DNA of 64,000 nucleotides, taken from Polyangium fumosum. GTDB taxonomy: Bacteria; Myxococcota_A; Polyangia; Polyangiales; Polyangiaceae. The stretch lies in the NCBI RefSeq assembly GCF_005144585.1, contig NZ_SSMQ01000011.1, forward strand, positions 1-64,000, written 5' to 3'. Below are positions 1 through 64,000 of the stretch, piece after piece. Numbering within the stretch: the stretch's first letter is position 1; each line of letters starts with the position of its first letter. Made by a program: the position numbers and the translations under genes. The notes under the pieces are model-generated. The model did not search any database and was not told the DNA's origin. It worked only from the letters and a program-made list of their open reading frames with translations.

Positions 1-202
1 TCCCGAGCCGCGCGACGGGGACCGGGAAGTCCGGCGCGCGGATGGCTTCCAGGAAGACGCGCCGCGGGATGCCCGTCACCGCCTCGACGTTGCATTGCGA
101 GAGGGTCTCGGGCGGGGGCGCGACGACCTGGAGGACGCCCCGCGGGATCGACAAGGTCGCCGTGATGTTGCTGTCCGGGCTGCGGGACTCACCGATGGAC
201 AT
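1..202 (-). CDS. Partial small protein, possible DNA-binding (N-terminus only)
   Basis: An open frame starts at the ATG on the minus strand at 202 and runs off the left edge, giving 67 residues. A strong purine-rich ribosome site (GGGAGGGCGG) lies just upstream of the ATG. The visible N-terminus begins MSIGESRSPDSNITATLS and continues into a stretch with TGIPRRVFLEAIR. That stretch resembles the first helix of small excisionase/MerR-like DNA-binding domains, but too little is present to be sure. The GC-rich codon pattern supports coding on this strand. The 17-bp tandem repeats at 312-379 lie about 110 bp upstream and could be its control region. Function is not established. Confidence 0.5.
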   Translation of the reverse strand, partial: MSIGESRSPDSNITATLSIPRGVLQVVAPPPETLSQCNVEAVTGIPRRVFLEAIRAPDFPVPVARLG

Positions 203-311
203 GTCCGCCCTCCCATGGCGCACGAAGGGGCGCCGTTGCGTGGATCCGATTCTCCCGCCCGTGGGGGATGCGGGACAAGGGAAAATGGAGGTCGCCGTCG
301 AGTTCTATATA

Positions 312-379
312 TATAGCCCGACCATACGTATAGCCCGACCATACGTATAGCCCGACCATACGTATAGTCTGACCATACA
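312..379. repeat. Four 17-bp tandem repeats (TATAGCCCGACCATACG)
   Basis: Four head-to-tail 17-bp units start at 312, 329, 346 and 363. The first three are identical and the fourth differs at three positions. The units contain TATA and CCATA and follow each other with no spacer, so this is not a CRISPR array. The AT-rich unit stands out in very GC-rich DNA and sits upstream of the leftmost minus-strand gene. An iterated operator or a slippage microsatellite are both possible. Confidence 0.85.
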
Positions 380-417
380 TATTACGCGTTGCTGTCGGTC
401 GCCTCTCCGGGCGCGTC

Positions 418-494
418 TCTCGGCCCGGGTTCTCGGCCCGGGTTCTCGGCTCGTTCTCGGCCCGTTCTCGGCCCGTTCTCGGCCCTTCTCGGGC
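418..494. repeat. Degenerate 10-13 bp tandem repeats (TCTCGGCCCG family)
   Basis: Seven consecutive units begin with TCTCGG. Two are TCTCGGCCCGGGT and the rest are shorter variants. No coding frame on either strand explains the pattern, which looks like replication slippage in non-coding DNA. It follows closely after the 17-bp repeat array. Confidence 0.7.
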
Positions 495-656
495 AAGTCT
501 CGGAGCCATGCCCGGGAGCCACTGGAACCCGATGGCTCTGCTCATGGGAAAGCCATGGCTTTCCATGGATCCTGGGGGGCGCTCCGCCCGCTCCCCGATG
601 CGAAGCGAGTGCTCGAAATCCGGCTGATTTGATAGGGTACGCGTATATCCCACCTC

Positions 657-1045
657 GTGAAACATTTTTGGGGCGTGTAGCCATGGCTCCGCCGAGCAAA
701 TAGTGGATCGATTTCTGGACCCTTCATGGACCCCGAGTCTGTGAAACAAGGGGGCAGGATCGACTCCCATGGCTCAACGCGACGATTTCGCGGTTTGCCC
801 GCGGAGGGCACGGTCCTTGCGCTTGTCCCGAACGTGAAATCGAATACCGGCCCGGGGACCGTGAAACATTTCCGCCGCCCGAGGCATGGCTCCGGCGAGC
901 AAAAAGTGGATCGATTTGTGGACCCTGCTCGGATCCCGAGCCTGTGAAACAAGGGGCGGGACCGACTCTCATGGACCAAACGCGGCGATTTCTCGGTCTG
1001 TCTGCGGAGGGCACGGGGCTTGCCCTATCCGGAAGCGTGAACTCG
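657..1045. repeat. Two diverged ~185-bp direct repeats in a non-coding stretch
   Basis: Unit 1 (657 to about 845) and unit 2 (861 to about 1045) share the same ordered landmarks: GTGAAACATTT, ATGGCTCC, GAGCAAA-AGTGGATCGATTT, GTGAAACAAGGGG, GCGGAGGGCACGG and a final CCGGAA/CCGAA-CGTGAA. They are clearly homologous but have diverged by substitutions and small indels. All six frames give only short, unconvincing reading frames, so I call no gene between 203 and 1342. A fainter third trace may lie before 657. Confidence 0.75.
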
Positions 1046-1342
1046 CACACGAGCAGCGGCACGCGGGAGGTGCCCGCGCGCCCCCTCTCAACGCGAAATT
1101 GGTCAAAAACCCATTGTGTCGCTCGGCTTTTTCACTTGTCGACACGGCAAAACAAGGGTGTTGATCCCGGAGTTCGGATACGTTTCTCGGACTTCGTGGG
1201 TTTTCCTCGAACAACGCGCCGCAGAGGCTTGGACCATTCCACCATAGACGTAGCGGACACCGTCGTACGTGCCTCGCGCTGACGCTGATTTTTGTGGCTT
1301 GCAGGCCGGCGGGTGTGCATAGTGCTCGGTTGGAGCCTACCT

Positions 1343-2749
1343 ATGGACTTGGCTGGGATCCGATCCCCGAGCGACACCAAGGCGCGTCCCGGTTTGCCAT
1401 TGCAAACAGAAACCTCGCCTTCCGCCGTCTGCACTGCGGTGGTCCTCATCGGCGTCTGCGAGTCGTCGTCGGATCTCGTGTCGCTCGGCGTGGCGTTGGG
1501 CGCGTTCGCGGCAGGTCTCTACAATTTGCCGAGTGGCGCGCCCGCCTCGATGATCGGGCCCGTGCAGCGCAGTCTCGCGGACGCTGGATGGCGTCAGGCT
1601 GCGCAAGCGACGCTCGGCGACCAGCGTGTCCAGTTGCTTGCGAGCGCGTTCCTCGCAGCCTGCGAAAAGCGCGTGCCGAGAGCGTCGCCCACCCCGGATG
1701 ATCCGGTGTGGATCGCCGGAGTCCGCGGAGTGTACGAGGAGGACGAACGCCTCCAGATGCTCGCCGACACCCTGCTCGGAATGCTTCGTTTCCCGCGCGA
1801 GGCGGCATCCACCGCCGCGCCGGCCGCGCCGGTCGCGCCCGCGCCTTCTGCGCCCCCCACGCCGACGCGTTCGATCCCGCTGCACGTGGAACTCGTCTTC
1901 TACGCGCTCTTCGCAGTGACGAATGCCGATCGGGGGATCACGGACGCAGCATGGCAGGACATCCACCGCGTGTTCGGCGAGAAGTTCGCGACGTGCCAGC
2001 GCGCTCTCTCGGATCCGAGCGTGCGCGCCGTCGCTCGCGTCGTCGTCGCGTACGGCCGGGCGAAGGGCAGCGGCGACGCGGCGAAGCACGCCTTCTCACG
2101 AGCATCCGAGATGCCTGCCGCAATCTTGATGCAGGTGGTCGGCAACGTGCTGGCCAAGTGTCAGACCGCCCCACCGACGTCGCTCGTTCGGGAAATCGTG
2201 CTCTACACGGTCTTGGCATTGACGAACGCGGCGCGACTGGCTCAATCCCAGGCGCCCACGGCGTCGGCTCCTACGACGGAAGCCCAGCCGCAACCCGCAC
2301 AGCCCCCCGCGACGGCGGAGCTGCCTGCCACGGGCCTCCCCGTCGCGGAACTGCGCCCCGTGACCACGCGTCCGATCGTCGCGCGGCGCCTGCCCTTGGC
2401 GGCGCGGCCGTGGCGGAGCACCGCGGCCAGGTCGGGCGTCGTGCGGGAGCCCGTGCCGCCGGTTCCGCCGCCTCCCGCGGCTTCTGTGCCCGTGCCGCGT
2501 GAGCCGGTCCCGACGGTCTCGGCCGCTGCTCTCGCTGTTCCGCGGTGGAAGCACCATGCGATGCCCGAGGCCCCTTCGGTCCCCGTGCTGATTCTGGGCA
2601 CCAAGCCGACCTCGGGCCCTGTCCCCGCCGCGACGCCCGCGGCCCTTCCGGTCACCATCCCGACCCCGATGCAGACGCGCAGTCCTTCGCCGCGCTCGCC
2701 ACGCACGGCAGTGCATGTGCCTCTGCCCCGTGGACGTTCCCCGCCGTGA
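1343..2749 (+). CDS. Hypothetical protein with Ala/Pro-rich C-terminal half
   Basis: 468 residues. The ATG at 1343 is preferred because TTGGAG lies about 8 bases upstream; a longer frame starts only with TTG at 1292. The N-terminal 290 residues are mostly helical, with a hydrophobic stretch near residues 29-55 (AVCTAVVLIGV...SLGVALGAFAAGL) and two segments that each contain a Leu/Val-rich helix followed by TNA. From about residue 300 the protein is a low-complexity Pro/Ala/Val tail. I recognise no family. It stands alone, with an IS66 fragment just downstream. The GC3 pattern supports this frame over the long antisense frames. Confidence 0.6.
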   Translation: MDLAGIRSPSDTKARPGLPLQTETSPSAVCTAVVLIGVCESSSDLVSLGVALGAFAAGLYNLPSGAPASMIGPVQRSLADAGWRQAAQATLGDQRVQLLASAFLAACEKRVPRASPTPDDPVWIAGVRGVYEEDERLQMLADTLLGMLRFPREAASTAAPAAPVAPAPSAPPTPTRSIPLHVELVFYALFAVTNADRGITDAAWQDIHRVFGEKFATCQRALSDPSVRAVARVVVAYGRAKGSGDAAKHAFSRASEMPAAILMQVVGNVLAKCQTAPPTSLVREIVLYTVLALTNAARLAQSQAPTASAPTTEAQPQPAQPPATAELPATGLPVAELRPVTTRPIVARRLPLAARPWRSTAARSGVVREPVPPVPPPPAASVPVPREPVPTVSAAALAVPRWKHHAMPEAPSVPVLILGTKPTSGPVPAATPAALPVTIPTPMQTRSPSPRSPRTAVHVPLPRGRSPP

Positions 2750-2773
2750 GCTGGCGCCAAAACGCCCGAATCA

Positions 2774-2950
2774 ATGTTCACGCTCCCTCCCGCGCTGAGC
2801 ATCTACGTGGCCACGACGCCTGCGGACATGCGGAAGAGCCTCCGAATGGGCGCTCCGCCGCGGTGGCGCGGGATTTTCATCGGCCAGGATCCGACCTCGG
2901 GGCACCTGCGCGACCTCCTGCACGGGGGACAAGGGCACGGCTTTGGGGGA
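2774..2950 (+). pseudogene. IS66 orfB (TnpB) fragment
   Basis: The translation starts MFTLPPALSIYVATTPADMRKS and later has GQDPTSGHL. Both match the conserved start of IS66 accessory protein OrfB, which typically reads IY-AT-P-DMRKSFDGL ... QDPLSGHLFVF. Between and after these blocks the frame is disturbed: the FDGL block is missing and the segment after SGHL is unrelated. This is therefore a short decayed remnant. A less damaged OrfB is at 21301. Confidence 0.7.
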
Positions 2951-3416
2951 AGGACCGACGTCGCCACTCCCAAGGCCCCGACCCCGGCGTCGCCATCTTC
3001 CCTCGGCAGACGGCGGTGCCGCAGCCGTTTGCGGCGTTGTTCCCGCAGGTGAGCTTCGAGGCAGGGTGGGGGCACGTTCTCCTCTTGACAGGTGACGCCT
3101 GCTTGTGCATGCAAGCCGTGGCCGCAGGGACGTCAACCTGGACAGCTTGGAGTTAGGGGCCCCGCCGATGCGTCGCTGTGGTTCCAGGCAGTGGTTGCGC
3201 CAACACGACCTGCGCGCGTTCTCCAGAGCAATGTGCTCGCACAGACAAACGGCTTCACACGTCGCTCCTGGGAAGATACGATGTGCCGCCTTTCTAGGAA
3301 CAGTTTGGTCTGGGTTCAACGCGGCGGTCCGTTGAAGCAGCACTCACGGTTCTCCGTTCGCAAGCGGCGTCTGGGATCGTTCGGGAAGTTTTGCAGGTTA
3401 CGAGGAGGATCGACCG
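2951..3416. other. No gene seen; leader of the T6SS cassette
   Basis: No frame here has convincing coding character. The left part may be further eroded IS sequence. The right end holds the ribosome site GAGGAGG for vgrG, about 10 bases before its ATG, so the promoter of the T6SS effector operon should lie here. No clear -35/-10 pair was identified. Confidence 0.5.
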
Positions 3417-6002
3417 ATGACGTTTGTCAAGCCGCCGGGTGATGGATCGGTAAAACTCTCGGGCGAGATCGATGGGGTGGGGATCGGCGAGGTCGCGGGC
3501 GAGGTGAAAGCGTCAGATCTTAAGGCTGTCGTCGATCCAGGCGGAAAGGCGGCGGGCGCTGGCACGTTGATCGGAGCTGCGACCAAGGGAGGCTCCCTCG
3601 ATCTCGGCGCGGCGGTGACAGGCATCGCGGGCGGAACGCTCGGCGGGGTCGGTGGTAGGATTGCCGGCGCGGTGACCGGTGGTGGAGTGCCCGATCTCGG
3701 GGCGGTGGCGACCGGTATTGCAGGCGGGACCATCGGAGGCGGGGCTGCAGGGGCGGTGGGGATCGTCGCTGGTGGCGGCGTGCCTGATCTCGGGGCGATG
3801 GCGAGCGGGATGGTGACGGGGGCCATTTCGAATGCGATCGGGCAGGGGACGGGGGCGGTCGAGAATCTCGCGGGAGGGGCGGTCGGGAAGCTCGCGGGGG
3901 CGGTGACGGGTGGGTTTGCCGGGGGAGCGATCAACGCGACGCTCGGGGGGCTCATCGGGGGCGGAGGAACGCCAGGGATCGTGGCGGGGGAGTTGCCGGT
4001 CTTCGAGGAGATTGCAGTCACATCGTTCGATCCGGGGAAGATGGCGAAGGGAGTGGCTGGGAAAGCTGCTTCTGGGCTCGGCAGCGTCACGCAGCGGCTT
4101 GGCGGAAAAAACCTTGAGGTCGAGATTGGCTCGGGTGACAAGGTAGAGGTTCGGCAGTTTTCGATTCACGAGCGGCTTTCGTGTTTGTTCCAGGTCAATC
4201 TGATCGGGGTATCAGAGAACCCGAGCATCGAGTTCGACGACGTGGTCGGCCAGGCCGCGAAGTTCTCGATGGCGGCTGGGAAGCACGATCGGTTCTGGTC
4301 GGGCATCTGCAACCATTTCGAGCAGGTGCGCGTCGAGCCGTCGGGGCTCTCGACGTATCAGTTCTCGATCGTGCCCATGTTGTGGCTCCTGACGCAGCGG
4401 AAGAATTACCGGATGTTCCAGCAGATGTCGGAGCTAGATATCGTGCTCAAGCTGCTGAAGGAGTGGGAGATCGAGCCGACGCTGCGGGTCGATAAGGGGG
4501 CGTACAAGAAGCGGAAGTACCGCGTGCAGTATTCGGAGAGCGATTTCACGTTCATGAGCCGGATGCTCGAGGATGCGGGGATCACGTTCTATTTCGAGCA
4601 GGCGGGCGAGGAGACGAAGCTCGTTTTATCAGATGCTCCGCAGTCGAACGCGAAGCGAGGGACGCCGATAACGTTCGTGGATGACACGAGCATGGTGAAG
4701 AGCATCGACCTGGAGTTCGCAACGTCCGTGCGGATGGGTCAGCGGGTGCGTCCGGGCAAGTATACGTTGCGGGACCACGATTACCGGAAGCCGCCCGATT
4801 ACAAGCTGATGTCGAGTGCGTCGAAGGGGCTGAAGGTCGAGGAGAAGCTCGAGCGGTTCCAGTACGTGCCCGGGGCCTTCCTGTTCGGCACGGATTCGGG
4901 GGATGCAACGCCGAGCGCGGATGACAAGGGGAAGACGCGGACGGACGAGAAGGAAGCCGCGATACTCGCCCAGAAGCGGCTGGAAGCGAAGCGAGGAAGC
5001 GCGCGAGTGGCGACGTTCGAGACGAACGCGCATGACCTGGCGCCTGGCGTGGTGATGGGGTTGAGCGGTCACCCGCATTCGGCGCTCGCAGATGCGAAGA
5101 GTTTCCTGGTCGTGGAGTCGTCCCTGAGCGGGATGGACCGAGGGGAATGGTCGCATCATTGCGAGGTACGAGGGACTGAGGTGCCGTACCGGCCAGACTT
5201 GGTGACTCCAAGGCCAAAGGTGAACGGGGTGGAGAGCGCGACGGTGGTGGGGCCGCCCGGGGAGGAGATCCATACCGACGAATTCGGCCGGGTGCGGGTA
5301 CACTTCCACTGGGATCGCGAGAGCAAGATGGATGATAACAGCTCTTGCTGGATCCACGTGAGTCAACCGTGGGGTGGGTCGGGGTATGGCGCGACGAATT
5401 TGCCGCGAGTCGGGCAGGAAGTGTTGGTGGATTTTCTGGGAGGGGATCCGGATCGGCCGGTGATTGTGGGGCGGGTGTATACGAATCTCCAGAAGACGCC
5501 CTACAAGCTGCCAGAGAACAGGACGCAATCGGGATGGAGGAGCAACTCGACGGGTGGGGGCGGCGGCTACAACGAGATCATGTTCGAAGACGCGGCGGGG
5601 AAGGAGCTTGTCAATATTCAGGCCCAAAAGGATATGGCCAAGCTCGTCAAAAACAATGAAACTGCGACGATCAAGAACAACCGCACAAAAACGGTATGGA
5701 AGAACGATTCGTCGCTGGTTGGTGTGCAGCATTCGCTGACGATCGCGGCGTCTGGGGACGGGCCGCCGGCACCAGGACCAACGAGCGTCACGATGACACA
5801 CAAGAAGATCGTCATGACAACCGGGGAGGCGACGGTGACGATCGAGGGCCCCAAGATCACGCTCGATGCCAATACGAACATCAAGCTTGAGTCACGAGGA
5901 ACCATCGAGGTTCATGCGGCGACCGGCATCAAAATGACGGCGGACTCCGGTGACATCGTTGTCAAGGGGAATCCGCAGGTGAAGATCAATTGTAGCGAGT
6001 AA
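3417..6002 (+). CDS. vgrG: T6SS spike protein VgrG with Gly/Ala-rich N-terminal extension
   Basis: 861 residues, starting at an ATG behind a GAGGAGG ribosome site. VgrG trimers form the puncture tip of the type VI secretion tube and carry effectors. The VgrG core starts near residue 231 (KNLEVEIGSGDKVEVRQFSI) with the gp27-like region. The gp5-like OB fold is around residues 615-695 (TDEFGRVRVHFHWD, GATNLPRVGQEVLVDFLGGD, PVIVGRVYT), followed by a beta-helix tail with repeated KITLD/IKLES-type strands. Residues 1-225 are unusual: a hydrophobic Gly/Ala-rich stretch with an internal repeat built on (V/L)PDLGA-(V/M)A-G. It opens the cassette vgrG-PAAR-DUF4123-rhs-immunity. Family assignment is secure; the role of the extension is unknown. 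Confidence 0.95.
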   Translation: MTFVKPPGDGSVKLSGEIDGVGIGEVAGEVKASDLKAVVDPGGKAAGAGTLIGAATKGGSLDLGAAVTGIAGGTLGGVGGRIAGAVTGGGVPDLGAVATGIAGGTIGGGAAGAVGIVAGGGVPDLGAMASGMVTGAISNAIGQGTGAVENLAGGAVGKLAGAVTGGFAGGAINATLGGLIGGGGTPGIVAGELPVFEEIAVTSFDPGKMAKGVAGKAASGLGSVTQRLGGKNLEVEIGSGDKVEVRQFSIHERLSCLFQVNLIGVSENPSIEFDDVVGQAAKFSMAAGKHDRFWSGICNHFEQVRVEPSGLSTYQFSIVPMLWLLTQRKNYRMFQQMSELDIVLKLLKEWEIEPTLRVDKGAYKKRKYRVQYSESDFTFMSRMLEDAGITFYFEQAGEETKLVLSDAPQSNAKRGTPITFVDDTSMVKSIDLEFATSVRMGQRVRPGKYTLRDHDYRKPPDYKLMSSASKGLKVEEKLERFQYVPGAFLFGTDSGDATPSADDKGKTRTDEKEAAILAQKRLEAKRGSARVATFETNAHDLAPGVVMGLSGHPHSALADAKSFLVVESSLSGMDRGEWSHHCEVRGTEVPYRPDLVTPRPKVNGVESATVVGPPGEEIHTDEFGRVRVHFHWDRESKMDDNSSCWIHVSQPWGGSGYGATNLPRVGQEVLVDFLGGDPDRPVIVGRVYTNLQKTPYKLPENRTQSGWRSNSTGGGGGYNEIMFEDAAGKELVNIQAQKDMAKLVKNNETATIKNNRTKTVWKNDSSLVGVQHSLTIAASGDGPPAPGPTSVTMTHKKIVMTTGEATVTIEGPKITLDANTNIKLESRGTIEVHAATGIKMTADSGDIVVKGNPQVKINCSE

Positions 6003-6033
6003 CCACACGAAGCCAGGACGCGGGAGACGAAGA

Positions 6034-6369
6034 ATGCCACCTGCTGCCCGATTGGGTGACAAACACGTATGCAAACGTCATTGGGACGGCCCGATCTTGC
6101 CCGAGTGCTGCCCTAGCGTACTTATCGGTGACAAGCCGGCGGCTCGCGAGGGTGACGAGTGCGATTGCTGGTCCACGAAGGATCCAATCAAGAAGGGTGA
6201 ACCGACCGTGCTGATCGGAGACAAGCCTGCTGCGCGGAAGGGAGATCCTACAGACGGGGGTGAGGTTGTCGAGGGCTGCGCGAGTGTTCTGATCGGTTCT
6301 CCGCCCAGAGCGGCATGCATGGTTGCCGCAGCGGAGGCTGGTGCAGCGTTCGTCGATGCGGGGGCATGA
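6034..6369 (+). CDS. PAAR-type spike-tip protein
   Basis: 111 residues. PAAR proteins cap the VgrG spike with a small metal-binding cone and link effectors to it. The sequence shows two near-identical blocks, SVLIGDKPAAREGD and TVLIGDKPAARKGDPTDGG, and ends with a third SVLIG. This is the typical pattern of repeated beta-hairpins in PAAR-like proteins. Cysteines and histidines are concentrated in the first 50 residues (RLGDKHVCKRH, PECCPS, CDCW) and could hold the metal. It lies 31 bp after vgrG, and its stop overlaps the next start (ATGA), so the genes are cotranscribed. Confidence 0.85.
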   Translation: MPPAARLGDKHVCKRHWDGPILPECCPSVLIGDKPAAREGDECDCWSTKDPIKKGEPTVLIGDKPAARKGDPTDGGEVVEGCASVLIGSPPRAACMVAAAEAGAAFVDAGA

Positions 6370-6896
6370 CGATGTACGACCGTGTAGCCGATTTGCTCAT
6401 CCGTGAGGCTGCGCCGATCTTTGCCATCATGGATGGCGCGAGAGATCGGGCCATCCCGCGTGCGCTGCATGGTTCTGGTTTTCGGCATCAATCTCTTTAC
6501 GATGGCCGAGCTGCAGAGGAACTCGGATCCTTTGGTCCGTATCTCATAGAATTGGGTGGGGACGCGCAAGCGATCGAGGACTGGGTCCGCACTGGCTGGG
6601 GCAAAAGCTTCGGGGTGTATCTTGCTTGCGACCAGCCTTTCGACGTAGTGCGGCGACACCTCCGACGGTTCACCTTGGTCGAGCTGAAAAACGGGAGGAA
6701 AGCATATTTTCGATTCTACGATCCGCGAGTACTGCGCTTGTTTCTACCTCATTGTACTTACGAGGAGTGGATTCAATTTTTCGGGCCAATCGGAACCTTC
6801 TTCGCGGAGTCGGAGGACGCCAAGTCCTTGTTGCGCTTCTTTCGGGACGCCGAGGAACCAGAGCCGACGTGTCTTGCACTTGAGTCCGGTAGCTAA
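6366..6896 (+). CDS. DUF4123-like T6SS effector adaptor/chaperone
   Basis: 176 residues from the ATG that overlaps the PAAR stop; an in-frame ATG two codons later is also possible. DUF4123 proteins load effectors onto VgrG/PAAR tips. Features typical of that family are visible: an N-terminal helix followed by FAIMDGARD, the central GPYLIEL block, an HLRRFTLVEL segment, then KAYFRFYDPRVLRLFLPHC. This last stretch is the conserved FR-YDPRVL signature. Its place between PAAR and Rhs toxin genes is where such adaptors are normally found, so it probably serves the Rhs protein downstream. Confidence 0.85.
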   Translation: MTMYDRVADLLIREAAPIFAIMDGARDRAIPRALHGSGFRHQSLYDGRAAEELGSFGPYLIELGGDAQAIEDWVRTGWGKSFGVYLACDQPFDVVRRHLRRFTLVELKNGRKAYFRFYDPRVLRLFLPHCTYEEWIQFFGPIGTFFAESEDAKSLLRFFRDAEEPEPTCLALESGS

Positions 6897-6910
6897 GGAG
6901 ATTCAAGCCC

Positions 6911-9880
6911 ATGTTCCGGGTACGAGGTGACCACGCGCAGGCCATGAGCCCTGCTCTGCTGGCGACATTGCCAGAGCGGTTCCTGGCGGAACTACGCGAG
7001 AAGGGCATCACAGCCGAGCGGGACGCGAACAATGGTGCCGTCGTGATGACGGACACCCGCGGCAACAAGACGTCCTTGCTCTTCACCGAGACCGGTGCAC
7101 CCGAGGCGACCGTGTTTCCATCGGGCGCGCGCGTCAGTTTCGAGCACGACGCTCGCGGGCGACTCGCTGGTGTCGCGCTTCCCAGCGGGGAACGTATCGA
7201 GATGGGGCTCGACGAAAACGGGCGGCTCGCGTCGCTGGGTTACGCTGGACGACCCGTACATCGCTTCGAGCACGATGAGCAAGGTCGCCTGACCAGGGTG
7301 GCATTCCCGGACGAAACTACAACGACATTCGATTACGGCACAACGAGTCTCGAACGGCTGACGGATCGGACTGGGGCGACAACTTTTTACACGAGAGACG
7401 AGAAAGCTGGCCGATACGCCGTAAGGGATGCCCTTGGGCGCACGACTACTTTGTCAGCTGGTCCGCAGGGGCGGCTTCTCGAGGTCGGGTTCGCGGACGG
7501 AACCACCCAGGCTTACGAGAGAGATGCGGATGGCGTCCTCGTTTCTGTGCGGCGTCGCGACGGCAGCGTCGTGCAACACGAACGAGATCTGGAGGGCAAT
7601 TTCACCTCCCTTCGGTGGGCAGATGGAAGCCAAACATTCTTGCGTACAGAGGAGCAAGGAACGCTCGTAATTGCGAACGCGACCTCGACAATCTCAATTG
7701 TTCGCGATGCAAGCAAGCGCCCGGTACGCGAAGAGACCCCCATAGGAGCTGTGGGGTACGAATATGACGACGATGGTCGACTGACGTGCGTTCGAACTCC
7801 CTGGGGAGACGTTGTTGTATATGGGTACGACGCGGACGGTCGACTCTCTACCGTAACGGACTGGGCCAACGGAATCACCCGCATCGAATATGCGCCGGGT
7901 GGCGGCATAGAGACGATATATTACGGCGGAACACTCATCGAAAGGCGCCAATTCGCGCGCTTGGGGCTCGTATCGTCCGCGAGCGTCTACGATGCCGACG
8001 GATGCCTGGTGAGCGAACAGTATTATTCTTATGATACTTGTGACCGACTCGCTGGCATATCGGATAGATGGGGACCCGGGGTGGGAGAGGTTGACCACCG
8101 ACGACTCGTACTTGACGCGGAGGGCAGGCTCCTGGCGGAGATCGACGCGGCCTCTGAGCGGGTTCGCCTGGAATATGATTATGATGCCAAGGGCAACATC
8201 GTCTACGACAATGGGTCTACCGTACACGTCGGCTGTATGGACGAGCCGTTGTCTCACGAAGGTCGTGAGGTTATCTACGACCCTCGGGGGAACGTCATTT
8301 CTCTCCCCACGCCCAGCCGTCGCGAGTTCGAATGCAGGTGGAATGAGGACGGCACGCTTCGCGAGACCCGCGTTGGCGACACTCGCGTGGAGTATACGTA
8401 CGATGCCCTTGGGCGCCGGCTCTCCAAGTGTGTCGGGCAGTCGACTTGGCGCTACGGCTGGGCCGCCGGGCAGCTACTTTGGGAGGAGTGGCTTTCGCAT
8501 CCTGATGCGTCACCGATCCGCAGGGACTATCTCTATTTGCCGGATGGCCGACCGCTCGCATTTCGAGAGGCCGGGCGCACCTACTGGCTCCAGACGGACC
8601 CACGCGGCGCAGTCATCCGTGCGTTTGACGCGGATGGGAACGTTGTGTGGAGGGCGCGCTACGACCCCTTCGGCACGGCGAAGGTGGAGGTATCGCGGAT
8701 CCGCCAGCCGCTCCGGCTGGCAGGGCAATACGAGGACGAGGAGACAGGACTTTACTATAACCTTGCTCGATATTACTGCCCATGGACCAAGACGTACCTC
8801 TCGCTCGACCCCTGCTGGCTATGCCCTGGCGCGAGTAACTACAGCTACGCGCGGAACGACCCATACAATCGTGTGGATCCCTCGGGGGCCTTCCCTTGGG
8901 TAGTCGTCGGCGTGCTGGCGGTAGGCGCGCTGGTCGGCGGCGGCATCAGCGTCGCCACCGAGTACTTCTTCGGGCATGGTGACCTCTGGGCTGCATTCGT
9001 CGGTGGTGCAATCGAGGGATTTTTCACGACCGCGGGCGCGCTGATCGGAAGCGTCGTTCCCGGGCTCGGCACATTCTGGGGCGGCCTCATCGGTGGGGCG
9101 ATTGGCACGTTCTTCGGTACACTCGTCCAAGGCTGGATGAACGGCCAAGGTTGGTGCTGGGAATGCGCCTTCAAAGGAATGGTCACGTCGATCTTTGTTG
9201 ACCTACTTACCTTCGGGCTTGGCAAGATTCCATTCGTTGAGAAATTGCTCAAGAAGGCGGCGGATCAACTTGACGATATTCTCAAACGGTTGAATATCAA
9301 GCCGCCGAAGCCGGATGTAACCGAGCCGAAGCCGGATGTAACCGAGCCGAAGCCGGATGTAACCGAGCCGAAGCCGGATGTAACCGAGCCGAAGCCGGAT
9401 GTAACCGAGCCGAAGCCGGATGTAACCGAGCCGAAGCCGGATGTACCCGAACCCGGCGCACCTGGCTCCCCGGAGCATAAAGCTGCGCGCTGGAAAGAGT
9501 ATCAGGAGCGAGGCGGTGAGTGGTCATATGAACGGTGGAGCAAAACATATGACAACAATATGCAGCGTGCCACCAAGGCGCACGAGGTGGCAGATGCCTA
9601 CCATCAGCAATTAGGCTGGGGGGAACGCGAAGTCACCGTAAACGTCAAAGAAGGCGTCACACGGCGATTGGACATCGCAGACGAAGCCACGAAGAGAGGC
9701 GTTGAGATAAAGTCTGGAAATCAATACGCGACGCAAGACAACCTCTGGGAGATCGAAAGAGATGCCATGCTGGTCAAGCAGGGCTGGGACATTACGTGGA
9801 AGTTCGATGGGCACGCCAGCAAGCCGCTGCTAGAGGAGCTTGACAAGGCCGGGATTCCCTATACAATAGGATCACCATGA
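6911..9880 (+). CDS. rhs: Rhs/YD-repeat polymorphic toxin with a nuclease-like C-terminus
   Basis: 989 residues; AGGAG lies 10 bases before the ATG. Residues from about 60 to 660 are YD/RHS repeats (FEHDARGRL, YEYDDDGRL, VYGYDADGRL), which form a cocoon around the toxin. The core ends with the conserved YARNDPYNRVDPSGAF. Next comes a hydrophobic Gly-rich region with several possible membrane helices (about 663-790), then seven KPDVTEP repeats, then a variable domain of about 130 residues. This tip has D...GVEIKSG, compatible with a PD-(D/E)XK nuclease site, so a DNase-like toxin is plausible but unproven. At 989 residues it is short for an Rhs protein and has no N-terminal PAAR; the separate PAAR gene supplies that role. 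An immunity gene overlaps its stop. Confidence 0.9.
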   Translation: MFRVRGDHAQAMSPALLATLPERFLAELREKGITAERDANNGAVVMTDTRGNKTSLLFTETGAPEATVFPSGARVSFEHDARGRLAGVALPSGERIEMGLDENGRLASLGYAGRPVHRFEHDEQGRLTRVAFPDETTTTFDYGTTSLERLTDRTGATTFYTRDEKAGRYAVRDALGRTTTLSAGPQGRLLEVGFADGTTQAYERDADGVLVSVRRRDGSVVQHERDLEGNFTSLRWADGSQTFLRTEEQGTLVIANATSTISIVRDASKRPVREETPIGAVGYEYDDDGRLTCVRTPWGDVVVYGYDADGRLSTVTDWANGITRIEYAPGGGIETIYYGGTLIERRQFARLGLVSSASVYDADGCLVSEQYYSYDTCDRLAGISDRWGPGVGEVDHRRLVLDAEGRLLAEIDAASERVRLEYDYDAKGNIVYDNGSTVHVGCMDEPLSHEGREVIYDPRGNVISLPTPSRREFECRWNEDGTLRETRVGDTRVEYTYDALGRRLSKCVGQSTWRYGWAAGQLLWEEWLSHPDASPIRRDYLYLPDGRPLAFREAGRTYWLQTDPRGAVIRAFDADGNVVWRARYDPFGTAKVEVSRIRQPLRLAGQYEDEETGLYYNLARYYCPWTKTYLSLDPCWLCPGASNYSYARNDPYNRVDPSGAFPWVVVGVLAVGALVGGGISVATEYFFGHGDLWAAFVGGAIEGFFTTAGALIGSVVPGLGTFWGGLIGGAIGTFFGTLVQGWMNGQGWCWECAFKGMVTSIFVDLLTFGLGKIPFVEKLLKKAADQLDDILKRLNIKPPKPDVTEPKPDVTEPKPDVTEPKPDVTEPKPDVTEPKPDVTEPKPDVPEPGAPGSPEHKAARWKEYQERGGEWSYERWSKTYDNNMQRATKAHEVADAYHQQLGWGEREVTVNVKEGVTRRLDIADEATKRGVEIKSGNQYATQDNLWEIERDAMLVKQGWDITWKFDGHASKPLLEELDKAGIPYTIGSP
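9308..9454 (+). repeat. Seven in-frame 21-bp repeats encoding KPDVTEP
   Basis: Seven contiguous copies of a 21-bp unit encode KPDVTEP. The first six are essentially identical at the DNA level and the seventh ends PDVPEPG. They form a Pro-rich linker between the membrane-like region and the toxin tip of the Rhs protein. Identity at synonymous sites implies recent expansion by slippage, so copy number may differ between strains. Confidence 0.95.
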
Positions 9881-10320
9881 GAACGACCACACGCGACGAC
9901 TTCGAGTGTTGGCTATCCGACATGTCCGATGCGTTGGATCGTTTCATGACCCGATTGCCGGACGAACTGAGGGGAAAGCTGGATTTTTCTGTTTCTTCCC
10001 TCGACAGTATCGAAGCATGGCTGCTTCAGCGGTACGGCAGTACTCGGGAAATGCTGGCAGCTAGCGAGTCTCAAGTTGTCGATGGCCTCGCTCGCTATGT
10101 CGGCGAAACATTTCGGCGTTTTCTTGGTGGAAAGTGGACCGTCCAGCTAGACGATCCCAAGTTCGCCTATTATGGTTTGCCTATACTCGTGGGCTTCGGA
10201 AAGCAATCTGCGCCCGTTTGTCCGCACACGCTTGTTACGGCGAGCGCTGACCGTAGGAAGGGCGTCTATCTGAGCACGGTGGCCAAGAATTTGCGGGAGT
10301 TATTCGGTGATGCCGTGTGA
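9877..10320 (+). CDS. Putative immunity protein for the Rhs toxin
   Basis: 147 residues; the ATG overlaps the rhs stop (ATGA). The product is soluble, without signal peptide or membrane segment, which suits protection against a toxin acting in the cytoplasm. I recognise no family. The call rests on position: the gene directly after a polymorphic toxin tip is normally the cognate immunity gene, here translationally coupled. Base composition is less GC-rich than the surrounding chromosome, like the rhs tip, as expected for a swapped toxin-immunity pair. Confidence 0.7.
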   Translation: MRTTTRDDFECWLSDMSDALDRFMTRLPDELRGKLDFSVSSLDSIEAWLLQRYGSTREMLAASESQVVDGLARYVGETFRRFLGGKWTVQLDDPKFAYYGLPILVGFGKQSAPVCPHTLVTASADRRKGVYLSTVAKNLRELFGDAV

Positions 10321-10345
10321 CCGATTTAGTGGTTTCGCGTCACAC
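10315..10345. terminator. Possible bidirectional hairpin between convergent genes
   Basis: GTGTGAC at 10315-10321 pairs with GTCACAC at 10339-10345 across a 17-base loop. It spans the 5-bp gap between the convergent immunity and DUF2169 genes. There is no T-run and the stem is only 7 bp, so this is a weak candidate. Confidence 0.3.
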
Positions 10346-12881
10346 CACTGAGGAGCCGCCCCAGGCACAGCACGATCAGTGTCAAACCATGCGTTTCATA
10401 CTGGTCGAGATCGACGTGAACCTCGGCTAACAGTTTAGCAGTAATTCGCTGCACGCTCGGAAGTCGCTGGCCGCACTCCTCCGGCAAGTAGACGGGCACT
10501 GGCGTTACTGTTCCCGGCAAGGAAAGTAGACCACGGATTCGCCTACTGCCGAAGAGCGTACGCCTCTGGTGTGCGCGCTGTTCGAGCAGCATCCTTTCCG
10601 TGTGATTCTCCAGGTATCTAGGCGGCAGCGCACGATTTCCCTGAGTGAATATCTCCTTTAGCTTCGCTGTCTGCCCCTCCGTCACGCTGCTCGCGCCCGT
10701 AAGCCACGGCGTCTTCAGAAGATCCTGCGCCGTTTGGACGGCTTCACTCAGCCGCTTGTCACCTGTAGCTAGTGGGGCGACCGCAGCGATGGTAGCTCTC
10801 AGGGTCTCGAGTTCGTCGAACGGAAACTCAAGCGTACCCCCGACGAGTACAATCGGGGGTACGAAAGTACCATCATCGCGCACTGCTTCCACAAGCGCTC
10901 CGTCAACTTCATGGGCATCGATGGGGGTTCCGCGTGCCAGTAGCCCAAATACCTCGCGCCGCTCCCGCAACTCCTGCCGTTTATCCGAAGGCGCCTCACC
11001 CGGATAGTCGTCATCCGTGGGGGAGGGCTTGACCTGTGACATGATCTCCTTCCATGCCGGCTTGCGACGCAGGCGCGGCACGCAAGCCGGGTCGAACCAC
11101 AGGAGTTCCACGATCTCCTTCGGCATTACTCGTGCGGAAGGCTTTGCGCTTGCTGTGGCGCTAGACTCTCGCGGCATGACTTGCGCGTCGGCCGCTGCAT
11201 TCGAGGCCGAAACGGCGCCGCCAAGGACCGCATCACGCAAGCCCGAGCCTCCTGCTCCGCCGGCTCCCTTCTCTTGGGAGACTGGTGTTTTCCAGCGCCT
11301 TTGGGGGCTAGGTTCGTTGCCAACGGCAACCTCACCGACTGCGCGTCTCTCCCCCTCCCCCTTGTTGCTCGTGGTTTCCTGTCCAATCAGGCGTTGCCCA
11401 ATCGAAAGTTTTCCCGGTTCATGACTCGGTGTGCTCCCGGCAGCCCACTGGCTCGGCGTCATGGCAGGCGCGATCTGCTCCACCGCTGGCGGCATCGTCA
11501 CCATCGGTGGTGGAGCGACTGGAGGCGGCAGATTCACCGCCACCGGCGCAGGCGGGGGCGGCGCAGGGAGCGCCGACGTGGACGGCCCGAACTTCATCGG
11601 CGCATACAACGTCGAATCCGCCGACGCGGGCGGCGCCGGCGCCACCTCCCGCAACGCAGCCAATCCCCCCGCCTTCCCGAACGGCAACCCCGCAGCCCCT
11701 AGCCCTGCATCCTCCGCGACCGCCGCCGGAGCGGCCTGCGGCTTGTCCTGCCCCAGAAACGGCATCACCGGCGCCAGTGCCCTGGAGAGATCAAACCCAG
11801 GCGCCAGCGTCATGCCAGCGAGGTCCTCATCCGCGCCTCCCGCTGCCGCTTCCTTTACCGCCGCGGGGGGGATGGTCTTCAGCAGGTCCTCGTCGTCGAG
11901 TTCCTCGACCTCCGTACCGTCGAGCGTCACTACGATCCGCCCGGCCTCCGCAGCGTGCCGCAGCCCGATCCTGCCGCGCCATACCACAACGCAGACTCCG
12001 CGGTCTGTGTCAATCCACATGGTGTCCGCGACGAACGCCACCGGCTCGCGCTCGCCGGTTCCCCGCTCCACCATAGCCACCGGCCGGATCCCTGGCAGGC
12101 TCGTCACCAGCCTCGGATGCTCCGGATGCAAATTTTCCAGGACAAGTCGCTCATTCGGCCGGACTTCCGCCAGTTGCTGATCCGGAGGCGCAGCCTGGAA
12201 ATACCCATAATCAGGTAATTGAGGCAATGGTCGCGCCTCCCATCCAGGCGACGCGAACGCCCCCGCCAGCGGCCCGAGCTTCGCCACCCGACTCGGCCAA
12301 CCTCCCCCAATCGGCGCGAAACACACCGGCACGAACGTGTCCGAGCGTTGCGACACAAACATCCCCGGCGGTTGGAGGTTCGGGATGGCGATCATGCCGT
12401 ACGAGTTTGGCGGTGCGTCGAAGCGCAACCCCACCGGATTGTTCGTCTCCGGCCCGCCCGCGGCCCGCTCCCATCGCAGAGGCATCTTGACGAACCGCTG
12501 CCCCTCGAGAAGCTGCCCATCCTGCGCTCGGAACACGCGATCGCACCAAACCTCGATCGACTTATCGAGCTCGCCCACCACGAGCCGCACCGGCAGCGAT
12601 CGCACCGGCTGTTTTTCCGGCGCATACGCGTGCCCCACGAGCATGACGTCGGCTCGCGCCTTGTAGGGAACCTTGTCGCTCGCGACGCGCACGCTCCGCG
12701 TCGGGTCGTCGTCCCAGAACTCGTCTTCCTCGACGGCCCCGTCCTGCTCCTTCGCGAGCACCGACTCACCCGGCGCGAGCTGAAACGTCGCTTTGACGAC
12801 GACTGTCTGCGCGGTCGCTCCCGCGCTCGTTTGCCAGACGAATCCCCACGCCGAAAGCGGGCAAGTCGAAACGACATCCAT
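10326..12881 (-). CDS. DUF2169 family protein (T6SS-associated)
   Basis: 851 residues. The ATG at 12881 is chosen because AAGG lies just upstream, and the family normally begins a few residues before the first strand (here CPLSAWGFVWQTSAGA). The N-terminal 350 residues show the DUF2169 pattern: VVVKATFQLAPGE, then DEFWDDDPTRSVRVASDKVPYKARADVMLVGHAYAP in the usual order, RVFRAQDG and PVGLRFDAPPN. DUF2169 genes recur next to vgrG and PAAR-type effector genes, although the molecular role is not known. The middle is low-complexity Pro/Ala, and the C-terminal third has a WFDPACVPRLRRKPAW block often seen at the end of such proteins. It faces the Rhs cassette and diverges from the GTPase gene. Confidence 0.8.
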   Translation of the reverse strand: MDVVSTCPLSAWGFVWQTSAGATAQTVVVKATFQLAPGESVLAKEQDGAVEEDEFWDDDPTRSVRVASDKVPYKARADVMLVGHAYAPEKQPVRSLPVRLVVGELDKSIEVWCDRVFRAQDGQLLEGQRFVKMPLRWERAAGGPETNNPVGLRFDAPPNSYGMIAIPNLQPPGMFVSQRSDTFVPVCFAPIGGGWPSRVAKLGPLAGAFASPGWEARPLPQLPDYGYFQAAPPDQQLAEVRPNERLVLENLHPEHPRLVTSLPGIRPVAMVERGTGEREPVAFVADTMWIDTDRGVCVVVWRGRIGLRHAAEAGRIVVTLDGTEVEELDDEDLLKTIPPAAVKEAAAGGADEDLAGMTLAPGFDLSRALAPVMPFLGQDKPQAAPAAVAEDAGLGAAGLPFGKAGGLAALREVAPAPPASADSTLYAPMKFGPSTSALPAPPPPAPVAVNLPPPVAPPPMVTMPPAVEQIAPAMTPSQWAAGSTPSHEPGKLSIGQRLIGQETTSNKGEGERRAVGEVAVGNEPSPQRRWKTPVSQEKGAGGAGGSGLRDAVLGGAVSASNAAADAQVMPRESSATASAKPSARVMPKEIVELLWFDPACVPRLRRKPAWKEIMSQVKPSPTDDDYPGEAPSDKRQELRERREVFGLLARGTPIDAHEVDGALVEAVRDDGTFVPPIVLVGGTLEFPFDELETLRATIAAVAPLATGDKRLSEAVQTAQDLLKTPWLTGASSVTEGQTAKLKEIFTQGNRALPPRYLENHTERMLLEQRAHQRRTLFGSRRIRGLLSLPGTVTPVPVYLPEECGQRLPSVQRITAKLLAEVHVDLDQYETHGLTLIVLCLGRLLSGVTRNH

Positions 12882-13121
12882 CCTTGTCAACCTACCAGCC
12901 TCGCTCGCCGACGGTAAGCACCATCCTGCACGCCAGACCACTCCGGTCGGTCCCGTCCGCTCGCGCCCTCTCCGAGGAAGTGGAGGCTGCACCCTGCCAG
13001 GTCTTCCAGGTGCTCTTCCTTCCGTTTCTGGACCGCGGTGTGTTATGAGCGAGGTTCCACAGTCCGAACGTCGGCGGGCCCGGGGGGCTCTCGGCGTCGG
13101 TGTTCTACACGTGAGCCCAGA

Positions 13122-14312
13122 ATGACCTTCATCATCGTCGGGATCATCGTCGCAGCGCTCGTGGTGTTCCTTGTCATCCTCGGCCTCCGCGCGTCGAAGC
13201 TCAACGAGGAGCTCGAGCAGATCGAGGGCAAGTACGAAGCCGCGCAGCTCGAGATCGGCACGCTGAAGTCACGCGTCGCCACGCTCGAAACGGAGGACCA
13301 GAAGAAGGTCGGTTGGCTTGACGGGATGGAGGAAGAGCTCAACTGGACCAAGGTCGAGCTCGAGAAACGGCCCAAGATCGAGAGCAGGGTCTACCGGATC
13401 CTGACGCTCGGCATGAAGGCCACCGGCAAGACGTCGCTCACGCTCAAGTGGTCGAACCCGCTCACCGATCTCGGCACGATCGAAGGCACGAAGATCGAGC
13501 GCTACCAGCGCAGCGTGAGCCACGTGCGCGAGAAGGACAAGCTCGTCGAGCACGTCTTCGAGGTGCACGACTGGGGCGGCGAGCACATCGTCGACGCGCT
13601 GCAAGAGCTCATCGTCGAGGAGATCCACGGGCTCTTGATCGTCGTCGATCTCGGCGGCAAGGACGCGCAGGAGGTGGACATGGCGCGTGTCGCCGAGCAG
13701 CTCGAGGAGTTCCAGCCGCAAGCGCTGCGCTACTTCTTCAGCCCGAAGACGGTGGCTTCGTGCAAGACCGTCGTGCTCTTCATCAACAAGAGCGACCTCA
13801 TCGCGGGCACGCCTGCGCAGGTCGAGGAGCGCGCGAAGCAGCTCTATCAGCCCCTCATCGACAGCCTCCAGAAGTTCTCGATGAAGATCGACGTGAAGGT
13901 GTTCGTCGGGTCCGCGAGCTACGGGCACTCGACGCACATGCTCTTCTCGCACTTCGTCGAGAGGATCCTGCCGAAGAACGCCTACGACTCGCAGCTCCTC
14001 CAGCGCATCAAGCAAGAGCTTCGCGCGCCGAGGCTGAACTTCGCTCCGCCAGCGCTGCCGCCGCAAGCGCCGCCCGCGCTGCCGTCACAAGCGGCGCCTG
14101 CGCTTCAGTTCCAGCCGCCGCCCATGCCGAACGCGGCTCCCGCGGCGCAGCCGACAACGTCGAATGGTACTGGCCTCGGGTTCGGTGCGTTGCCTGCGCG
14201 TCCAGGTTTCCAGCAGCGACTCACGATGAAGATGCCGGAAGCTGGCTCGCAGGCTCCCAGTGACACGACGGCGCCTTTGCCTGGTCATTTGACGCCGCCG
14301 CGCAAGGCGTGA
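13122..14312 (+). CDS. Membrane-anchored small GTPase-domain protein
   Basis: 396 residues from the ATG at 13122; an earlier in-frame start would put an Arg-rich segment before the membrane helix. Residues 2-22 are one hydrophobic helix, followed by a coiled coil to about residue 85. The G domain then shows a P-loop GMKATGKT at 97-104, DWGGE at 150-154 as the switch II/Walker B region, and the guanine-specificity motif NKSD at 222-225. The C-terminal 80 residues are Pro/Ala-rich. The domain order (helix, coiled coil, GTPase) suggests a switch at the inner membrane. The gene 12 bp downstream is probably its partner. I cannot assign a specific GTPase subfamily. Confidence 0.75.
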   Translation: MTFIIVGIIVAALVVFLVILGLRASKLNEELEQIEGKYEAAQLEIGTLKSRVATLETEDQKKVGWLDGMEEELNWTKVELEKRPKIESRVYRILTLGMKATGKTSLTLKWSNPLTDLGTIEGTKIERYQRSVSHVREKDKLVEHVFEVHDWGGEHIVDALQELIVEEIHGLLIVVDLGGKDAQEVDMARVAEQLEEFQPQALRYFFSPKTVASCKTVVLFINKSDLIAGTPAQVEERAKQLYQPLIDSLQKFSMKIDVKVFVGSASYGHSTHMLFSHFVERILPKNAYDSQLLQRIKQELRAPRLNFAPPALPPQAPPALPSQAAPALQFQPPPMPNAAPAAQPTTSNGTGLGFGALPARPGFQQRLTMKMPEAGSQAPSDTTAPLPGHLTPPRKA

Positions 14313-14324
14313 GACGAGGGCCTC

Positions 14325-15923
14325 ATGGATTCGCACGTTGTTTCCGCTGAATACCAGGCGCTCACGTACCAAGGGCCGCCGGATGCAGTCTGGTATCACT
14401 TCCTGCACGGCAACGTGCCGCGGCATCAGATCGATTTCATCTATCAACCGGCGATCCCTCAAGGCACGCTAACGCAGCAGCATTTCAGCCATCTTGCCCG
14501 GATCGTGAAGTACATCGAGCCGCGTCAGGGGGCGGCGTATGCGTTTGCCATCGCGAATTTGTCGCGTGACGACACGCAATACGAGCCGGGACGCGGGGGG
14601 GTTGCGTTCGTCTTTGGGTTGAGGATCAAAGGAGCGGAGGATCATGCGGGCAGGCAGGATCCGCCGTTCTGCCATTCGATCGTTTGCGTCGATCGGCATC
14701 TCGATGGCGCGGCCGTTTATGGGTCAGCCGTAGCGTTCTACCACAAGCTCCTGCCGGACCAGGAATCGAGGGTAGAGGGAAGCGGCTGGTATCACACCTA
14801 TGTCTCCGCGGTGCAGCAACGCTCTGATGCTGTGGAGCAGGTCATTCGGGGATACATCCAGGACTTCGATGACCTGCCGGCGCCATCACCGAGCGGGCTT
14901 GGATTGCGCTATACGGCGGAGAACTCGACGCCGCCGCGACGGGTGGTGGTCGTGTATCCAGACCAGGCGCCATTCGAAGTGCTAGCACATTGCGCGGCGC
15001 GGATCGCGCAGGTGCTTGTGGAATCCGATATTCGATGGACGGCGATCTCGAACGGCAGAGAGCAGGACGTGCTCGGAGGATTGACGGTGCGGTTCATCCC
15101 CGAGCGCGATGCTGTGCAGGAGCCGCCGGACGTCGTGCTGGTGCATATCGACCAGGTTCCGCAGGACCCCCGGGAGATTGCGGAGCAGCTCTTCGGGGCG
15201 CAGGAGGTGCGCATTTCGCAGATGCCCGACCTGCGGCTGAACTGGCGTCACATGATGGCGAAGCAGGCGGGAGGGGGCTCGGGGGCGGCGATGCCTGCGG
15301 TGCCGACGGCGTCGACGTCGAGCGGGAGGATGGGTTCGGTGAGGCCTCCGGCGATGCCGGCGGAGGAACAGCAGCGTGCGCGGCCCTGGGCGAAGCCGGC
15401 GGTGGAGGAGGCGAAGCCGGAGGCGGAGAAAGCGGATGCGTCTGCGGATGCGGTCGCGAAGCCCATGGAGGCGTCGGATGTGAAGAAGAAGCCGCGTCGG
15501 CAGTTCATGCCGATTGTGGTGCTCGGAGTGGTAGTGGCGCTGGTGGGGTTGGGGGCGGCGGTGTGGTTTGGGGGAGGGGTGGGGCCTCATCAGGCGAATG
15601 GGCCGGCGGTGGGGCAGACGGGGGCGACAGTCGCGGGTGTGCCAACGGAGACCGTGGTGCCTACGGGGACGGGGGCGCCGACGGCTGTGGTGACAGCGAC
15701 GGCTTTTGCGATAGCGACGGGTGAGTCGTCGGCCGCCGTGGTCGCGACGAGTTCCGCGGGTGCGGTGCCGAGTGGGGCGCCGAGTGAAGCGTCTAGTGCA
15801 GGGACGCGCGTGGTGCCGAGTGGGACGGGGACGGGGAAGAAGGGCGGGACGGTGAAGACGAAGGGGACGGCGACCGCCTCGGGCGGCGATACAACATTGT
15901 TTGATTTGAAGAAGCAGAAGTGA
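14325..15923 (+). CDS. C-terminally anchored partner of the GTPase, unknown function
   Basis: 532 residues, starting 12 bp after the GTPase stop with GAGGG before the ATG. The first 310 residues form one or two globular domains (MDSHVVSAEYQALTYQGPPD, FCHSIVCVDRHLDGAAVYG, then RRVVVVYPDQAPFEVLAH). A charged linker leads to one membrane helix (MPIVVLGVVVALVGLGAAVW, about 405-425), followed by about 100 residues of Thr/Val/Ala/Gly-rich low complexity. With that topology the N-terminal domains would share the cytoplasm with the GTPase. The start is faintly reminiscent of GTPase-associated GAP1-N type domains, but this is only an impression. No catalytic motif was recognised. Confidence 0.6.
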   Translation: MDSHVVSAEYQALTYQGPPDAVWYHFLHGNVPRHQIDFIYQPAIPQGTLTQQHFSHLARIVKYIEPRQGAAYAFAIANLSRDDTQYEPGRGGVAFVFGLRIKGAEDHAGRQDPPFCHSIVCVDRHLDGAAVYGSAVAFYHKLLPDQESRVEGSGWYHTYVSAVQQRSDAVEQVIRGYIQDFDDLPAPSPSGLGLRYTAENSTPPRRVVVVYPDQAPFEVLAHCAARIAQVLVESDIRWTAISNGREQDVLGGLTVRFIPERDAVQEPPDVVLVHIDQVPQDPREIAEQLFGAQEVRISQMPDLRLNWRHMMAKQAGGGSGAAMPAVPTASTSSGRMGSVRPPAMPAEEQQRARPWAKPAVEEAKPEAEKADASADAVAKPMEASDVKKKPRRQFMPIVVLGVVVALVGLGAAVWFGGGVGPHQANGPAVGQTGATVAGVPTETVVPTGTGAPTAVVTATAFAIATGESSAAVVATSSAGAVPSGAPSEASSAGTRVVPSGTGTGKKGGTVKTKGTATASGGDTTLFDLKKQK

Positions 15924-15931
15924 CGTTCGAG

Positions 15932-16966
15932 CTACTTAGACTTGCATTTTTGCGGGAAGCCCGTGCAGATGCTATTCGTGTTGCAATCCGTGTCCTCGCG
16001 GCAGTAACTACCGTCGGGAATTGGCGGGGTGGGACACGTCATGCCTTGCGGACATGGTACACATTCCTTGGTCGTCTTGTCGCACAGGTAGTCAAAACAT
16101 TGATAGTCCGCAGCGCACGACGTAGTTTCTTCTCCTACACAGAGCCCATTCTTGCAGGTGAAGCCCGTTTTGCATTTGATGAAACTCTGCGCCCCTGGCC
16201 TGCAAGGCTCCCCGGCATCCGCTTTGCACCTCCCTTGGTCAATCTCCTTGCTACGACACGCATCTGGGTTGGCGGCGGGGGGCGGTGCGCATTTTTTAGT
16301 CGTACTGTCGCAATAGTTTGTTTCGCATTGGACTGGATCATCGCAGGACTGGCCGCTAGTGAGACGGCAGTAGCCACCGACACATTTGTCATTTACGCAG
16401 GGGCCAAATAGTGGAGTCGCCCATTCACATGGTTCGCCTAGTGCCTGACCTAACGCGCATACCATGTTGCTGCACGCGAAAGTCTCTCCGCAGGAATTAT
16501 CCGGCCATCCATTGGGTAGTGCGTCAGCTGTCGTGCATTGACCAGCCGCTCCTGGAACATTGCATGACTCGCACTGCTCGTTACAGGGCGTCGCACAGCA
16601 AACCTCGTCCGCGCAATATCCACTGCACTGGTCGTCAGTCATGCAAGGAAGCCCGTTCTTAAAACCGCATTTTCCGGCCCCATTGCAGACCTGATCCATC
16701 CCGCACGGCATGTTCTCCTGCGCAGGATCTTCCACAATGCTACAGTCTGTCGGATCGCACTTCTTGCACGGCGGCACGGTCGGACAAGTGCATGCCATTC
16801 CGCCAGTTCCCCCATTCCCGCCCGACCCGCTCGATCCGCCCAATCCCCCGTCAGTCTTATCCTCGAACTGATCGTTGCCAAGAAAACCGCCAGAGCAAGC
16901 AGCGACGACCGCTGCCAACCCGCCCAACGTCATCACCAATGCCGTCGAAATGCCAAATCGCTTCAT
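15932..16966 (-). CDS. Cys-rich outer-membrane-type lipoprotein
   Basis: 344 residues. The start at 16966 (MKRFGIST) has GCGAGGA upstream and places the signal peptide correctly; the lipobox VVAAC ends it. A Gly/Ser linker (GGLGGSSGSGGNGGTGG) separates the lipid anchor from a body with about 40 cysteines in repeated blocks such as MPCGMDQVCNGAGKCG and CCATPCNEQCESC. This pattern is common in myxobacterial surface lipoproteins and implies many disulfides. It is the last gene of a minus-strand operon after a kinase and a TPR-PEGA protein. Substrate or ligand is unknown. Confidence 0.8.
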   Translation of the reverse strand: MKRFGISTALVMTLGGLAAVVAACSGGFLGNDQFEDKTDGGLGGSSGSGGNGGTGGMACTCPTVPPCKKCDPTDCSIVEDPAQENMPCGMDQVCNGAGKCGFKNGLPCMTDDQCSGYCADEVCCATPCNEQCESCNVPGAAGQCTTADALPNGWPDNSCGETFACSNMVCALGQALGEPCEWATPLFGPCVNDKCVGGYCRLTSGQSCDDPVQCETNYCDSTTKKCAPPPAANPDACRSKEIDQGRCKADAGEPCRPGAQSFIKCKTGFTCKNGLCVGEETTSCAADYQCFDYLCDKTTKECVPCPQGMTCPTPPIPDGSYCREDTDCNTNSICTGFPQKCKSK

Positions 16967-16995
16967 GACTGATCCTCGCCCCAAGAAACTGCCTG

Positions 16996-18000
16996 CTAAA
17001 ATTTCCCCGTGAGCATCAGCCCACCGCCGCCCGGTCCCACCATCACCGAAGCGTGCGGCTTCGCCACGTCATCCGACTTCTTTGCAGTCAGCGCGTAAAT
17101 CAATGTGCCAACACCCGCGACGCCAGCGCCAATGAATGCGCCAAGCGCCACGTAATTCAGGGTGATTCGCGTGTCATGCAGATCGTTGTATTGATTTTCA
17201 CAATCGACGCGACCACTGCACCCGATGCCATACTCTTTATCACTTGCCGCCGAGTACAGCAGGTTGTTCGCGACGACCCCAAGCCCCACCCCAACAAGCA
17301 CCAGCCCGCCCGTCACCCCGATGCCCGCATAGACCATGGTCTTGTTCGGGCCCGCGGATCCACCAGGTACAGTCGGCCCCGTCTCGACCTTGCGCAGCTC
17401 CAAGCCGACCTTCGGCTCCGAGCCTGCTTTCACGTCCTCGACGATCCGAGCAGGCGCGTACCCTTCCTTTTTCGCCTCGAACGTCCGCTGCCCCGGATCG
17501 ACAAAGATGTCCTCCTGCAACGGCGAAAGACCGACCACCACCCCGTCGACGCGAATCTCCGCGCCCTCGATGTTCACTTGGATCCGGGTTTTCCCGAGTT
17601 TCGCCGCCAGCTCGGCGAGCTTTTTCTCGGCCTCCGCACGCGTCTTCGGGTCAAGGTCGGTACGGCGTAATATCGTGGTCAAATGCTGGGCGGCATCGCG
17701 ATCTTGACCCGTCGCGATCTCGGCTTGTATCAAGGCCGCGAGATACCTCGGTTGCGGATCCGCCGCATAAGCAGCCCCGAACTCCTCGCGCGCCGCCGCC
17801 CACTTGTCCCCCTCGACCTGCTCGAGACCCGCCTTGAAGTGCTGCTCGGCCGTCGTTGCCCCCTGCCCAAGCACCGGCGCACTCACAAGCACACCCGCCG
17901 CCAGAAGTCCCAGCGTGAGTGATCGTCCCGCCCAAGATCCAAGTTGCCTCGCCCGTGCCTTCACCTTGCCTCCGAGCGAGACCTTACCTGTTATGCGCAC
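16996..18000 (-). CDS. Secreted TPR-PEGA domain protein
   Basis: 334 residues from a GTG at 18000. A signal-type hydrophobic stretch (LTLGLLAAGVLVSAPVLGQ) follows a basic N-terminus. TPR-like helices come next (EQHFKAGLEQVEGDKWAAAREEF, YLAALIQAEIATGQ), then a PEGA domain (GAEIRVDGVVVGLSPL, DPGQRTFEAKKEGYAPA), then two hydrophobic segments near residues 225-300 that may be membrane helices. PEGA domains are thought to bind surface or wall components. The gene lies 31 bp downstream of the kinase, so the two are probably cotranscribed. Similar TPR-PEGA genes follow sigma-like genes elsewhere in this window. Confidence 0.8.
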   Translation of the reverse strand: MRITGKVSLGGKVKARARQLGSWAGRSLTLGLLAAGVLVSAPVLGQGATTAEQHFKAGLEQVEGDKWAAAREEFGAAYAADPQPRYLAALIQAEIATGQDRDAAQHLTTILRRTDLDPKTRAEAEKKLAELAAKLGKTRIQVNIEGAEIRVDGVVVGLSPLQEDIFVDPGQRTFEAKKEGYAPARIVEDVKAGSEPKVGLELRKVETGPTVPGGSAGPNKTMVYAGIGVTGGLVLVGVGLGVVANNLLYSAASDKEYGIGCSGRVDCENQYNDLHDTRITLNYVALGAFIGAGVAGVGTLIYALTAKKSDDVAKPHASVMVGPGGGGLMLTGKF

Positions 18001-18031
18001 CTGCTCTCAAGAGGCAAGCAGCGCCACGACC

Positions 18032-19777
18032 TCATAGGGGACCCAGGTTGTCCTTTGGGGGACACTTGACCAGCTTTGTGCCTTTTTTGCAGAGCGGGAT
18101 CACGGGTACCTGCTTGGCTGTAGGGGTCGGTTGTGGCGTGGGCGCTGCGGAAGGCGCTTGCGGTGCTGCGGGTGTTGGTGGAGGGGTCGGCGTCGGCGCG
18201 ACAGCGCTCGTCACGGCAGGAACCACGCTCCCCGCCACCGTCGGAGCCACACTGGCCGTTGGCTTCGCCGACCCCGCAGCGGCAGCGACGGCACCATCCC
18301 CCTCCGCTTGCGACACGAGGAGCACCACGACCACCACAAGCGCCGACAAGACACCAAGCCCCATCATCGCGAAGAACAGCTTCGAGCTACGCTTGCGCCG
18401 TTGAGCTGCCCGCAAAGGACCTTGCGCAGGCGCCGACGCCGCCGGAGATGGGCTCGTCGACATCGATGTGATCGCCGACGTCGTCGCCGCACGCTCCGCG
18501 CGCATCACGACCTCTGGATCGAGCGCTTGCGTGCCGCCGTGCACCGCGTCTGACGGCGCCGCCGCTTCGAGGCTCGCCGAGGACTGACGGCTCGTGCGCC
18601 ACTGTTCCATCTCCTTCTTCCAGGCAGGCGCAGGTGATGCAACAGGCTGATCGGCAGACATGACCTGCGTCCCTGTCGCAGACTGCTCCTGCTTCGCAGA
18701 CGCACCCTTCCGCGCGCTCATCTCGGCGAGCACTCGCCCTTGCATGGGCAACGTCGCAGCCTCGTCGCCGTCCATCGTCTGCGGCGTCGAAGGCATCGGA
18801 GGCCGCGCAGCCGACACCGGCGCGACATCAGGACCTGGTGATGTCGGCGTACGTTGCAGTCCGGGCGATGAGGGCGCCGCGACGCTCACCGGCATGCGCA
18901 TGCTGCGGCTTGTCTCGGCGACCGACTTCAGCGCGAGCGCGAGCTCCGATGCGTTCGCGTATCGGCTGTCGCGATCCGGGTTCATGCAGCGCGCGACGAT
19001 CTCATCGAGCTCCGGAGGCACACTGCGCACCTTCGTCGAAGGCGGCGGCACCTTGTTCACCTTCGTGAGCACGATCTGCCGGATCACTTCGTCGACGTTG
19101 CCCACGAACGGGCGCACGCCCGCGAGCATCTCGTAGAGCACGACGCCGAGCGACCAGAGGTCCGTGCGACCATCGAGATCCTGGCGCATGGCCACCTGCT
19201 CCGGGCTCATGTACGCAGGCGATCCCACCGCCACGTTGGTCAGTGTCGCAGGCCCATCTGCTCCACCTTCGAGGTTCTTGCTCACACCGAAGTCCAGCAC
19301 CTTCACAACGAAGCGGTCTTCCTGCATCCCCTCTTCACGATGGAGGAAGATGTTCGCGGGCTTCAGATCGCGATGGATGATCTTCGCCGCATGCGCCACG
19401 GCGAGCGCGCCCGCAATCTCGGCACCGATGCGCGCGGCCATCGCCGGCTCGATGCGTCGCGTGTCCTTGAGCATCTCGTCGAGCGGCTTGCCGCGCAGGA
19501 GCTCGAGTACGAGGAACGGGTCGCCGTCCGACGTCGTGCCCACGTCGTAGATTTGAACGATGTTCCGGTGAGACAACTTACCGCAAGCCTTTGCTTCGCG
19601 GATGAGCCGCTGGCGAAGCTCCGGCGTGCGTTGCTCTGGAGCCGAGGGGATGATGAGCTTGAGCGCGACCTTGCCGCCAGTGGCTTGGTTCTCCCCTGCC
19701 CAAACCTCGCCCATAGCCCCTGCGCCGATCCTCTGGACCAGTCGGTACTTGCCCCCAAGGATGTCCCCGGATTTCAT
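18032..19777 (-). CDS. Hanks-type serine/threonine protein kinase with a transmembrane helix
   Basis: 581 residues from the ATG at 19777 (MKSGDILGGKYRLV). Upstream in-frame starts exist at 19795 and 19918, but the kinase fold begins immediately here. The kinase domain spans about residues 8-275, with Gly loop GAGAMGEVW, lysine in VALKL, catalytic HRDLKPANIFL, DFGVSK and SPAYMSPEQ, so all key residues are present. A Pro/Ala/Ser-rich linker leads to a membrane helix (FFAMMGLGVLSALVVVVVLL, about 450-475) and a Pro/Thr-rich outer part ending in a Cys/Lys-rich tail. It is the typical myxobacterial receptor-like kinase layout. It heads an operon with a TPR-PEGA protein and a Cys-rich lipoprotein. 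Confidence 0.92.
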   Translation of the reverse strand: MKSGDILGGKYRLVQRIGAGAMGEVWAGENQATGGKVALKLIIPSAPEQRTPELRQRLIREAKACGKLSHRNIVQIYDVGTTSDGDPFLVLELLRGKPLDEMLKDTRRIEPAMAARIGAEIAGALAVAHAAKIIHRDLKPANIFLHREEGMQEDRFVVKVLDFGVSKNLEGGADGPATLTNVAVGSPAYMSPEQVAMRQDLDGRTDLWSLGVVLYEMLAGVRPFVGNVDEVIRQIVLTKVNKVPPPSTKVRSVPPELDEIVARCMNPDRDSRYANASELALALKSVAETSRSMRMPVSVAAPSSPGLQRTPTSPGPDVAPVSAARPPMPSTPQTMDGDEAATLPMQGRVLAEMSARKGASAKQEQSATGTQVMSADQPVASPAPAWKKEMEQWRTSRQSSASLEAAAPSDAVHGGTQALDPEVVMRAERAATTSAITSMSTSPSPAASAPAQGPLRAAQRRKRSSKLFFAMMGLGVLSALVVVVVLLVSQAEGDGAVAAAAGSAKPTASVAPTVAGSVVPAVTSAVAPTPTPPPTPAAPQAPSAAPTPQPTPTAKQVPVIPLCKKGTKLVKCPPKDNLGPL

Positions 19778-19889
19778 GAACTCACATCTTCCCATGCGCG
19801 TGCATACGGAGACAAGGAAGTTGTTCGTGAACGTCGTCCTCGGCTGACGAACTTTATCCTGCGATACCAGACACGATCCGGATCCTGAA

Positions 19890-20326
19890 TTGTTGTCGAG
19901 CAACGACCCCTTCGTCATCGTGCCGCCCGTGCCGCTCGCGGCGCTCGAACGCCGGGCGCTCCTGCGAAGGCTGTTCGACTACGTGTATCCAGTCGGGCAC
20001 GTGTGGGCCGCGCTCATGGCCCTCGTGTTCTACCCGTTCATGTCGCGCGAGCCGGCGCCCACGCCGGCCGAGCTGCACGCCGTGGCCACGGGTCCGGCGC
20101 GCGTCGTCGCTGCTGCGGCGGCGGACGTCGTTCGCGTCGCGGCCCCGAGACTCGGCGCCTGGGGACAGCGCACCGGCCGCTCCCGTCGAGCCTCGGCTGC
20201 CGCACGTCACACCAGTTCCACACAGCCGCCATGCGCAGCCGACGGCGCCGCGAGGAACCACCGCGACGAACCCCGAGCCCTTCGACCTTCCCCCACGGAA
20301 AGGCTTGGATTTCCGGCCGCGGTAGT
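19890..20326 (+). pseudogene. C-terminal remnant of a sigma-factor-like gene (module copy A)
   Basis: The translation around RALLRRLFDYVYPVGHVWAA matches the C-terminal part of the sigma-like protein at 24959 (RALARRVCDYVYPLGHALLA), including the following GPARVV-A-AADV block. The sigma region 2 and 4 parts are absent. Near 20160 the matching frame shifts: the end (TNPEPFDLPPRKG) lies in another frame, ends at a TAG at 20324, and parallels ASPDPFVVKRSGQG in copy B. It is therefore truncated and frameshifted, and is followed by a TPR-PEGA gene just as in copy B. Confidence 0.7.
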
Positions 20327-20947
20327 GAGGTTCGTCCCGTACACCCCTCTCGCCTTCGATCGGCAGCCGCGGTATCGTGCGCCGCGCATGCGATCCCTAG
20401 GTGTCGCGCTCGTCGTCCTTCTCGGCCTAACGACCGCCGCGCTCGCCGACGAACCTCGCGACGCGTCACCCGTGCCGCCGGATGCGCTCGAAGACGCGGC
20501 GAAGAAGGCGCGCTTCACCTCGTACGTGATCGACGGGGATCGTGCGCGCGCCGCGGGACGAGCTACAGCCGCCGCAAGAGCGTACGCCGCCGCGCTCGAC
20601 GTCCGCCACGATCCGCTGATCGCCGGCCGACTCGGCGTGATCCTCGTGCAGCTCGGGAAGCCCGTGGATGCCGCGGATCTGCTGCTCGACGCGATCCAGC
20701 GCGCGACGAACGCGACCGCGGAGGAACGTCAGGGCTTCCTGAAGGCGTACGACGCGGCCCGCGCGGAGATGACCTGGGTTGACGTCACGATCTCGCACGC
20801 GGGGACCAAGCTCACGCTCGACGGGGAACCGAGGAACCGCGAGGGGTTCTCGGCCTTGTCCATGTTCGTCGGTATCCGTCCCGCCACCCCCATCCTTCCG
20901 CTTCACCCCTCGGCCGTGCATGTATGCCCGCCGAAGGGAGGTTCGTC

Positions 20948-21304
20948 ATGGCTACGAGGACGACCAAGGCCGAGCGTCGTTGGCGGCGCATCGTGGAGAA
21001 GTGGCGACGCAGCGGCTTGCCGGCACGCGCGTTCGCGAAGCGCCATCGCATCAGCCCGGTCACCATGTATTGGTGGAGCAGCCGACTCGGCAGACAGGAT
21101 GCAGCGCAGGACTCCGAATTCGCGACCGCAGCGCCGACGTTCCTGCCCGTCGAGATCGTCGACGACGCCCCGTCCGGCTCGGTCTCCGCGAAGGCGGCCC
21201 TGGAGGTCGTTCTTCCGCGTGGCGAGGTGATTCGTGTGCCTCCTGGCGCTGACCTCTCCCAGCTCGGCCGTGTTGTCGCGGCCCTTCGCGGGGCGCTCGA
21301 ATGA
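20948..21304 (+). CDS. IS66 family accessory protein OrfA (TnpA-like)
   Basis: 118 residues from the ATG at 20948, which has GGGAGG upstream. The N-terminus is a helix-turn-helix of the IS66/IS3 OrfA type: WRRIVEKWRRSGLPARAFAKRH followed by ISPVTMYWWSSRL. The C-terminal half ends with the family pattern LEVVLPRGEVIRVPPGAD...LGRVVAALRG. Its stop overlaps the orfB start (ATGA), the usual coupling in IS66. OrfA is thought to aid transposition. The frame is intact although the element lacks its transposase. Confidence 0.85.
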   Translation: MATRTTKAERRWRRIVEKWRRSGLPARAFAKRHRISPVTMYWWSSRLGRQDAAQDSEFATAAPTFLPVEIVDDAPSGSVSAKAALEVVLPRGEVIRVPPGADLSQLGRVVAALRGALE

Positions 21305-21580
21305 TCCCCGCACGGATGGCCATTTACGTCGCCACCGAGCGGCTCGATTTGCGTCGCTCGTTCGACGGGCTTTCGGGGGTCGTGCGCGAGGTGCTGCGCG
21401 AGGATCCGCTCTCGGGCGCGCTTTTCATGTTCTTCAACAAGGCGGCCGACAGGGTCAAGATCCTCTGGTGGGATCGGACGGGCTATGCCTCCTCTACAAG
21501 CGCCTCGAGCGCGGGACGTTTCGCGTGCCGCAGGGGCTCGAGCCCGGCGCGACGCGCATCCCAAGTACTGGAAGCAAACC
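21301..21580 (+). pseudogene. Frameshifted IS66 orfB (TnpB)
   Basis: From the ATG at 21301 the frame reads MIPARMAIYVATERLDLRRS, then FDGLSGVVREVLREDPLSGALF and DRVKILWWDRTGYA, the standard IS66 OrfB core. At about 21486 the match moves to another frame (LCLLYKRLERGTFRVPQG), so there is a single-base shift. The usual C-terminal Asp/Leu-rich end is not seen. The product would be truncated and probably inactive. Confidence 0.85.
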
Positions 21581-22086
21581 CTCGAGCAGACCGACGCTCG
21601 TCAGCGGCTCGACGGGAGCATCTGGAGCCGCGTTTCGAGCACGCCGCCTCCGTCCTGACTTCGGGCGCGGCGCGGTCGTGGGGTCCTTCGGATCCGGGCC
21701 TTCGTCGGCTCGCGTTCGGCGGACACGTACATTCTGAGGGCGCCTCGAAGGCGCGTCGACCGTCGACGTGGCTTCATCGCTACGCTTGGACGGTTTGGTC
21801 GAGCCGCGATGTCGTGACGAGCTCTCGCCGCCCTTCGGGCGAACATCGAGATGCTCGGACGCATCAGCGTGGTTGCCACCCGCGTTCTGGCGCTGCGCAG
21901 AACCACGCTTTCTCGCCGGCTTCGGGCGAGCTGCGTCTCCCAAGGGCTCTTCCCCGACGAACTCGTCATGCCGCGGCATCGCGGAGGAAAGTTACGCAGC
22001 AGCCTCGATGGCCGCCATGATGCGGGCGGCCGAACGGATACGTTCGTCGCGCCCGGCGAGCACGAGCTGCGGGCGCGTCTTGATGG

Positions 22087-22686
22087 CTACGAGGACGCCG
22101 TGGAGACGTTCACGGCGCGGAAGGGGCAGGAGATGCGCGTCACGTTGACGTTGCGCGCGTTGCCCGAACCGCTCCCGCCTCCGTTGAAGCTGCGGCGTGA
22201 GAGCCCGCGGAAGCCCCACTTGCGAGCGCGAGGGCCGGGCGAGCCGCCGCTGAGGTGGTCTGGCATCGGCTCCTTAAGAAATTTTATCTCTCCCCATTGA
22301 GTTATGGCGGTTTCAGCGCCGATCTGGTGATACGCAAGGATTTCATTCACCGACCAAGACGAACGGACCCACATCTCGTCTTCTGATTTCGAGGTAAAAA
22401 CCTCCAACACAACCGATGGAACCCCGCGATTCGTAGAAGCGAATATGGGAAAGTATCGCGTTGGCCCAGCGCCAGTTGAGACGGAAAAGCCTAGGATTGC
22501 GAAGTCGAATCCGTGCACGGTGTAAAATTCTACCGATTCCTCGCCAATGCGCACCTCACCGAGCGTCGCTTTCTTACTTTCTTCGCCCTTCTCGGCTCCA
22601 CCGTGCCGATGATCCGGTTTACAACCAATACAACCAGACGATACGAGGATCACAAGCATCAACCCGAAGACGGCGCGTTGCTTCAT
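22087..22686 (-). CDS. Small lipoprotein with chimeric C-terminus, possible immunity protein
   Basis: 199 residues from the ATG at 22686 (MKQRAVFGLMLVILVSSGC). The lipobox SSGC or IGC marks a lipoprotein. Residues to about 139 (ending near FLKEPMPDHLSG) look like a native domain rich in beta strands. Beyond about 22270 the frame runs antisense through the broken TPR-PEGA gene, so its last 60 residues are an artefact of a junction. It lies 25 bp after another minus-strand gene. Position after a vgrG remnant and a possible effector gene suggests a periplasmic immunity lipoprotein, but this is inference. Confidence 0.55.
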   Translation of the reverse strand: MKQRAVFGLMLVILVSSGCIGCKPDHRHGGAEKGEESKKATLGEVRIGEESVEFYTVHGFDFAILGFSVSTGAGPTRYFPIFASTNRGVPSVVLEVFTSKSEDEMWVRSSWSVNEILAYHQIGAETAITQWGEIKFLKEPMPDHLSGGSPGPRARKWGFRGLSRRSFNGGGSGSGNARNVNVTRISCPFRAVNVSTASS

Positions 22687-22711
22687 CAGCGAGTTGACGG
22701 TAGGGACCAGT

Positions 22712-23347
22712 TCACCATCCACCTCCACCTCCACCTGCCGCTTTAACTGTTCGTACCGTCCCGTCACTCCAGTCCACGGACTCGACCCAATTCCACCACA
22801 TGTACTGTGTAGCCATACCGCAGAGAGAGAACACCGGATGACTCGCGAAGTCTCCAAATGAGCGTCTGCTCATTGAGTTGTACATCCAAAAATTCATCTG
22901 CGCCGTCCTAGTAGTGCAATCGATCTTATTCACGCTCGTATAAATATTGAAGGATCCAATTGAGCAGGTGTATAATTTCTCAGTTTGGATTTCTGGGAGG
23001 AAAACGGGAATCACGGGAGGCTTTGCGAACTTCGAGGCTACATAAACCATGAATGCGTTCTTGCAGGTTGTGGGGTCGGTGCCAGGTGGACTCTGCACAA
23101 ACTCACGATAGGACTTTGGCTTTGGTGCATCAGTCTTCGTTGGTTGCCATGATGGAATCGTCACGAAGTTGGATCTCCACAGGGAACAGTTCCCTGCAAG
23201 ATTTCGCTTCGTCCGATTCGAGGCGTCGATCACCGGTTGCCATCTCCTGACGATCCTCGTGTAGTTATCCGATTCCGGCATAATCCAGAGTTTCTCTGAC
23301 GAGAGAGGGGAGAAGAATTCATCCAGGACGTCACCGATAGTTGTCAT
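22712..23347 (-). CDS. Hypothetical protein, possible orphan T6SS effector
   Basis: 211 residues from the ATG at 23347 with AGGGAGA upstream. There is no signal peptide, the protein is rich in Trp, Cys and Ser (four cysteines in the last 130 residues), and it ends in a Gly run (AAGGGGGGW). I recognise no family. Codon usage is less GC-rich than the neighbours, suggesting transfer. It lies downstream of a decayed vgrG and upstream of a lipoprotein gene, the order seen for vgrG-effector-immunity sets, so an effector role is possible but unproven. Confidence 0.5.
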   Translation of the reverse strand: MTTIGDVLDEFFSPLSSEKLWIMPESDNYTRIVRRWQPVIDASNRTKRNLAGNCSLWRSNFVTIPSWQPTKTDAPKPKSYREFVQSPPGTDPTTCKNAFMVYVASKFAKPPVIPVFLPEIQTEKLYTCSIGSFNIYTSVNKIDCTTRTAQMNFWMYNSMSRRSFGDFASHPVFSLCGMATQYMWWNWVESVDWSDGTVRTVKAAGGGGGGW

Positions 23348-23545
23348 TTAGCGTCTCCCTGAGAGGTACACAGGAAATCCGAACGCTATCCGAAAGTCAA
23401 GCGTCATCGTAGCGGCCATCCTGACGTACAGGAACCCCAGCACGTAAACCGCGCTCCCCAGCACCCGAACGAGCAACGAGCGCTCCAGCCGGTCGGACGA
23501 GCGACCGTACTACCACGCCGTACTCCGTGGCAGGCGGCGATCGAC

Positions 23546-23830
23546 TGCGAAATGCGCCTCCTGGCCCAAGTCGAGAGAGAGATTCACGAAATTGATCTCC
23601 GGATCGCGCGCAATGGCTACGAGGGTCCGCCCGTGCGGCTTCTCATTACATTGGCGTGGACGTAGCGATCGCACAGGCGCTGCTCGCGGCGCTCGGGGGA
23701 TATCAATCGGTTCAAGAACGCCGACCAGGCGGCTTCGTATCTGGGGCTCGTGCCCTCGGTCAAAAAAGTCTGGCACAGCCGCGTTACCCCTGCTTCGAGA
23801 GCGCCAGCATTGTTTGTGGCGGCTGAGGTA
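23546..23830 (+). pseudogene. IS110-family transposase C-terminal remnant
   Basis: In one frame the sequence reads CEMRLLAQVEREIHEIDLRI then PPVRLLITL. In a shifted frame it continues AIAQALLAALG and then, after another one-base shift, GDINRFKNADQAASYLGLVPS. These blocks in this order are the Transposase_20 part of IS110 elements (PGVG--TA-ALLAEIGDI-RF--A--LASYLGLVPS). At least two frameshifts and the missing N-terminal DEDD domain make it a dead fragment. It lies on the strand opposite to the vgrG remnant. Confidence 0.75.
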
Positions 23831-24200
23831 GGCCGGCTCGGCGAGCATGAGATCGAGGAGTAGCTGTTCGCCGCGTTGGTCGAGCGCGGCAACGTCCTCC
23901 ATCCACTGCTTCGCATCGTGCACCCAAACGGGCGAGAGCACGACCACGAGCCCCGTGAGCGGGGCGCCGGAGACAGCCGAGGGCCGCGCGCAGCTCCAAG
24001 CCGAAGCGCCCCAGCGCGGACAGCGCGCGTGCTTCGCCGGGCATGGCGCCGACCGCGACGCCTTCGCCCGCCTTCTCGTGCAACTCCGCGATCTCTTCCA
24101 TGTCGACCCGCAGCTCTTCGCTGCGGATTTCCCACCCGTCATCTGTCGTCTCGGTCGGTCCTTCGAGAAAGACGAACGGGCAAAGGTTTTCCTTTCCCAG
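23830..24200 (-). pseudogene. Remnant of an unidentified T6SS-neighbour gene fused to vgrG remains
   Basis: One frame gives GWEIRSEELRVDMEEIAELH followed by EKAGEGVAVGAMPGEARALS and GRFGLELRAALG. After a shift a second frame gives APLTGLVVVLSPVWVHDAKQ then WMEDVAALDQ. Both have coding character and read on naturally from each other, so this is probably one gene with a frameshift. It joins the vgrG remnant directly after FALGKENL, which suggests a deletion brought them together. I do not recognise the family. Confidence 0.5.
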
Positions 24201-24670
24201 CGCGAAGCGATAGCTGCCGCCACGGATGCCAGCAGAGTTGAGCACCGCGGCGATAATTTCAGGCGCGGACTTCTCCTGAAAGATTCGGTTGTCTTTACGA
24301 TGGAGAAGTCGCGCGACCTCCGGGACGAGTACCTGTACGCGGTCCCCGTCTTTCCGTCGTCGAGCTGCACGAACTCGGCGATGATGCCGCGAACCGTCCG
24401 CGTGCTCTCGCCCGTATCGAAAGTCAAGCTTGCCGTTTGGCCGACATGATTGACCATGGCCGCGTGGATCGTCTGCGCGACGGACAACGGATTGACCGGG
24501 AGGGACCCGACGCCCAGCTTGTCGAGCAACCCGCCAACGATTCCCTGCATCGGAAAGCCGCGAACGACGTCAATCTCGAATCGAAAAAGCTCGGATACGC
24601 CTTCGGAGCCGGAGAGCCGAACACCACGCAATAGCTCACCAGCCCCCTCAATCGAAAGGAGGATATTCAT
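24200..24670 (-). pseudogene. Decayed N-terminal part of a second vgrG
   Basis: From the ATG at 24670 the frame reads MNILLSIEGAGELLRGVRLS and then SELFRFEIDVV and TRTVRGIIAEFVQLDDGKTG, a VgrG N-terminus. Near 24330 a one-base shift moves the match to VPEVARLLHRKDNRIFQEKS and then APEIIAAVLNSAGI, the classic gp27-like VgrG block. The rest of VgrG is gone. It shows that a second T6SS cassette once stood here and may have driven the two genes at 22087-23347. Confidence 0.8.
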
Positions 24671-24958
24671 TGCCCTGACCCCTACGTACAGGTTTCTCCG
24701 AGATTCGGAGAGCCTGGAGAAGCAGGTTGTCCGACTGATATGCTTACCGTCAAGGATGGAAGCGCGAAGCACGCTTTACGTAGGACGTTCTCTGTCCTAA
24801 AGACCCTGGGCCAGCAAGATGCGGGCCGTAATGCGGATTGCATACTGTCGAGTTTCTGACCCCGCTCGGGACACGAGGTAGGGTCGGACGTTTTCAGCAT
24901 CACAACGGAAATCGGCGCGAGCCGGTCGATTCTTTCGATCCAAATCCCTCGCTCGATC

Positions 24959-25849
24959 ATGTTCCGGGACATGGCGCGCCCTACGATTCCCTCTCCGCTC
25001 ACGACCGAACTGGTCGCGCTTCGTCCCGAGGTGGCATGCATCCTGCAAAATCGTTCGGACGCCCTCGCCACCGACAGGATCCAAGAACTCATGCTGCGGG
25101 GGTTCGCGGCGCTCTCCGGCTACACGGCGCACCCTGACGGGGTGCGTCCGTGGCTGTTCGGCATCGCCAAGAACCTCCGGAGCGAGGAGAAGCGCCGGAC
25201 ACGGCGCGAGCGCGAGCACTTCTGTCCGGACCTCGGTGACGCCGAGCGCACGGCGTCGCCCGGCGCCTCTCCCGAGGAGGAAGCTCGGCGCTCCGAGGCC
25301 CGGCGCGCGCTCCTATCGGCGTTGAAGACGCTTTCGCCGGAGCAGTTCCTCGTGCTCGTGCTCGTCGACCTCGCCGAGTGCTCATGCTCGGAGACGGCCG
25401 ACCTACTCGACATCCCCCTCGGCACCGTCAAATCGAGGCTCCTCGCGGCGCGCACGAACATGATGCGCGCCCTCGGCCCAAAGGAGCAGTATCTCGGCGC
25501 CGTGCCGATCGCCTTCTTCCGGCGCCGCGCCCTCGCGCGCCGGGTGTGCGACTACGTGTACCCCCTCGGGCACGCGCTCCTCGCGTCGCTGTTCTTCGTC
25601 CTGTACCGGCCCGCGCCGCCCGAGGCTTCGGCCATCGCGATCGGCGCTGCCCGCGTCCTCGGGGCGTCGGCGGCCGACGTGGCGAGGGCCGCGGAGGTCT
25701 GGGGTTCGACGACAAACCGGCCGCCGCCGCTTTCGCTGCCGTCGACGACGGCGCCCGTGTCAAGCAGCGTGGCATCCCCCGATCCGTTCGTCGTGAAGCG
25801 CTCGGGGCAAGGGCGTCGACCGCTTCGCGGGCAGGGTTGGTCCTGGTAG
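24959..25849 (+). CDS. Sigma-70-like factor with C-terminal hydrophobic segment (module copy B)
   Basis: 296 residues. Region 2 is short and partly recognisable (TDRIQELMLRGFAALSGY, VRPWLFGIAKNLRSEEKRR). Region 4 is clear: RRALLSALKTLSPEQFLVLV, then CSCSETADLLDIPLGTVKSRLLAAR, a helix-turn-helix of ECF-type sigma factors. About 125 extra residues follow, including RALARRVCDYVYPLGHALLASLFFVLY, which could be a membrane segment, and a Pro/Ser-rich tail. Such a tail may tether or restrain the sigma factor. The TPR-PEGA gene starts 34 bp later and the lipoprotein gene follows, forming a three-gene unit. The start could also be the ATG at 24971. Confidence 0.8.
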   Translation: MFRDMARPTIPSPLTTELVALRPEVACILQNRSDALATDRIQELMLRGFAALSGYTAHPDGVRPWLFGIAKNLRSEEKRRTRREREHFCPDLGDAERTASPGASPEEEARRSEARRALLSALKTLSPEQFLVLVLVDLAECSCSETADLLDIPLGTVKSRLLAARTNMMRALGPKEQYLGAVPIAFFRRRALARRVCDYVYPLGHALLASLFFVLYRPAPPEASAIAIGAARVLGASAADVARAAEVWGSTTNRPPPLSLPSTTAPVSSSVASPDPFVVKRSGQGRRPLRGQGWSW

Positions 25850-25883
25850 ACGCCGCCATCGGGTCACGGTATCGATCGCGGGG

Positions 25884-27128
25884 ATGCGTCGTCTCGGTCT
25901 CGTTTCGGTCCTCCTCTGCGGCCTCGCGTCCCCCGCATGGGCAGAGGCCCCGATCGACACAACGGAAGAGGGCGAGGAGAGCGCGGAGGACTTGCGCTTT
26001 CGTGCCCTCGCGTCGCTGGGGGATCGCGAGCGCGCGGCGGGCCATCCCCGTGCGGCGGCGAGGGCGTACATGGCAGCGCTCGAGGTCCGCTCCGATCCGC
26101 TCATCGGCGGGCGGCTCGGCGTCCTGTTCGTGCAGCTTGGTCGGCCCGAGCTTGCTCCCGAGCTTTTGCTCGACGCGATCCATCGCGCGACCACGTCGCC
26201 GAAGGAGCGTGAAGGGTTCTTCAAGGCGCACGAGGCGGCGCGCGCGCAAGGCTCGTGGATCGAGCTGATGGTGTCCCATCCGGGCGCGCAGGTGACGCTG
26301 GACGGCGAGCCTGCGGACACGCGGGGGCACACGGCATCATGGTTTTTCGTCCGCGCGGGGGAGCACGAGGTACGCGCGAAGCTCGACGGGTACGAGGAGG
26401 CCGTCGAGAAGTTCACGGTGATCAAGGGCGAGGACCGGCCGGTGCGGATCACGCTCAAACCGCTGTCCGTGCCGCCTCCGGACGTGAAGGCGATCTATCA
26501 GCCGGAGAAGGATTCGCCGAAGATCGTGGCCCCCACGGTCGTCGTGGGTGAGCCGAAGTTCACGAAGCAGGAAGACCCGTACGCCTACGACGACAAGCCC
26601 GCGACGAACCGAGGCGACGGGGAGAAGAAAGGCGTGCGGGGCTCGATCGGAGGGGGGCCGGTCGTTGTGTTCGGCGTGGCGTCGTGGATGCCCGCGGTGG
26701 GGTTGGCTGTGGGGGGGAGCTTTCGGCCAAGTGAGTATGTATCGCTCGGGGTTGAGGGCCGGGCCGCGTGGCTAACGGCCGGCGTAGCTGAGAGGCCCAT
26801 CAACGCAATGACAGCCGGAGGTCTAGCGAGCGTTTGCGGGCACTGGCGCTGGCTTTTCGGCTGCGCGGTGGGTCACATTGGCGTGATCCACGTCGAGGGT
26901 TTGCCCACTGCGTACGCCTCGCCCCCGCTCACGTTTACCAAGCCGGGGTTGGGTGTGCGCGCGGGCGCAAAGCTGAACATGACGCAATCATTCGCTATCC
27001 GCGCAAGCGTGGATGTTTTGGCTTTGGCTACGGGCACACAGATTGTCGCGAGGCAGACTGTAATTGTCGACCATCCGCCGGTCCTAATCGGAGCGCAACT
27101 TGCGGGCGAGTGGGAGTTTGGGCAATGA
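25884..27128 (+). CDS. Secreted TPR-PEGA protein with beta-rich C-terminus (module copy B)
   Basis: 414 residues. Signal peptide MRRLGLVSVLLCGLASPAWA; TPR-like helices at about 40-115 (RERAAGHPRAAARAYMAALE, DPLIGGRLGVLFVQLGRPEL, LLLDAIHRATTSP); PEGA domain at about 125-195 (GAQVTLDGEPADTRG, AGEHEVRAKLDGYEEAVEKF). A Lys/Pro/Asp-rich linker leads to about 160 residues of alternating beta strands (GPVVVFGVASWMPAVGLAVG, VSLGVEGRAAWLTAG) ending in WEFGQ. Such an end resembles an outer-membrane barrel or its relatives. Its stop overlaps the lipoprotein start. Paralogues are at 20388 (broken) and 36062. Confidence 0.8.
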   Translation: MRRLGLVSVLLCGLASPAWAEAPIDTTEEGEESAEDLRFRALASLGDRERAAGHPRAAARAYMAALEVRSDPLIGGRLGVLFVQLGRPELAPELLLDAIHRATTSPKEREGFFKAHEAARAQGSWIELMVSHPGAQVTLDGEPADTRGHTASWFFVRAGEHEVRAKLDGYEEAVEKFTVIKGEDRPVRITLKPLSVPPPDVKAIYQPEKDSPKIVAPTVVVGEPKFTKQEDPYAYDDKPATNRGDGEKKGVRGSIGGGPVVVFGVASWMPAVGLAVGGSFRPSEYVSLGVEGRAAWLTAGVAERPINAMTAGGLASVCGHWRWLFGCAVGHIGVIHVEGLPTAYASPPLTFTKPGLGVRAGAKLNMTQSFAIRASVDVLALATGTQIVARQTVIVDHPPVLIGAQLAGEWEFGQ

Positions 27129-28288
27129 TCAAAATGGCAATCGCTTCGAGCGGTATCGCGCTAGTAGTAGCATGTTCGGCACCCTCATCGGTGGGCATTC
27201 TGGAGTGCGATCCCAACGCAATCGTCGTTACTCCGGAATGCATACCAGACGCCGGCGCCGACGCCGACGCGAGCGACGACGCGCCCGACGCGGAGATCCA
27301 AGCCGAATGCACTGGTCGCTGCGTCCCCGAGCCGGACGATATCTCGGCAGGCGACTGGCCTCGCACGCCGCTGCTCCTCTACGTCGGCCCCAAGGGCCAG
27401 GTGCCGACGAGCTGCCCGGATACGACGCCGAATGATGGTGTCGACAAGGACGTCTTGTTCATGAAGTATCGTCGCTTCATGCACATCGACGCGCCGCCCG
27501 CGACGTGCCAATGCACCTGCCCTCCATCCGAAGGGACGTGCACCGAGCTTCCCGAGACGATCGAAATCCGCGCGGGCACCTGCGCGGAGAACGGAGCCCC
27601 CGCCCTCCCTTTCGGCGGACCCGTCGGCTGGGACGGCTCGTGCACGAGCGCGAACGCCCTGCCGGCGGGGGCTGATTGCGGCGGCGAGCCTTGCGCGCAG
27701 TCCGTGTGGTCCTCGCCGCTCCCGGGGCCGACGAGCGAGGCGTGCCCGGTAACGACCGTCCCGGCCGCGGTCGCGACGGCGCCGGCTACGTGGCTCACCG
27801 AAGGCATCGCATGCGAGGCCAAGGAACTCGAAGGCGCGTGTGATCCCTCGACGTACCGGTGCGCGCGGGATCTGCCGCTCCCGTGGCTCCTGTGCGTGTC
27901 TCGTTCCGGTGAGCATCAATGCCCCGGGAACTACAAGTACGCGCGGTTCGTGATGTACGGCGAGGAGCCGCTCGATGAGCGCGGTTGCAGGGCGTGCGAA
28001 TGCGGCGGGGAGCCCGAGGGGAGCGCCTGCCTGGCAACGCTGAGGCTTTACAGCGATGCGACGTGTGGAGACGAGGCTGACAAGGTCGGAGTGTCATCGT
28101 TCGGCGACCAGTGCGTGAACGTGCACCCTCCCGGGCGCGCGCTCGGCAGCAAGGCGATCACGAACCTCGCGTACACGCCGGGCACGTGCTCTGCAACCGG
28201 AGGCGAACCCACGGGCAACGCGAGGGGCGCGCCCGGAGAAGCCGTGACGTTCTGCTGCCTTGAACCGTTCTACCTGCCACCCAGGTAG
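27125..28288 (+). CDS. Cys-rich lipoprotein (module copy B)
   Basis: 387 residues, starting with an ATG that overlaps the TPR-PEGA stop. The signal ends in the lipobox LVVACS. An Asp/Ala-rich linker (DAGADADASDDAPDAE) precedes a Cys-rich body with TCQCTCPPSEGTCTELPETI then EIRAGTC, and GGPVGWDGSCTSANALPAG. It ends with EAVTFCCLEP. The copy C lipoprotein (34848-36029) aligns along its length: RCKCTEATGACTTLPETIEV, GGPDGWDGSCTNANALTAG and EQAVTFCCRP. It probably works at the cell surface with the TPR-PEGA protein. Confidence 0.8.
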   Translation: MIKMAIASSGIALVVACSAPSSVGILECDPNAIVVTPECIPDAGADADASDDAPDAEIQAECTGRCVPEPDDISAGDWPRTPLLLYVGPKGQVPTSCPDTTPNDGVDKDVLFMKYRRFMHIDAPPATCQCTCPPSEGTCTELPETIEIRAGTCAENGAPALPFGGPVGWDGSCTSANALPAGADCGGEPCAQSVWSSPLPGPTSEACPVTTVPAAVATAPATWLTEGIACEAKELEGACDPSTYRCARDLPLPWLLCVSRSGEHQCPGNYKYARFVMYGEEPLDERGCRACECGGEPEGSACLATLRLYSDATCGDEADKVGVSSFGDQCVNVHPPGRALGSKAITNLAYTPGTCSATGGEPTGNARGAPGEAVTFCCLEPFYLPPR

Positions 28289-28701
28289 CACCTACTCCCA
28301 CCTATTTCTTGCGTTCGTCGATCCGATTCGCGTCCCCGATCATGTAGCGCGGTTGAAGGGGCGAGACTCGGGCCACCGGCGGACGCGCGTGCGGTCCGAC
28401 GGCTCTCGACGCTCGTCCCCTCCTGCCCGAGCCGAACACGGTCCTCCTGGCCTCGTAAACGAAAAGGCGCCGTGTTCGGCCTCGGGCGGGTTTGTCCGAT
28501 AAACGACCCGCAGAAGAGGGCGATGGGGATGCGTTGCGGTCTCTGGGCGGCACCTTCGTGCTTCCATCGTCCTCTCCTGCCGGTCGTTTGCGACTAAAAT
28601 AGTCACCGATCCGAGGCGACTGCGCCGCGCGGCGTTTCCCCGTACGCGCACGCTCCGCGCGACGCAGCCGCCTCGGGCCGATGACTTCCTGGAGGTAACC
28701 G
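28289..28701. other. Intergenic stretch with an 18-bp inverted repeat
   Basis: No gene is seen in these 413 bp. GCCCGAGCCGAACACGG at 28425-28441 pairs with CCGTGTTCGGCCTCGGGC at 28470-28487 with one bulged base and a 28-base loop. It lies too far from the upstream stop (about 140 bp) to be a plain terminator without doubt. It may be a terminator, an mRNA element or a regulator site. GGAGG just before 28702 is the ribosome site of the next gene. Confidence 0.5.
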
Positions 28702-29331
28702 ATGAGCGCCGCACCCGACATGGATGACGACGACGCCGCTACGACCGTCATGGATCGCGCGGCCCTGCCCCCCGCGAGCGGAATGCGCGTCTCCGTCGCC
28801 CATTCCGAACCGCCCCGGGACACCATCGCGGACCCGCCCTCCCTGTGGAAACGCGCCCGTGCTTTCGCGGGTGCGGTGTGGCGTGAATGGCGCGAGCGCG
28901 TCCGCAAAGCGCGCCTTTCGGATCGACTCCCACCGCCTCCGCCACCGCGATCCGCGAGGGCAACGCAGGTCTCGGCGGGCGCCGTCGGCCATGACGAGCG
29001 CGGGGAGCTGCTCTTGCTTGAAATCCTGCGCGCGGCCCCGGCGTACCAGCACGCCGCCGTCTACGTCGCGAGCTACGGCACCGCGCTCCGCAATCGCGGG
29101 AGCGAGGCGTACGCCGAAGGCATCGTCCACTACGCGCTGTCGCGCATGCGGCCGGACGCCGATGGATACGTCTCCTTCGCGCGGTTGCGTGACATCCTGT
29201 GCGACGTTTCGGCTTCCGGGGCCCTCGTATCTGCGCTTCTTCGCCTGGAGAAGGCTGGCGTCGTTGATATCCAGCGAACCGAGGAAGCGCCGAAGGTGCC
29301 CCATCGCGTTCAGCTCCGGATCCCCCTCTAA
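28702..29331 (+). CDS. Hypothetical protein, possible winged-helix C-terminus
   Basis: 209 residues with a strong GGAGG before the ATG. The first 30 residues are acidic and disordered. Residues 45-75 are basic (WKRARAFAGAVWREWRERVR) and followed by a Pro run. The C-terminal 110 residues are helical and end in VSFARLRDILCDVSASGALV then SALLRLEKAGVVDIQ, which resembles a winged-helix or replication-type helix-turn-helix, though weakly. It is unrelated to anything in module C. The small SDG-motif gene starts 17 bp downstream, so the two form an operon. Confidence 0.6.
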   Translation: MSAAPDMDDDDAATTVMDRAALPPASGMRVSVAHSEPPRDTIADPPSLWKRARAFAGAVWREWRERVRKARLSDRLPPPPPPRSARATQVSAGAVGHDERGELLLLEILRAAPAYQHAAVYVASYGTALRNRGSEAYAEGIVHYALSRMRPDADGYVSFARLRDILCDVSASGALVSALLRLEKAGVVDIQRTEEAPKVPHRVQLRIPL

Positions 29332-29348
29332 AAAAGGAATGCGACATC

Positions 29349-29699
29349 ATGGCAACCAAGCCGTCGACCATGGAAACGGAGCTTGTACTCGCAAGCGATG
29401 GCGCGATTTATGTTAGCTTGGAGGACAAGCCGCCCGCTGGCCGACGGGTGTTCACTGGATATGCGCTGAGCGCCGACGAATGCGCGCAGCACGGCACGCG
29501 AGGCTTGCTCCGCTGGGCCAGCCTCCAGCTCCTCGCGCTGGGGAGCGATGGGCGCGTGTACGTCGGAGAGGGCTTGGTCGATCCCAGAGGGCGCAAAAAG
29601 TTCAGGGGCTACGCCCTGACCCCCGAGGAAGCCAAACGTGCCGCCCGGGAGATCCACCGAACGGCGTTCAACGTCACCATAGCGGCGCGGACCAAGTGA
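29349..29699 (+). CDS. Small protein with two SDG-x-(I/V)-YV repeats
   Basis: 116 residues. Two homologous halves are visible: ASDGAIYVSLEDKPPAG-RRVFTGYALSADE and GSDGRVYVGEGLVDPRG-RKKFRGYALTPEE. The second half plus the AFNVT end matches the 79-residue protein at 37294 (GSDGHLYVS, RKQFVGYELTSKE, RLAFNAT). So copies B and C of the sigma/PEGA/lipoprotein module both have this family nearby, in different positions. There is no signal peptide and it is probably cytoplasmic. The fold looks like a small alternating beta domain. I do not recognise a named family. Confidence 0.65.
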   Translation: MATKPSTMETELVLASDGAIYVSLEDKPPAGRRVFTGYALSADECAQHGTRGLLRWASLQLLALGSDGRVYVGEGLVDPRGRKKFRGYALTPEEAKRAAREIHRTAFNVTIAARTK

Positions 29700-29890
29700 A
29701 GGTGAACCCCGACCCCGAGAAGGACGCGGCCGAAGCGGCCGTGATCTGCATCGTTGGCATGGGTGCAATTTTCGCCGCGGTTTTCCTCGCGCTGTTCACC
29801 CATGCCGGTCCCGAGCCGTACGTCTTCATCTTGTTCGCCCTGCTCTTCACGCCCGTAGCGCTGCGCCTAATCGAGCATGACTCCGAGTGA
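29696..29890 (+). CDS. Small two-helix membrane protein
   Basis: 64 residues from a GTG that overlaps the stop of the previous gene (GTGA). After a short acidic N-terminus (VKVNPDPEKDAAEAA) come two hydrophobic helices, VICIVGMGAIFAAVFLALF and YVFILFALLFTPVALRLI. The next gene begins inside its 3' end, which supports a translated, coupled small gene. Function unknown. Confidence 0.5.
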   Translation: MKVNPDPEKDAAEAAVICIVGMGAIFAAVFLALFTHAGPEPYVFILFALLFTPVALRLIEHDSE

Positions 29891-30467
29891 GCCGCGAGCG
29901 GCAATGGCCATCAACGAAAAACGAACGCGGTGCCCCGCAGATGTCGGGCCAAGCGTAGGCATTCCGTTGTTAGCGGAGTGCGATCCGCCCCGGCTCGTTT
30001 TACATCGCTACCGCGATCGGTTCATGGTCGAGGTCTACGCCTCCACGCGATTTGGCCCGCTGGTCTTCGTATTCTTCGCGCGGTCCAGCGGCAGGGACGT
30101 CCGTCTCCGCGATCTGTTCGTGGACTGCTATAAGGGCACCCGTTGGTTGGGCAGGGCGGAGGTCATTGATGAGAAAACGCGGGACGAAGTGTGTTGGCAG
30201 CATGTGCTTTTCTTGCCTCTCGTGCGCCGCGCACTCGCGTGGGCGATACGGCGAAACCTGAACCCGCGATGCTGGTGTCCGCTCGGGCACCCAGAGAAGT
30301 GCTGGGGCATCAATCACGGTCCGCAGCCAAAGCTCCCCGATCTTCCCGAGCTGCGGTGCCGGATCAAAGCGGCATGCAGGCAGCCGCATCGCGGTTGGTG
30401 TGTAGCCGCCGCCCCGGGGCAATGCCTCCATGTTGCCGGAGCTGGGGGGACTACTTCGATCTCGTAG
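29877..30467 (+). CDS. Hypothetical protein
   Basis: 196 residues, starting at an ATG that overlaps the upstream gene by 14 bases. Soluble, with a basic Cys/His-containing C-terminal part (LNPRCWCPLGHPEKCWGINH, CRIKAACRQPHRGWCV) that might bind metal. The N-terminal half has PRLVLHRYRDRFMVEVYAST then FGPLVFVFFARSSG. No family recognised. It is the last gene of the run begun at 28702. Confidence 0.5.
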   Translation: MTPSEPRAAMAINEKRTRCPADVGPSVGIPLLAECDPPRLVLHRYRDRFMVEVYASTRFGPLVFVFFARSSGRDVRLRDLFVDCYKGTRWLGRAEVIDEKTRDEVCWQHVLFLPLVRRALAWAIRRNLNPRCWCPLGHPEKCWGINHGPQPKLPDLPELRCRIKAACRQPHRGWCVAAAPGQCLHVAGAGGTTSIS

Positions 30468-30712
30468 GCGCGTCAGGGGAGTTCAGGAGGTCCACCGGAT
30501 CGTCGGCATCGGCGCAATCCTTGCCGCCTCCGAGTGAGGAAGAGCGGTCCCAGTGTCGCGCCCGTGGGACGATACGCCCCGCCGAACGTGGGCGCGTTCC
30601 CCAAGACCCACGTTTGCCACCTCACTTAGAAACACGCGAGCCCCGAGCATGCCCGGCCCGGCGAAACCCTTGTAGACATGTAAGTCGGGCCTGTGGTAGT
30701 GCGAACGGTCGT

Positions 30713-31255
30713 ATGGGCAAACGGTTCGAGTACGTCGTTCGGTTGTCGGTCGTCGTCGTGTCGGTCGTCGCTTCAGGGCTCAGCGGTTGCAAGAGCGAGG
30801 CAGATCACCAGCGGGAGCAGGCCGCGTTTGCGCTGGAGGTGGCACGCGAGCAGGAGCGTCTGCGCGCCGAAGAGGAGAAGCGGCGCGCGGACGCCGAAAA
30901 AGAGGCCATCCAGCAAGCCAAGCTCCGCATTCTGCGCGACCCCTCGTCCGTACTCGTGGCTGACAATCTCGGCTACTTCGACAAAGGGATCATCAACAGC
31001 TATCGGCAGTTGGTGAAGATGAGTGTACTCAACAAATCCAAGTACGCCCTTGGTAGTATTGAGGGGGAAGTCGACTGGCTGGATGACAACGGGCACAAGG
31101 TTGGCTCGGTCCCTTTCACTCTGAAGGGGTCGATTCCGGCGGGTGACACCAAGTGGTTCTCCAAAGACGCGGGGACACTTTCGAACGGCACGCTCCAAAC
31201 GAACGCGACGCGAACCCGAATCCGGTTCACTCGCGTGCAGCTCATCGAGGAGTAA
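30713..31255 (+). CDS. Lipoprotein with a charged coiled-coil neck
   Basis: 180 residues. The ATG at 30713 puts a lipobox (SGLSGC) after the signal MGKRFEYVVRLSVVVVSVVA; the longer upstream frame has no coding character. Residues 30-70 form a charged helix (EVAREQERLRAEEEKRRADA). The C-terminal 110 residues form a beta domain with VLVADNLGYFDKGIINSYRQ, ALGSIEGEVDWLDDNGHKVG and KWFSKDAGTLSNG, similar in style to FxLYD-type domains that follow LxN/YxN patterns. Cell-envelope role likely; function unknown. The next gene starts one base after its stop. Confidence 0.65.
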   Translation: MGKRFEYVVRLSVVVVSVVASGLSGCKSEADHQREQAAFALEVAREQERLRAEEEKRRADAEKEAIQQAKLRILRDPSSVLVADNLGYFDKGIINSYRQLVKMSVLNKSKYALGSIEGEVDWLDDNGHKVGSVPFTLKGSIPAGDTKWFSKDAGTLSNGTLQTNATRTRIRFTRVQLIEE

Positions 31256-31671
31256 ATGACGAGAGATCCGTCCGACTTCGAATGGCGTGTCTTCCGGCCC
31301 GTGGCAGAGGATGCCCAAGGTGTGCTCAACGACTTCGCAGCCGAAGGCTTCGAGGTACGTGCGCTGAAGGAATCCCGCCGGACGTTCCCGCAGGCGCGCA
31401 TCCTCGTCGCTCGAACAGACTCCTTATCGTCGCACGGCGGCGGGGACGCGCGACGGCCGCCAAACCAACGCTTTGCGATCGGAAGGGCTACTACCAGCCG
31501 ACTTGTCGTGACAAGGCAGAGTTGGAAGTGCTGTTCTCGGAGGGAGAGCCGTTCACTGCGTGTCCGCTTTGCCTGATGCCTGTACAGTGGGGTTGGGCGG
31601 ACGGTTGGAGAAACAGGGAGTTCGAGCAGCACCCTGCCGAAAAGGCCACGCCTTCGGACGGCGAGCTATAG
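31256..31671 (+). pseudogene. Small gene(s) with a probable frameshift
   Basis: The ATG directly follows the lipoprotein stop. Frame 1 codes well for about 55 residues (FEWRVFRPVAEDAQGVLNDF, AAEGFEVRALKESRR, ARILVARTD) and then loses character. A second frame picks up from about 31430 with KPTLCDRKGYYQPTCRDKAE, then LEVLFSEGEPFTACPLCLMP, and ends at 31671. No good start codon lies in the second frame near the switch, so one gene broken by a frameshift is likelier than two genes. The C-terminal part has a CPLC pair that may be a zinc ribbon. Confidence 0.45.
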
Positions 31672-31687
31672 CTGAAGGAGTAATAGC

Positions 31688-32071
31688 ATGCATGACCACG
31701 ACGACGGCCCCTTGGCCACGGTGCGGCCTCAGTTTGCGCGCCTCTATGGACTGCTTGCCCGTCATTTACCTTCGCATTTGCACACGGGAGCGGCGCTCGC
31801 CTCAGAGCCGAACTTTTGGGAAGCTTTCAAGATCATCCTTAGCGACGCCAAGGACTTGGCCCGAGTTAGGGTCGCCAGGGCAGGGCGGGCGGAGGTCTGG
31901 GTAGGCTTCTACGCCGACAAGCCCGACGCGGATTGCTGCGTCGAGATCGTCCAGCTCAAGGAACGCGGTGAATTCGGGATCCAGGTGGCGCGGTGGGGAC
32001 TCCGGACGCTCGACGAGCTTCTCGCGATGGCTCCGCGAGAGGTCGAGGTGTTCTTTGCGCCCGTCCGGTAG
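31688..32071 (+). CDS. Hypothetical protein
   Basis: 127 residues; GAAGGAG is well placed before the ATG at 31688. Soluble alpha/beta protein with FWEAFKIILSDAKDLARVRV and EVWVGFYADKPDADCCVEIV. No signal peptide and no family recognised. It is the final gene of the plus-strand run after the lipoprotein at 30713. Confidence 0.6.
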   Translation: MHDHDDGPLATVRPQFARLYGLLARHLPSHLHTGAALASEPNFWEAFKIILSDAKDLARVRVARAGRAEVWVGFYADKPDADCCVEIVQLKERGEFGIQVARWGLRTLDELLAMAPREVEVFFAPVR

Positions 32072-32115
32072 CGTTGCCTCTGCTTGGAGTGACGGGGCCC
32101 CGGGCGTGACGTTGG

Positions 32116-32457
32116 CTACGTCGGGGGCTCGTGTGTCGTGCGCGCTTGGAGTTCCTTCCGAAGCTTCCGGCGCTCGCCCTTCGGCAGCTTGCGGGCGAGA
32201 TCCGCGATCCGATCCAGCTCGTCGTCTTCCGGGAAGGTGACGACGCAAAACGGGGACACGCCGAGCGCGGCTGCGATGCGTTCGACGGTCTCGATGGTGA
32301 TCGCCGCGAGGCCCTGCTCGACGCTCGAAAGGTGACCTTTTGACATCGCGCCAGCTTCGGCGAGATCCTGCAAGGACATGCCGCGCTCGGTTCGCAGTTC
32401 GCGGATACGAGCGCCAACTTTCAGGCAGAGCGGCTTGGGTTCGGTTCGTCGGGGCAC
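32116..32457 (-). CDS. XRE-family helix-turn-helix regulator
   Basis: 113 residues from a GTG at 32457 with AGGAGG upstream. The HTH_3 (Cro/CI-type) domain spans about residues 12-70: VGARIRELRTERGMSLQDLA, EAGAMSKGHLSSVEQGLAAI and VERIAAALGVSPF. A charged tail (DELDRIADLARKLPKGERRK) follows. It should bind DNA as a dimer and probably controls itself. It lies convergent to the gene at 31688 and downstream of another small minus-strand gene. Confidence 0.9.
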   Translation of the reverse strand: MPRRTEPKPLCLKVGARIRELRTERGMSLQDLAEAGAMSKGHLSSVEQGLAAITIETVERIAAALGVSPFCVVTFPEDDELDRIADLARKLPKGERRKLRKELQARTTHEPPT

Positions 32458-32581
32458 AGTTCCTCCTACTCGCGCGTGAGTGGGTCCAAGGTCCCTACCA
32501 CAGAGCGAGCGCTAAGACAAACCCCGCGGACAAACGATCCCGCGAGCCCCCCCGGGTGCGAGGGGGGCCGCGGTGGATGGA

Positions 32582-32815
32582 TCACCGTCGCTTCATGACG
32601 CGAAGAAGATTGGCGACGGCCGTGTGCGCCGCCCGCGCGGCGGCCATGTCGTCAGCGGTGTCCGGCATCATCGCGAGGAGCCGGCCGGCAGCCTCGTGCG
32701 CGACCACAGCGGCGTCGAGGTCGCCTGCCGCCGCCGCCGTGACCTCTCCTTGCACGAGCACGGCCAGAAGGGTCCTGCGTGGGTCGGCTCCGGGGGGACC
32801 CCAAAGGGCGGCCAC
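32582..32815 (-). CDS. Hypothetical small helical protein (start uncertain)
   Basis: The well-coding part runs from DPVAALWGPPGADPRRTLLA to the end NLLRVMKRR and is rich in Ala, with helices like GEVTAAAAGDLDAAVVAHEA. I give the GTG at 32815; the frame stays open upstream through a plausible DPRPGDDGSAP segment to an ATG at 33037, which would overlap the tldD-like gene and its palindrome and is unlikely. No family recognised. It may pair with the XRE regulator just downstream. Confidence 0.45.
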   Translation of the reverse strand: MAALWGPPGADPRRTLLAVLVQGEVTAAAAGDLDAAVVAHEAAGRLLAMMPDTADDMAAARAAHTAVANLLRVMKRR

Positions 32816-32951
32816 GGGGTCCGAAGTGGCACCAACACGCGCCAACGGTGCCGATCCGTCGTCACCAGGACGTGGATCCAGCGGGTTACGCCGGGTCAGG
32901 GGTGCTAGAACTGTTCTCGGGGGGTGAATCGACCGGGCTTTGCCCGGGCGA

Positions 32952-32976
32952 GAGGGGGACGCGAGGCGTCCCCCTC
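32952..32976. terminator. 11-bp stem hairpin, possible terminator
   Basis: GAGGGGGACGC pairs perfectly with GCGTCCCCCTC across a 3-base loop. It lies just downstream of the tldD-like gene on the minus strand. There is no T-run, as is usual in GC-rich genomes. It may act with the palindrome at 32990-33031. Confidence 0.45.
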
Positions 32977-32989
32977 GGGACGAAAGAAG

Positions 32990-33031
32990 CCTAGAACATC
33001 GAGCGGTTCTTGAACCGATCGATGTTCTAGG
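32990..33031. terminator. 42-bp imperfect palindrome over the tldD-like stop codon
   Basis: CCTAGAACATCGA on the left pairs with TCGATGTTCTAGG on the right, with an inner GGTTC/GAACC stem. The TAG stop of the minus-strand tldD-like gene (33027-33029) lies inside the right arm. It could end transcription or stabilise the 3' end of the mRNA. Confidence 0.55.
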
Positions 33032-34406
33032 AGGCAATGAAGAGCGATTCGACCCTCATCACGGGGCAACCGACGCCGACCGGTACGCTTTGGTTGTGCT
33101 TGCCAGACGTCCAGATGCCATCCGAGAGAAAGACGTCGGAGCCGAGCATCGTCACGTTGCCGAGCATTTCGATCACATTGCCAAGGATGTTCTGCGGCGC
33201 GAGCGGCGCGGTCACCGTGCCGTCTTCGATGAGGTAGCTCTCCGTCATGCCGAAGACGAAGTCACCGTTCGACATGTCTATCTGCCCGCCGCCGAGTTTC
33301 ATCACCAGGATACCACGCTTCACGCTCCGAAGAATTTCCTCCGGCTCGTGGGGACCCGGGAGAACCAACGTATTGGTGCAGCGGGGCATGGGGGTCGTGC
33401 CAAAGCTCTCCCTCCTCCCGTTTCCCGTCGTCGAATGACCGAGGAGCCGCGCCGACCGACGATCATGCAGGTGGCCGCACACCCGGCCTTCTTCGATCAA
33501 CACGGTCTGGTGAGGGACGATGCCTTCATCGTCGACGTTGAGGCTGCCGCGCGAGCCTGGGACGGATGCATCGTCGATCAAGGTAAAGAAATCGTTGGCG
33601 ATCTGCCGTCCCATGAGACCCGCGAGCCCGCTCGTTCCTGCGAGTATGTAATCCGCTTCCAGCGATTGAGCCACGGCCTGCTGGAAGATGATTCCGCAGT
33701 CTGCGGATCCCCAGACGACCACGACGTCGCCCGTGGGGCCCTGTCGGCAATCCAGAAGTTGGACGGCTTGGCGCGCGGCTTCCCGGCCGTGCCATTCAGG
33801 GGGCCTGTCGCGAAAATAGCCCAACCCGACGCGCCCTCCTCCCCCGCTGGATCCTTCCCGCCACGATCTGTGATCCTCGGCTCGCACACGCACGCCGACG
33901 CGGAAGAGTGGCTGCACATCGTGCGCAAAGATGCCGTCGGACGTGGCGACCAGGATCTCACGCACCTCTTCCGAGAAGGTGCTCTCCGCAGCGATGACGC
34001 GAGGGTCGAAGCTGAGGGCGGCGGACGCCGCACGCTCACACAGGAGCCGCTTTTCGCGAAGAGGTGCGTCGAGGGAAGCGGCCTCCACCTCGTATCGACG
34101 CGGAATGGGGGGAGACTCGAGGGCGAACGCTCGCTTGCCGCCCCCTCCGACGGCGATTTGTGATGCGGTTTTGGCCGCGCGCTCCAGCGCCTTGAACGAG
34201 AGGTCCTCACTGGACGCGAAGCCTGTCACGCCCTGCCGTTGGACACGCACCCCGACGCCCATGGATACACCACGCGAAACGGCCTTCAGCGTGTCGTCGC
34301 TGAAGGAAAATCCGCCGCCCGCTCGATATTCGAAGAACAGCTCCGCATAGTCGCCGCCGTTCTCCAGCGCGATATCCAGCAACCGTCGACACAACGCCCG
34401 GTCCAT
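33027..34406 (-). CDS. TldD/PmbA-family protein with all zinc ligands replaced
   Basis: 459 residues from the ATG at 34406; an in-frame ATG at 34460 is an alternative without a ribosome site. TldD is a zinc protease that works with TldE/PmbA on modified peptides. The family is clear from TPTGNGRRES-type sequence (HSTTGNGRRESFGTTPMPRC), MKLGGGQIDMSNGDFVFGMT and QSVPVGVGCPVMRVESL. The active-site motif HEAVGHGLE of TldD reads QQAVAQSLE here, so both His ligands and the catalytic Glu are lost. The distal Cys ligand in VCGKEGQS is TSGKHNQS here. I read these changes directly from the DNA. It should be an inactive, perhaps regulatory, homologue. No tldE-like gene is beside it. Confidence 0.85.
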   Translation of the reverse strand: MDRALCRRLLDIALENGGDYAELFFEYRAGGGFSFSDDTLKAVSRGVSMGVGVRVQRQGVTGFASSEDLSFKALERAAKTASQIAVGGGGKRAFALESPPIPRRYEVEAASLDAPLREKRLLCERAASAALSFDPRVIAAESTFSEEVREILVATSDGIFAHDVQPLFRVGVRVRAEDHRSWREGSSGGGGRVGLGYFRDRPPEWHGREAARQAVQLLDCRQGPTGDVVVVWGSADCGIIFQQAVAQSLEADYILAGTSGLAGLMGRQIANDFFTLIDDASVPGSRGSLNVDDEGIVPHQTVLIEEGRVCGHLHDRRSARLLGHSTTGNGRRESFGTTPMPRCTNTLVLPGPHEPEEILRSVKRGILVMKLGGGQIDMSNGDFVFGMTESYLIEDGTVTAPLAPQNILGNVIEMLGNVTMLGSDVFLSDGIWTSGKHNQSVPVGVGCPVMRVESLFIAS

Positions 34407-34579
34407 TGGACTCTCGCCCGAGGGCCCGAAGGGCGCCTTGTCGTCGCAACTCTCCGTCATCGTACAACCAGTGTACCCGTACGTAGATCGCGCGAGCAAG
34501 CGCGAAGGACGCGGGAGCAGGGGCGGGCGAGCGCGCGCGTTTGCGGGGTGCCGTCGGGCGAGGGACAGGGGAGGGGCGG

Positions 34580-34845
34580 TGAAGGTGAGGCCGACGCAAC
34601 CGACCTCGGACGCGACCGACGAGCTTTTCACGCAAAACTCGTCCGATTTGCAGGCCGCGCAAACATCCCCCGAGCCCCCCGATCCGCTGCTCGCGCTCGA
34701 CGAGCTGCTGCCTCCGCTGCTCGCGCTGCTGCTCCCGCTGGTCGTCGCGCTGCTGCTCCCGCAGGCGTCGATGGCTGCGCATGAGCTCGCGTTCACGACG
34801 CACGCCTTGCCCTCGTCCGACAGCGTCGGGCAGCGTCCGACGTGC
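34580..34845 (-). other. In-frame Cys/Ser-rich open stretch after the copy C lipoprotein stop
   Basis: Directly after the TGA of the lipoprotein at 34848, the same frame stays open and reads GRCPTLSDEGKACVVNASSC, then a Ser/Gly/Ala run (SSASSGGSSSSSASSGSGGS), then DVCAACKSDEFCVKSSSVAS. This is exactly the style of myxobacterial surface lipoproteins. A GTG at 34796 could start translation but would give no signal peptide. It may be the former C-terminus of the lipoprotein cut off by a stop, or the remains of another gene. Confidence 0.4.
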
Positions 34846-34847
34846 GC

Positions 34848-36029
34848 TCAAGTATCCGGCGGCCGACAGCAGAACGTCACCGCCTGCTCCGGGTCTTCCT
34901 TCACATCGCCGCTCGGCTCTCCACCGCTCGGCTCGCATGCGCCGGGTAGGTATTCGGGCGGCGTGATCTCCTTGCTGCCGATCGCGAGGCCCGCGAATGG
35001 AACGTTCGAGCATTGCTCGACGACCGACGAGATCCCGTCGTCCGAGAGCAGCTTCGAACACGCGCCATCCTCGAAGGTGCGCACGCGCGCGAGGCATGCC
35101 CCGCCGACGGCCGCGCCGCATTCACACGCTGTGCATTCGCGCCCTTCCAGCCAGCCCGGCTTCTCGTGCGTCACCTCGTACACGACGAACCGATCGCCGT
35201 TCCACCCCACGGGGCAGACGTGCTCCCCCCCTCGCTTGATGCACGTCTGAAACCCGTCGGGGAGGCGGCGGATCGAGGGGAGACAAGACGCACTCGGCAC
35301 GTTGCACGTCGGGATCAGGCATCCGATCGCCGCTGTCGCCCACGTCGGCGCGGGGAGCCCGTATTGCGTGACGGGGATCGGCTCCGCGAACGACGCGCAC
35401 GTTTCGCCCGTGGGAGCGCCGAGCGGCGAGGCGGCGATCGACTGCGCGCACAAGGCCCCGCCGCACATGGCGCCCGCGGTCAGCGCGTTTGCGTTCGTGC
35501 AAGACCCGTCCCACCCGTCGGGTCCGCCGAACGGCGTGCTCGTGCCCGCGGCCCCGCATGTCGCGGCGCGGACCTCGATCGTCTCGGGGAGCGTCGTGCA
35601 CGCGCCCGTTGCTTCCGTGCATTTGCAGCGGTCGCAGTTCGCAGGGGGCGCGGAGACGTCCGCACGCCCGACGAAGAGCGGGAGCGCGGTTTCTCCATCG
35701 GTACCGAGCGCGGGGCAGATCTGCGGCGCCTCGGCCGCGGGCCCATGCCAGAGCGCGCGGAGGTCCCATTCGTCAGGCGGGTGGGGGATGCAGGGGCCAG
35801 AGCATCCGATGGCGGAGGCGGTTCCATCGATCGCGGCGTCGGTGCCCGCATCAGGAGGGACGCATGTACCGGTCTCTTCGATGCACACCCAGCCGCCGAA
35901 GCACGGCTCCTTCACATCATTCGTGCACGGAATATATGTTGGGTCAGAACCGCAGCCCTCCACACTCAGCGAGGCGGCTGCTGCAAGCAGAGCGCATAGA
36001 ACAGACAGGAAATACAACTTGGATCGCAT
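34848..36029 (-). CDS. Cys-rich lipoprotein (module copy C)
   Basis: 393 residues from the ATG at 36029 (MRSKLYFLSVLCALLAAAAS), with lipobox VEGC; an ATG three codons earlier is also possible. The body is Cys-rich and homologous to the copy B lipoprotein, sharing LPETIEVRA, GGPDGWDGSCTNANAL, CTACECG, GSKEITP-Y-PG and AVTFCCRP. A Pro/Asp linker (CVPPDAGTDAAIDG) follows the first Cys cluster. It is the last gene of the minus-strand unit sigma, SDG protein, TPR-PEGA, lipoprotein. Probably exposed on the outer membrane. Confidence 0.82.
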   Translation of the reverse strand: MRSKLYFLSVLCALLAAAASLSVEGCGSDPTYIPCTNDVKEPCFGGWVCIEETGTCVPPDAGTDAAIDGTASAIGCSGPCIPHPPDEWDLRALWHGPAAEAPQICPALGTDGETALPLFVGRADVSAPPANCDRCKCTEATGACTTLPETIEVRAATCGAAGTSTPFGGPDGWDGSCTNANALTAGAMCGGALCAQSIAASPLGAPTGETCASFAEPIPVTQYGLPAPTWATAAIGCLIPTCNVPSASCLPSIRRLPDGFQTCIKRGGEHVCPVGWNGDRFVVYEVTHEKPGWLEGRECTACECGAAVGGACLARVRTFEDGACSKLLSDDGISSVVEQCSNVPFAGLAIGSKEITPPEYLPGACEPSGGEPSGDVKEDPEQAVTFCCRPPDT

Positions 36030-36061
36030 AGGGAGCACGGTACTCCGTCGACAAACCTATG

Positions 36062-37246
36062 TCAACGCATGGCGGCCATGATGCTGAGCCCTGCCATGAT
36101 CTGGTTGCCGCTCCAACCCGCGGGCCCCCCTCCTGCGACGAGCGGGTAGTCATCAATCAACACGACTGCGTCCAGCAAGATGCGCACGTTCAGCGGCCCC
36201 AGGGGGATCGCTGCCATGGCACCCGCACCAAACCCCAGGAAGCGGTGCCACTCTGAAAAAGCAGGGGTGCGCGGGGTGATTCTGGACCGATGGAGTGCGC
36301 CCCCGGCTGCGAGCAAGCAGCCGGAGAACCAGCGCACTGTGCCGCAAGCGCCGGGCCATGCGCCGATCAGGGCCCCGCGAACGGCGTTCCCTTCGTCCCG
36401 GGGTGAGAATGCGCCCCGTAGGTCGAGACGCCAAGAAAAGACCTCACCCAGCGGCCAGTCCGAAGATGCGACAACGCCGAAGGATGGTAGGGGGGAGACT
36501 GGACCATAGAGGACCGTCGCTCCGAAAGATGGGGACCATCGGCGCGCAGGTGATCTCGGGGCCGGTGGCTTCGAACTCGGCGCGGGACACGGAGAACTCG
36601 GTGCCGGGCTCGCCGGCTTCGACGTCGCGGGCGCCTCGGGAGCCGGCGGCGGGCTCGGCGCGGGGAGGGGCGTCAACACCAGCGAGACCCGCACGCGTCC
36701 TCCTTTGGGCGCGTCGATCGTCTCGATGGCATCCTGAAACCCCCCGAGCGTCGCGCGCACCTCGTGCCGCCCCGGCGACGTGAACACGTAAAACTCGCCC
36801 GCAGTGGACGACGCGCGCTCCAGCTCGCCATCGATCAGCACATCGGCCCCGAGGTGGCTCAGCGCGACGTCGACGCGGCAGACCTGCGGGCGCGCGCGTT
36901 CGTAGGCGTCCTGAATCCTGCGCCGCTCGGCGGGCGGGACGTCGTGCCCATCGATGATGGCGCGGAGCAGATAACTCACGGCTTCGGCCGTCGCGCCCCC
37001 TTCGAGGGCGACGAGCCCGAGGCGGCCCACGATCGCGGGATCGTCACGAATACGAAGGGCTTCGCTGTACGCCTGGACGGCCGCGGAGGTTCGCCCCGCG
37101 GCGCGGGCGCGATCGCCCTCGCGCACGAGCTCGGCGAACCGCGCCGCTTGATCGATGCGGCTCGGAGGGCCCGGGGGCTCGTCGGCGCGCGACACGCCGC
37201 CGACGAGCACGAGGACCAGGACGAACACGAACCGCGCGAGGGTCAT
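36062..37246 (-). CDS. Secreted TPR-PEGA protein (module copy C)
   Basis: 394 residues from the ATG at 37246, which gives a proper signal peptide (MTLARFVFVLVLVLVGGVSR). TPR-like helices follow (DRARAAGRTSAAVQAYSEAL, DPAIVGRLGLVALEGGA), then a PEGA domain (GADVLIDGELERAS, SPGRHEVRATLGGFQDAIET), a long Pro/Ala linker, and a C-terminal beta-rich part (FGATVLYGPVSPLPSFGVVA, RLDLRGAFS, AMAAIPLGPLNVRILLDAVV). It is homologous to the proteins at 25884 and 20388. The lipoprotein gene starts 32 bp downstream. Confidence 0.82.
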   Translation of the reverse strand: MTLARFVFVLVLVLVGGVSRADEPPGPPSRIDQAARFAELVREGDRARAAGRTSAAVQAYSEALRIRDDPAIVGRLGLVALEGGATAEAVSYLLRAIIDGHDVPPAERRRIQDAYERARPQVCRVDVALSHLGADVLIDGELERASSTAGEFYVFTSPGRHEVRATLGGFQDAIETIDAPKGGRVRVSLVLTPLPAPSPPPAPEAPATSKPASPAPSSPCPAPSSKPPAPRSPARRWSPSFGATVLYGPVSPLPSFGVVASSDWPLGEVFSWRLDLRGAFSPRDEGNAVRGALIGAWPGACGTVRWFSGCLLAAGGALHRSRITPRTPAFSEWHRFLGFGAGAMAAIPLGPLNVRILLDAVVLIDDYPLVAGGGPAGWSGNQIMAGLSIMAAMR

Positions 37247-37293
37247 CGAGCGAGAGCGTATCCAGGACGAACCCTCGCGGGGACTTCGAAAGC

Positions 37294-37533
37294 TCAACGG
37301 CGGGCGCGTAGGGGTTGCGTCGCGTTGAACGCGAGCCGATGGAGCGTGTCCCAGACTTGCCTTGCCTCCTTGCTCGTGAGTTCGTATCCGACGAACTGCT
37401 TGCGCCCGGCCAAAGCCCCGGGCGGTAGGCTCTCCGCGCTGACATAGAGATGGCCGTCGCTCCCGATGGCGAATTCGGTCACGAGCTCGGGGGCCTCGGT
37501 CGTATCGTCGATGGTCTGGGCTTCGTTCGACAT
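37294..37533 (-). CDS. Small SDG-motif protein (module copy C)
   Basis: 79 residues; AAGGTGA precedes the ATG at 37533. Sequence FAIGSDGHLYVS then AGRKQFVGYELTSKEARQVW and HRLAFNAT matches each half of the 116-residue protein at 29349. It lies between the sigma-like gene (97 bp upstream) and the TPR-PEGA gene (47 bp downstream), so it belongs to the unit. Probably cytoplasmic; it could act on the sigma factor, but nothing in the sequence proves this. Confidence 0.7.
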   Translation of the reverse strand: MSNEAQTIDDTTEAPELVTEFAIGSDGHLYVSAESLPPGALAGRKQFVGYELTSKEARQVWDTLHRLAFNATQPLRARR

Positions 37534-37630
37534 GGCATCACCTTGCAGGCGCGATGAAGTGCAGGAGCCCGCGCGCCGTCGGGATTCCCGCCCCGGGCGC
37601 CAGAAAGGGCCCGGGGAAATCCACGGCGTG

Positions 37631-38677
37631 TTACTCGCCCCTCGTGTGCGTGAACGCAGGCCGTTGCAGGCGGAGAGCGCGGCGCGCCTCGTCGCTCAAC
37701 GTCTCGGGGCGAGGCGCGCGCGTGGAGGGCGTCGAGGTCGGAGCGCTCGTCGGCAGCGTCGGGGGCGGCGTCGCGGAGGCATGCGCGCTCTCGTCTGGCT
37801 CGCCGAAATCGACGCGCGGGGTCGGCACGAAGAGACCGCCGCGGGCGAGCGCGGGGCGCTCGGGAGACCCGAGGAAGAGGAAGACCAGGGCCGCCACGCA
37901 CGCAGGCCCGAGCAGGAGGAGCACGACCAGGGCGGCGAGGTTCGACGTGGTCGTGGGGTTCGGCGTGAACCAGGGAGCTTTCGGCACGGGCGGGGGAGGC
38001 GGCGGAGGTGGGGGCGGCGGGCCGCCGGGCCCGCCTCCGCTGAACGAGGGGAGACGACCGTCCACGGACAGGATCGCGGCCATCGCGGCGCGGATCTCCG
38101 GATCGAACACGATCGCGCCGGGAAGGAGCACAACGCCGCGCCGCTCCTCGGGCGCGTCGTTCGCGCGGAGGCGCTTGGAGAGCTGCACGCAGGCCCGCCG
38201 AATGCGGCTGTGTACCGTGTTCACGGGCATGCCGAACAGCGCGGCGATCTCGGGCTCCGTGTACCCGAGGACCTTGTTTGCAAGGACCATACGGCGTGTC
38301 GCCTCGTCGCGGAGCTCTTCGAGCGCTTCGATCAACGCGAGCGCGACGGCCGCTTGTTCTTCGAGGTTTGGCCGGTCGGACGCGATGTCGTCGATCGCGA
38401 CGGCGCTTCGCCGGGCCGCGTTCCGGGCCTCACGGCGCCTGTGGTTCTGGGCGACGCGCACGGCGAGATCGAAGAGCGCGCGCCGGGCCTCGGTGGGGCT
38501 CGTCGGGATGCTCTCGGGGGCCTCGGTGACGGCCTGCCAGACCTCTTGTTCCGCATCCGGGGTGCTGACGGCCGGGACACGGAGCCGACGGAACCAGTGG
38601 GGGAGCTGGGCGGCGTAGGCCTGGTAGAGGCTGGCGAAGGAACCGAGAGGGGGCGCGGCGGGTTCGGGGGTCGTCAC
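37631..38677 (-). CDS. Sigma-70-like factor with C-terminal transmembrane helix (module copy C)
   Basis: 348 residues from a GTG at 38677. Region 2 is at about 15-85 (SLYQAYAAQLPHWFRRLRVP, DAEQEVWQAVTE, VRVAQNHRRREARNAARR) and region 4 at about 110-165 (EELRDEATRRMVLANKVLGY, TEPEIAALFGMPVNTVHSRI). After a poly-Pro run of eleven residues comes one clear membrane helix (LAALVVLLLLGPACVAALVF), then a Pro/Thr-rich outer tail. The sigma domains would stay in the cytoplasm and be held at the membrane. This points to release or signalling through the membrane rather than a separate anti-sigma factor, which is not encoded nearby. Confidence 0.82.
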   Translation of the reverse strand: MTTPEPAAPPLGSFASLYQAYAAQLPHWFRRLRVPAVSTPDAEQEVWQAVTEAPESIPTSPTEARRALFDLAVRVAQNHRRREARNAARRSAVAIDDIASDRPNLEEQAAVALALIEALEELRDEATRRMVLANKVLGYTEPEIAALFGMPVNTVHSRIRRACVQLSKRLRANDAPEERRGVVLLPGAIVFDPEIRAAMAAILSVDGRLPSFSGGGPGGPPPPPPPPPPPVPKAPWFTPNPTTTSNLAALVVLLLLGPACVAALVFLFLGSPERPALARGGLFVPTPRVDFGEPDESAHASATPPPTLPTSAPTSTPSTRAPRPETLSDEARRALRLQRPAFTHTRGE

Positions 38678-38770
38678 GTCTCGTCTTGGGCAGGCTGGCG
38701 GGTGGATCCGTTCACCCCCTGGACGATTTTTCCTGCCGCGGGAGGGGCGCCTCCCGGAAACCAGACGAAC

Positions 38771-39166
38771 TCAGGGCAAACGCTCGAGCATGTGCTCCGG
38801 TCGCCGGGGTTTTTTGTACGTCGCTTTCAGCGTGACCGAGGCCCCCGGTTCGATGGCGTCCACGCAGTAATAGGCTGTATCGAGGGGAATGCAGTCGCCT
38901 TGTTTCATGGCAAACGCGAGCGGCTGAGGCTTGTCACCCCACCACTCTTGTTGCTTCAGCGCTGATTCCGATACGCCACAGACGTAGCGCATGTCAGCAA
39001 AGGGAACGCCCTTCGGGCTGATGGGCGCGAAGTCGAGGAGGAGGTGACATTCCTCGACGCGTTGAACTTCACCACGCTGGAGGGTGATACGATTCGACTC
39101 CGCGTGGCTGCACGAAGTGGTCAGGAGTCCATGAATGGCGACCAAGATAACGACGGTGATTCGCAT
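38771..39166 (-). CDS. Small lipoprotein
   Basis: 131 residues from the ATG at 39166 (MRITVVILVAIHGLLTTSC). The lipobox TTSC ends the signal. The mature part has five cysteines and a beta-like pattern (NRITLQRGEVQRVEECHLLL, SVTLKATYKKP). Function unknown. It starts 17 bp after the stop of another small Cys-rich lipoprotein, so they are cotranscribed. Confidence 0.65.
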   Translation of the reverse strand: MRITVVILVAIHGLLTTSCSHAESNRITLQRGEVQRVEECHLLLDFAPISPKGVPFADMRYVCGVSESALKQQEWWGDKPQPLAFAMKQGDCIPLDTAYYCVDAIEPGASVTLKATYKKPRRPEHMLERLP

Positions 39167-39183
39167 GGTGTGTTCTCTGCGTC

Positions 39184-39420
39184 TCAATGACACTGATGGA
39201 ATACAGCCGTCTCGTCGCAATTGTGACACTTCTTCTGGTTTGCTTGGCAGCAATCCCCGCAACCAGAGACAGCTCCGGGGTTGGCACAACTATTGTAGCA
39301 GAGGTCCGTTTGAAGATCGCAGCTTGCTGGATCCCTGCACTGAAAAGCCGTCACGCTTGGACCGCACCCGACGAGCGTCCCACCCACCGCAAGCGCCAGC
39401 AACGCAAGGTACACCTTCAT
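39184..39420 (-). CDS. Very small Cys-rich lipoprotein
   Basis: 78 residues. Signal MKVYLALLALAVGGTLVGC with lipobox LVGC. The mature peptide of about 60 residues has twelve cysteines (CRDPASCDLQTDLCYNSC, CGDCCQANQKKCHNC), so it is probably a disulfide-knotted surface or periplasmic peptide. It is upstream of the lipoprotein at 38771 in the same direction. Confidence 0.65.
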   Translation of the reverse strand: MKVYLALLALAVGGTLVGCGPSVTAFQCRDPASCDLQTDLCYNSCANPGAVSGCGDCCQANQKKCHNCDETAVFHQCH

Positions 39421-39574
39421 GTCCGCCGACCTCGGCGTAAGCTATCATCCTGAAGACTGGCCGGTCAATCAGGATCTCTGAAGGCGTTGGGACCCGGGCA
39501 AGCACAGTGCTGCGCGCACGCGGATCCAGTAGGGGGGCGGTGAAGGTGGGGCGCGCCTTGCGCCCCATCATCCC

Positions 39575-39877
39575 TCACGGCTCCACCTTCACGAGCCGCC
39601 CGAAGATCGCATTGTGCCCGATCCACCCATTGATGTGCCCGCGGTTGTTCCCAATCTGGAACCGCCCATCCTGCACGCTCTTGACGAAGTGCAGATACTC
39701 GGTGCCGCGGACCTTGCAGAGGACGATGTCGCCGGGGCGGAGGTCGCGTGGGTCAACGGGCTCCACGGTGCAGAGCTGACCGGATTCGATCCGCGGAGCC
39801 ATGGAGTTGCCCCGCGGGCGGAAGGAGACGATTTCGCCGGCGCGAAGCTTGGTGATGTATCCGGTGGCCCAGCCCAT
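39575..39877 (-). CDS. S24/LexA-like peptidase-fold protein
   Basis: 100 residues from the ATG at 39877. The beta-rich S24 fold is seen as FRPRGNSMAPRIESGQLCTV, with the catalytic-type Ser in GNSM, then LRPGDIVLCKVRGTEYLHFV with a following Lys (VKSV), then FQIGNNRGHINGWIG. No DNA-binding domain is attached, so it is only the peptidase half of a LexA/CI-like repressor or a UmuD-like protein. GGGGCGCxxxxxGCGCCCC at 39549-39567 just downstream may be its terminator. A tiny open frame with a restriction-enzyme-like motif precedes it. Confidence 0.75.
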   Translation of the reverse strand: MGWATGYITKLRAGEIVSFRPRGNSMAPRIESGQLCTVEPVDPRDLRPGDIVLCKVRGTEYLHFVKSVQDGRFQIGNNRGHINGWIGHNAIFGRLVKVEP

Positions 39878-39888
39878 GGATCGAATCT

Positions 39889-39996
39889 TCAGGCAAGGAG
39901 TTCGGCGACGAGGGCGTCGGCGAGCTTGCGGGCGCCGACGGCGTGGTTGTTGTCCTTGACCTCGATGACGGCGATGGGGAGGTTCGGCTTGTTCAT
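39889..39996 (-). pseudogene. Short fragment resembling type I restriction subunit R N-terminus
   Basis: A 35-residue frame from the ATG at 39996 begins MNKPNLPIAVIEVKDNNHAV. This strongly resembles the nuclease motif region of HsdR proteins, which reads PIAVIEAKDNNHSVGAGMQQ, with the E-x-K of the PD-(D/E)XK site. After HAVG the match ends and the frame stops 11 bp before the S24-like gene. I take it as a scrap of a lost restriction gene; a real small peptide is less likely. Confidence 0.4.
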
Positions 39997-40049
39997 AGCG
40001 GGGGAGGGCCAGGTTACGGGAAGATGGGGGCCGGGGCCAAGGGGGCTGG

Positions 40050-40251
40050 GGGCTGCCGATGACTGCCCGCACGGAGTCGACACCGGACGCCCGACTCCGG
40101 AAGACCTGTGAAGCCTTGGGCCCAGAGATCTCGATGGGCGCGTGCCAGGTTTCGCCTGTCTCGTCGAGCTCGGCCTTGCCAATGCCGACGATGGCCTTCT
40201 TCGGCCGTCGGGCTCGCGGCGAATAGAAGTCGAGTTGCCGTTCGGCAATTT
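40050..40251 (-). pseudogene. Truncated copy of the 115-residue gene at 49701
   Basis: The minus strand reads IAERQLDFYSPRARRPKKAI and then VGIGKAELDETGETWHAPIE, SGPKASQVFRSRASGVDS and RAVIG, nearly identical to residues 5-70 of the protein at 49701-50048. The start codon is lost (a TAA lies just before the ATT codon) and the C-terminal 45 residues are replaced by unrelated sequence. It is a partial duplicate. Confidence 0.85.
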
Positions 40252-40492
40252 ATTTGTGCGTTCGTTTTCGACGTATTCGGACACGGGGGAGAGGGGCGCT
40301 GCGAGGGGTGAAGGCGGAGGCGCGGGGGCCGCGGGGGGACAGCGTGTCGCCCTGCGGAGAAGTCGACGACGGTCAGGCCACGGCCGGCGGTGCGCGCAGT
40401 GGGAGTGGTGACGGGAAGGACGAAGGGCATCGGTGATCGCCAGCCAGACCTCTTGCTCCGCATCGGCCGCCGAGGCGACGTCGAATCAACCG

Positions 40493-42250
40493 TCACCCCC
40501 GTCCCTGCACGTGCTCCGTCCACCGGCTGCCGTCCCACCATCGGGCCGGTGCGGCTTTCCAGGGGTCCGGGTACCAACCGGGGGGCCATGGCGCGCTCTC
40601 AGGCTGGGACGATGTCGAACCGACTTGTGCAATTTGCACTGCTGGGGCCAAGGGAGGGTTCTGTAATTGAGCTGGTAAAAACGGCGCCTGCGCCGAGGGC
40701 GCTTCAGCGCGGGATACTGGCAGGGCCTCGACCTCCTCGACAGAGAGGAGTACGCATCCGAGGTCGCGAGCACGTCCGATACGCTCTACCTCGGCCCCTT
40801 CATCAGCATACACCACGATATCGACCGAGGGCGTCAGCTTCTTGGCAATCGTGGCTCCAGCAGCCGTCATCAGCTTCGTAAGACGCACGTCCGCATCGGC
40901 CTCGACGCCGAGCACGAGGATGCGTTTGCCATCCAGATCTCCAAGGCTCTGCGGCCGGTGTCGCTCAGCAGGTGAATGGGCGGCAGCCTTGCTGCTCGGC
41001 TCCGCGGGTTCGCAGCGCGCGAGTAGCGAAAGAAATGTGGGCACGGCAAGGACACGAAGATTCGCATCTCGCGCTTGCTGTGCCTTCACCGACATCGAGT
41101 ACGGATCGTCCACGACGAGGACGTCCACCTTGCCGGACATGGCGCTCACCACGCGTAGGCCAGCTTGTCGAGCGCGGTGCTCGAGCTCGTCCTTCGGAGG
41201 CACGGTGTCGCCCGTGAAGCACACGGTCATACCCACGCGCAGCAGACGCTCCTCGCCTGGGATGGGTGCGACCACGCCGGCACGTGCATCCATGAAGGCC
41301 CGGTGCAGGTCGGACTCGCTCAGACCAAGGAGGCTCGTGACGTTCGCGAGATCCGCCGCTTCGACATCAGTGATGACGCCGTCGGCGAGAGCCACACGCA
41401 CCAGGCCGACGAGATACATGCGATGCGCTGCGAGGAGGTCCTCTCCTCCAAGCCCGTGCGAGCGCGCCACCTCATAGATCGCCTGCGCCTCCTCTGCTGT
41501 TACGCGGCGGTCTTCGAGGATCTCGTCGAGCATCGAGAAATAAGCGCGCGTATTCGTGTTCCCCTCAGCCGAGCGAGCTGGCACATGGCCGACGAGCCGT
41601 GACAGATATGTTTTCTCCGCTGCACGCCGTTCCGCGCTTCCGCGCCGCGTGAGCAAGCGCGATGGTCCGACGACATGGGGCCACGCGACAGCGCGAGCTT
41701 GCTCGATCTCAAACCCCCATGGCCACGCGGTCCGGGCGGTCATCATGCGGCCGAAGTGCTGGAGGAGCTTGGTCGTTACGCGTGCGTCCTCGAGCGCAGT
41801 ATGGTGGTAGGCATGATGGATACCAATGGCAGCACCACACGTGGGCAGTCGGTAATTGGGGAGATGCGGCAAGAACTCGACGGCAAGATCCCGTGTGCAG
41901 AGCTGGGGAGCGGCAGGGAACGCGTATTCTGTACGTGAAAACTCATGCTGCAAGAAACCGCGATCGAACCGCAGGTTGTGTCCCACGAGAACCGCACCGG
42001 CCAGGTGCCTGACGAGCTCCGGTAGCACCTCGCGGAATCGTGGAGCATCCGTGATGTCTGCCGGGGTGATGCCATGGATATGCGTCGCGCCTGGATTTCG
42101 CTGGGGGTTGAGCAGGGTCGACAGCTCGCTCAGGACGTTGCCGTAGACGTCGGTGCGTACGAGGCCGATCTCGATGATGCGTTCGGACTGAGGTCGGAGG
42201 CCAGTGGTCTCGACGTCGATGACTGCAAATCCAGGAGGAAACGGGTGCAT
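40493..42250 (-). CDS. DnaQ-like 3'-5' exonuclease fused to BRCT domains and DUF2510
   Basis: 585 residues. The DEDDh exonuclease domain covers about 6-170: FAVIDVETTGL (Exo I), GHNLRFDRGFL (Exo II) and HHTALEDARVT (Exo III with the His). A helical middle part follows (SMLDEILEDRRVTAEEAQAI, GLVRVALADGVITDVEAADL), reminiscent of tellurite-resistance TerB-like helices. A BRCT domain spans about 340-410 (MTVCFTGDTVPPKDELEHRA, KVDVLVVDDP), with a second degenerate one at about 445-515. The last 25 residues, PPGWYPDPWKAAPARWWDGS then RWTEHVQ, are a DUF2510 motif, common in Actinobacteria and unexpected here. It probably trims DNA ends in repair or defence. It sits among decayed pieces of the NLR-like locus. 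Confidence 0.88.
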   Translation of the reverse strand: MHPFPPGFAVIDVETTGLRPQSERIIEIGLVRTDVYGNVLSELSTLLNPQRNPGATHIHGITPADITDAPRFREVLPELVRHLAGAVLVGHNLRFDRGFLQHEFSRTEYAFPAAPQLCTRDLAVEFLPHLPNYRLPTCGAAIGIHHAYHHTALEDARVTTKLLQHFGRMMTARTAWPWGFEIEQARAVAWPHVVGPSRLLTRRGSAERRAAEKTYLSRLVGHVPARSAEGNTNTRAYFSMLDEILEDRRVTAEEAQAIYEVARSHGLGGEDLLAAHRMYLVGLVRVALADGVITDVEAADLANVTSLLGLSESDLHRAFMDARAGVVAPIPGEERLLRVGMTVCFTGDTVPPKDELEHRARQAGLRVVSAMSGKVDVLVVDDPYSMSVKAQQARDANLRVLAVPTFLSLLARCEPAEPSSKAAAHSPAERHRPQSLGDLDGKRILVLGVEADADVRLTKLMTAAGATIAKKLTPSVDIVVYADEGAEVERIGRARDLGCVLLSVEEVEALPVSRAEAPSAQAPFLPAQLQNPPLAPAVQIAQVGSTSSQPESAPWPPGWYPDPWKAAPARWWDGSRWTEHVQGRG

Positions 42251-42315
42251 AGGGAGGGGGAGGGTGGCTGACGGAAGTCTCTTTGGTAGGTCAAATCACG
42301 GTCCGCAGTGAGTTG

Positions 42316-42961
42316 TCAAGGTTCTGTCAAGCGCCCCACCGGTTGGGGACAGTCGGTGACGAGAGCGGTGGGGATACGAAAGTCGAGACACGCCATGACG
42401 CTCATCGGCCCGACGATGTCCTCGGGAAGATCCACGGGCGCCCACGACGTTCCGGCCTCGATCTCCTCGCCGACGGCCGTCGCGGGGTGGAACTTGGGCG
42501 AGAGCGCGAGGAGCTTGCCACGGTGGAGTACGGGGGCGACCGCCTGCCGAGGCTTCGGTGAGGCGTCCCTTGGCCACCCGAGGCGCTCGTAGATGCCAGC
42601 GTCGAGCCCATCGAGGTCGACCATATGCGTCCCTGCGACGACGACGATGTCGTTTGCGGCTTTCGCGCCCTCTTCGAGGATGTCCCAGGGGATGCTGTAC
42701 TCAGGGAAGACGACGAGACGCACGCCCTAGCCGCGGCACGCCTCGAGGATGGCCTGAACCCACCGGAGGACGAACGTCGTGTACTCGGTCCGGATGCGGC
42801 GGCGGAGGTCTTCGAGCGGCTTGAGGAGGGGTTCGGGGACGTTCGGCGGGAGAATGAGGCCTTGCGCCCCCCGGATCCTTGAGCGGCGAGCGCATGTGCA
42901 TGAGGAGCGCCGGGGGGTGCGCGAGCTGGACGACGGCGACGCGCGTGAAGGCGCTGGGCAT
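42316..42961 (-). pseudogene. Decayed copy of the nitrilase N-terminus of the giant NLR-like gene
   Basis: From the ATG at 42961 the frame reads MPSAFTRVAVVQLAHPPALL then MHMRSPLKDPGGA, parallel to the start of the gene at 49616. The match then shifts frame. At 42727-42729 the Trp of RGWGVRLV is a TAG stop. Downstream, VVFPEYSIPWDILEEGAKAA to DIVGPMSVMACLDF is again very similar, followed by a short divergent end. It is dead through frameshift, nonsense mutation and truncation. The NACHT, WD40 and SIR2 parts are absent. Confidence 0.9.
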
Positions 42962-43079
42962 GACAGACGGGGGGTAGCGAACTACGCGTGAGACGTGGAG
43001 CCACAACGGGCTCGCACGGATGGGGCGGCCATCGGGTGCAAGCGACGTCTGCGAGCACGACCGGCGTGGCCCCCTTGTG

Positions 43080-46000
43080 TCACGCGTCCGCGATGCTTCG
43101 GAGGATCGCGGGAATCTCCGAATGCTCTGCATAAGGAATCACGCGGACGTTGTACTCTCGCTCGATCCGATCCCGATCCGCATCGGAAGGCCCCTTGAGC
43201 AACACGTAGTGCCGCTGTGCCGAGGTCCGGAACGCGTCTGCGTTGCCTTTCAAGGCAAGATCGAGGTCGAGCGGATCGTTCATGTCGTAGCCCACGAAGA
43301 GCATCACGTGATCCTGGAGCAGGAAGCTCAGCACGGCTTGGTAGGAGCGGTCAGCGCGTGCCTGGTTGTACTCGACCTCCGACATTACGACGGTATCGTG
43401 GTGCTCCGCCGTTCCGTGGACCTTGAGGAGCACCTTCCGGCCCGCGCGCAAGTCCCCCAGCGCCCGATCGGCGTCCTTCCAGGTGTAGGGCTGGCGCCGC
43501 TGAGTCTCGGGCACGTCTTCGAGGAGATGGTCGTAGTTCGTGGTGAGAATGGCCCGGATCCCGAGGCTGACGAGCGCGCGATGTGCTTCGCCAGGCGCAG
43601 CGTTTTCAGGGCGAAAGATGTCGTTAAGGGCGCTCTGGTAGTCCCGACTAAGTGCGGTCCGCAAGGCCCCGAGCTCCGCGAGCATGTTCTCGAGCCGCAT
43701 GCCGGGCTTGAACCGCGCCCTCTTTGCAGCGATCACGTCGCCGTCCAGCGCATCGTAACGAGCGCAGGCGTCGAGGAGGCGCTCGGGGAGCTGGGACCAG
43801 GTGGGGAACCTTCCCGCGACGTCGCGGCCGAGCGAGAGGCCGGAGCCGACGAAGAGGGCGAGTTTGCCATTGCGGTAGGCGTCGAGGAGGAGGCGGGGGA
43901 GCTTGACGGAGGACATCGGTGGACTTTGGGGAGGTGAAAAGGCGGCGATGGCGTTGGGCGTAGCAAACGCGGCGTGGACGTAGCGTTGCTTACCATCCCA
44001 CGGAATGCCCTTGTCCCAGCCGCGCTTCGCGAGTTCCTGGGAGAGGCCGTTCCCAGAGATGTCGCCTACAAGAGCGGATTCGACCTTGGCAGGGTTGGAG
44101 AGGACGTCACCCAATCCGGCCAAGGGAAGGTACAGCGCGGTACCTGAGCTGGGATCGGGGTGATGGAGCGCAAGCCCGATCCGCTCGGAATTGCCACTTG
44201 CAACGTAAAACCCTTCCGCAGTCCGGGTGAGTAGGGAGCTTGGAGAGATTTCGATGGCGGCGACCGTCTCCAGCGTTGAAGGGTTTATCAGGTGAACCAC
44301 GTCATTCAACGCCAGGCCCGTGAGCCATTTCCCACTCGGATGCCACGCGAGCGCGCGAATACGGCAGGCGGTTACCGCCCGGCGTATCTTCGGCGTTAAG
44401 GGAGATGCGTTCCAAAGCGTGACTAAGCCATTGCTATCAGTCGTTGCTAGCGATGTACCATCGGGATGCCACGCCATCGCGGCCTGGTCCTCGGGGGCTC
44501 GTGCCCTACCAAGCAGACGTCCGGTTACCGCATCCCATATTCGTACATATCCCGAGGGGGTGGCTCCGGCAATTCGCTCTCCCAATGGGTGCCATACGAG
44601 GACATTCGCCGTCTCGGGGACCTCTTTCAGAGCTATGCGCTGCCCTGTCTGGAAATCCAATACGTCGATCTCGGATGGCCCCTCCCACGAGCCGCGCCGG
44701 TAGGCGCGTGCGAGCTTCTTGCAGTTCGGGCTCAGCGCCCAAGCCGGATGCCATCCGGGGAGCTCGTCCGTGGGCATCAGGGCGAACTTGCCGTCGCCAT
44801 TACGGCCAAGGTGAATGGTTCCCATGCGATGGACAGTCCCCGCAACAAGGGTGTCCTCTTCGGGCCATGCGCTCAGGAGCGACTCAGATGGTCCGAACGA
44901 CGGGGTACCAATGTAAAGGAGCAGAGCCCCGCTTGTGGCGTCGAAGATTCGCAGCCCGGGAATGACCTTATCTTCGTCCTCGCTGCGCACTGGAGCTGCA
45001 AATGCGGCGAGCCGTGCCCCGTCGGGGCTCCAGACCGATCCATGCGCATCCGCGATGACGAGCGCTTCTCTGCCTGTTTTCGCGTTCCAGATGCGGATTT
45101 TTTGCCTTCCGTCTTCGATGGCAAGCCAAGCACCTTGTGGATCCCACCGGATGGCTTGGGTGGTGATCGGGTCCGCAAAAGACTCGAAAAAGGAAGCCCT
45201 GGAGTCTGGTCTGAGCTCATCCGCACTTTGATGCTCGATACCCGTCGCGTTCTCCCGACGTATGTCGCGACCGTCCCAGATAATTCGCTCCCCTTCCGTA
45301 TCTACGAATAACCGACCGTCAGGTTGCCAGGCGAGTCGTCCGGTATCCTCCCCGAGGGGGAAGTGCCAAATCTCTTTTCGCTGCTCCACATCCCAGATCT
45401 GGGCGGCGCACCCTCCCGAGTTCTCCGCGTAAGTTCCAGCCAGAAAACGGCCGTCTGGGCTCCAAAGCAAAGCGCGCCGCCACGACCTGTACTCCGCGAT
45501 CTCGAACGACGCCCCGGACGCCACGTCCAGCACTTCCACGCTGTGGCCACAGTGCGCTAGGATGTGGGCACGCGGATGCCAGGCCATATCGAGGGCCCAT
45601 GCTTCACGCGCGATAATCTGTCTACCGCTTACGGCATCCCAAACCAAGAGGCGTTCGCCAGTAATAAACGAGCCGGCTAGCTTGGTTCCATCTGGGCTGA
45701 ACGAGAGCCTCTCGGCAGTGCCCTCGAATTGCGCCACGAGCCTCGGGACAACTCCGTCCCACGAGGCGACGAACCCTCGCTCTCCAAGGGCAGCAAGCCG
45801 CGTACCCGAAGGATCCCAGGTCATGGAACGCGTCACGGCGTCCGGTGCCATCAAGCTTGCGAGAACTCGATCTGCCGAGCAGTCTCGGATGCGAATCACG
45901 TTGTCTACTTCAGCGCTCGCCAGGTACCGGCCTTCGGGGCTTTTGGCAGAGCAGATGCGCCGTCGCTCGACGAGCATCGTTGGACTCGCAGCGTCGGCCC

Positions 46001-49000
46001 CGATCGTGGCGTTGCCGGACGGCGCTTCCGGGGCAATGCAAGCCGTTACGTCGGCCCCATCCAAGCAAGCCCCTTCCCACCGGCATCCTGTCCACGTCGA
46101 TTGCCGTAGCGCCGAACCCGACAGATCGGTTCCTTCGAGATTGGCCCCGTGCGCCTCCACCTGCGTGAAATCTGCTTCTCGTGCGCTTGCACGCTGGAGC
46201 ACCGCTCCATCAAGACGCACGCCCCTCAGTCGTGCTCCATTCAAGGTCGCGGCGGCCAGCATGACGCCTCGGAGGTCGGCGCCCGTAAGATCGGCACCGT
46301 CGAAGCGGGCACCTGTGAGCGCGATTCGTTGCATGTCTACACCCGCGAGCCGCACTCCACGCAGGTCCGCTCCCTCGGGCGCCCACCCTTCCGGCTCCTT
46401 CGCCCATCGCCCAAGTCCGAGCAACAAGAGCAGCGCATTCGCCGCCGCCCCGGCCGTGGCCGTAGGGTCGGTTCCCCTACCCTTGCGCAACCAGTCCTGA
46501 ATCACCCGCACCGCTGCCGCGTCCTTCGGTTCCCCTCCTCGACGCAGCACCTCGCCTACGAAAGCTGCCACCTCGGGCGTGAGCCGCTTCGTCGTGAGGG
46601 CCTCCACCGGCTTCATCGGCAAGGTTCTGACGAGCGATCTCGCCAGAAAGTATTCCAGCAACGACTTGTGTGCAAATCGATAGCGCTCATCTCCCTCACG
46701 CACGAAGAACGCGCCGCCTTGTATCTCGAAGTAGGCTGCTTCCCGCGGCATGTCGTCAGGCAGCTCTCTGGAAAGTCGCTCCCGCACCGAATTCCGCAGT
46801 TCCACCAACGAGCAGCTCTTCTTTCCCGTGCGCCACAGCTCTTCTGCAAGCGCCTCGGCAAACGCGATCTTCTGGGCGTCGGTAAAGCACTCGGGATCCC
46901 TGGAGCGAGTCTGTTCGAGCCACCTGGCAAGGTATGTCTCGTAAACGTCCGCTGTACCGACGCGCGCCTGAGGGTCGAGCCTGTCCAGCGTCGTCAGCAC
47001 CATGCCAAGCAGCAGCGGGCGCCTTACCAGATCACCGAGATCATACGTCCGATCGAGCTGCGCCAACGCTTTTCGTGTCGCGATCTCCCCATCCTTGACC
47101 CTGCTGACGAGTGCATTAACTCGGTACTGATCGAAGAGCTGCAGCACGAGTCGCCGAATGACGCCCGCCGAGGACCCGAGCGCTTGCTCCGCCGTCGCGC
47201 GCAGTCCGGTTTCCGTGGGGAAGTAGTGATCGCGACACGAGAGCACTACCCGTCCGCCTCCCCGCGCAACCCCGAGCAGCCCTGCCAGTCGGCCGCTCAG
47301 CTCGGCCTCCCCGACTCGCGTCGCCATTTCGTCGAAACCATCGAAGCACGGGACGAGCAGCTGATAGCGCACGAGTAATGCCAAGGCAGCGCGATTCGCG
47401 GAATCGTCGGACACGTCCGCGGCGTCGAGCAGAAGCTGCTCTGCGACCATGTGCGTGTCCGCACCCGCAAGGTTAACCAGAAGGGCCCCTGGTCCTGTGG
47501 GCGCGCGCCATCGCTCCTGGGCCCAGCGGGCAAGAAGGGTCGACTTGCCCGTCCCGAACTCACCCAGCAAAAGCGCGGTTTGCCCTCCCTCTGCGAGCCA
47601 CGTATCCATCGCGGCGAGCGCCGGCTCGGGTCCGGTGCCGTCAACACGCACCGCCGGCTCAATGAATTGACCTCCCACCTCACGCAGGCGATCTTCCACG
47701 CGGGCATCGATCCGCGTCTGCGCACCTGCGAAGCGTGGCAGGATCCGGCGCGCTCGCTTTTCCCGATCTGCCCTTGTAAGAATTTCGGTCCCTTCGAGCT
47801 TGAGCCCAAACGAGCAGAGCCCCTCCACCATCACAGCACGCTTCGTTTCGACCCACCGATCGGTCGTGCTCGTCCATGCGATCCAGCGATTGCTTCGAGG
47901 AACGAGCACGAAGAGAGTGCCGGCTACGGGCGCTTCCGACCAGATGCCTACGACCGCGATCCCCGTCGCCCCTTCGGCGAGGGCAAGCTGATACACATCC
48001 TCCGCATGGCGCAAGTACAGCTCAGTAAATCCATGCTTTGGGGCCGCCTGGTGAGCGTGCGTCGCTTCCCGGAATTCGGCAGGCCTGGCGCAAAACGAGA
48101 AGACCAGCCCTCCATACTTCCGCACGCCAAGGGCCGCCGGGGGGATTCCCTCCGGAAGCACCACCCGTGCGGAAACGGGGGCTGGCGATTCCGCCACTTT
48201 GCCTCCGCCTCGTACCTCCGCGACAAGAGACTTGAGTGCAGTTTGTCCCGCATCCGTCCACGTACCGCGATCGAGCACACTCGCGGCCTTTCGCAGCCGC
48301 GCGACGTCCGGCCCCAGATCTGGATGCTCGACAAGCCACGGTTGCATGGCTTCAGCAGCGCCCTTTGCGAGGGCAGCGCACATCGTGTCGAACGGAACGA
48401 TGTCTGAAGGCAGCACGACCTCGCGCGTGAGCCGTCCGATCTCGTCGACGTTCGACACCAGGCGCAGATCCCTGATAAGCCGTGACAGACGCTCCCTGCG
48501 CGACATGGCAATGTCGTTACCGGCTGCGCTCTGTCGGACCGTGGCGCTTGCCTCCACACGCTGCTTGAGCGTTCGCAGCGTAGAGATGTCCTTCGCCGCG
48601 AGAAGCGGAGCCGTTTCCTCGATCCATGCCGCATATGCGTCGTCCTCGGGGCGCGCGCGGTAGACGAGCGTCGCCGCAGCAAACGGGCGTACAGGTCTGC
48701 GGGCGTCGTAACGCGTCGAGCCTCCCGTGCGCACGAACCCGAGGTCCACATCCGCGACGATGACGCCCTCTTCCCCGGGCTCCAGGCGGCCCACGTGCTC
48801 AGGGAATGGCCGGACGTCCGAGTGCTTCTCTTCGTCCACGAAGATCGACGTCCCACCATGCTCCGCCTGGTTCGTGTAGAGCACGGGCCTCCCGTACCGC
48901 TTCGCCTCCTCCCAGGCCTTCGCCGCGAACTCACCCACCGTGTGCTTCCCGGTCAGGCTGGGCACTGCGAGGAATCTGCATTGCGCGAGCGGCTCCGTGA

Positions 49001-49616
49001 CCAGCGCCCGGTGCTCGGCGTTCTCGCGGTGGAGGAAGTCAAGACACACCATGACGCCCATCGGCCCTACGATGTCCTCGGGAAGATCCACGGGCGCCCA
49101 CGACGTTCCGGCCTCGATCTCCTCGCCGACGGCCGTTGCGGGGTGAAACTTGGGCGAGAGCGCGAGGAGCTTTCCGCGGCAGAGCACTGGGGCGACCGCC
49201 TGCCGGGGTATCGGCAAGGCGTTGCTCGAACGACCCAGGCGCTCGTAGATGCCCGCTTCGAGCACCTCGAAGTCGACCATGTGCGTCCCCGCCACGACGA
49301 CCATGTCGCGTGCTGCCTGCGCGACGTCTTCGAGGATGCCCCAGGGGATGCTGTACTCGGGGAAGACGACGAGACGCACGCCCCAGCCGCGGCACGCCTC
49401 GAGGATGGCCTTGACTCGCCGAAGCGAGAACGCCGTGTACGCGGTCCGGATGCGGAGACGAAGATCGTCGAACGGCTTGACGAGCGTCGCGGGGACGTCG
49501 GACGGCAGAAGAGGCTTGACGCCACCAGGATCCTCGAGCGGCGAGCGCATCTGCAGGAGGATCGCCGGGTGGTACGCGAGTTGGACGACGGCGATGCGCG
49601 TGAAGGCGCTGAGCAT
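43080..49616 (-). CDS. Giant NLR-like protein: nitrilase, NACHT NTPase, pentapeptide and WD40 repeats, SIR2
   Basis: 2178 residues in one frame. Residues 1-320 are a carbon-nitrogen hydrolase domain with a full Glu-Lys-Cys triad: E87 in FPEY, K156 in SPKFHP, C191 in VMVCLDF. About 340-650 is unassigned. About 655-1000 is a NACHT/STAND NTPase: P-loop GEFGTGKST (685-693), Walker B LLVPCFDGFDEM (753-764), and RFAHKSLLEYFLA. Pentapeptide repeats fill about 1083-1195 (GADLTGADLRGVML). About a dozen WD40 blades follow to about 1880 (WHPDGTSLATTDSNGLVTLW). Residues 1906-2178 are a SIR2 domain: FVGSGLS, TTNYD (2025-2029), KVHG with the His at 2067. The layout fits an antiphage sensor with an NAD-consuming effector. 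An 84-bp gap separates it from the 115-residue gene upstream. Confidence 0.92.
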   Translation of the reverse strand: MLSAFTRIAVVQLAYHPAILLQMRSPLEDPGGVKPLLPSDVPATLVKPFDDLRLRIRTAYTAFSLRRVKAILEACRGWGVRLVVFPEYSIPWGILEDVAQAARDMVVVAGTHMVDFEVLEAGIYERLGRSSNALPIPRQAVAPVLCRGKLLALSPKFHPATAVGEEIEAGTSWAPVDLPEDIVGPMGVMVCLDFLHRENAEHRALVTEPLAQCRFLAVPSLTGKHTVGEFAAKAWEEAKRYGRPVLYTNQAEHGGTSIFVDEEKHSDVRPFPEHVGRLEPGEEGVIVADVDLGFVRTGGSTRYDARRPVRPFAAATLVYRARPEDDAYAAWIEETAPLLAAKDISTLRTLKQRVEASATVRQSAAGNDIAMSRRERLSRLIRDLRLVSNVDEIGRLTREVVLPSDIVPFDTMCAALAKGAAEAMQPWLVEHPDLGPDVARLRKAASVLDRGTWTDAGQTALKSLVAEVRGGGKVAESPAPVSARVVLPEGIPPAALGVRKYGGLVFSFCARPAEFREATHAHQAAPKHGFTELYLRHAEDVYQLALAEGATGIAVVGIWSEAPVAGTLFVLVPRSNRWIAWTSTTDRWVETKRAVMVEGLCSFGLKLEGTEILTRADREKRARRILPRFAGAQTRIDARVEDRLREVGGQFIEPAVRVDGTGPEPALAAMDTWLAEGGQTALLLGEFGTGKSTLLARWAQERWRAPTGPGALLVNLAGADTHMVAEQLLLDAADVSDDSANRAALALLVRYQLLVPCFDGFDEMATRVGEAELSGRLAGLLGVARGGGRVVLSCRDHYFPTETGLRATAEQALGSSAGVIRRLVLQLFDQYRVNALVSRVKDGEIATRKALAQLDRTYDLGDLVRRPLLLGMVLTTLDRLDPQARVGTADVYETYLARWLEQTRSRDPECFTDAQKIAFAEALAEELWRTGKKSCSLVELRNSVRERLSRELPDDMPREAAYFEIQGGAFFVREGDERYRFAHKSLLEYFLARSLVRTLPMKPVEALTTKRLTPEVAAFVGEVLRRGGEPKDAAAVRVIQDWLRKGRGTDPTATAGAAANALLLLLGLGRWAKEPEGWAPEGADLRGVRLAGVDMQRIALTGARFDGADLTGADLRGVMLAAATLNGARLRGVRLDGAVLQRASAREADFTQVEAHGANLEGTDLSGSALRQSTWTGCRWEGACLDGADVTACIAPEAPSGNATIGADAASPTMLVERRRICSAKSPEGRYLASAEVDNVIRIRDCSADRVLASLMAPDAVTRSMTWDPSGTRLAALGERGFVASWDGVVPRLVAQFEGTAERLSFSPDGTKLAGSFITGERLLVWDAVSGRQIIAREAWALDMAWHPRAHILAHCGHSVEVLDVASGASFEIAEYRSWRRALLWSPDGRFLAGTYAENSGGCAAQIWDVEQRKEIWHFPLGEDTGRLAWQPDGRLFVDTEGERIIWDGRDIRRENATGIEHQSADELRPDSRASFFESFADPITTQAIRWDPQGAWLAIEDGRQKIRIWNAKTGREALVIADAHGSVWSPDGARLAAFAAPVRSEDEDKVIPGLRIFDATSGALLLYIGTPSFGPSESLLSAWPEEDTLVAGTVHRMGTIHLGRNGDGKFALMPTDELPGWHPAWALSPNCKKLARAYRRGSWEGPSEIDVLDFQTGQRIALKEVPETANVLVWHPLGERIAGATPSGYVRIWDAVTGRLLGRARAPEDQAAMAWHPDGTSLATTDSNGLVTLWNASPLTPKIRRAVTACRIRALAWHPSGKWLTGLALNDVVHLINPSTLETVAAIEISPSSLLTRTAEGFYVASGNSERIGLALHHPDPSSGTALYLPLAGLGDVLSNPAKVESALVGDISGNGLSQELAKRGWDKGIPWDGKQRYVHAAFATPNAIAAFSPPQSPPMSSVKLPRLLLDAYRNGKLALFVGSGLSLGRDVAGRFPTWSQLPERLLDACARYDALDGDVIAAKRARFKPGMRLENMLAELGALRTALSRDYQSALNDIFRPENAAPGEAHRALVSLGIRAILTTNYDHLLEDVPETQRRQPYTWKDADRALGDLRAGRKVLLKVHGTAEHHDTVVMSEVEYNQARADRSYQAVLSFLLQDHVMLFVGYDMNDPLDLDLALKGNADAFRTSAQRHYVLLKGPSDADRDRIEREYNVRVIPYAEHSEIPAILRSIADA

Positions 49617-49700
49617 GGCAGGTGGGAGGGTAGCGAACTACAAGCAGCCCTACGAGTTCATCGCGGAGCGTGCTACGCGTCTTGAGGATTTACGGCGGCC

Positions 49701-50048
49701 TCATTCCTTCGCGGATGCGGGGGGCTTGAAGGCCTCATGCGGCTCCATGTAGAAGCCGAGATCGGCGCTCCCTTCGAATTCCAGCCGCCCGCCCGTGTCG
49801 TTCGTGAGGGTCCGAAGAAGGACCGGGACGAGCCATATGGCCCCGATGACCGCCTGCATGGAGTCGACACCGGACGCCCGACTCCGGAAGACCTGGCCGA
49901 CCTTGGGCCCAAGGATCTCGATGGGCGCGCGCCAGGTCTCGCCTGTCTCGTCGAGTTCGGCCTTGCCTATGCGGACGATGACCTTCTTCGGCCGTCGGCC
50001 TCGCGGTGAATAGAAGTCCAGTTGCCTTTCAGCGATTACTTCTTGCAT
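49701..50048 (-). CDS. Hypothetical protein upstream of the NLR-like gene
   Basis: 115 residues from the ATG at 50048. Soluble, beta-rich start (MQEVIAERQLDFYSPRGRRP, VIVRIGKAELDETGETWRAP) and a hydrophobic helix (DSMQAVIGAIWLVPVLLRTL). I recognise no named family. It overlaps the small secreted protein gene upstream by 13 bases and precedes the NLR-like gene. A truncated duplicate lies at 40050, and duplicates of both this gene and the NLR N-terminus persist nearby, so the two may travel together. Confidence 0.65.
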   Translation of the reverse strand: MQEVIAERQLDFYSPRGRRPKKVIVRIGKAELDETGETWRAPIEILGPKVGQVFRSRASGVDSMQAVIGAIWLVPVLLRTLTNDTGGRLEFEGSADLGFYMEPHEAFKPPASAKE

Positions 50049-50311
50049 CCGTTCTTCGACCTATCCGGACACTTGGCCATGCAGTTCGCCAGCCGTCGCA
50101 TGGCCTCGTAAAGCAGGCCTGACGACTGTTTTTTTGGCAATCGTCGACAATCCGCCTCGTCTTGATCGTATTGCTCGATGCATCGGTCTTCGCATCGCCC
50201 CGCGACGCTCGACGGTGGGCAGTCGTTGCCCCCGTTTGCGGCCGCCTCCGGCGACACGAATAGGACTGTTATAAGAAAGACGATGCTTCCAAGACTCGTG
50301 ATCCGTTGCAT
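50036..50311 (-). CDS. Small secreted Cys-rich protein
   Basis: 91 residues with GGGAGGGG before the ATG at 50311. Signal peptide MQRITSLGSIVFLITVLFVS with a likely cleavage after EAAA. The mature peptide has eight cysteines (NDCPPSSVAGRCEDRCIEQY, CRRLPKKQ, NCMAKCPDRSKNGCKK) and a basic end. Probably periplasmic or secreted. Its 3' end overlaps the next gene. No family recognised. Confidence 0.55.
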   Translation of the reverse strand: MQRITSLGSIVFLITVLFVSPEAAANGGNDCPPSSVAGRCEDRCIEQYDQDEADCRRLPKKQSSGLLYEAMRRLANCMAKCPDRSKNGCKK

Positions 50312-50822
50312 GACCCCTCCCCTCGGGGAGTTTACCTGCGCCGATCACGCCGGTCCACGTTGGCGTCCCTCGCCTTCGCTGCCGAGGTGTGCTCGCCCTG
50401 GCCCTCGTCTGTCCCTGGCCTTGTTTCTGCACGCATGACGTCGTGTCCTGACGCAGCATCCTCACCGTTCCAAACGGCACGCCTCCGTCCCCCCCAGCGA
50501 CGAGGTCGTATCCCGTCGACAACGCCCTCGTCCTCCTCCCCAGATTCGCCCGTCCGTCGCCCAAACGACCCCGCCCCGTCACCCCCTCGTCCCCGCCTCC
50601 CGCTGCCCCGACCTCCTCCTCATCCGCCACACGCCCTCGTGTCTCCGAAGACTCGGCCCCGCCCCGTCACCCCTTCGCCTTCATCCCCCCGCGCCCCCGT
50701 CCCCGTCGTTTTCTTGCTCGGCCCCTAATCTTGAAGACACGGCCTCATCCAACACCCGCGCTGCAATCACGCCGCGCGACAGTACAGCCCTATGCCCCCC
50801 GCATTCGGGGAGGAGTCTCTCC
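50312..50822. other. Pyrimidine-rich intergenic stretch between divergent genes
   Basis: No gene is supported here. From about 50460 to 50720 the plus strand is a C/T-rich low-complexity run (many CCCCGTCC, CGCCCC words) that opens long but meaningless frames on both strands. It separates the divergent genes at 50311 and 50823 and should contain both promoters; no clear motif stands out. GGGGAGGAG just before 50823 is the ribosome site of the next gene. Confidence 0.5.
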
Positions 50823-51314
50823 ATGTCCGATCCCAAGCATCCCAAGCCGAACGACCAGGTCTTTGATCTCTCGGACCTCATCCTCGTCGACATCACGCCC
50901 GACCACATCAGCCGCCTGAGCAAGCTCCGCGACGGGTATCACGTGGCTGTCGAGACCCTCGTCACCGCCTCGCCCCTCGCTATCCAGCGCGCGGCGATCC
51001 ATCCGGGCGAGGTCCAGGCCCTCGCCGCGAGCTGGGCCGACGTCCAGCGCATCGACGAGGTCATCCCCGCCGTCGAGAAGCTCCTCGAGCTCCTCCACGA
51101 AACCCGCCTCGTGCGGGGTCACGAGATCGCCATGCGTCTCGGCGAAATGGTGCAACAGATCCGCCGCCGCGCGGATCGCTCCCCTGACGGCGCCGAGATC
51201 CTCGCGCCCTTCGAGAAGCTGCTCGCCTACCAGTCCGCGCCCGCGCTCAAGGCCGTCGCGACCAAGGAGAAGGCGCGCGCCAACGAGGAGGCGTCGAGCG
51301 AGCCGACCGGCTGA
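50823..51314 (+). CDS. Hypothetical helical protein
   Basis: 163 residues with GGGGAGGAG upstream. Nearly all helical (DHISRLSKLRDGYHVAVETL, DEVIPAVEKLLELLHETRLV), no signal and no membrane segment. The pattern of Asp/Arg/Leu and the AL-YQSAPALKA end recalls small structural proteins, but I cannot name a family. It ends at a strong palindrome shared with the convergent accC gene. Confidence 0.6.
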   Translation: MSDPKHPKPNDQVFDLSDLILVDITPDHISRLSKLRDGYHVAVETLVTASPLAIQRAAIHPGEVQALAASWADVQRIDEVIPAVEKLLELLHETRLVRGHEIAMRLGEMVQQIRRRADRSPDGAEILAPFEKLLAYQSAPALKAVATKEKARANEEASSEPTG

Positions 51315-51326
51315 TCAACCCTCTCC

Positions 51327-51354
51327 CGCCCCTCTCCCGCGCGGGAGAGGGGCG
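51327..51354. terminator. 28-bp perfect palindrome between convergent genes
   Basis: CGCCCCTCTCCCGC is followed directly by its exact complement GCGGGAGAGGGGCG. It lies between the stops of the genes at 50823 (+) and 51364 (-), so it is a likely bidirectional terminator. No T-run is seen. Confidence 0.7.
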
Positions 51355-51363
51355 CGGCCGAGG

Positions 51364-52869
51364 CTACCGCAACACCCGCCCCCGGTGCTGCTCCACCCAC
51401 GGCGAAAGCCGCCCGCGATCCTCCAGCGCCTGCCCCTCCGCCCGCTGCGCCTTCCGCTCCGCCCGCGCCGCCGCCACCGCAATCGCCGCGGCCAGCGTCG
51501 CCTCGTCTTCCTCGCGCACGTCCGAATAGCCGAGCAGCGCGTCCTTGTTCTCTTCAATGAAGCCCGTCGTGTAACGGCCTTCCACGAACGCCGGATGCGC
51601 GAGCAGTTTCTCGTGGAAAACGATGTTCGTCTTGATGCCCGTCACCACGTATTCCGACAGTGCGCGGCGCATGCGCTGAATGGCCGTCTTCCGGTCCGGC
51701 CCCCATACGCTCACCTTCGACACCAAGGGGTCGTAATGGCTCGGCACCGTCGCGCCCTCGTAAAAGCCGCCGTCGTCGCGCACCCACGGGCCCGCGGGCA
51801 CGCGGAGCGCTTCGATCTTGCCAGGGCTCGGCAGGAAGCCAATCGGATCCTCCGCGTAAATACGGCATTCAATCGACGCCCCACGACGCACGATCTCCTC
51901 CTGCCGCCACGAGAGCTGCTCGCCCGCCGCCACGCGCACCATCTCGGCCACGAGGTCCGTCCCCGTGATCCACTCCGTGACCGGGTGCTCGACCTGGAGG
52001 CGCGTGTTCATTTCGAGGAAGTAAAAACTTCCATCCTCGCCGAGCAAAAACTCGAACGTGCCGGCCGAGAAGTAACCGACCGAGAGCGCGCCCTTCACCG
52101 CAACCTCGCCCATGCGCCGGACGAGCTCGGGCGTCGCCACGGGGCAAGGCGTCTCCTCGACGACCTTCTGGTGCCGGCGCTGGATCGAGCAGTCACGCTC
52201 GAAGAGGTGGACCATGTTGCCGTGGCGATCGCCGATGACCTGGATCTCCACGTGCCGCGGCCGGAGGATCGCCTTCTCGATGTAGACCGTCGGGTCGCCA
52301 AAGGCGCGCGCAGCCTCACTCTGGGCACGCTCGAACGCGCTCGGCATCTCGTCCGCGTTGTGCACGAGACGCATGCCCTTGCCGCCGCCGCCCATCGCGG
52401 CCTTGATCAACACCGGGTAGCCGACGCGCTCGGCCGTCACGCGCGCTTCCTCAACCGTGGACGCGTCGCCGCCAGGCGTGATCGGCACGCCAGCCGCGGC
52501 CATCTTGGCGCGCGCGGCGGTCTTCGAGCCCATCGCAGCCATCGCGCGGGACGGGGGCCCGATGAACACGATGCCAGCACGCTCGCAGGCCTCCGCAAAC
52601 TCGCTCTTCTCCGAGAGGAAGCCGTAACCGGGATGGATCGCGTCGGCGCCGGACTTGCGCGCAGCGTCGAGGACCCGCTCGATCGAGAGGTAACTCTCAC
52701 GCGCAGGCGCCGGCCCGATGCAGTAAGCCTCGTCGGCGAGCCTCACATGCAGGGATTTACGGTCAGCTTCGCTGTAGATGGCCACAGCGGCGATGCCCAT
52801 CTCATGCAGCGTACGGATGATGCGGACGGCGATCTCGCCGCGGTTGGCGATAAGGACCTTGCGGATCAC
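51364..52869 (-). CDS. accC: Biotin carboxylase (acetyl-/acyl-CoA carboxylase subunit)
   Basis: 501 residues from the GTG at 52869 (VIRKVLIANRGEIAVRIIRT), which matches the usual family start. It carboxylates biotin with bicarbonate and ATP for acyl-CoA carboxylation. Typical blocks are present: DEAYCIGPAPARESYLSIER, HPGYGFLSEKSEFAE, ATP-binding MGGGGKGMRLV, ERDCSIQRRHQKVVEETPCP, FLEMNTRLQVEHPVTEWITG and the ATP-grasp end region. There is no biotin-carrier domain in the protein and none next to it. Length is close to normal, with a charged tail of about 45 residues. It looks like a housekeeping or propionyl/methylcrotonyl-type subunit. Confidence 0.93.
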   Translation of the reverse strand: MIRKVLIANRGEIAVRIIRTLHEMGIAAVAIYSEADRKSLHVRLADEAYCIGPAPARESYLSIERVLDAARKSGADAIHPGYGFLSEKSEFAEACERAGIVFIGPPSRAMAAMGSKTAARAKMAAAGVPITPGGDASTVEEARVTAERVGYPVLIKAAMGGGGKGMRLVHNADEMPSAFERAQSEAARAFGDPTVYIEKAILRPRHVEIQVIGDRHGNMVHLFERDCSIQRRHQKVVEETPCPVATPELVRRMGEVAVKGALSVGYFSAGTFEFLLGEDGSFYFLEMNTRLQVEHPVTEWITGTDLVAEMVRVAAGEQLSWRQEEIVRRGASIECRIYAEDPIGFLPSPGKIEALRVPAGPWVRDDGGFYEGATVPSHYDPLVSKVSVWGPDRKTAIQRMRRALSEYVVTGIKTNIVFHEKLLAHPAFVEGRYTTGFIEENKDALLGYSDVREEDEATLAAAIAVAAARAERKAQRAEGQALEDRGRLSPWVEQHRGRVLR

Positions 52870-52960
52870 GGACGCCCACGTAGCACGGCTCGGGCCGGGA
52901 GGGTGGCTGAGCATGCGCACCGGCGCGCCGCGCACCGGGGCTCCGCCCCGGACCCCGCGA

Positions 52961-53214
52961 GGGGCTGTCCGCCCCCTCGACCCCGGACCAGCCAGGGGCT
53001 GGACCCAAGCTCGATGAACTGCGCATCGCGCAGTTCATCGAACAGGCCCGGGTCAAGACCAGCAACGACGTTGCCCACCAAGACAGCCGCGTGGCGGGTT
53101 CGGCTGGCAAGCCGGCTTCTTCGTCGGCCTGTTTGAAAAACTGCGCGGCGCGCAGTTTTTCAACCCCGGGTCCAGCCCCTGGCTGGTCCGGGGTGCAGGG
53201 GGCGGACAGCCCCC
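52961..53214. repeat. Nested inverted-repeat element between accC and xseA
   Basis: Outer arms at 52961-53006 and 53168-53214 are imperfect inverted copies of 46-47 bp (GGGGCTGTCCGCCCCC / GGGGGCGGACAGCCCC, then GGACCAGCCAGGGGCTGG / CCAGCCCCTGGCTGGTCC). Inside lie two further palindromes: CGATGAACTGCG...CGCAGTTCATCG around 53012-53040 and TGAAAAACTGCGC...GCGCAGTTTTTCA around 53135-53163. No gene lies in 52870-53356. Flanking words GGGGCTCCGCCCC and GGGGCGACGCCCC extend the symmetry. It looks like an interspersed repeat or a non-autonomous mobile unit that can fold into a long hairpin. Confidence 0.75.
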
Positions 53215-53356
53215 TGCTGGGGCCTGGGGCGACGCCCCAGCTCTGTGCAACGAATCCCTTTCCCTCGGGGCCGTTACGAGCTACCCATCGCCCCCCGTGC
53301 AGCGACGCGAATCGGGCCCCGGGCTCTCCTTCCACGAGGCAGGAGGGTCCGATGAG

Positions 53357-54763
53357 ATGGCGGCCTACCAGCCTCGGGGGAGCTCCTTTCCTACCCGCAG
53401 CGCCGAGGAGGAGCCCGAGGTCCTCTCCGTGGCTGCGCTTGATCAGCGGCTCCGCCGTGTCGTCGAGACCGCGACGCAGGACGTGCGGGTTCTCGGCGAG
53501 GTCGGTGGCTTCCGGCTGCATTCGAGCGGGCATGCGTACTTCACGCTGAAGGATGAGCGCGAGGACGCGCTCATCAACTGCGTCATGTACAAGACGGCCG
53601 CGCCGCGGGCGCGGAAGCTGCTCGCGGACGGCGCGCGTGTGGTGCTGACCGGACGCGCGACGGTGTATGCGCCGCGGGGACATCTCCAGTTTTCCGTGTC
53701 GGATGTGCGGCCGGCCGGGCGCGGCGCGTTGCTCGAAGCGCTCGAGCGGCTCAAGCAGAAGCTCGCTGGGGAGGGCGTCTTCGCGCCCGAGAGGAAACGC
53801 GTGTTGCCCGCGGATCCGGCTGTGATCGGGGTCGTGACGAGTGGCAACGGCGCGGCCATCCACGACATCGTGACCGTGTCGTACCGGCGCGGCGCGCCGC
53901 GGATCTTGCTCGCGCGGGCGACGGTGCAAGGGCCGGGGGCCGCGCAGTCGATGGCCCGCGCGCTCGATCAGCTCGCGCGTGTGCCCGAGGTGGAGGTCGT
54001 GATCCTCGGGCGTGGCGGCGGATCGGCGGAGGATCTCTCGGCTTTCAACGACGAGGCGCTCGTCCGGAAGGTGGCGAGTTTTCCCGTGCCGGTCGTGAGC
54101 GCCGTCGGGCACGAGGTCGATGTGACGCTCACGGACCTCGCGGCCGATGCGCGCGCGGCCACGCCCTCGCAGGCTGCGGAGATGCTCGTCGCGGATCGGG
54201 TGGAGCGGCGCAAGCAGCTCCGGCACTTGGTCACGCGCATGTGGCGCGCCACGCGGCAGGCGATCGAGCGGCGGCGTGTCGTCGTCGACAGGCTCGCGCG
54301 CTCGATCGGCTCACCCGGGGATCTGCTCGCTGAGCGGCAGCAGCGGCTCGACGAGGCGACGATGCGGCTCGAACGCGCGATGGAGCGGTCGACGTCGCGG
54401 CGGAAGGAAGAGCTCGGGCAGATCGAGCGGCGGCTCGCGGCGCGGCACCCGCGGGCGGTGATCGCCGGGGCGCGCGCGGCGACGGGGACGCTCGAGGTAC
54501 GGCTCGTGGCGGCCGAGCGCCGGCGGGTCGAGCGGCTGCGGACGACGCTCGGGCGACACGCGGCGCGGCTCGACGCGCTCTCGCCGCTCGGCGTGCTCGC
54601 CCGCGGCTACGCCATCGCGACGACGACGTCGGGGCGCGCGGTGCGGGCCGCGAAGGAGGTCGCCGTGGGCGAGTCCATCACGGTGCGGGTGCACGAGGGC
54701 GCGCTGCGCGCCGAGGTGACGGCGGTGATCGATCCGACGGAAGGCAATGGCAGCGATGGCTGA
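53357..54763 (+). CDS. xseA: Exodeoxyribonuclease VII large subunit
   Basis: 468 residues from the ATG at 53357, with AGGAGG about 10 bases upstream. An OB-fold N-terminus (VRVLGEVGGFRLHSSGHAYF, LKDEREDALINCVM) is followed by the Exonuc_VII_L core: IGVVTSGNGAAIHDI, then VEVVILGRGGGSAEDLSAFN and VVSAVGHEVDVTLTDLAADA. Long coiled-coil helices come next, and the C-terminal SPLGVLARGYAIATTTSG block, as usual. Together with XseB it degrades single-stranded DNA; no xseB is seen in this window. Its end overlaps aroE, giving an operon with aroE and the debranching enzyme. Confidence 0.93.
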   Translation: MAAYQPRGSSFPTRSAEEEPEVLSVAALDQRLRRVVETATQDVRVLGEVGGFRLHSSGHAYFTLKDEREDALINCVMYKTAAPRARKLLADGARVVLTGRATVYAPRGHLQFSVSDVRPAGRGALLEALERLKQKLAGEGVFAPERKRVLPADPAVIGVVTSGNGAAIHDIVTVSYRRGAPRILLARATVQGPGAAQSMARALDQLARVPEVEVVILGRGGGSAEDLSAFNDEALVRKVASFPVPVVSAVGHEVDVTLTDLAADARAATPSQAAEMLVADRVERRKQLRHLVTRMWRATRQAIERRRVVVDRLARSIGSPGDLLAERQQRLDEATMRLERAMERSTSRRKEELGQIERRLAARHPRAVIAGARAATGTLEVRLVAAERRRVERLRTTLGRHAARLDALSPLGVLARGYAIATTTSGRAVRAAKEVAVGESITVRVHEGALRAEVTAVIDPTEGNGSDG

Positions 54764-55688
54764 GGGAAAGGTCTTCGCCGTCCTCGGGCATCCGATCGCG
54801 CACTCGCTCTCGCCGGTGATCCACACGGTCGCGTACGCGTCGCTGGGGCTGCCGCACGTGTACCGGGCGATCGACGTGCCGACCGCGGCCGAGCTCGTCG
54901 CCGTCCTCGACGAGCTGCGCTCGGGTGCGCTCGGCGGGGTGAACGTGACCTTGCCGCATAAACGCGCGGTGCTCGATCACGCCGACGAGGTCGATTCGAG
55001 CGCGATCGAGCCGGGCGCGGCGAACGTGCTCTGCCGCGGCGAGGACGGCCGGCTCCGGGCCTACAACACGGACGCGGACGCCCTGGCGGACGACATCGCG
55101 GCGCTTGCACCCGACGCGTCGCGCAAGCGGGCGATGGTGATCGGCGGGGGCGGGGCGGGGGTCGCGGCCGTGGCCGCCTGCAAGCGGTTGGGGTTCAAAT
55201 TGATCGCGGTGACGTCGCGCTCGTGGGCGCGGTCGGAGAACGTGGAGACATCGCCGTCGGCCGAGCAGGTGCGGCGGATGGGGGCGCTGCCTTTGCCCTG
55301 GCCCGGGCCGGGCGAGCCCGCGCCCGATAGCTTCGCCTCGCAGGCCCTCCGGCTCCAGTGGTGGGATCTCGCGCGGGGCGCCTCGCTCGTCGTGCAGGCC
55401 ACGAGCGCGGGCATGCTCGGCAAGGACCCGGGCGAGTCGGTCCGGGATGTCGTTCCTTGGGACGATCTCGGAAGCGACGCGTTCGCGTACGACGTCGTGT
55501 ATACCCCAAGAATGACCCCGTTCCTGCACGCCGCCGCCTCCCGGGGCATCCAGGCCGAAGGCGGACTCGGGATGCTCGTGCGACAAGCCGCCCGCTCGAT
55601 CGTGTTGTGGACCGGGCAAGAGCCGCCGCTCGACGTGATGCGGCGGGCCGCCGAGGGCGCGCTCGATCGGGGAGGGCACACGGTATGA
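54747..55688 (+). CDS. aroE: Shikimate dehydrogenase
   Basis: 313 residues; an in-frame ATG at 54756 is an equally good start. It reduces 3-dehydroshikimate with NADPH in aromatic amino acid synthesis. Signature blocks: VLGHPIAHSLSPVIHTVAYA, GGVNVTLPHKRAVLDHAD with the catalytic Lys, NTDADAL with the catalytic Asp, the Rossmann loop VIGGGGAGVAAVAACKRLG, and GGLGMLVRQAARSIVLWTGQ. It is about 30 residues longer than average through a Pro-rich insert near 190-215. It overlaps xseA by 17 bp at its start and the debranching enzyme gene at its stop (ATGA). Confidence 0.93.
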   Translation: MAAMAEGKVFAVLGHPIAHSLSPVIHTVAYASLGLPHVYRAIDVPTAAELVAVLDELRSGALGGVNVTLPHKRAVLDHADEVDSSAIEPGAANVLCRGEDGRLRAYNTDADALADDIAALAPDASRKRAMVIGGGGAGVAAVAACKRLGFKLIAVTSRSWARSENVETSPSAEQVRRMGALPLPWPGPGEPAPDSFASQALRLQWWDLARGASLVVQATSAGMLGKDPGESVRDVVPWDDLGSDAFAYDVVYTPRMTPFLHAAASRGIQAEGGLGMLVRQAARSIVLWTGQEPPLDVMRRAAEGALDRGGHTV

Positions 55689-57685
55689 GTGGCAGCGGCG
55701 CTCCGGGCGTGTCGATCTGGCCGCACGTCGATGTGCGGCGGGATCTCGGCCGCGCGCTCTTCCGTGAGTGGGTCGCGAGCAACGGCGCCGGCGCGTACGC
55801 GAGCTCGACGATCGCGAACATGCACACGCGGCGCTACCACGGCCTGCTCGTCGCCGCGCTGGAGCCGCCGCGCGCGCGGCACGTCGTGCTCTCGCACGTC
55901 GACGTGGCGGTGAAGTCGCTCGCGCCGCGTGGGGTGTGGGATCTCGCGACGCACCAGTTCCCGGGGGTCAACCCGGAGCGCGGGCCGTTTTACCTCGACC
56001 GCTTCGATCAGGATCCGGTGCCACGCTGGACCTACAGCGTCGCGGGCGGCGAGCTCGAAGTGCTGCTCTCGCTCGTGCGCGGCGAGAACGCCGTGGTGCT
56101 GCGTTACACGTGGCGCGGGCCGCATCCGGTCGTGATCACGCTGCGGCCGCTGCTCGCGATGCGCCACATGCACCGGCTCATGCGCGAGCACGGGGCGATG
56201 GAGCAGCGCGTGGAGCTGCGCGCCGGCGAGATGCGCGTGCGCCCGATGCGCGCGCTGCCGAAGCTCTGCTTCCGCTACGAAGGCACGTTCGTGGGATCGC
56301 CCGATTGGTGGCGGCGCTTCGAGTACCTGCTCGAACGGGATCGCGGGCTCGAGTTCCAGGAGGATCTCTGGACGCCGGGCGTGTTCGAGATCCGCGCGGA
56401 TGGATCGGGCGCGCCGAGCTTCCTCGTCGTCGGCGTGGAGAAGCTGCCCGAGGGCAAACCCGAGGAGCTCATCGCCGCCACGACGGCGGCGCTCGAAGCC
56501 GAGGATCCGGGCCCCTCGGTCCCCGCGCTCGAGCGCAAGCTCACGGTCGCGGCGGAGCTCTACCGCGCGGATCTCGCGCCGGAGCCGGCGATCGTCGCGG
56601 GCTTCCCGTGGGCCGAGGGCTGGGGGCGCGACAGCCTGATCGCGCTGCCGGGGCTCTACCTCGCGACGGGCAAGATCGAAGAAGCAAAGCGCGTGGCGCG
56701 CGGGATCGTGGCCAGCATGCAAGGCGGGCTCGTGCCGAGCCGGAGGGCCGATGAAGACGGCCGCGCGGACACGGCGTCCGCCGACGCGACGCTCTGGCTC
56801 TTCGAGGCGGCGCGGTGTTTTGCCGATGTGCTCGGCGCGTCGGATCCCTTCCTGCAAACCGAGCTCGTGCCCGGGATGACGGCGTCGTTCGAGGCGATCC
56901 TGCGCGGCGACGCGCCGAACGGGATCCGCGTGACGGCGGATGGGCTGCTCGCCGCGGGCAAGCCGGGCGACGCGCCGACGTGGATGAACGCGCGCGCGTT
57001 CGGCGTCCCGGTGACGCCACGCGTGGGCTGCGCGATCGAGCTCTCCGCGTTGTGGGCGCGCGGCTGCCACACGCTCGCGCGGCTCGCGCACGCGGCGGGC
57101 GCAGGCTCGCTCGCCGATCGGGCCGACATCGCCTGCAGGCGGGCGCGCGCGGCGTTCCACGCGCGGTTCTGGTGCGAGCAGACGTCGTACCCGTTCGACG
57201 TGATCTCCGAGACGCCAAAGGGAGAGACCGCCTTCGTGGACGCGTCGATCCGGCCGAACGCGATCCTCGCGCTCGCGATCGATCCGGCCTGCTTCTCGCC
57301 GGAGCAGGCGCGCGCGACGATCGCGCGGGCGCGGGCCGAGCTCGTGACGCCCGCGGGGCTGCGGACGCTCGCGCCTTCGGACGCGTCGTACCGCGGGTAT
57401 TACGGCGGCAACGTGTTCGAGCGCGACGCCTCGTACCACCAGGGGACGGCCTGGCCGTGGCTGCTCGGGTTTTACGCGCGCGCCGTGCGGAGCGTGCTGC
57501 CGGCGGAGGATCCGCTCGTGGTGGAGCTACCGGACTTGATCGCGGCGGCGGCCGATCGGGACATCGCCGTGGGGCAGGTGCCCGAGCTCGCGAGCGGCGT
57601 GATGCCGTTCTCGCCGAACGGCGGGCCGGCGCAGGCCTTCAGCGTGGCGGAGCTGCTCCGCGCCTGGAAGAACGTGCTCGGCTGA
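55685..57685 (+). CDS. Glycogen debranching enzyme (amylo-alpha-1,6-glucosidase type)
   Basis: 666 residues from the ATG overlapping the aroE stop. It has the two-domain layout of bacterial/archaeal GDE-type enzymes: an N-terminal domain (REWVASNGAGAYASSTIANM, RRYHGLLVAAL, SHVDVAVKSL), then the (alpha/alpha)6 barrel with FPWAEGWGRDSLIALPGLYL, DATLWLFEAARCF, WMNARAFGVPVTPRVGCAIE and SYHQGTAWPWLLGFY. It removes alpha-1,6 branches in glycogen or similar glucans. Its 3' end overlaps a convergent glycosyltransferase gene by 47 bp. Confidence 0.88.
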   Translation: MSGSGAPGVSIWPHVDVRRDLGRALFREWVASNGAGAYASSTIANMHTRRYHGLLVAALEPPRARHVVLSHVDVAVKSLAPRGVWDLATHQFPGVNPERGPFYLDRFDQDPVPRWTYSVAGGELEVLLSLVRGENAVVLRYTWRGPHPVVITLRPLLAMRHMHRLMREHGAMEQRVELRAGEMRVRPMRALPKLCFRYEGTFVGSPDWWRRFEYLLERDRGLEFQEDLWTPGVFEIRADGSGAPSFLVVGVEKLPEGKPEELIAATTAALEAEDPGPSVPALERKLTVAAELYRADLAPEPAIVAGFPWAEGWGRDSLIALPGLYLATGKIEEAKRVARGIVASMQGGLVPSRRADEDGRADTASADATLWLFEAARCFADVLGASDPFLQTELVPGMTASFEAILRGDAPNGIRVTADGLLAAGKPGDAPTWMNARAFGVPVTPRVGCAIELSALWARGCHTLARLAHAAGAGSLADRADIACRRARAAFHARFWCEQTSYPFDVISETPKGETAFVDASIRPNAILALAIDPACFSPEQARATIARARAELVTPAGLRTLAPSDASYRGYYGGNVFERDASYHQGTAWPWLLGFYARAVRSVLPAEDPLVVELPDLIAAAADRDIAVGQVPELASGVMPFSPNGGPAQAFSVAELLRAWKNVLG

Positions 57686-58565
57686 GCTCGGCGAGGCCCG
57701 CCTTCGCGAGGGTCTTCCACGGGCGCGTGTCGAAGCGGAGGCCGAGGTCGATGGCCTTCCGCGCGAGCTCGCGCGCCCTTCGTGGATCAACGGCGAGGTT
57801 CGCCTCGGCCGCGCGCAGGTAGGCGAGGGCGAGGAAACGATCCCGCCGCGCGGGATCCGCGAAGAAGCGCGGGTGCCGTTTCACCATGATCTCGTGTGTC
57901 TCGTGGTAGCGGCGGTCGTAGCTCTTCGAGACCTTCGCGGCGTTGCCGACGCGGTAGCGGTAGAGGATCTCGCCGCAGTGGTAGCCACGTCGGCCGGCCT
58001 CGGCGGCGCCGATGAGGAAGTCGTAGTCGCCGTTGCCGCGCGCGAGCTCGTCCGTGTACCCGCCGAGCTCGACCCAGAGATCCTTGCGGTAGGCGCAGGG
58101 GCCGGGCGTGGGTTGTCCCGTGATGAAGTCGTCCCACGTGACCTCGCGCCGGTGCTTGTGCACGAGCGTGTAGGCGCCGAAGCGCTCGTTGTCGCCGTAG
58201 ACGAAGGCCGCGTCGGGGTGCCGCGCAAAGGTGTCGAGGACGAGCGCGACGCTGCTCGGCACGAGCTGATCGTCGCCGTCGACGTAGAAGTGGAAGGGCG
58301 TCTCGGTCAGCTCGAAGGCTTTGTTGCGCGTCGGGTACGGGCCCATGTTCGTGGGCATCGCGTACTTGACGAGGCGCGGATGGTTCAGCGCCGCGAAGAT
58401 CTCCCGCGTCCGCGCGTGCTCGGTTCCATCCATCACGAGCACGGCGCACCAGCGGGGATCGGTCTGCGCGAGGACGCTGTTCCAGCAGTCGAGCAGCCAG
58501 TCGCCCTCGGCGTAACAGGTGATGCCGATCGTGAGGAGCGGCGCGCTCGAAGCAGGTGCGTTCAT
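57639..58565 (-). CDS. Family 2 glycosyltransferase
   Basis: 308 residues from the ATG at 58565. The GT-A domain starts LLTIGITCYAEGDWLLDCWN and contains the metal/nucleotide motif HFYVDGDDQLV, then PGPCAYRKDLWVELGGYTDE and NGDYDFLIGAAEAGRRGYHC, typical of GT2 enzymes that add sugars from nucleotide donors. A C-terminal helical region of about 70 residues follows. It belongs to the surface-glycan cluster that fills the right end of the window. The methyltransferase gene lies 13 bp upstream. Confidence 0.88.
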   Translation of the reverse strand: MNAPASSAPLLTIGITCYAEGDWLLDCWNSVLAQTDPRWCAVLVMDGTEHARTREIFAALNHPRLVKYAMPTNMGPYPTRNKAFELTETPFHFYVDGDDQLVPSSVALVLDTFARHPDAAFVYGDNERFGAYTLVHKHRREVTWDDFITGQPTPGPCAYRKDLWVELGGYTDELARGNGDYDFLIGAAEAGRRGYHCGEILYRYRVGNAAKVSKSYDRRYHETHEIMVKRHPRFFADPARRDRFLALAYLRAAEANLAVDPRRARELARKAIDLGLRFDTRPWKTLAKAGLAELSRARSSRRGAAPPR

Positions 58566-58578
58566 GCGGAGAGGGGGC

Positions 58579-59319
58579 TCAGGCGCGCACGTGCGCGAAG
58601 GTCGCCTCGATGTTGAACCAGCCGATCGCCTGAAGCACCTCGGCGGCGAAGAGCCCGACGCGGGGCAGGGGGACGATACGCTCGGCGACGTCACGCCGGA
58701 GGTAGTCCCGCTTGAAATACCGGGGACGGCGGCCGCCGAGGTACCCTTCGAACTCCGCGTACGTGAGCTTCTTGTAGTTCGGCGTCCCCGGATCCTCGCG
58801 GCGGGTCATGAGGTCGTAGAAGAGCAAGGCGCCCCCGGGGCGGAGGAGCGACAAGCACTTCTCCATGATCTTTTGCTTCGTCTCGGCGTTCGTGACCGAG
58901 GTGAGCACCGCGAAGAGCATCACGACGTCGAAGGGGCCGCCCACGTCCGTTTCGAGGATGTTGCCCGCGAGGAAACGCACGCCGGCGCAGCGCTGCCGCG
59001 CCTGCTCGATCCGCTCGGGCACGAGGTCCACGCCGACGAGCCCGGTGGGATCTGCGCCCATCTCGACGAGCCAGGCGAGGTTCGAGCCGCCGCCGCAGCC
59101 GACCTCCAGCACCCGGAGCGCGCGGAGATCCTCGAAGGAGGCGACGCCGATCTCCTGCAAGGACTGGCGGATGCGGCGCTGGCGTTGGCGCTGGCACAGG
59201 TACGCGTGCGGCAGGATCGGCCACCACGCGTTCTGCGGCAGGAAACGCTCGCGGTAGAAGCGGCGTATCTCCTCCGCTTCGTCGCCTTCGCCCGCCGCGC
59301 GGGCCTCGTCACGCGCCAC
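58579..59319 (-). CDS. SAM-dependent methyltransferase (class I)
   Basis: 246 residues from the GTG at 59319; an ATG at 59391 is possible but leaves only 35 bp to the divergent gene. The SAM site is clear: LRVLEVGCGGGSNLAWLVEM, then LVGVDLVPERIEQA and FDVVMLFAVLTSVTN. It ends LLRPGGALLFYDLMTR and a C-terminal domain. Likely methylates a sugar in the glycan or its carrier. It is cotranscribed with the glycosyltransferase downstream and divergent from another methyltransferase. Confidence 0.85.
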   Translation of the reverse strand: MARDEARAAGEGDEAEEIRRFYRERFLPQNAWWPILPHAYLCQRQRQRRIRQSLQEIGVASFEDLRALRVLEVGCGGGSNLAWLVEMGADPTGLVGVDLVPERIEQARQRCAGVRFLAGNILETDVGGPFDVVMLFAVLTSVTNAETKQKIMEKCLSLLRPGGALLFYDLMTRREDPGTPNYKKLTYAEFEGYLGGRRPRYFKRDYLRRDVAERIVPLPRVGLFAAEVLQAIGWFNIEATFAHVRA

Positions 59320-59426
59320 GGACGGCCGAGTGCCACGCGCGCTCGGATGCGTCAAGTCACGAGGGCCCCTCGGCGCCGCGCGCGGTTGCATCGATCGGCG
59401 AGGGGCCCTATACCCGGGCATCGCTT

Positions 59427-60272
59427 ATGTCCGCTGCCCGCGATTTCCTGCGCGCCGAGCTCGAACGTGAATACAGCGCGTGGTTCGGCCTGCCGCCGCG
59501 CTCGTTCCTCGACGGCGTGGTCGAAGCGTGGATGGCCGACGATACGAACTCGAAGCATCGCTTCGACACGATCGAGGCCGCGCTGCCCTCGGCGAAGCGG
59601 ATCCTCGACATGGCCTCGGGCTGCGGGAGCGCCGTGTTCTACGGGCTGCTCCACGGCTACGACATGGTCGGGATCGATCCCGAGGGGTGGAAACACACCT
59701 TCAACGGGATGAAGGCGAAGGAGCGCGGCTACCCCGCGGAGTGGATGAGCCGCTTCCACGACGGCGTGGGCGAAGCGCTCCCGTTCCCCGACGACGATTT
59801 CGACTGCGTGACGAGCTACCAGACGATCGAGCACGTGCAGGACGTCGACCGCGTGCTCGCGGAGCTCGTGCGCGTGACGCGGGCCGGCGGCGGGATCCAC
59901 CTCCGCTGCCCGGACTACCGCGGCACGTTCGAGGGGCATTACCGGCTGCCCTGGCTGCCGCTCTTCCCGCGGCCGTTCGCGCGCGCCTACCTGCGGGCGC
60001 TCGGCAAGCCGACGGCGGGTCTCGACACGATCCAGTACATCACGAAGGGCCGCGTCGTGCGGATCCTGCGGGCGCTTTCATCGCGGAGGCCGGGGCTCCG
60101 GCTGCGGATCGTGGACCTCGATCGGGAGGCGTTCGCCGCGGGGCGGGAGCGGCTCCCGGGCGAGTTTTCGTGGTGGAAGGCGAAGCGGTATGCGCGGGGG
60201 CTCTTCCGCGAGGAGACGAGCGTGAACCTCTTCGTGTACGTCGAGGCGAAGGGAACGAAGGGCCGGCCGTGA
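59427..60272 (+). CDS. SAM-dependent methyltransferase (class I)
   Basis: 281 residues. SAM motifs: KRILDMASGCGSAVFYGLLH, MVGIDPEGWKHTFNGMKAKE, GEALPFPDDDFDCVTSYQTI and ELVRVTRAGGGIHLRCPDYR. The C-terminal half is specific and ends in ETSVNLFVYVEAKG. It heads a plus-strand operon with tight overlaps: the epimerase gene starts within its stop (GTGA). Probably acts on a sugar nucleotide or glycan. Confidence 0.85.
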   Translation: MSAARDFLRAELEREYSAWFGLPPRSFLDGVVEAWMADDTNSKHRFDTIEAALPSAKRILDMASGCGSAVFYGLLHGYDMVGIDPEGWKHTFNGMKAKERGYPAEWMSRFHDGVGEALPFPDDDFDCVTSYQTIEHVQDVDRVLAELVRVTRAGGGIHLRCPDYRGTFEGHYRLPWLPLFPRPFARAYLRALGKPTAGLDTIQYITKGRVVRILRALSSRRPGLRLRIVDLDREAFAAGRERLPGEFSWWKAKRYARGLFREETSVNLFVYVEAKGTKGRP

Positions 60273-61219
60273 GCCGCCTCCGCGTGCTGATCACGGGCGC
60301 GACGGGGTTCCTCGGCGCGCACGTGACGCGAGCGCTGCTCGACCAGGAAGCGCGCCTGACGCTGCTCGCGCGGCCGAGCTCGGAGCTCGGGCGGCTCTTT
60401 CGCGTGGCCGGGACGCGGCTCGATCGCACGGAGCTTCGCAGGGTCGATCTCGGCGCGGCGGAGGCGGTCCGCGCGGAGATGTCGCGGGCGCAGCCCGAGG
60501 TCGTGATCCACCTGGCGGCCGACGCGCGCGCCCGTGCTCCCGAGGACGAGGTCGAGGCGATGCGCGCGCTCCACGTGGGCGTGACGCGTGGGCTCGCGGA
60601 GGCTTCGATCGAGCTGGGCGCGCGGCTCGTCGTGGTGTCGACGAGCGACGTGTACGGCAAGCTCCCTTCGCCGCATGACGCGGAAGGTGAGGTCGCGCCG
60701 CGGACGCCATATGCGCGCACGAAGGCCGAGGCGGACGCGATGGTGCTCGGGCCGCTGCGTGACCAGGGCCTCTCGGCCGTCGTGCTCAGGCCGTACCTCG
60801 TGTACGGGCCAGGCGCGCAGCCGCGACAGCTCTTGCCCGCGCTCATCGCCGCTTGCCTCGCAGGTCGAGATTTCCCGATGACCGACGGCCTCCAGCGGCG
60901 CGATTTCGTGTACGTGGGCGACGTGGCCCGCGCGGTGGCCCTCGCCGCGACGGCGCCCGACGCCGTGGGGCGCGTGATCGACCTCTGCACGGGCGTGCCG
61001 CGGCAAGTCGCCGACGTGGTGCGCCTCGTCGTCGATCGCATCCAGCCGGCGCACGGCGGGCCCGTGCTCGGCGCGACGGCGCGCCCCGCGGACGAGCCCG
61101 AAGCGCACTACGGCGATCCCGCGCCCGCGGAGGCGCGGCTCGGGTGGAAGCCCGAGGTGTCGCTGGAGGAGGGCATCGATCGCACGATCGAAGCGGCTCG
61201 GGAGGAGCGTTCCAAGTGA
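60269..61219 (+). CDS. NAD-dependent sugar epimerase/dehydratase (extended SDR)
   Basis: 316 residues from the GTG at 60269. NAD site RVLITGATGFLGAHVTRALL, then VVIHLAADARA, the catalytic STSDVYGKLPS and YARTK (Y-x3-K), and VLRPYLVYGPG. The C-terminal part LQRRDFVYVGDVARAVALAA and EARLGWKPEVSLEEGI is typical of UDP/GDP-sugar epimerases. Substrate cannot be fixed from sequence. It is translationally coupled to both neighbours. Confidence 0.88.
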   Translation: MSRLRVLITGATGFLGAHVTRALLDQEARLTLLARPSSELGRLFRVAGTRLDRTELRRVDLGAAEAVRAEMSRAQPEVVIHLAADARARAPEDEVEAMRALHVGVTRGLAEASIELGARLVVVSTSDVYGKLPSPHDAEGEVAPRTPYARTKAEADAMVLGPLRDQGLSAVVLRPYLVYGPGAQPRQLLPALIAACLAGRDFPMTDGLQRRDFVYVGDVARAVALAATAPDAVGRVIDLCTGVPRQVADVVRLVVDRIQPAHGGPVLGATARPADEPEAHYGDPAPAEARLGWKPEVSLEEGIDRTIEAAREERSK

Positions 61220-62397
61220 GCGGCCCCGAGCCCGCGCGCCCCGCCGTCGCGTTCCTCCTCGGGACGGCGTTCTCGTTCACCGAGACGTTCCTCTTCAACC
61301 AGATGCGCTCCCTCACGCGGTACCAGGCGATCACGCTCTGCAACCGCGTCGCCAACGAGGAGCGTTTCCCCTGGACCGAGCCGCGGATCCTCGGGCGAAG
61401 GCAGCCTTCGAAGATCGGCCAGGCGCTCCGCCCGCTGCACGGGAGGCTCACGCTCGATCCGGCGTGGATGCGGGCGCTCGAAGAGACGCGCGCGACGGTG
61501 CTGCATGGTCAGTTCGGCACGAATGGGCTCATCGCCGCGGTGTACGGCAAGAAGCTCGGGTTGCCGGTCGTCACCTCGTTCTACGGCGGCGACGTCGGCA
61601 TCCTCCTCGAACCGCGGAAGCACCTGCGGCGCTACTGGCACTACATCCTCGGCAAGCGCGCGCTCTTCGAGGGAAGTGATCTCGTGCTCGTGCTCTCGAC
61701 CGCGATGCGCGACGATCTCGTGCGGCTCGGATGTCCCGCCTCGAAGCTCCGCATCCACCCGAACGGCGTGGACCTCGAGCGCTTCCGCCCGGCGCCGCGC
61801 GCCGATCGCACAGGGCCGCTCTCGGTCGTGATGTGTGGCCGCGAGATCGAGAAGAAGGGATTCGCCCATGGCTTCCGCGCGGTGCATCGGGCGCGGGCCG
61901 CGGGCGTGGATCTACGCGTGCGTTGGCTCCCGGCGCCTGGGCCGCTCGGCGCGCCTTTGCGTGCGCTCATCGAGGAGCTCGGGCTCGGGCCCCACGTCGA
62001 GATCCTCGATCCGAAGACGGATCCCGCCGTCGTGATGCGCGAGAGTGAGCTCATGCTCTGCCCCTCGGTGACGGCGGCGGACGGCGACAAGGAAGGTGTG
62101 CCCACGGTGCTCGTGGAGGCCGCCGGGACGGGCTTGCCCGCGATCGCGAGCCGGCACGCGGGGATCCCGGAGATCGTGGTCGATGGTGAGAGCGGTTTGC
62201 TCTACGCCGAACGTGACGAGGAGGGCCTCGCCGCGGGCCTCGTGCGCCTCGCGAAGGACGTATCGCTCCGCGCGCGCATGGGCGAGGCGGCGCGGCAGAA
62301 AGCGCTCGCGACCTACGACGCGCGCAAGCTCGCCATCACGCTGGAGGCGCACTACGACGCGCTAGCCGCGCTTGCTCTGCGTCGGTCTCTCGATTAA
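61216..62397 (+). CDS. Family 4 glycosyltransferase
   Basis: 393 residues from the GTG overlapping the epimerase stop. GT-B fold: the N-terminal half has VLHGQFGTNGLIAAVYGKKL and VVTSFYGGDVG; the C-terminal half has KLRIHPNGVDLERFRPA, SVVMCGREIEKKG, the donor-binding region LMLCPSVTAADGDKEGVPTV then LVEAAGTGLPAIAS, and GIPEIVVDGESGLLYAERDE. The E-x7-E motif is in the EGVPTVLVEA stretch. It probably adds a hexose in surface-polysaccharide assembly. Confidence 0.9.
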   Translation: MSGPEPARPAVAFLLGTAFSFTETFLFNQMRSLTRYQAITLCNRVANEERFPWTEPRILGRRQPSKIGQALRPLHGRLTLDPAWMRALEETRATVLHGQFGTNGLIAAVYGKKLGLPVVTSFYGGDVGILLEPRKHLRRYWHYILGKRALFEGSDLVLVLSTAMRDDLVRLGCPASKLRIHPNGVDLERFRPAPRADRTGPLSVVMCGREIEKKGFAHGFRAVHRARAAGVDLRVRWLPAPGPLGAPLRALIEELGLGPHVEILDPKTDPAVVMRESELMLCPSVTAADGDKEGVPTVLVEAAGTGLPAIASRHAGIPEIVVDGESGLLYAERDEEGLAAGLVRLAKDVSLRARMGEAARQKALATYDARKLAITLEAHYDALAALALRRSLD

Positions 62398-62409
62398 ACG
62401 CTTTTGGCC

Positions 62410-63198
62410 GTGTCGCGTGAAAAGGTCGTCATCCTCGCGGGTGGCCAGGGGATGCGTCTCCGGGAGGAGACCGAGTTTCGGCCGAAGCCGATGATCACCA
62501 TCGGGGATCGTCCGATCCTCTGGCACATCATGAAGAGCTACGCGCACCACGGGCTGCGCGACTTCATCGTGTGCCTCGGCTACCGGGGCGAGGTCATCAA
62601 GCAGTACTTCCTCGACTACCGCGCCATGAGCCGCGACTTCACGCTGGATCTCGGCAAGGGCGGCGCGATCACGCTGCACGAGTCGCCGGCCGCCGAAGAA
62701 GAAGATTTCCGGGTGACGCTCGCCGAGACCGGCCAGCGCGCGATGACCGGGGCGCGTATCAAGCGCATCGAGAAGTACGTCGATACGGACACGTTTTGCG
62801 TGACCTACGGCGACGGCGTGTCGAACGTGGACATCGGGCGGCTGCTCGCGTTCCACCGGGAGCACGGGCGTATCGGCACGGTGACGGGCGTCTTCCCGCA
62901 GTCGCGTTTCGGCGAGCTGCTCCGCGACGGCTCGCGTGTCGTCGAGTTCAACGAGAAGCCGCTCATGCACGACGGCTGCATCAACGGCGGGTTTTTCGTC
63001 TTCAGCCGCAAGTTCTTCGACTACCTCGAGGACGACGACGGCTGCGTGCTCGAAGGAAAACCCCTCGCGCGGCTGGCGAAGGACGGCGAGCTGATGGTCT
63101 ACGAGCACCGCGGCTTCTGGCAGTGCATGGACACGATGCGTGATCTGGAGATGCTCCGGAGCCTCTGGACAGGAGGAGCGCCGTGGAAGGTCTGGTGA
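62410..63198 (+). CDS. rfbF: Glucose-1-phosphate cytidylyltransferase
   Basis: 262 residues from the GTG at 62410; a TTG at 62404 is also in frame. It makes CDP-glucose from CTP and glucose-1-phosphate. Family blocks: [105 protein letters not shown] and [14 protein letters not shown]. Length is normal. The rfbG gene overlaps its 3' end by 16 bp, the standard pair for CDP-4-keto-6-deoxyglucose. Confidence 0.93.
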
Positions 63199-64000
63199 GG
63201 GACGAGGAGGCGGATCGCGCGTTCTTCCGCGATCGGAACGTCCTCGTCACGGGCGCGACGGGGCTGCTCGGATCGTGGCTCAGCGAGCGGCTCGTGTCGC
63301 TCGGCGCGAACGTCGTGGGCCTCGTGCGCGATTTCGTGCCCACGTCGAGGCTCTTCGTTGCAGGGTCGAAGGGGACGACGATCGCCGAGGGCATGACGCT
63401 CGTGAGCGGCGACATCCGCGACCGCGAGCTGCTCGAACGCGTGATGGGCGAGCACGAGATCGACTCGGTCTTCCACCTCGCCGCGCAGACCATCGTGGGC
63501 ATCGCGAACGCGAACCCGGTGAGCACGTTCGAGAGCAACGTCGCCGGCGCGTGGAACGTGTTCGAGGCGGCGCGCAGGTCGCCGAAGGTGCGCCGCGTGT
63601 TGCTCGCGTCGAGCGACAAGGCCTACGGCTCGCACGAGACGTTGCCCTACACCGAGGCGATGGCGCTGCGGGGCGAGCACCCGTATGACGTCTCGAAGTC
63701 GTGTGCAGACCTCATCGCCCGGACGTACTGGGTGACCTACCGGCTGCCCATCACCATCACCCGCTGCGCGAACCTCTACGGCGGCGGGGATCTCAACTGG
63801 AACCGCATCGTGCCCGGCGTGATCCGCGACATCGTCGCCGGCCGCAGGCCCGTCATCCGCAGCGACGGCACGCTCATCCGCGACTACCTCTACGTGGAAG
63901 ACGCGGTCGACGCGTACCTCGATCTCGCCCGCGCGATGGAAGATCCCGCCGTCCACGGCGAGGCCTTCAACATCTCGGCGGGCAACCAGCTCACGGTGCT
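63183..64000 (+). CDS. rfbG: CDP-glucose 4,6-dehydratase (partial, runs off the right edge)
   Basis: 272 residues are visible from the GTG at 63183. Extended [43 protein letters not shown], the catalytic region [30 protein letters not shown] (Y-x3-K), [20 protein letters not shown] and [20 protein letters not shown]. The [13 protein letters not shown] block separates RfbG from GDP-mannose dehydratases. It converts CDP-glucose to CDP-4-keto-6-deoxyglucose. Its start lies in the rfbF 3' end. Confidence 0.92.

Follow-up and report, generated by a model that had tools for sequence, protein, structure and literature searches.

A putative TldD-derived pseudo-protease under purifying selection in two Polyangium species

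The pseudo-tldD locus

The window analyzed here is a 64,000-nucleotide stretch of the Polyangium fumosum genome (contig NZ_SSMQ01000011.1, positions 1 to 64,000), and its minus strand carries a gene of the TldD/PmbA family in which the codons for the metal-binding and catalytic residues are replaced (hereafter pseudo-tldD). An earlier sequence-only reading had placed this gene at 33027–34406. The reading frame is indeed present and ends at 33027 in the ORF reading of the window, but the start at 34406 is probably not the right one, judging by the alignment with the intact TldD of the same genome (own TldD) and with the orthologue from Polyangium sp. y55x31 (genome G003, locus L040:10136-11566), which was used to place the start. 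Translation probably begins at ATG 34460, 18 codons further upstream, because MTESCDDKAPFGPSGES matches MTRSAAYRAPFAPGGDT of the own TldD and the orthologue has a similar start. The features of the locus are:

33027..34460, minus strand: pseudo-tldD coding sequence, 477 aa plus stop (ORF, start by alignment, Pfam domains)
33651..33695, minus strand: codons for GIIFQQAVAQSLEAD, the former active-site helix, with HEAVGH changed to QQAVAQ (translation, alignment)
33090..33122, minus strand: codons for DGIWTSGKHNQ, the clamp, with Ser as the C454 equivalent and the K456 equivalent retained (translation, alignment)
34461..34553, minus strand: upstream stretch partly conserved in the orthologue, with TACGGGTACACTG directly before the ATG; possible promoter (alignment)
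32916..33030, minus strand: 115-bp three-hairpin interspersed repeat at the 3' end of pseudo-tldD; the first hairpin contains the stop codon

A sigma-70 promoter scan of the upstream stretch found none, and a −10-like TACACT was spotted there by eye only. The repeat (fold z −8.4, first hairpin bounded by CTAG) has at least about 24 further near-full copies in the window genome, with others in G002–G005 and none in G001 among the matches listed; it had no Rfam match, was not seen 3' of the orthologue, and nothing indicates that it serves pseudo-tldD. Two facing modules flank the locus (24959–28288, plus strand; 34848–38677, minus strand), each composed of genes for a sigma-factor-like, a TPR and a cysteine-rich lipoprotein-like protein. 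Their TPR proteins are 41% and their lipoprotein-like proteins 43% identical, the sigma-like proteins have no mutual BLAST match, and DNA resembling parts of the 34848–38677 module occurs in five other genomes of the genus. Further away, the ORF at 20924–21304 appears to begin like an IS66-type helper protein. PADLOC gave no match that would mark pseudo-tldD as a defence gene.

Descent from TldD

Judged from its sequence, the product of pseudo-tldD is a pseudo-protease derived from TldD; it is no ordinary TldE, the inactive partner. Pfam PmbA_TldD domains 1–3 span its whole length (49.7, 69.5, and 186.7 bits), and the NCBIfam models gave 323 bits for TldD vs. 66 for PmbA, each under its own cut-off; with the TldD equivalog cut-off at 513 bits and the own intact TldD unscored as a control, this is a weak test. 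The best solved relatives were E. coli TldD chains (the Pfam, NCBIfam and solved-structure searches were run with the shorter 459-aa form). Identity is 56–57% to the own TldD vs. 24–28% to five TldE rows of the alignment, and the TldD-type brace and clamp align without loss, with R362 and K456 (E. coli TldD numbering, as throughout) retained. The five TldE rows have G-L-(C/A/V) at the motif positions and a gap at the clamp; in the tree they split off with an SH-aLRT of 100. The pseudo-tldD product and its orthologue form a pair (support 100, stem branch 1.09) within the TldDs of their own taxonomic family, although the attachment point is uncertain; a duplication inside the genus, with the pair as sister to the Polyangium TldDs, was neither rejected (p-AU 0.414) nor shown.

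The sequence-only reading had proposed an alignment with TldD and TldE/PmbA to decide which subunit the protein comes from. Clamp, brace, bit scores, tree and TM-scores (see below) all point to TldD, and an ordinary TldE/PmbA member carrying the same substitutions was rejected given the G-L-x motif and missing clamp of the TldE rows. Pseudo-TldD does resemble TldE/PmbA in lacking HExxxH and in its overall fold (TMq 0.75–0.76 to E. coli TldE). Since the copy sits among the TldDs of its own taxonomic family, its loss is separate from, and later than, that in TldE. With TldD (MEROPS M103; E. coli 5NJ5) it shares the family, the three Pfam domains, the predicted fold, the brace and the clamp; it differs in the metal and catalytic residues, in three residues lining the S2 pocket and in six extra cysteines.

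The AlphaFold2 model of pseudo-TldD had a pLDDT of 90.6; its input consisted of 24 aligned window and locus proteins, and as these were mostly intact TldDs, a TldD-like model was favoured. Foldseek returned TMq values of 0.91–0.92 (2.0 Å) to six TldD chains among the matches listed, peptide-bound E263A and H262A mutants included, and 0.72–0.77 to ten TldE/PmbA chains among the matches listed. A control model of intact TldD reached an equal mean pLDDT with much the same pattern: the brace blocks were alike (83/78 in pseudo-TldD vs. 80/78), while the clamp blocks were slightly lower in pseudo-TldD (84/76 vs. 91/81). No conclusion was drawn from these values on a loosening of the clamp by metal loss.

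Lost metal site and remodelled helix

In E. coli TldD, H262, H267 and C454 are the ligands of the zinc/iron site and E263 is the catalytic Glu, while E270, D272, K456 and R362 are said to hold the clamp, according to passages of the structure paper (PMC5810440). In the alignment with E. coli TldD (PDB 5nj5 chain A), positions H262, E263, H267 and C454 correspond to Q, Q, Q and S in pseudo-TldD, which bears out the earlier claim that both His ligands and the catalytic Glu had become Gln and the distal Cys had become Ser; the quoted motifs TGNGRRES, GGGQIDMSNG, QSVPVGVG and QQAVAQSLE were likewise all found in the translation. The tether residues E270, D272, R362 and K456 are all retained.

The extent of change was assessed at 82 near-invariant positions, each ≥ 97% constant across 115 H-E-H-C rows, among them E. 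coli. Of the 82 positions, 23 are altered in both pseudo copies and three more in one only, compared with a median of 0 and a maximum of 5 changes in the intact rows (n = 115). Within helix 255–276, 12 of 16 such positions are altered vs. 11 of 66 elsewhere (p 1.6e-5), and G258, A264, E270 and D272 are unchanged in both copies; the N-terminal domain has 1/12 changes, the brace 0/4 and the clamp 1/8 (C454 itself). When 61 close TldDs were taken as the reference, 38 of 150 positions were altered in the pseudo copies vs. three at most in any intact row. From these counts, remodelling was far stronger in the catalytic helix than in the shell. Three S2-lining residues are altered (F273Y, V396I and I398M), the orthologue has Ile at V463 (S1'), and the FNRK stretch that follows the helix has changed as well.

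The replaced residues could also mark a re-purposed site, with another reaction or cofactor served by the Gln/Gln/Gln/Ser set or by newly gained cysteines. Both species carry the same replacements, and the helix is frozen: ADCGIIFQQAVAQSLEADY is unchanged between them, and the following 21 residues differ at nine. Although the Cys ligand is lost, six cysteines are gained over the own TldD (C5, C141, C238, C255, C328, and C361), all of them common to both species. Cys is absent from all 115 intact rows in the columns of C141, C238, C255 and C361, and at C361 (E. coli 363) all 115 have Met. C255 directly precedes the helix. In addition, a review mentions N-deacetylases in its title, which are members of the family with a different chemistry. 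Against a re-purposed site, three Gln and one Ser would make a poor metal site, and C255 is the sole Cys, His, Asp or Glu gained over the own TldD within aligned positions 250–280, so that we regard this reading as rather improbable.

Selection on pseudo-tldD

Over its 477 codons, the orthologue in Polyangium sp. y55x31 shares 88% identity with pseudo-tldD, has no indel and carries the same Q, Q, Q, S. Between the two copies dS is 0.218 and dN 0.061 (dN/dS 0.28), compared with 0.187 and 0.015 (ratio 0.08) for the intact tldD pair and 0.150 and 0.033 (ratio 0.22) for the second tldD pair of the same two genomes. Pseudo-tldD is thus under purifying selection between the two species (Fisher p 5e-12 from rounded counts; Fisher tests here take sites as independent), and the constraint on it is weaker than on intact tldD (0.28 vs. 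0.08). The pair shows 131 substitutions and no stop codon, vs. about 312 substitutions and, under equal mutation rates, about nine stops expected without selection at that dS. The four substitutions are beyond chance, given that a second genome retains them under this constraint and that nearly all TldD-type sequences surveyed (see below) have H-E-H-C. Catalytic residues are lost in a coding sequence that is still under purifying selection, as in a selected pseudoenzyme, and the earlier suggestion of selection for a non-catalytic role stands as far as a pseudo-protease under such selection is concerned.

A decaying duplicate, i.e., a young pseudogene, would account for the low GC3 of pseudo-tldD (0.761 in both copies vs. 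0.91–0.94 in intact paralogues), its presence in two of the six genomes of the genus, its stem branch of 1.09 and a constraint weaker than on intact tldD. We nevertheless judge decay highly improbable, because the dN/dS stays at 0.28 and the 477 codons show neither indel nor stop in two species at a dS of 0.22; the retained tether residues speak against it as well. The low GC3 and the patchy occurrence point to an accessory gene, whose expression is perhaps weak.

Distribution and genomic setting

The survey drew on the best 30 of 59 relatives, 30 from 235 genomes of the phylum, 60 chosen stretches and a few further loci. Matches covering < 380 query positions were removed (which drops most TldE), leaving 143 sequences, and 121 after repeat removal (114 H-E-H-C, 5 TldE and 2 Q-Q-Q-S rows). 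Within this scope, the phylum matches fetched plus E. coli, H-E-H-C is retained in 114 of 116 distinct TldD-type sequences, the two exceptions being pseudo-TldD and its orthologue. A search of 183 genomes from the order gave matches with an E-value of 1e-165 or lower in 45 of them, and a copy with > 58% identity only in the window genome and in Polyangium sp. y55x31. The DNA pattern for QQAVAQxLE was found in three of 108 family genomes: the window genome (33657–33683 in the window), Polyangium sp. y55x31 and G014, where it lies on another contig (C139) than the TldD of that genome (C322). A scan of the genome collection returned the known orthologue alone, and as its patterns were N-terminal, it says little about wider spread. 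A literature search joining the words TldD and pseudoenzyme found no paper, and passages of three papers that describe TldD/E family members with other substrates and within biosynthetic clusters (PMC10885120, PMC12424672, PMC4351081) contain no TldD without HExxxH.

In Polyangium sp. y55x31 the gene lies within a 2.4-kb block that is missing from G005 at the same place. This variable slot lies beside an ABC-2 transporter gene (L040 10114–12503, with equivalents in L173–L176). Neither the window genome (C33) nor G004 has anything in it, and both also lack the adjoining glyoxalase-like gene; in G001 and G002 the slot is filled with other DNA of about 2.5 kb. Genome G004, where pseudo-tldD is absent, holds the DNA found upstream of the gene in the window close to the DNA found upstream of it in Polyangium sp. 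y55x31. Taken together, these upstream pieces may point to a single ancestral accessory locus for pseudo-tldD.

Partners and possible function

The sequence-only reading had advised a genome search for an active partner. PF01523 is represented five times in the window genome: by an intact TldD (C99), a TldE (C55), a second TldD/TldE pair (C15) and pseudo-TldD. PF19289 matches number five in Polyangium sp. y55x31 and four each in G001, G002, G004 and G005. By these counts, pseudo-TldD brings no extra TldE and replaces none, and the idea of a pseudoenzyme standing in place of a TldE partner is not supported; pseudo-TldD is a fifth, additional member.

The most likely reading, which we hold with about even confidence, is that a TldD paralogue lost proteolysis and was then retained as a non-cutting subunit that pairs with TldE and/or holds peptides. 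Pseudo-TldD is predicted to fold like TldD, and it would join the cell's TldE in the usual hollow shell, where its beta-strand cleft may still take unfolded peptide N-termini and leave them uncut. It might then compete for TldE and so lower TldD/E activity, and/or act as a peptide-binding trap or chaperone. Passages of PMC5810440 describe the E. coli heterodimer as favoured over homodimers, and TldD/E with E263A TldD as retaining an uncut hexapeptide through hydrogen bonds via backbone atoms, although the tight binding is credited by its authors mainly to the chelation of zinc by the Asp of the peptide; since pseudo-TldD should have no zinc, a peptide trap may be weak. The E263A and H262A mutants of E. 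coli TldD (5NJC, 5NJF) are also inactive TldDs that assemble with TldE and hold peptide, but they keep the zinc ion, whereas pseudo-TldD is without any ligand. Further points against the non-cutting subunit are that H267A was described as misfolded in E. coli (PMC5810440), that S2-lining residues, the S1' residue of the orthologue and the FNRK stretch are altered, and that low GC3, patchy occurrence and weaker constraint mark the gene as accessory.

Alternatively, pairing with TldE could have been lost, with pseudo-TldD acting alone, either as a homodimer or as a monomer, on a ligand of its own. The gene is solitary: it has other neighbours in each of the two genomes, and no tldE adjoins it. 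No operon partner or gene cluster was seen, and no additional TldE-type gene goes with it. However, canonical tldD and tldE also lie on different contigs (C99, C55) in the window genome, and the solitude of pseudo-tldD therefore says little. E. coli TldD and TldE can each homodimerise by AUC, but the TldD homodimer was too unstable for a native gel or purification in the account given in passages of PMC5810440. On balance, a stand-alone role seems unlikely. Less probable still, and also less so than a re-purposed site, is a surrogate shell subunit that partners intact TldD instead of TldE and alters substrate choice. The authors of the structure assume that TldE arose from a TldD copy through loss of the centre (PMC5810440), and pseudo-TldD shows the same first step; yet two TldE-type subunits are already present in the genome, and clamp and brace, absent from TldE, are retained in pseudo-TldD.

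We tentatively put forward, at less than even confidence, that pseudo-tldD may mark a recent event in which the TldD/E family gave rise, independently and for a second time, to a non-catalytic subunit; catalysis would have been lost and the peptide cleft kept, leaving a selected peptide receptor or a dominant-negative partner that tunes TldD/E. If true, the proposal that TldE descends from a dead TldD becomes testable on a young case: a dead TldD with clamp, brace and cleft, beside intact TldD and TldE, would allow a direct test of what a pre-TldE subunit is able to do. Annotating pseudo-tldD as 'metallopeptidase TldD' would be wrong.

The second TldD/TldE pair of the window genome lies at 4721–7689 of locus L006 (contig C15). 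Its TldD2 has an intact HEAIGH site and an N-terminus (MKRRQFIEMG) that looks Tat-like by eye, and the five remaining genomes of the genus each have a TldD2-like match.
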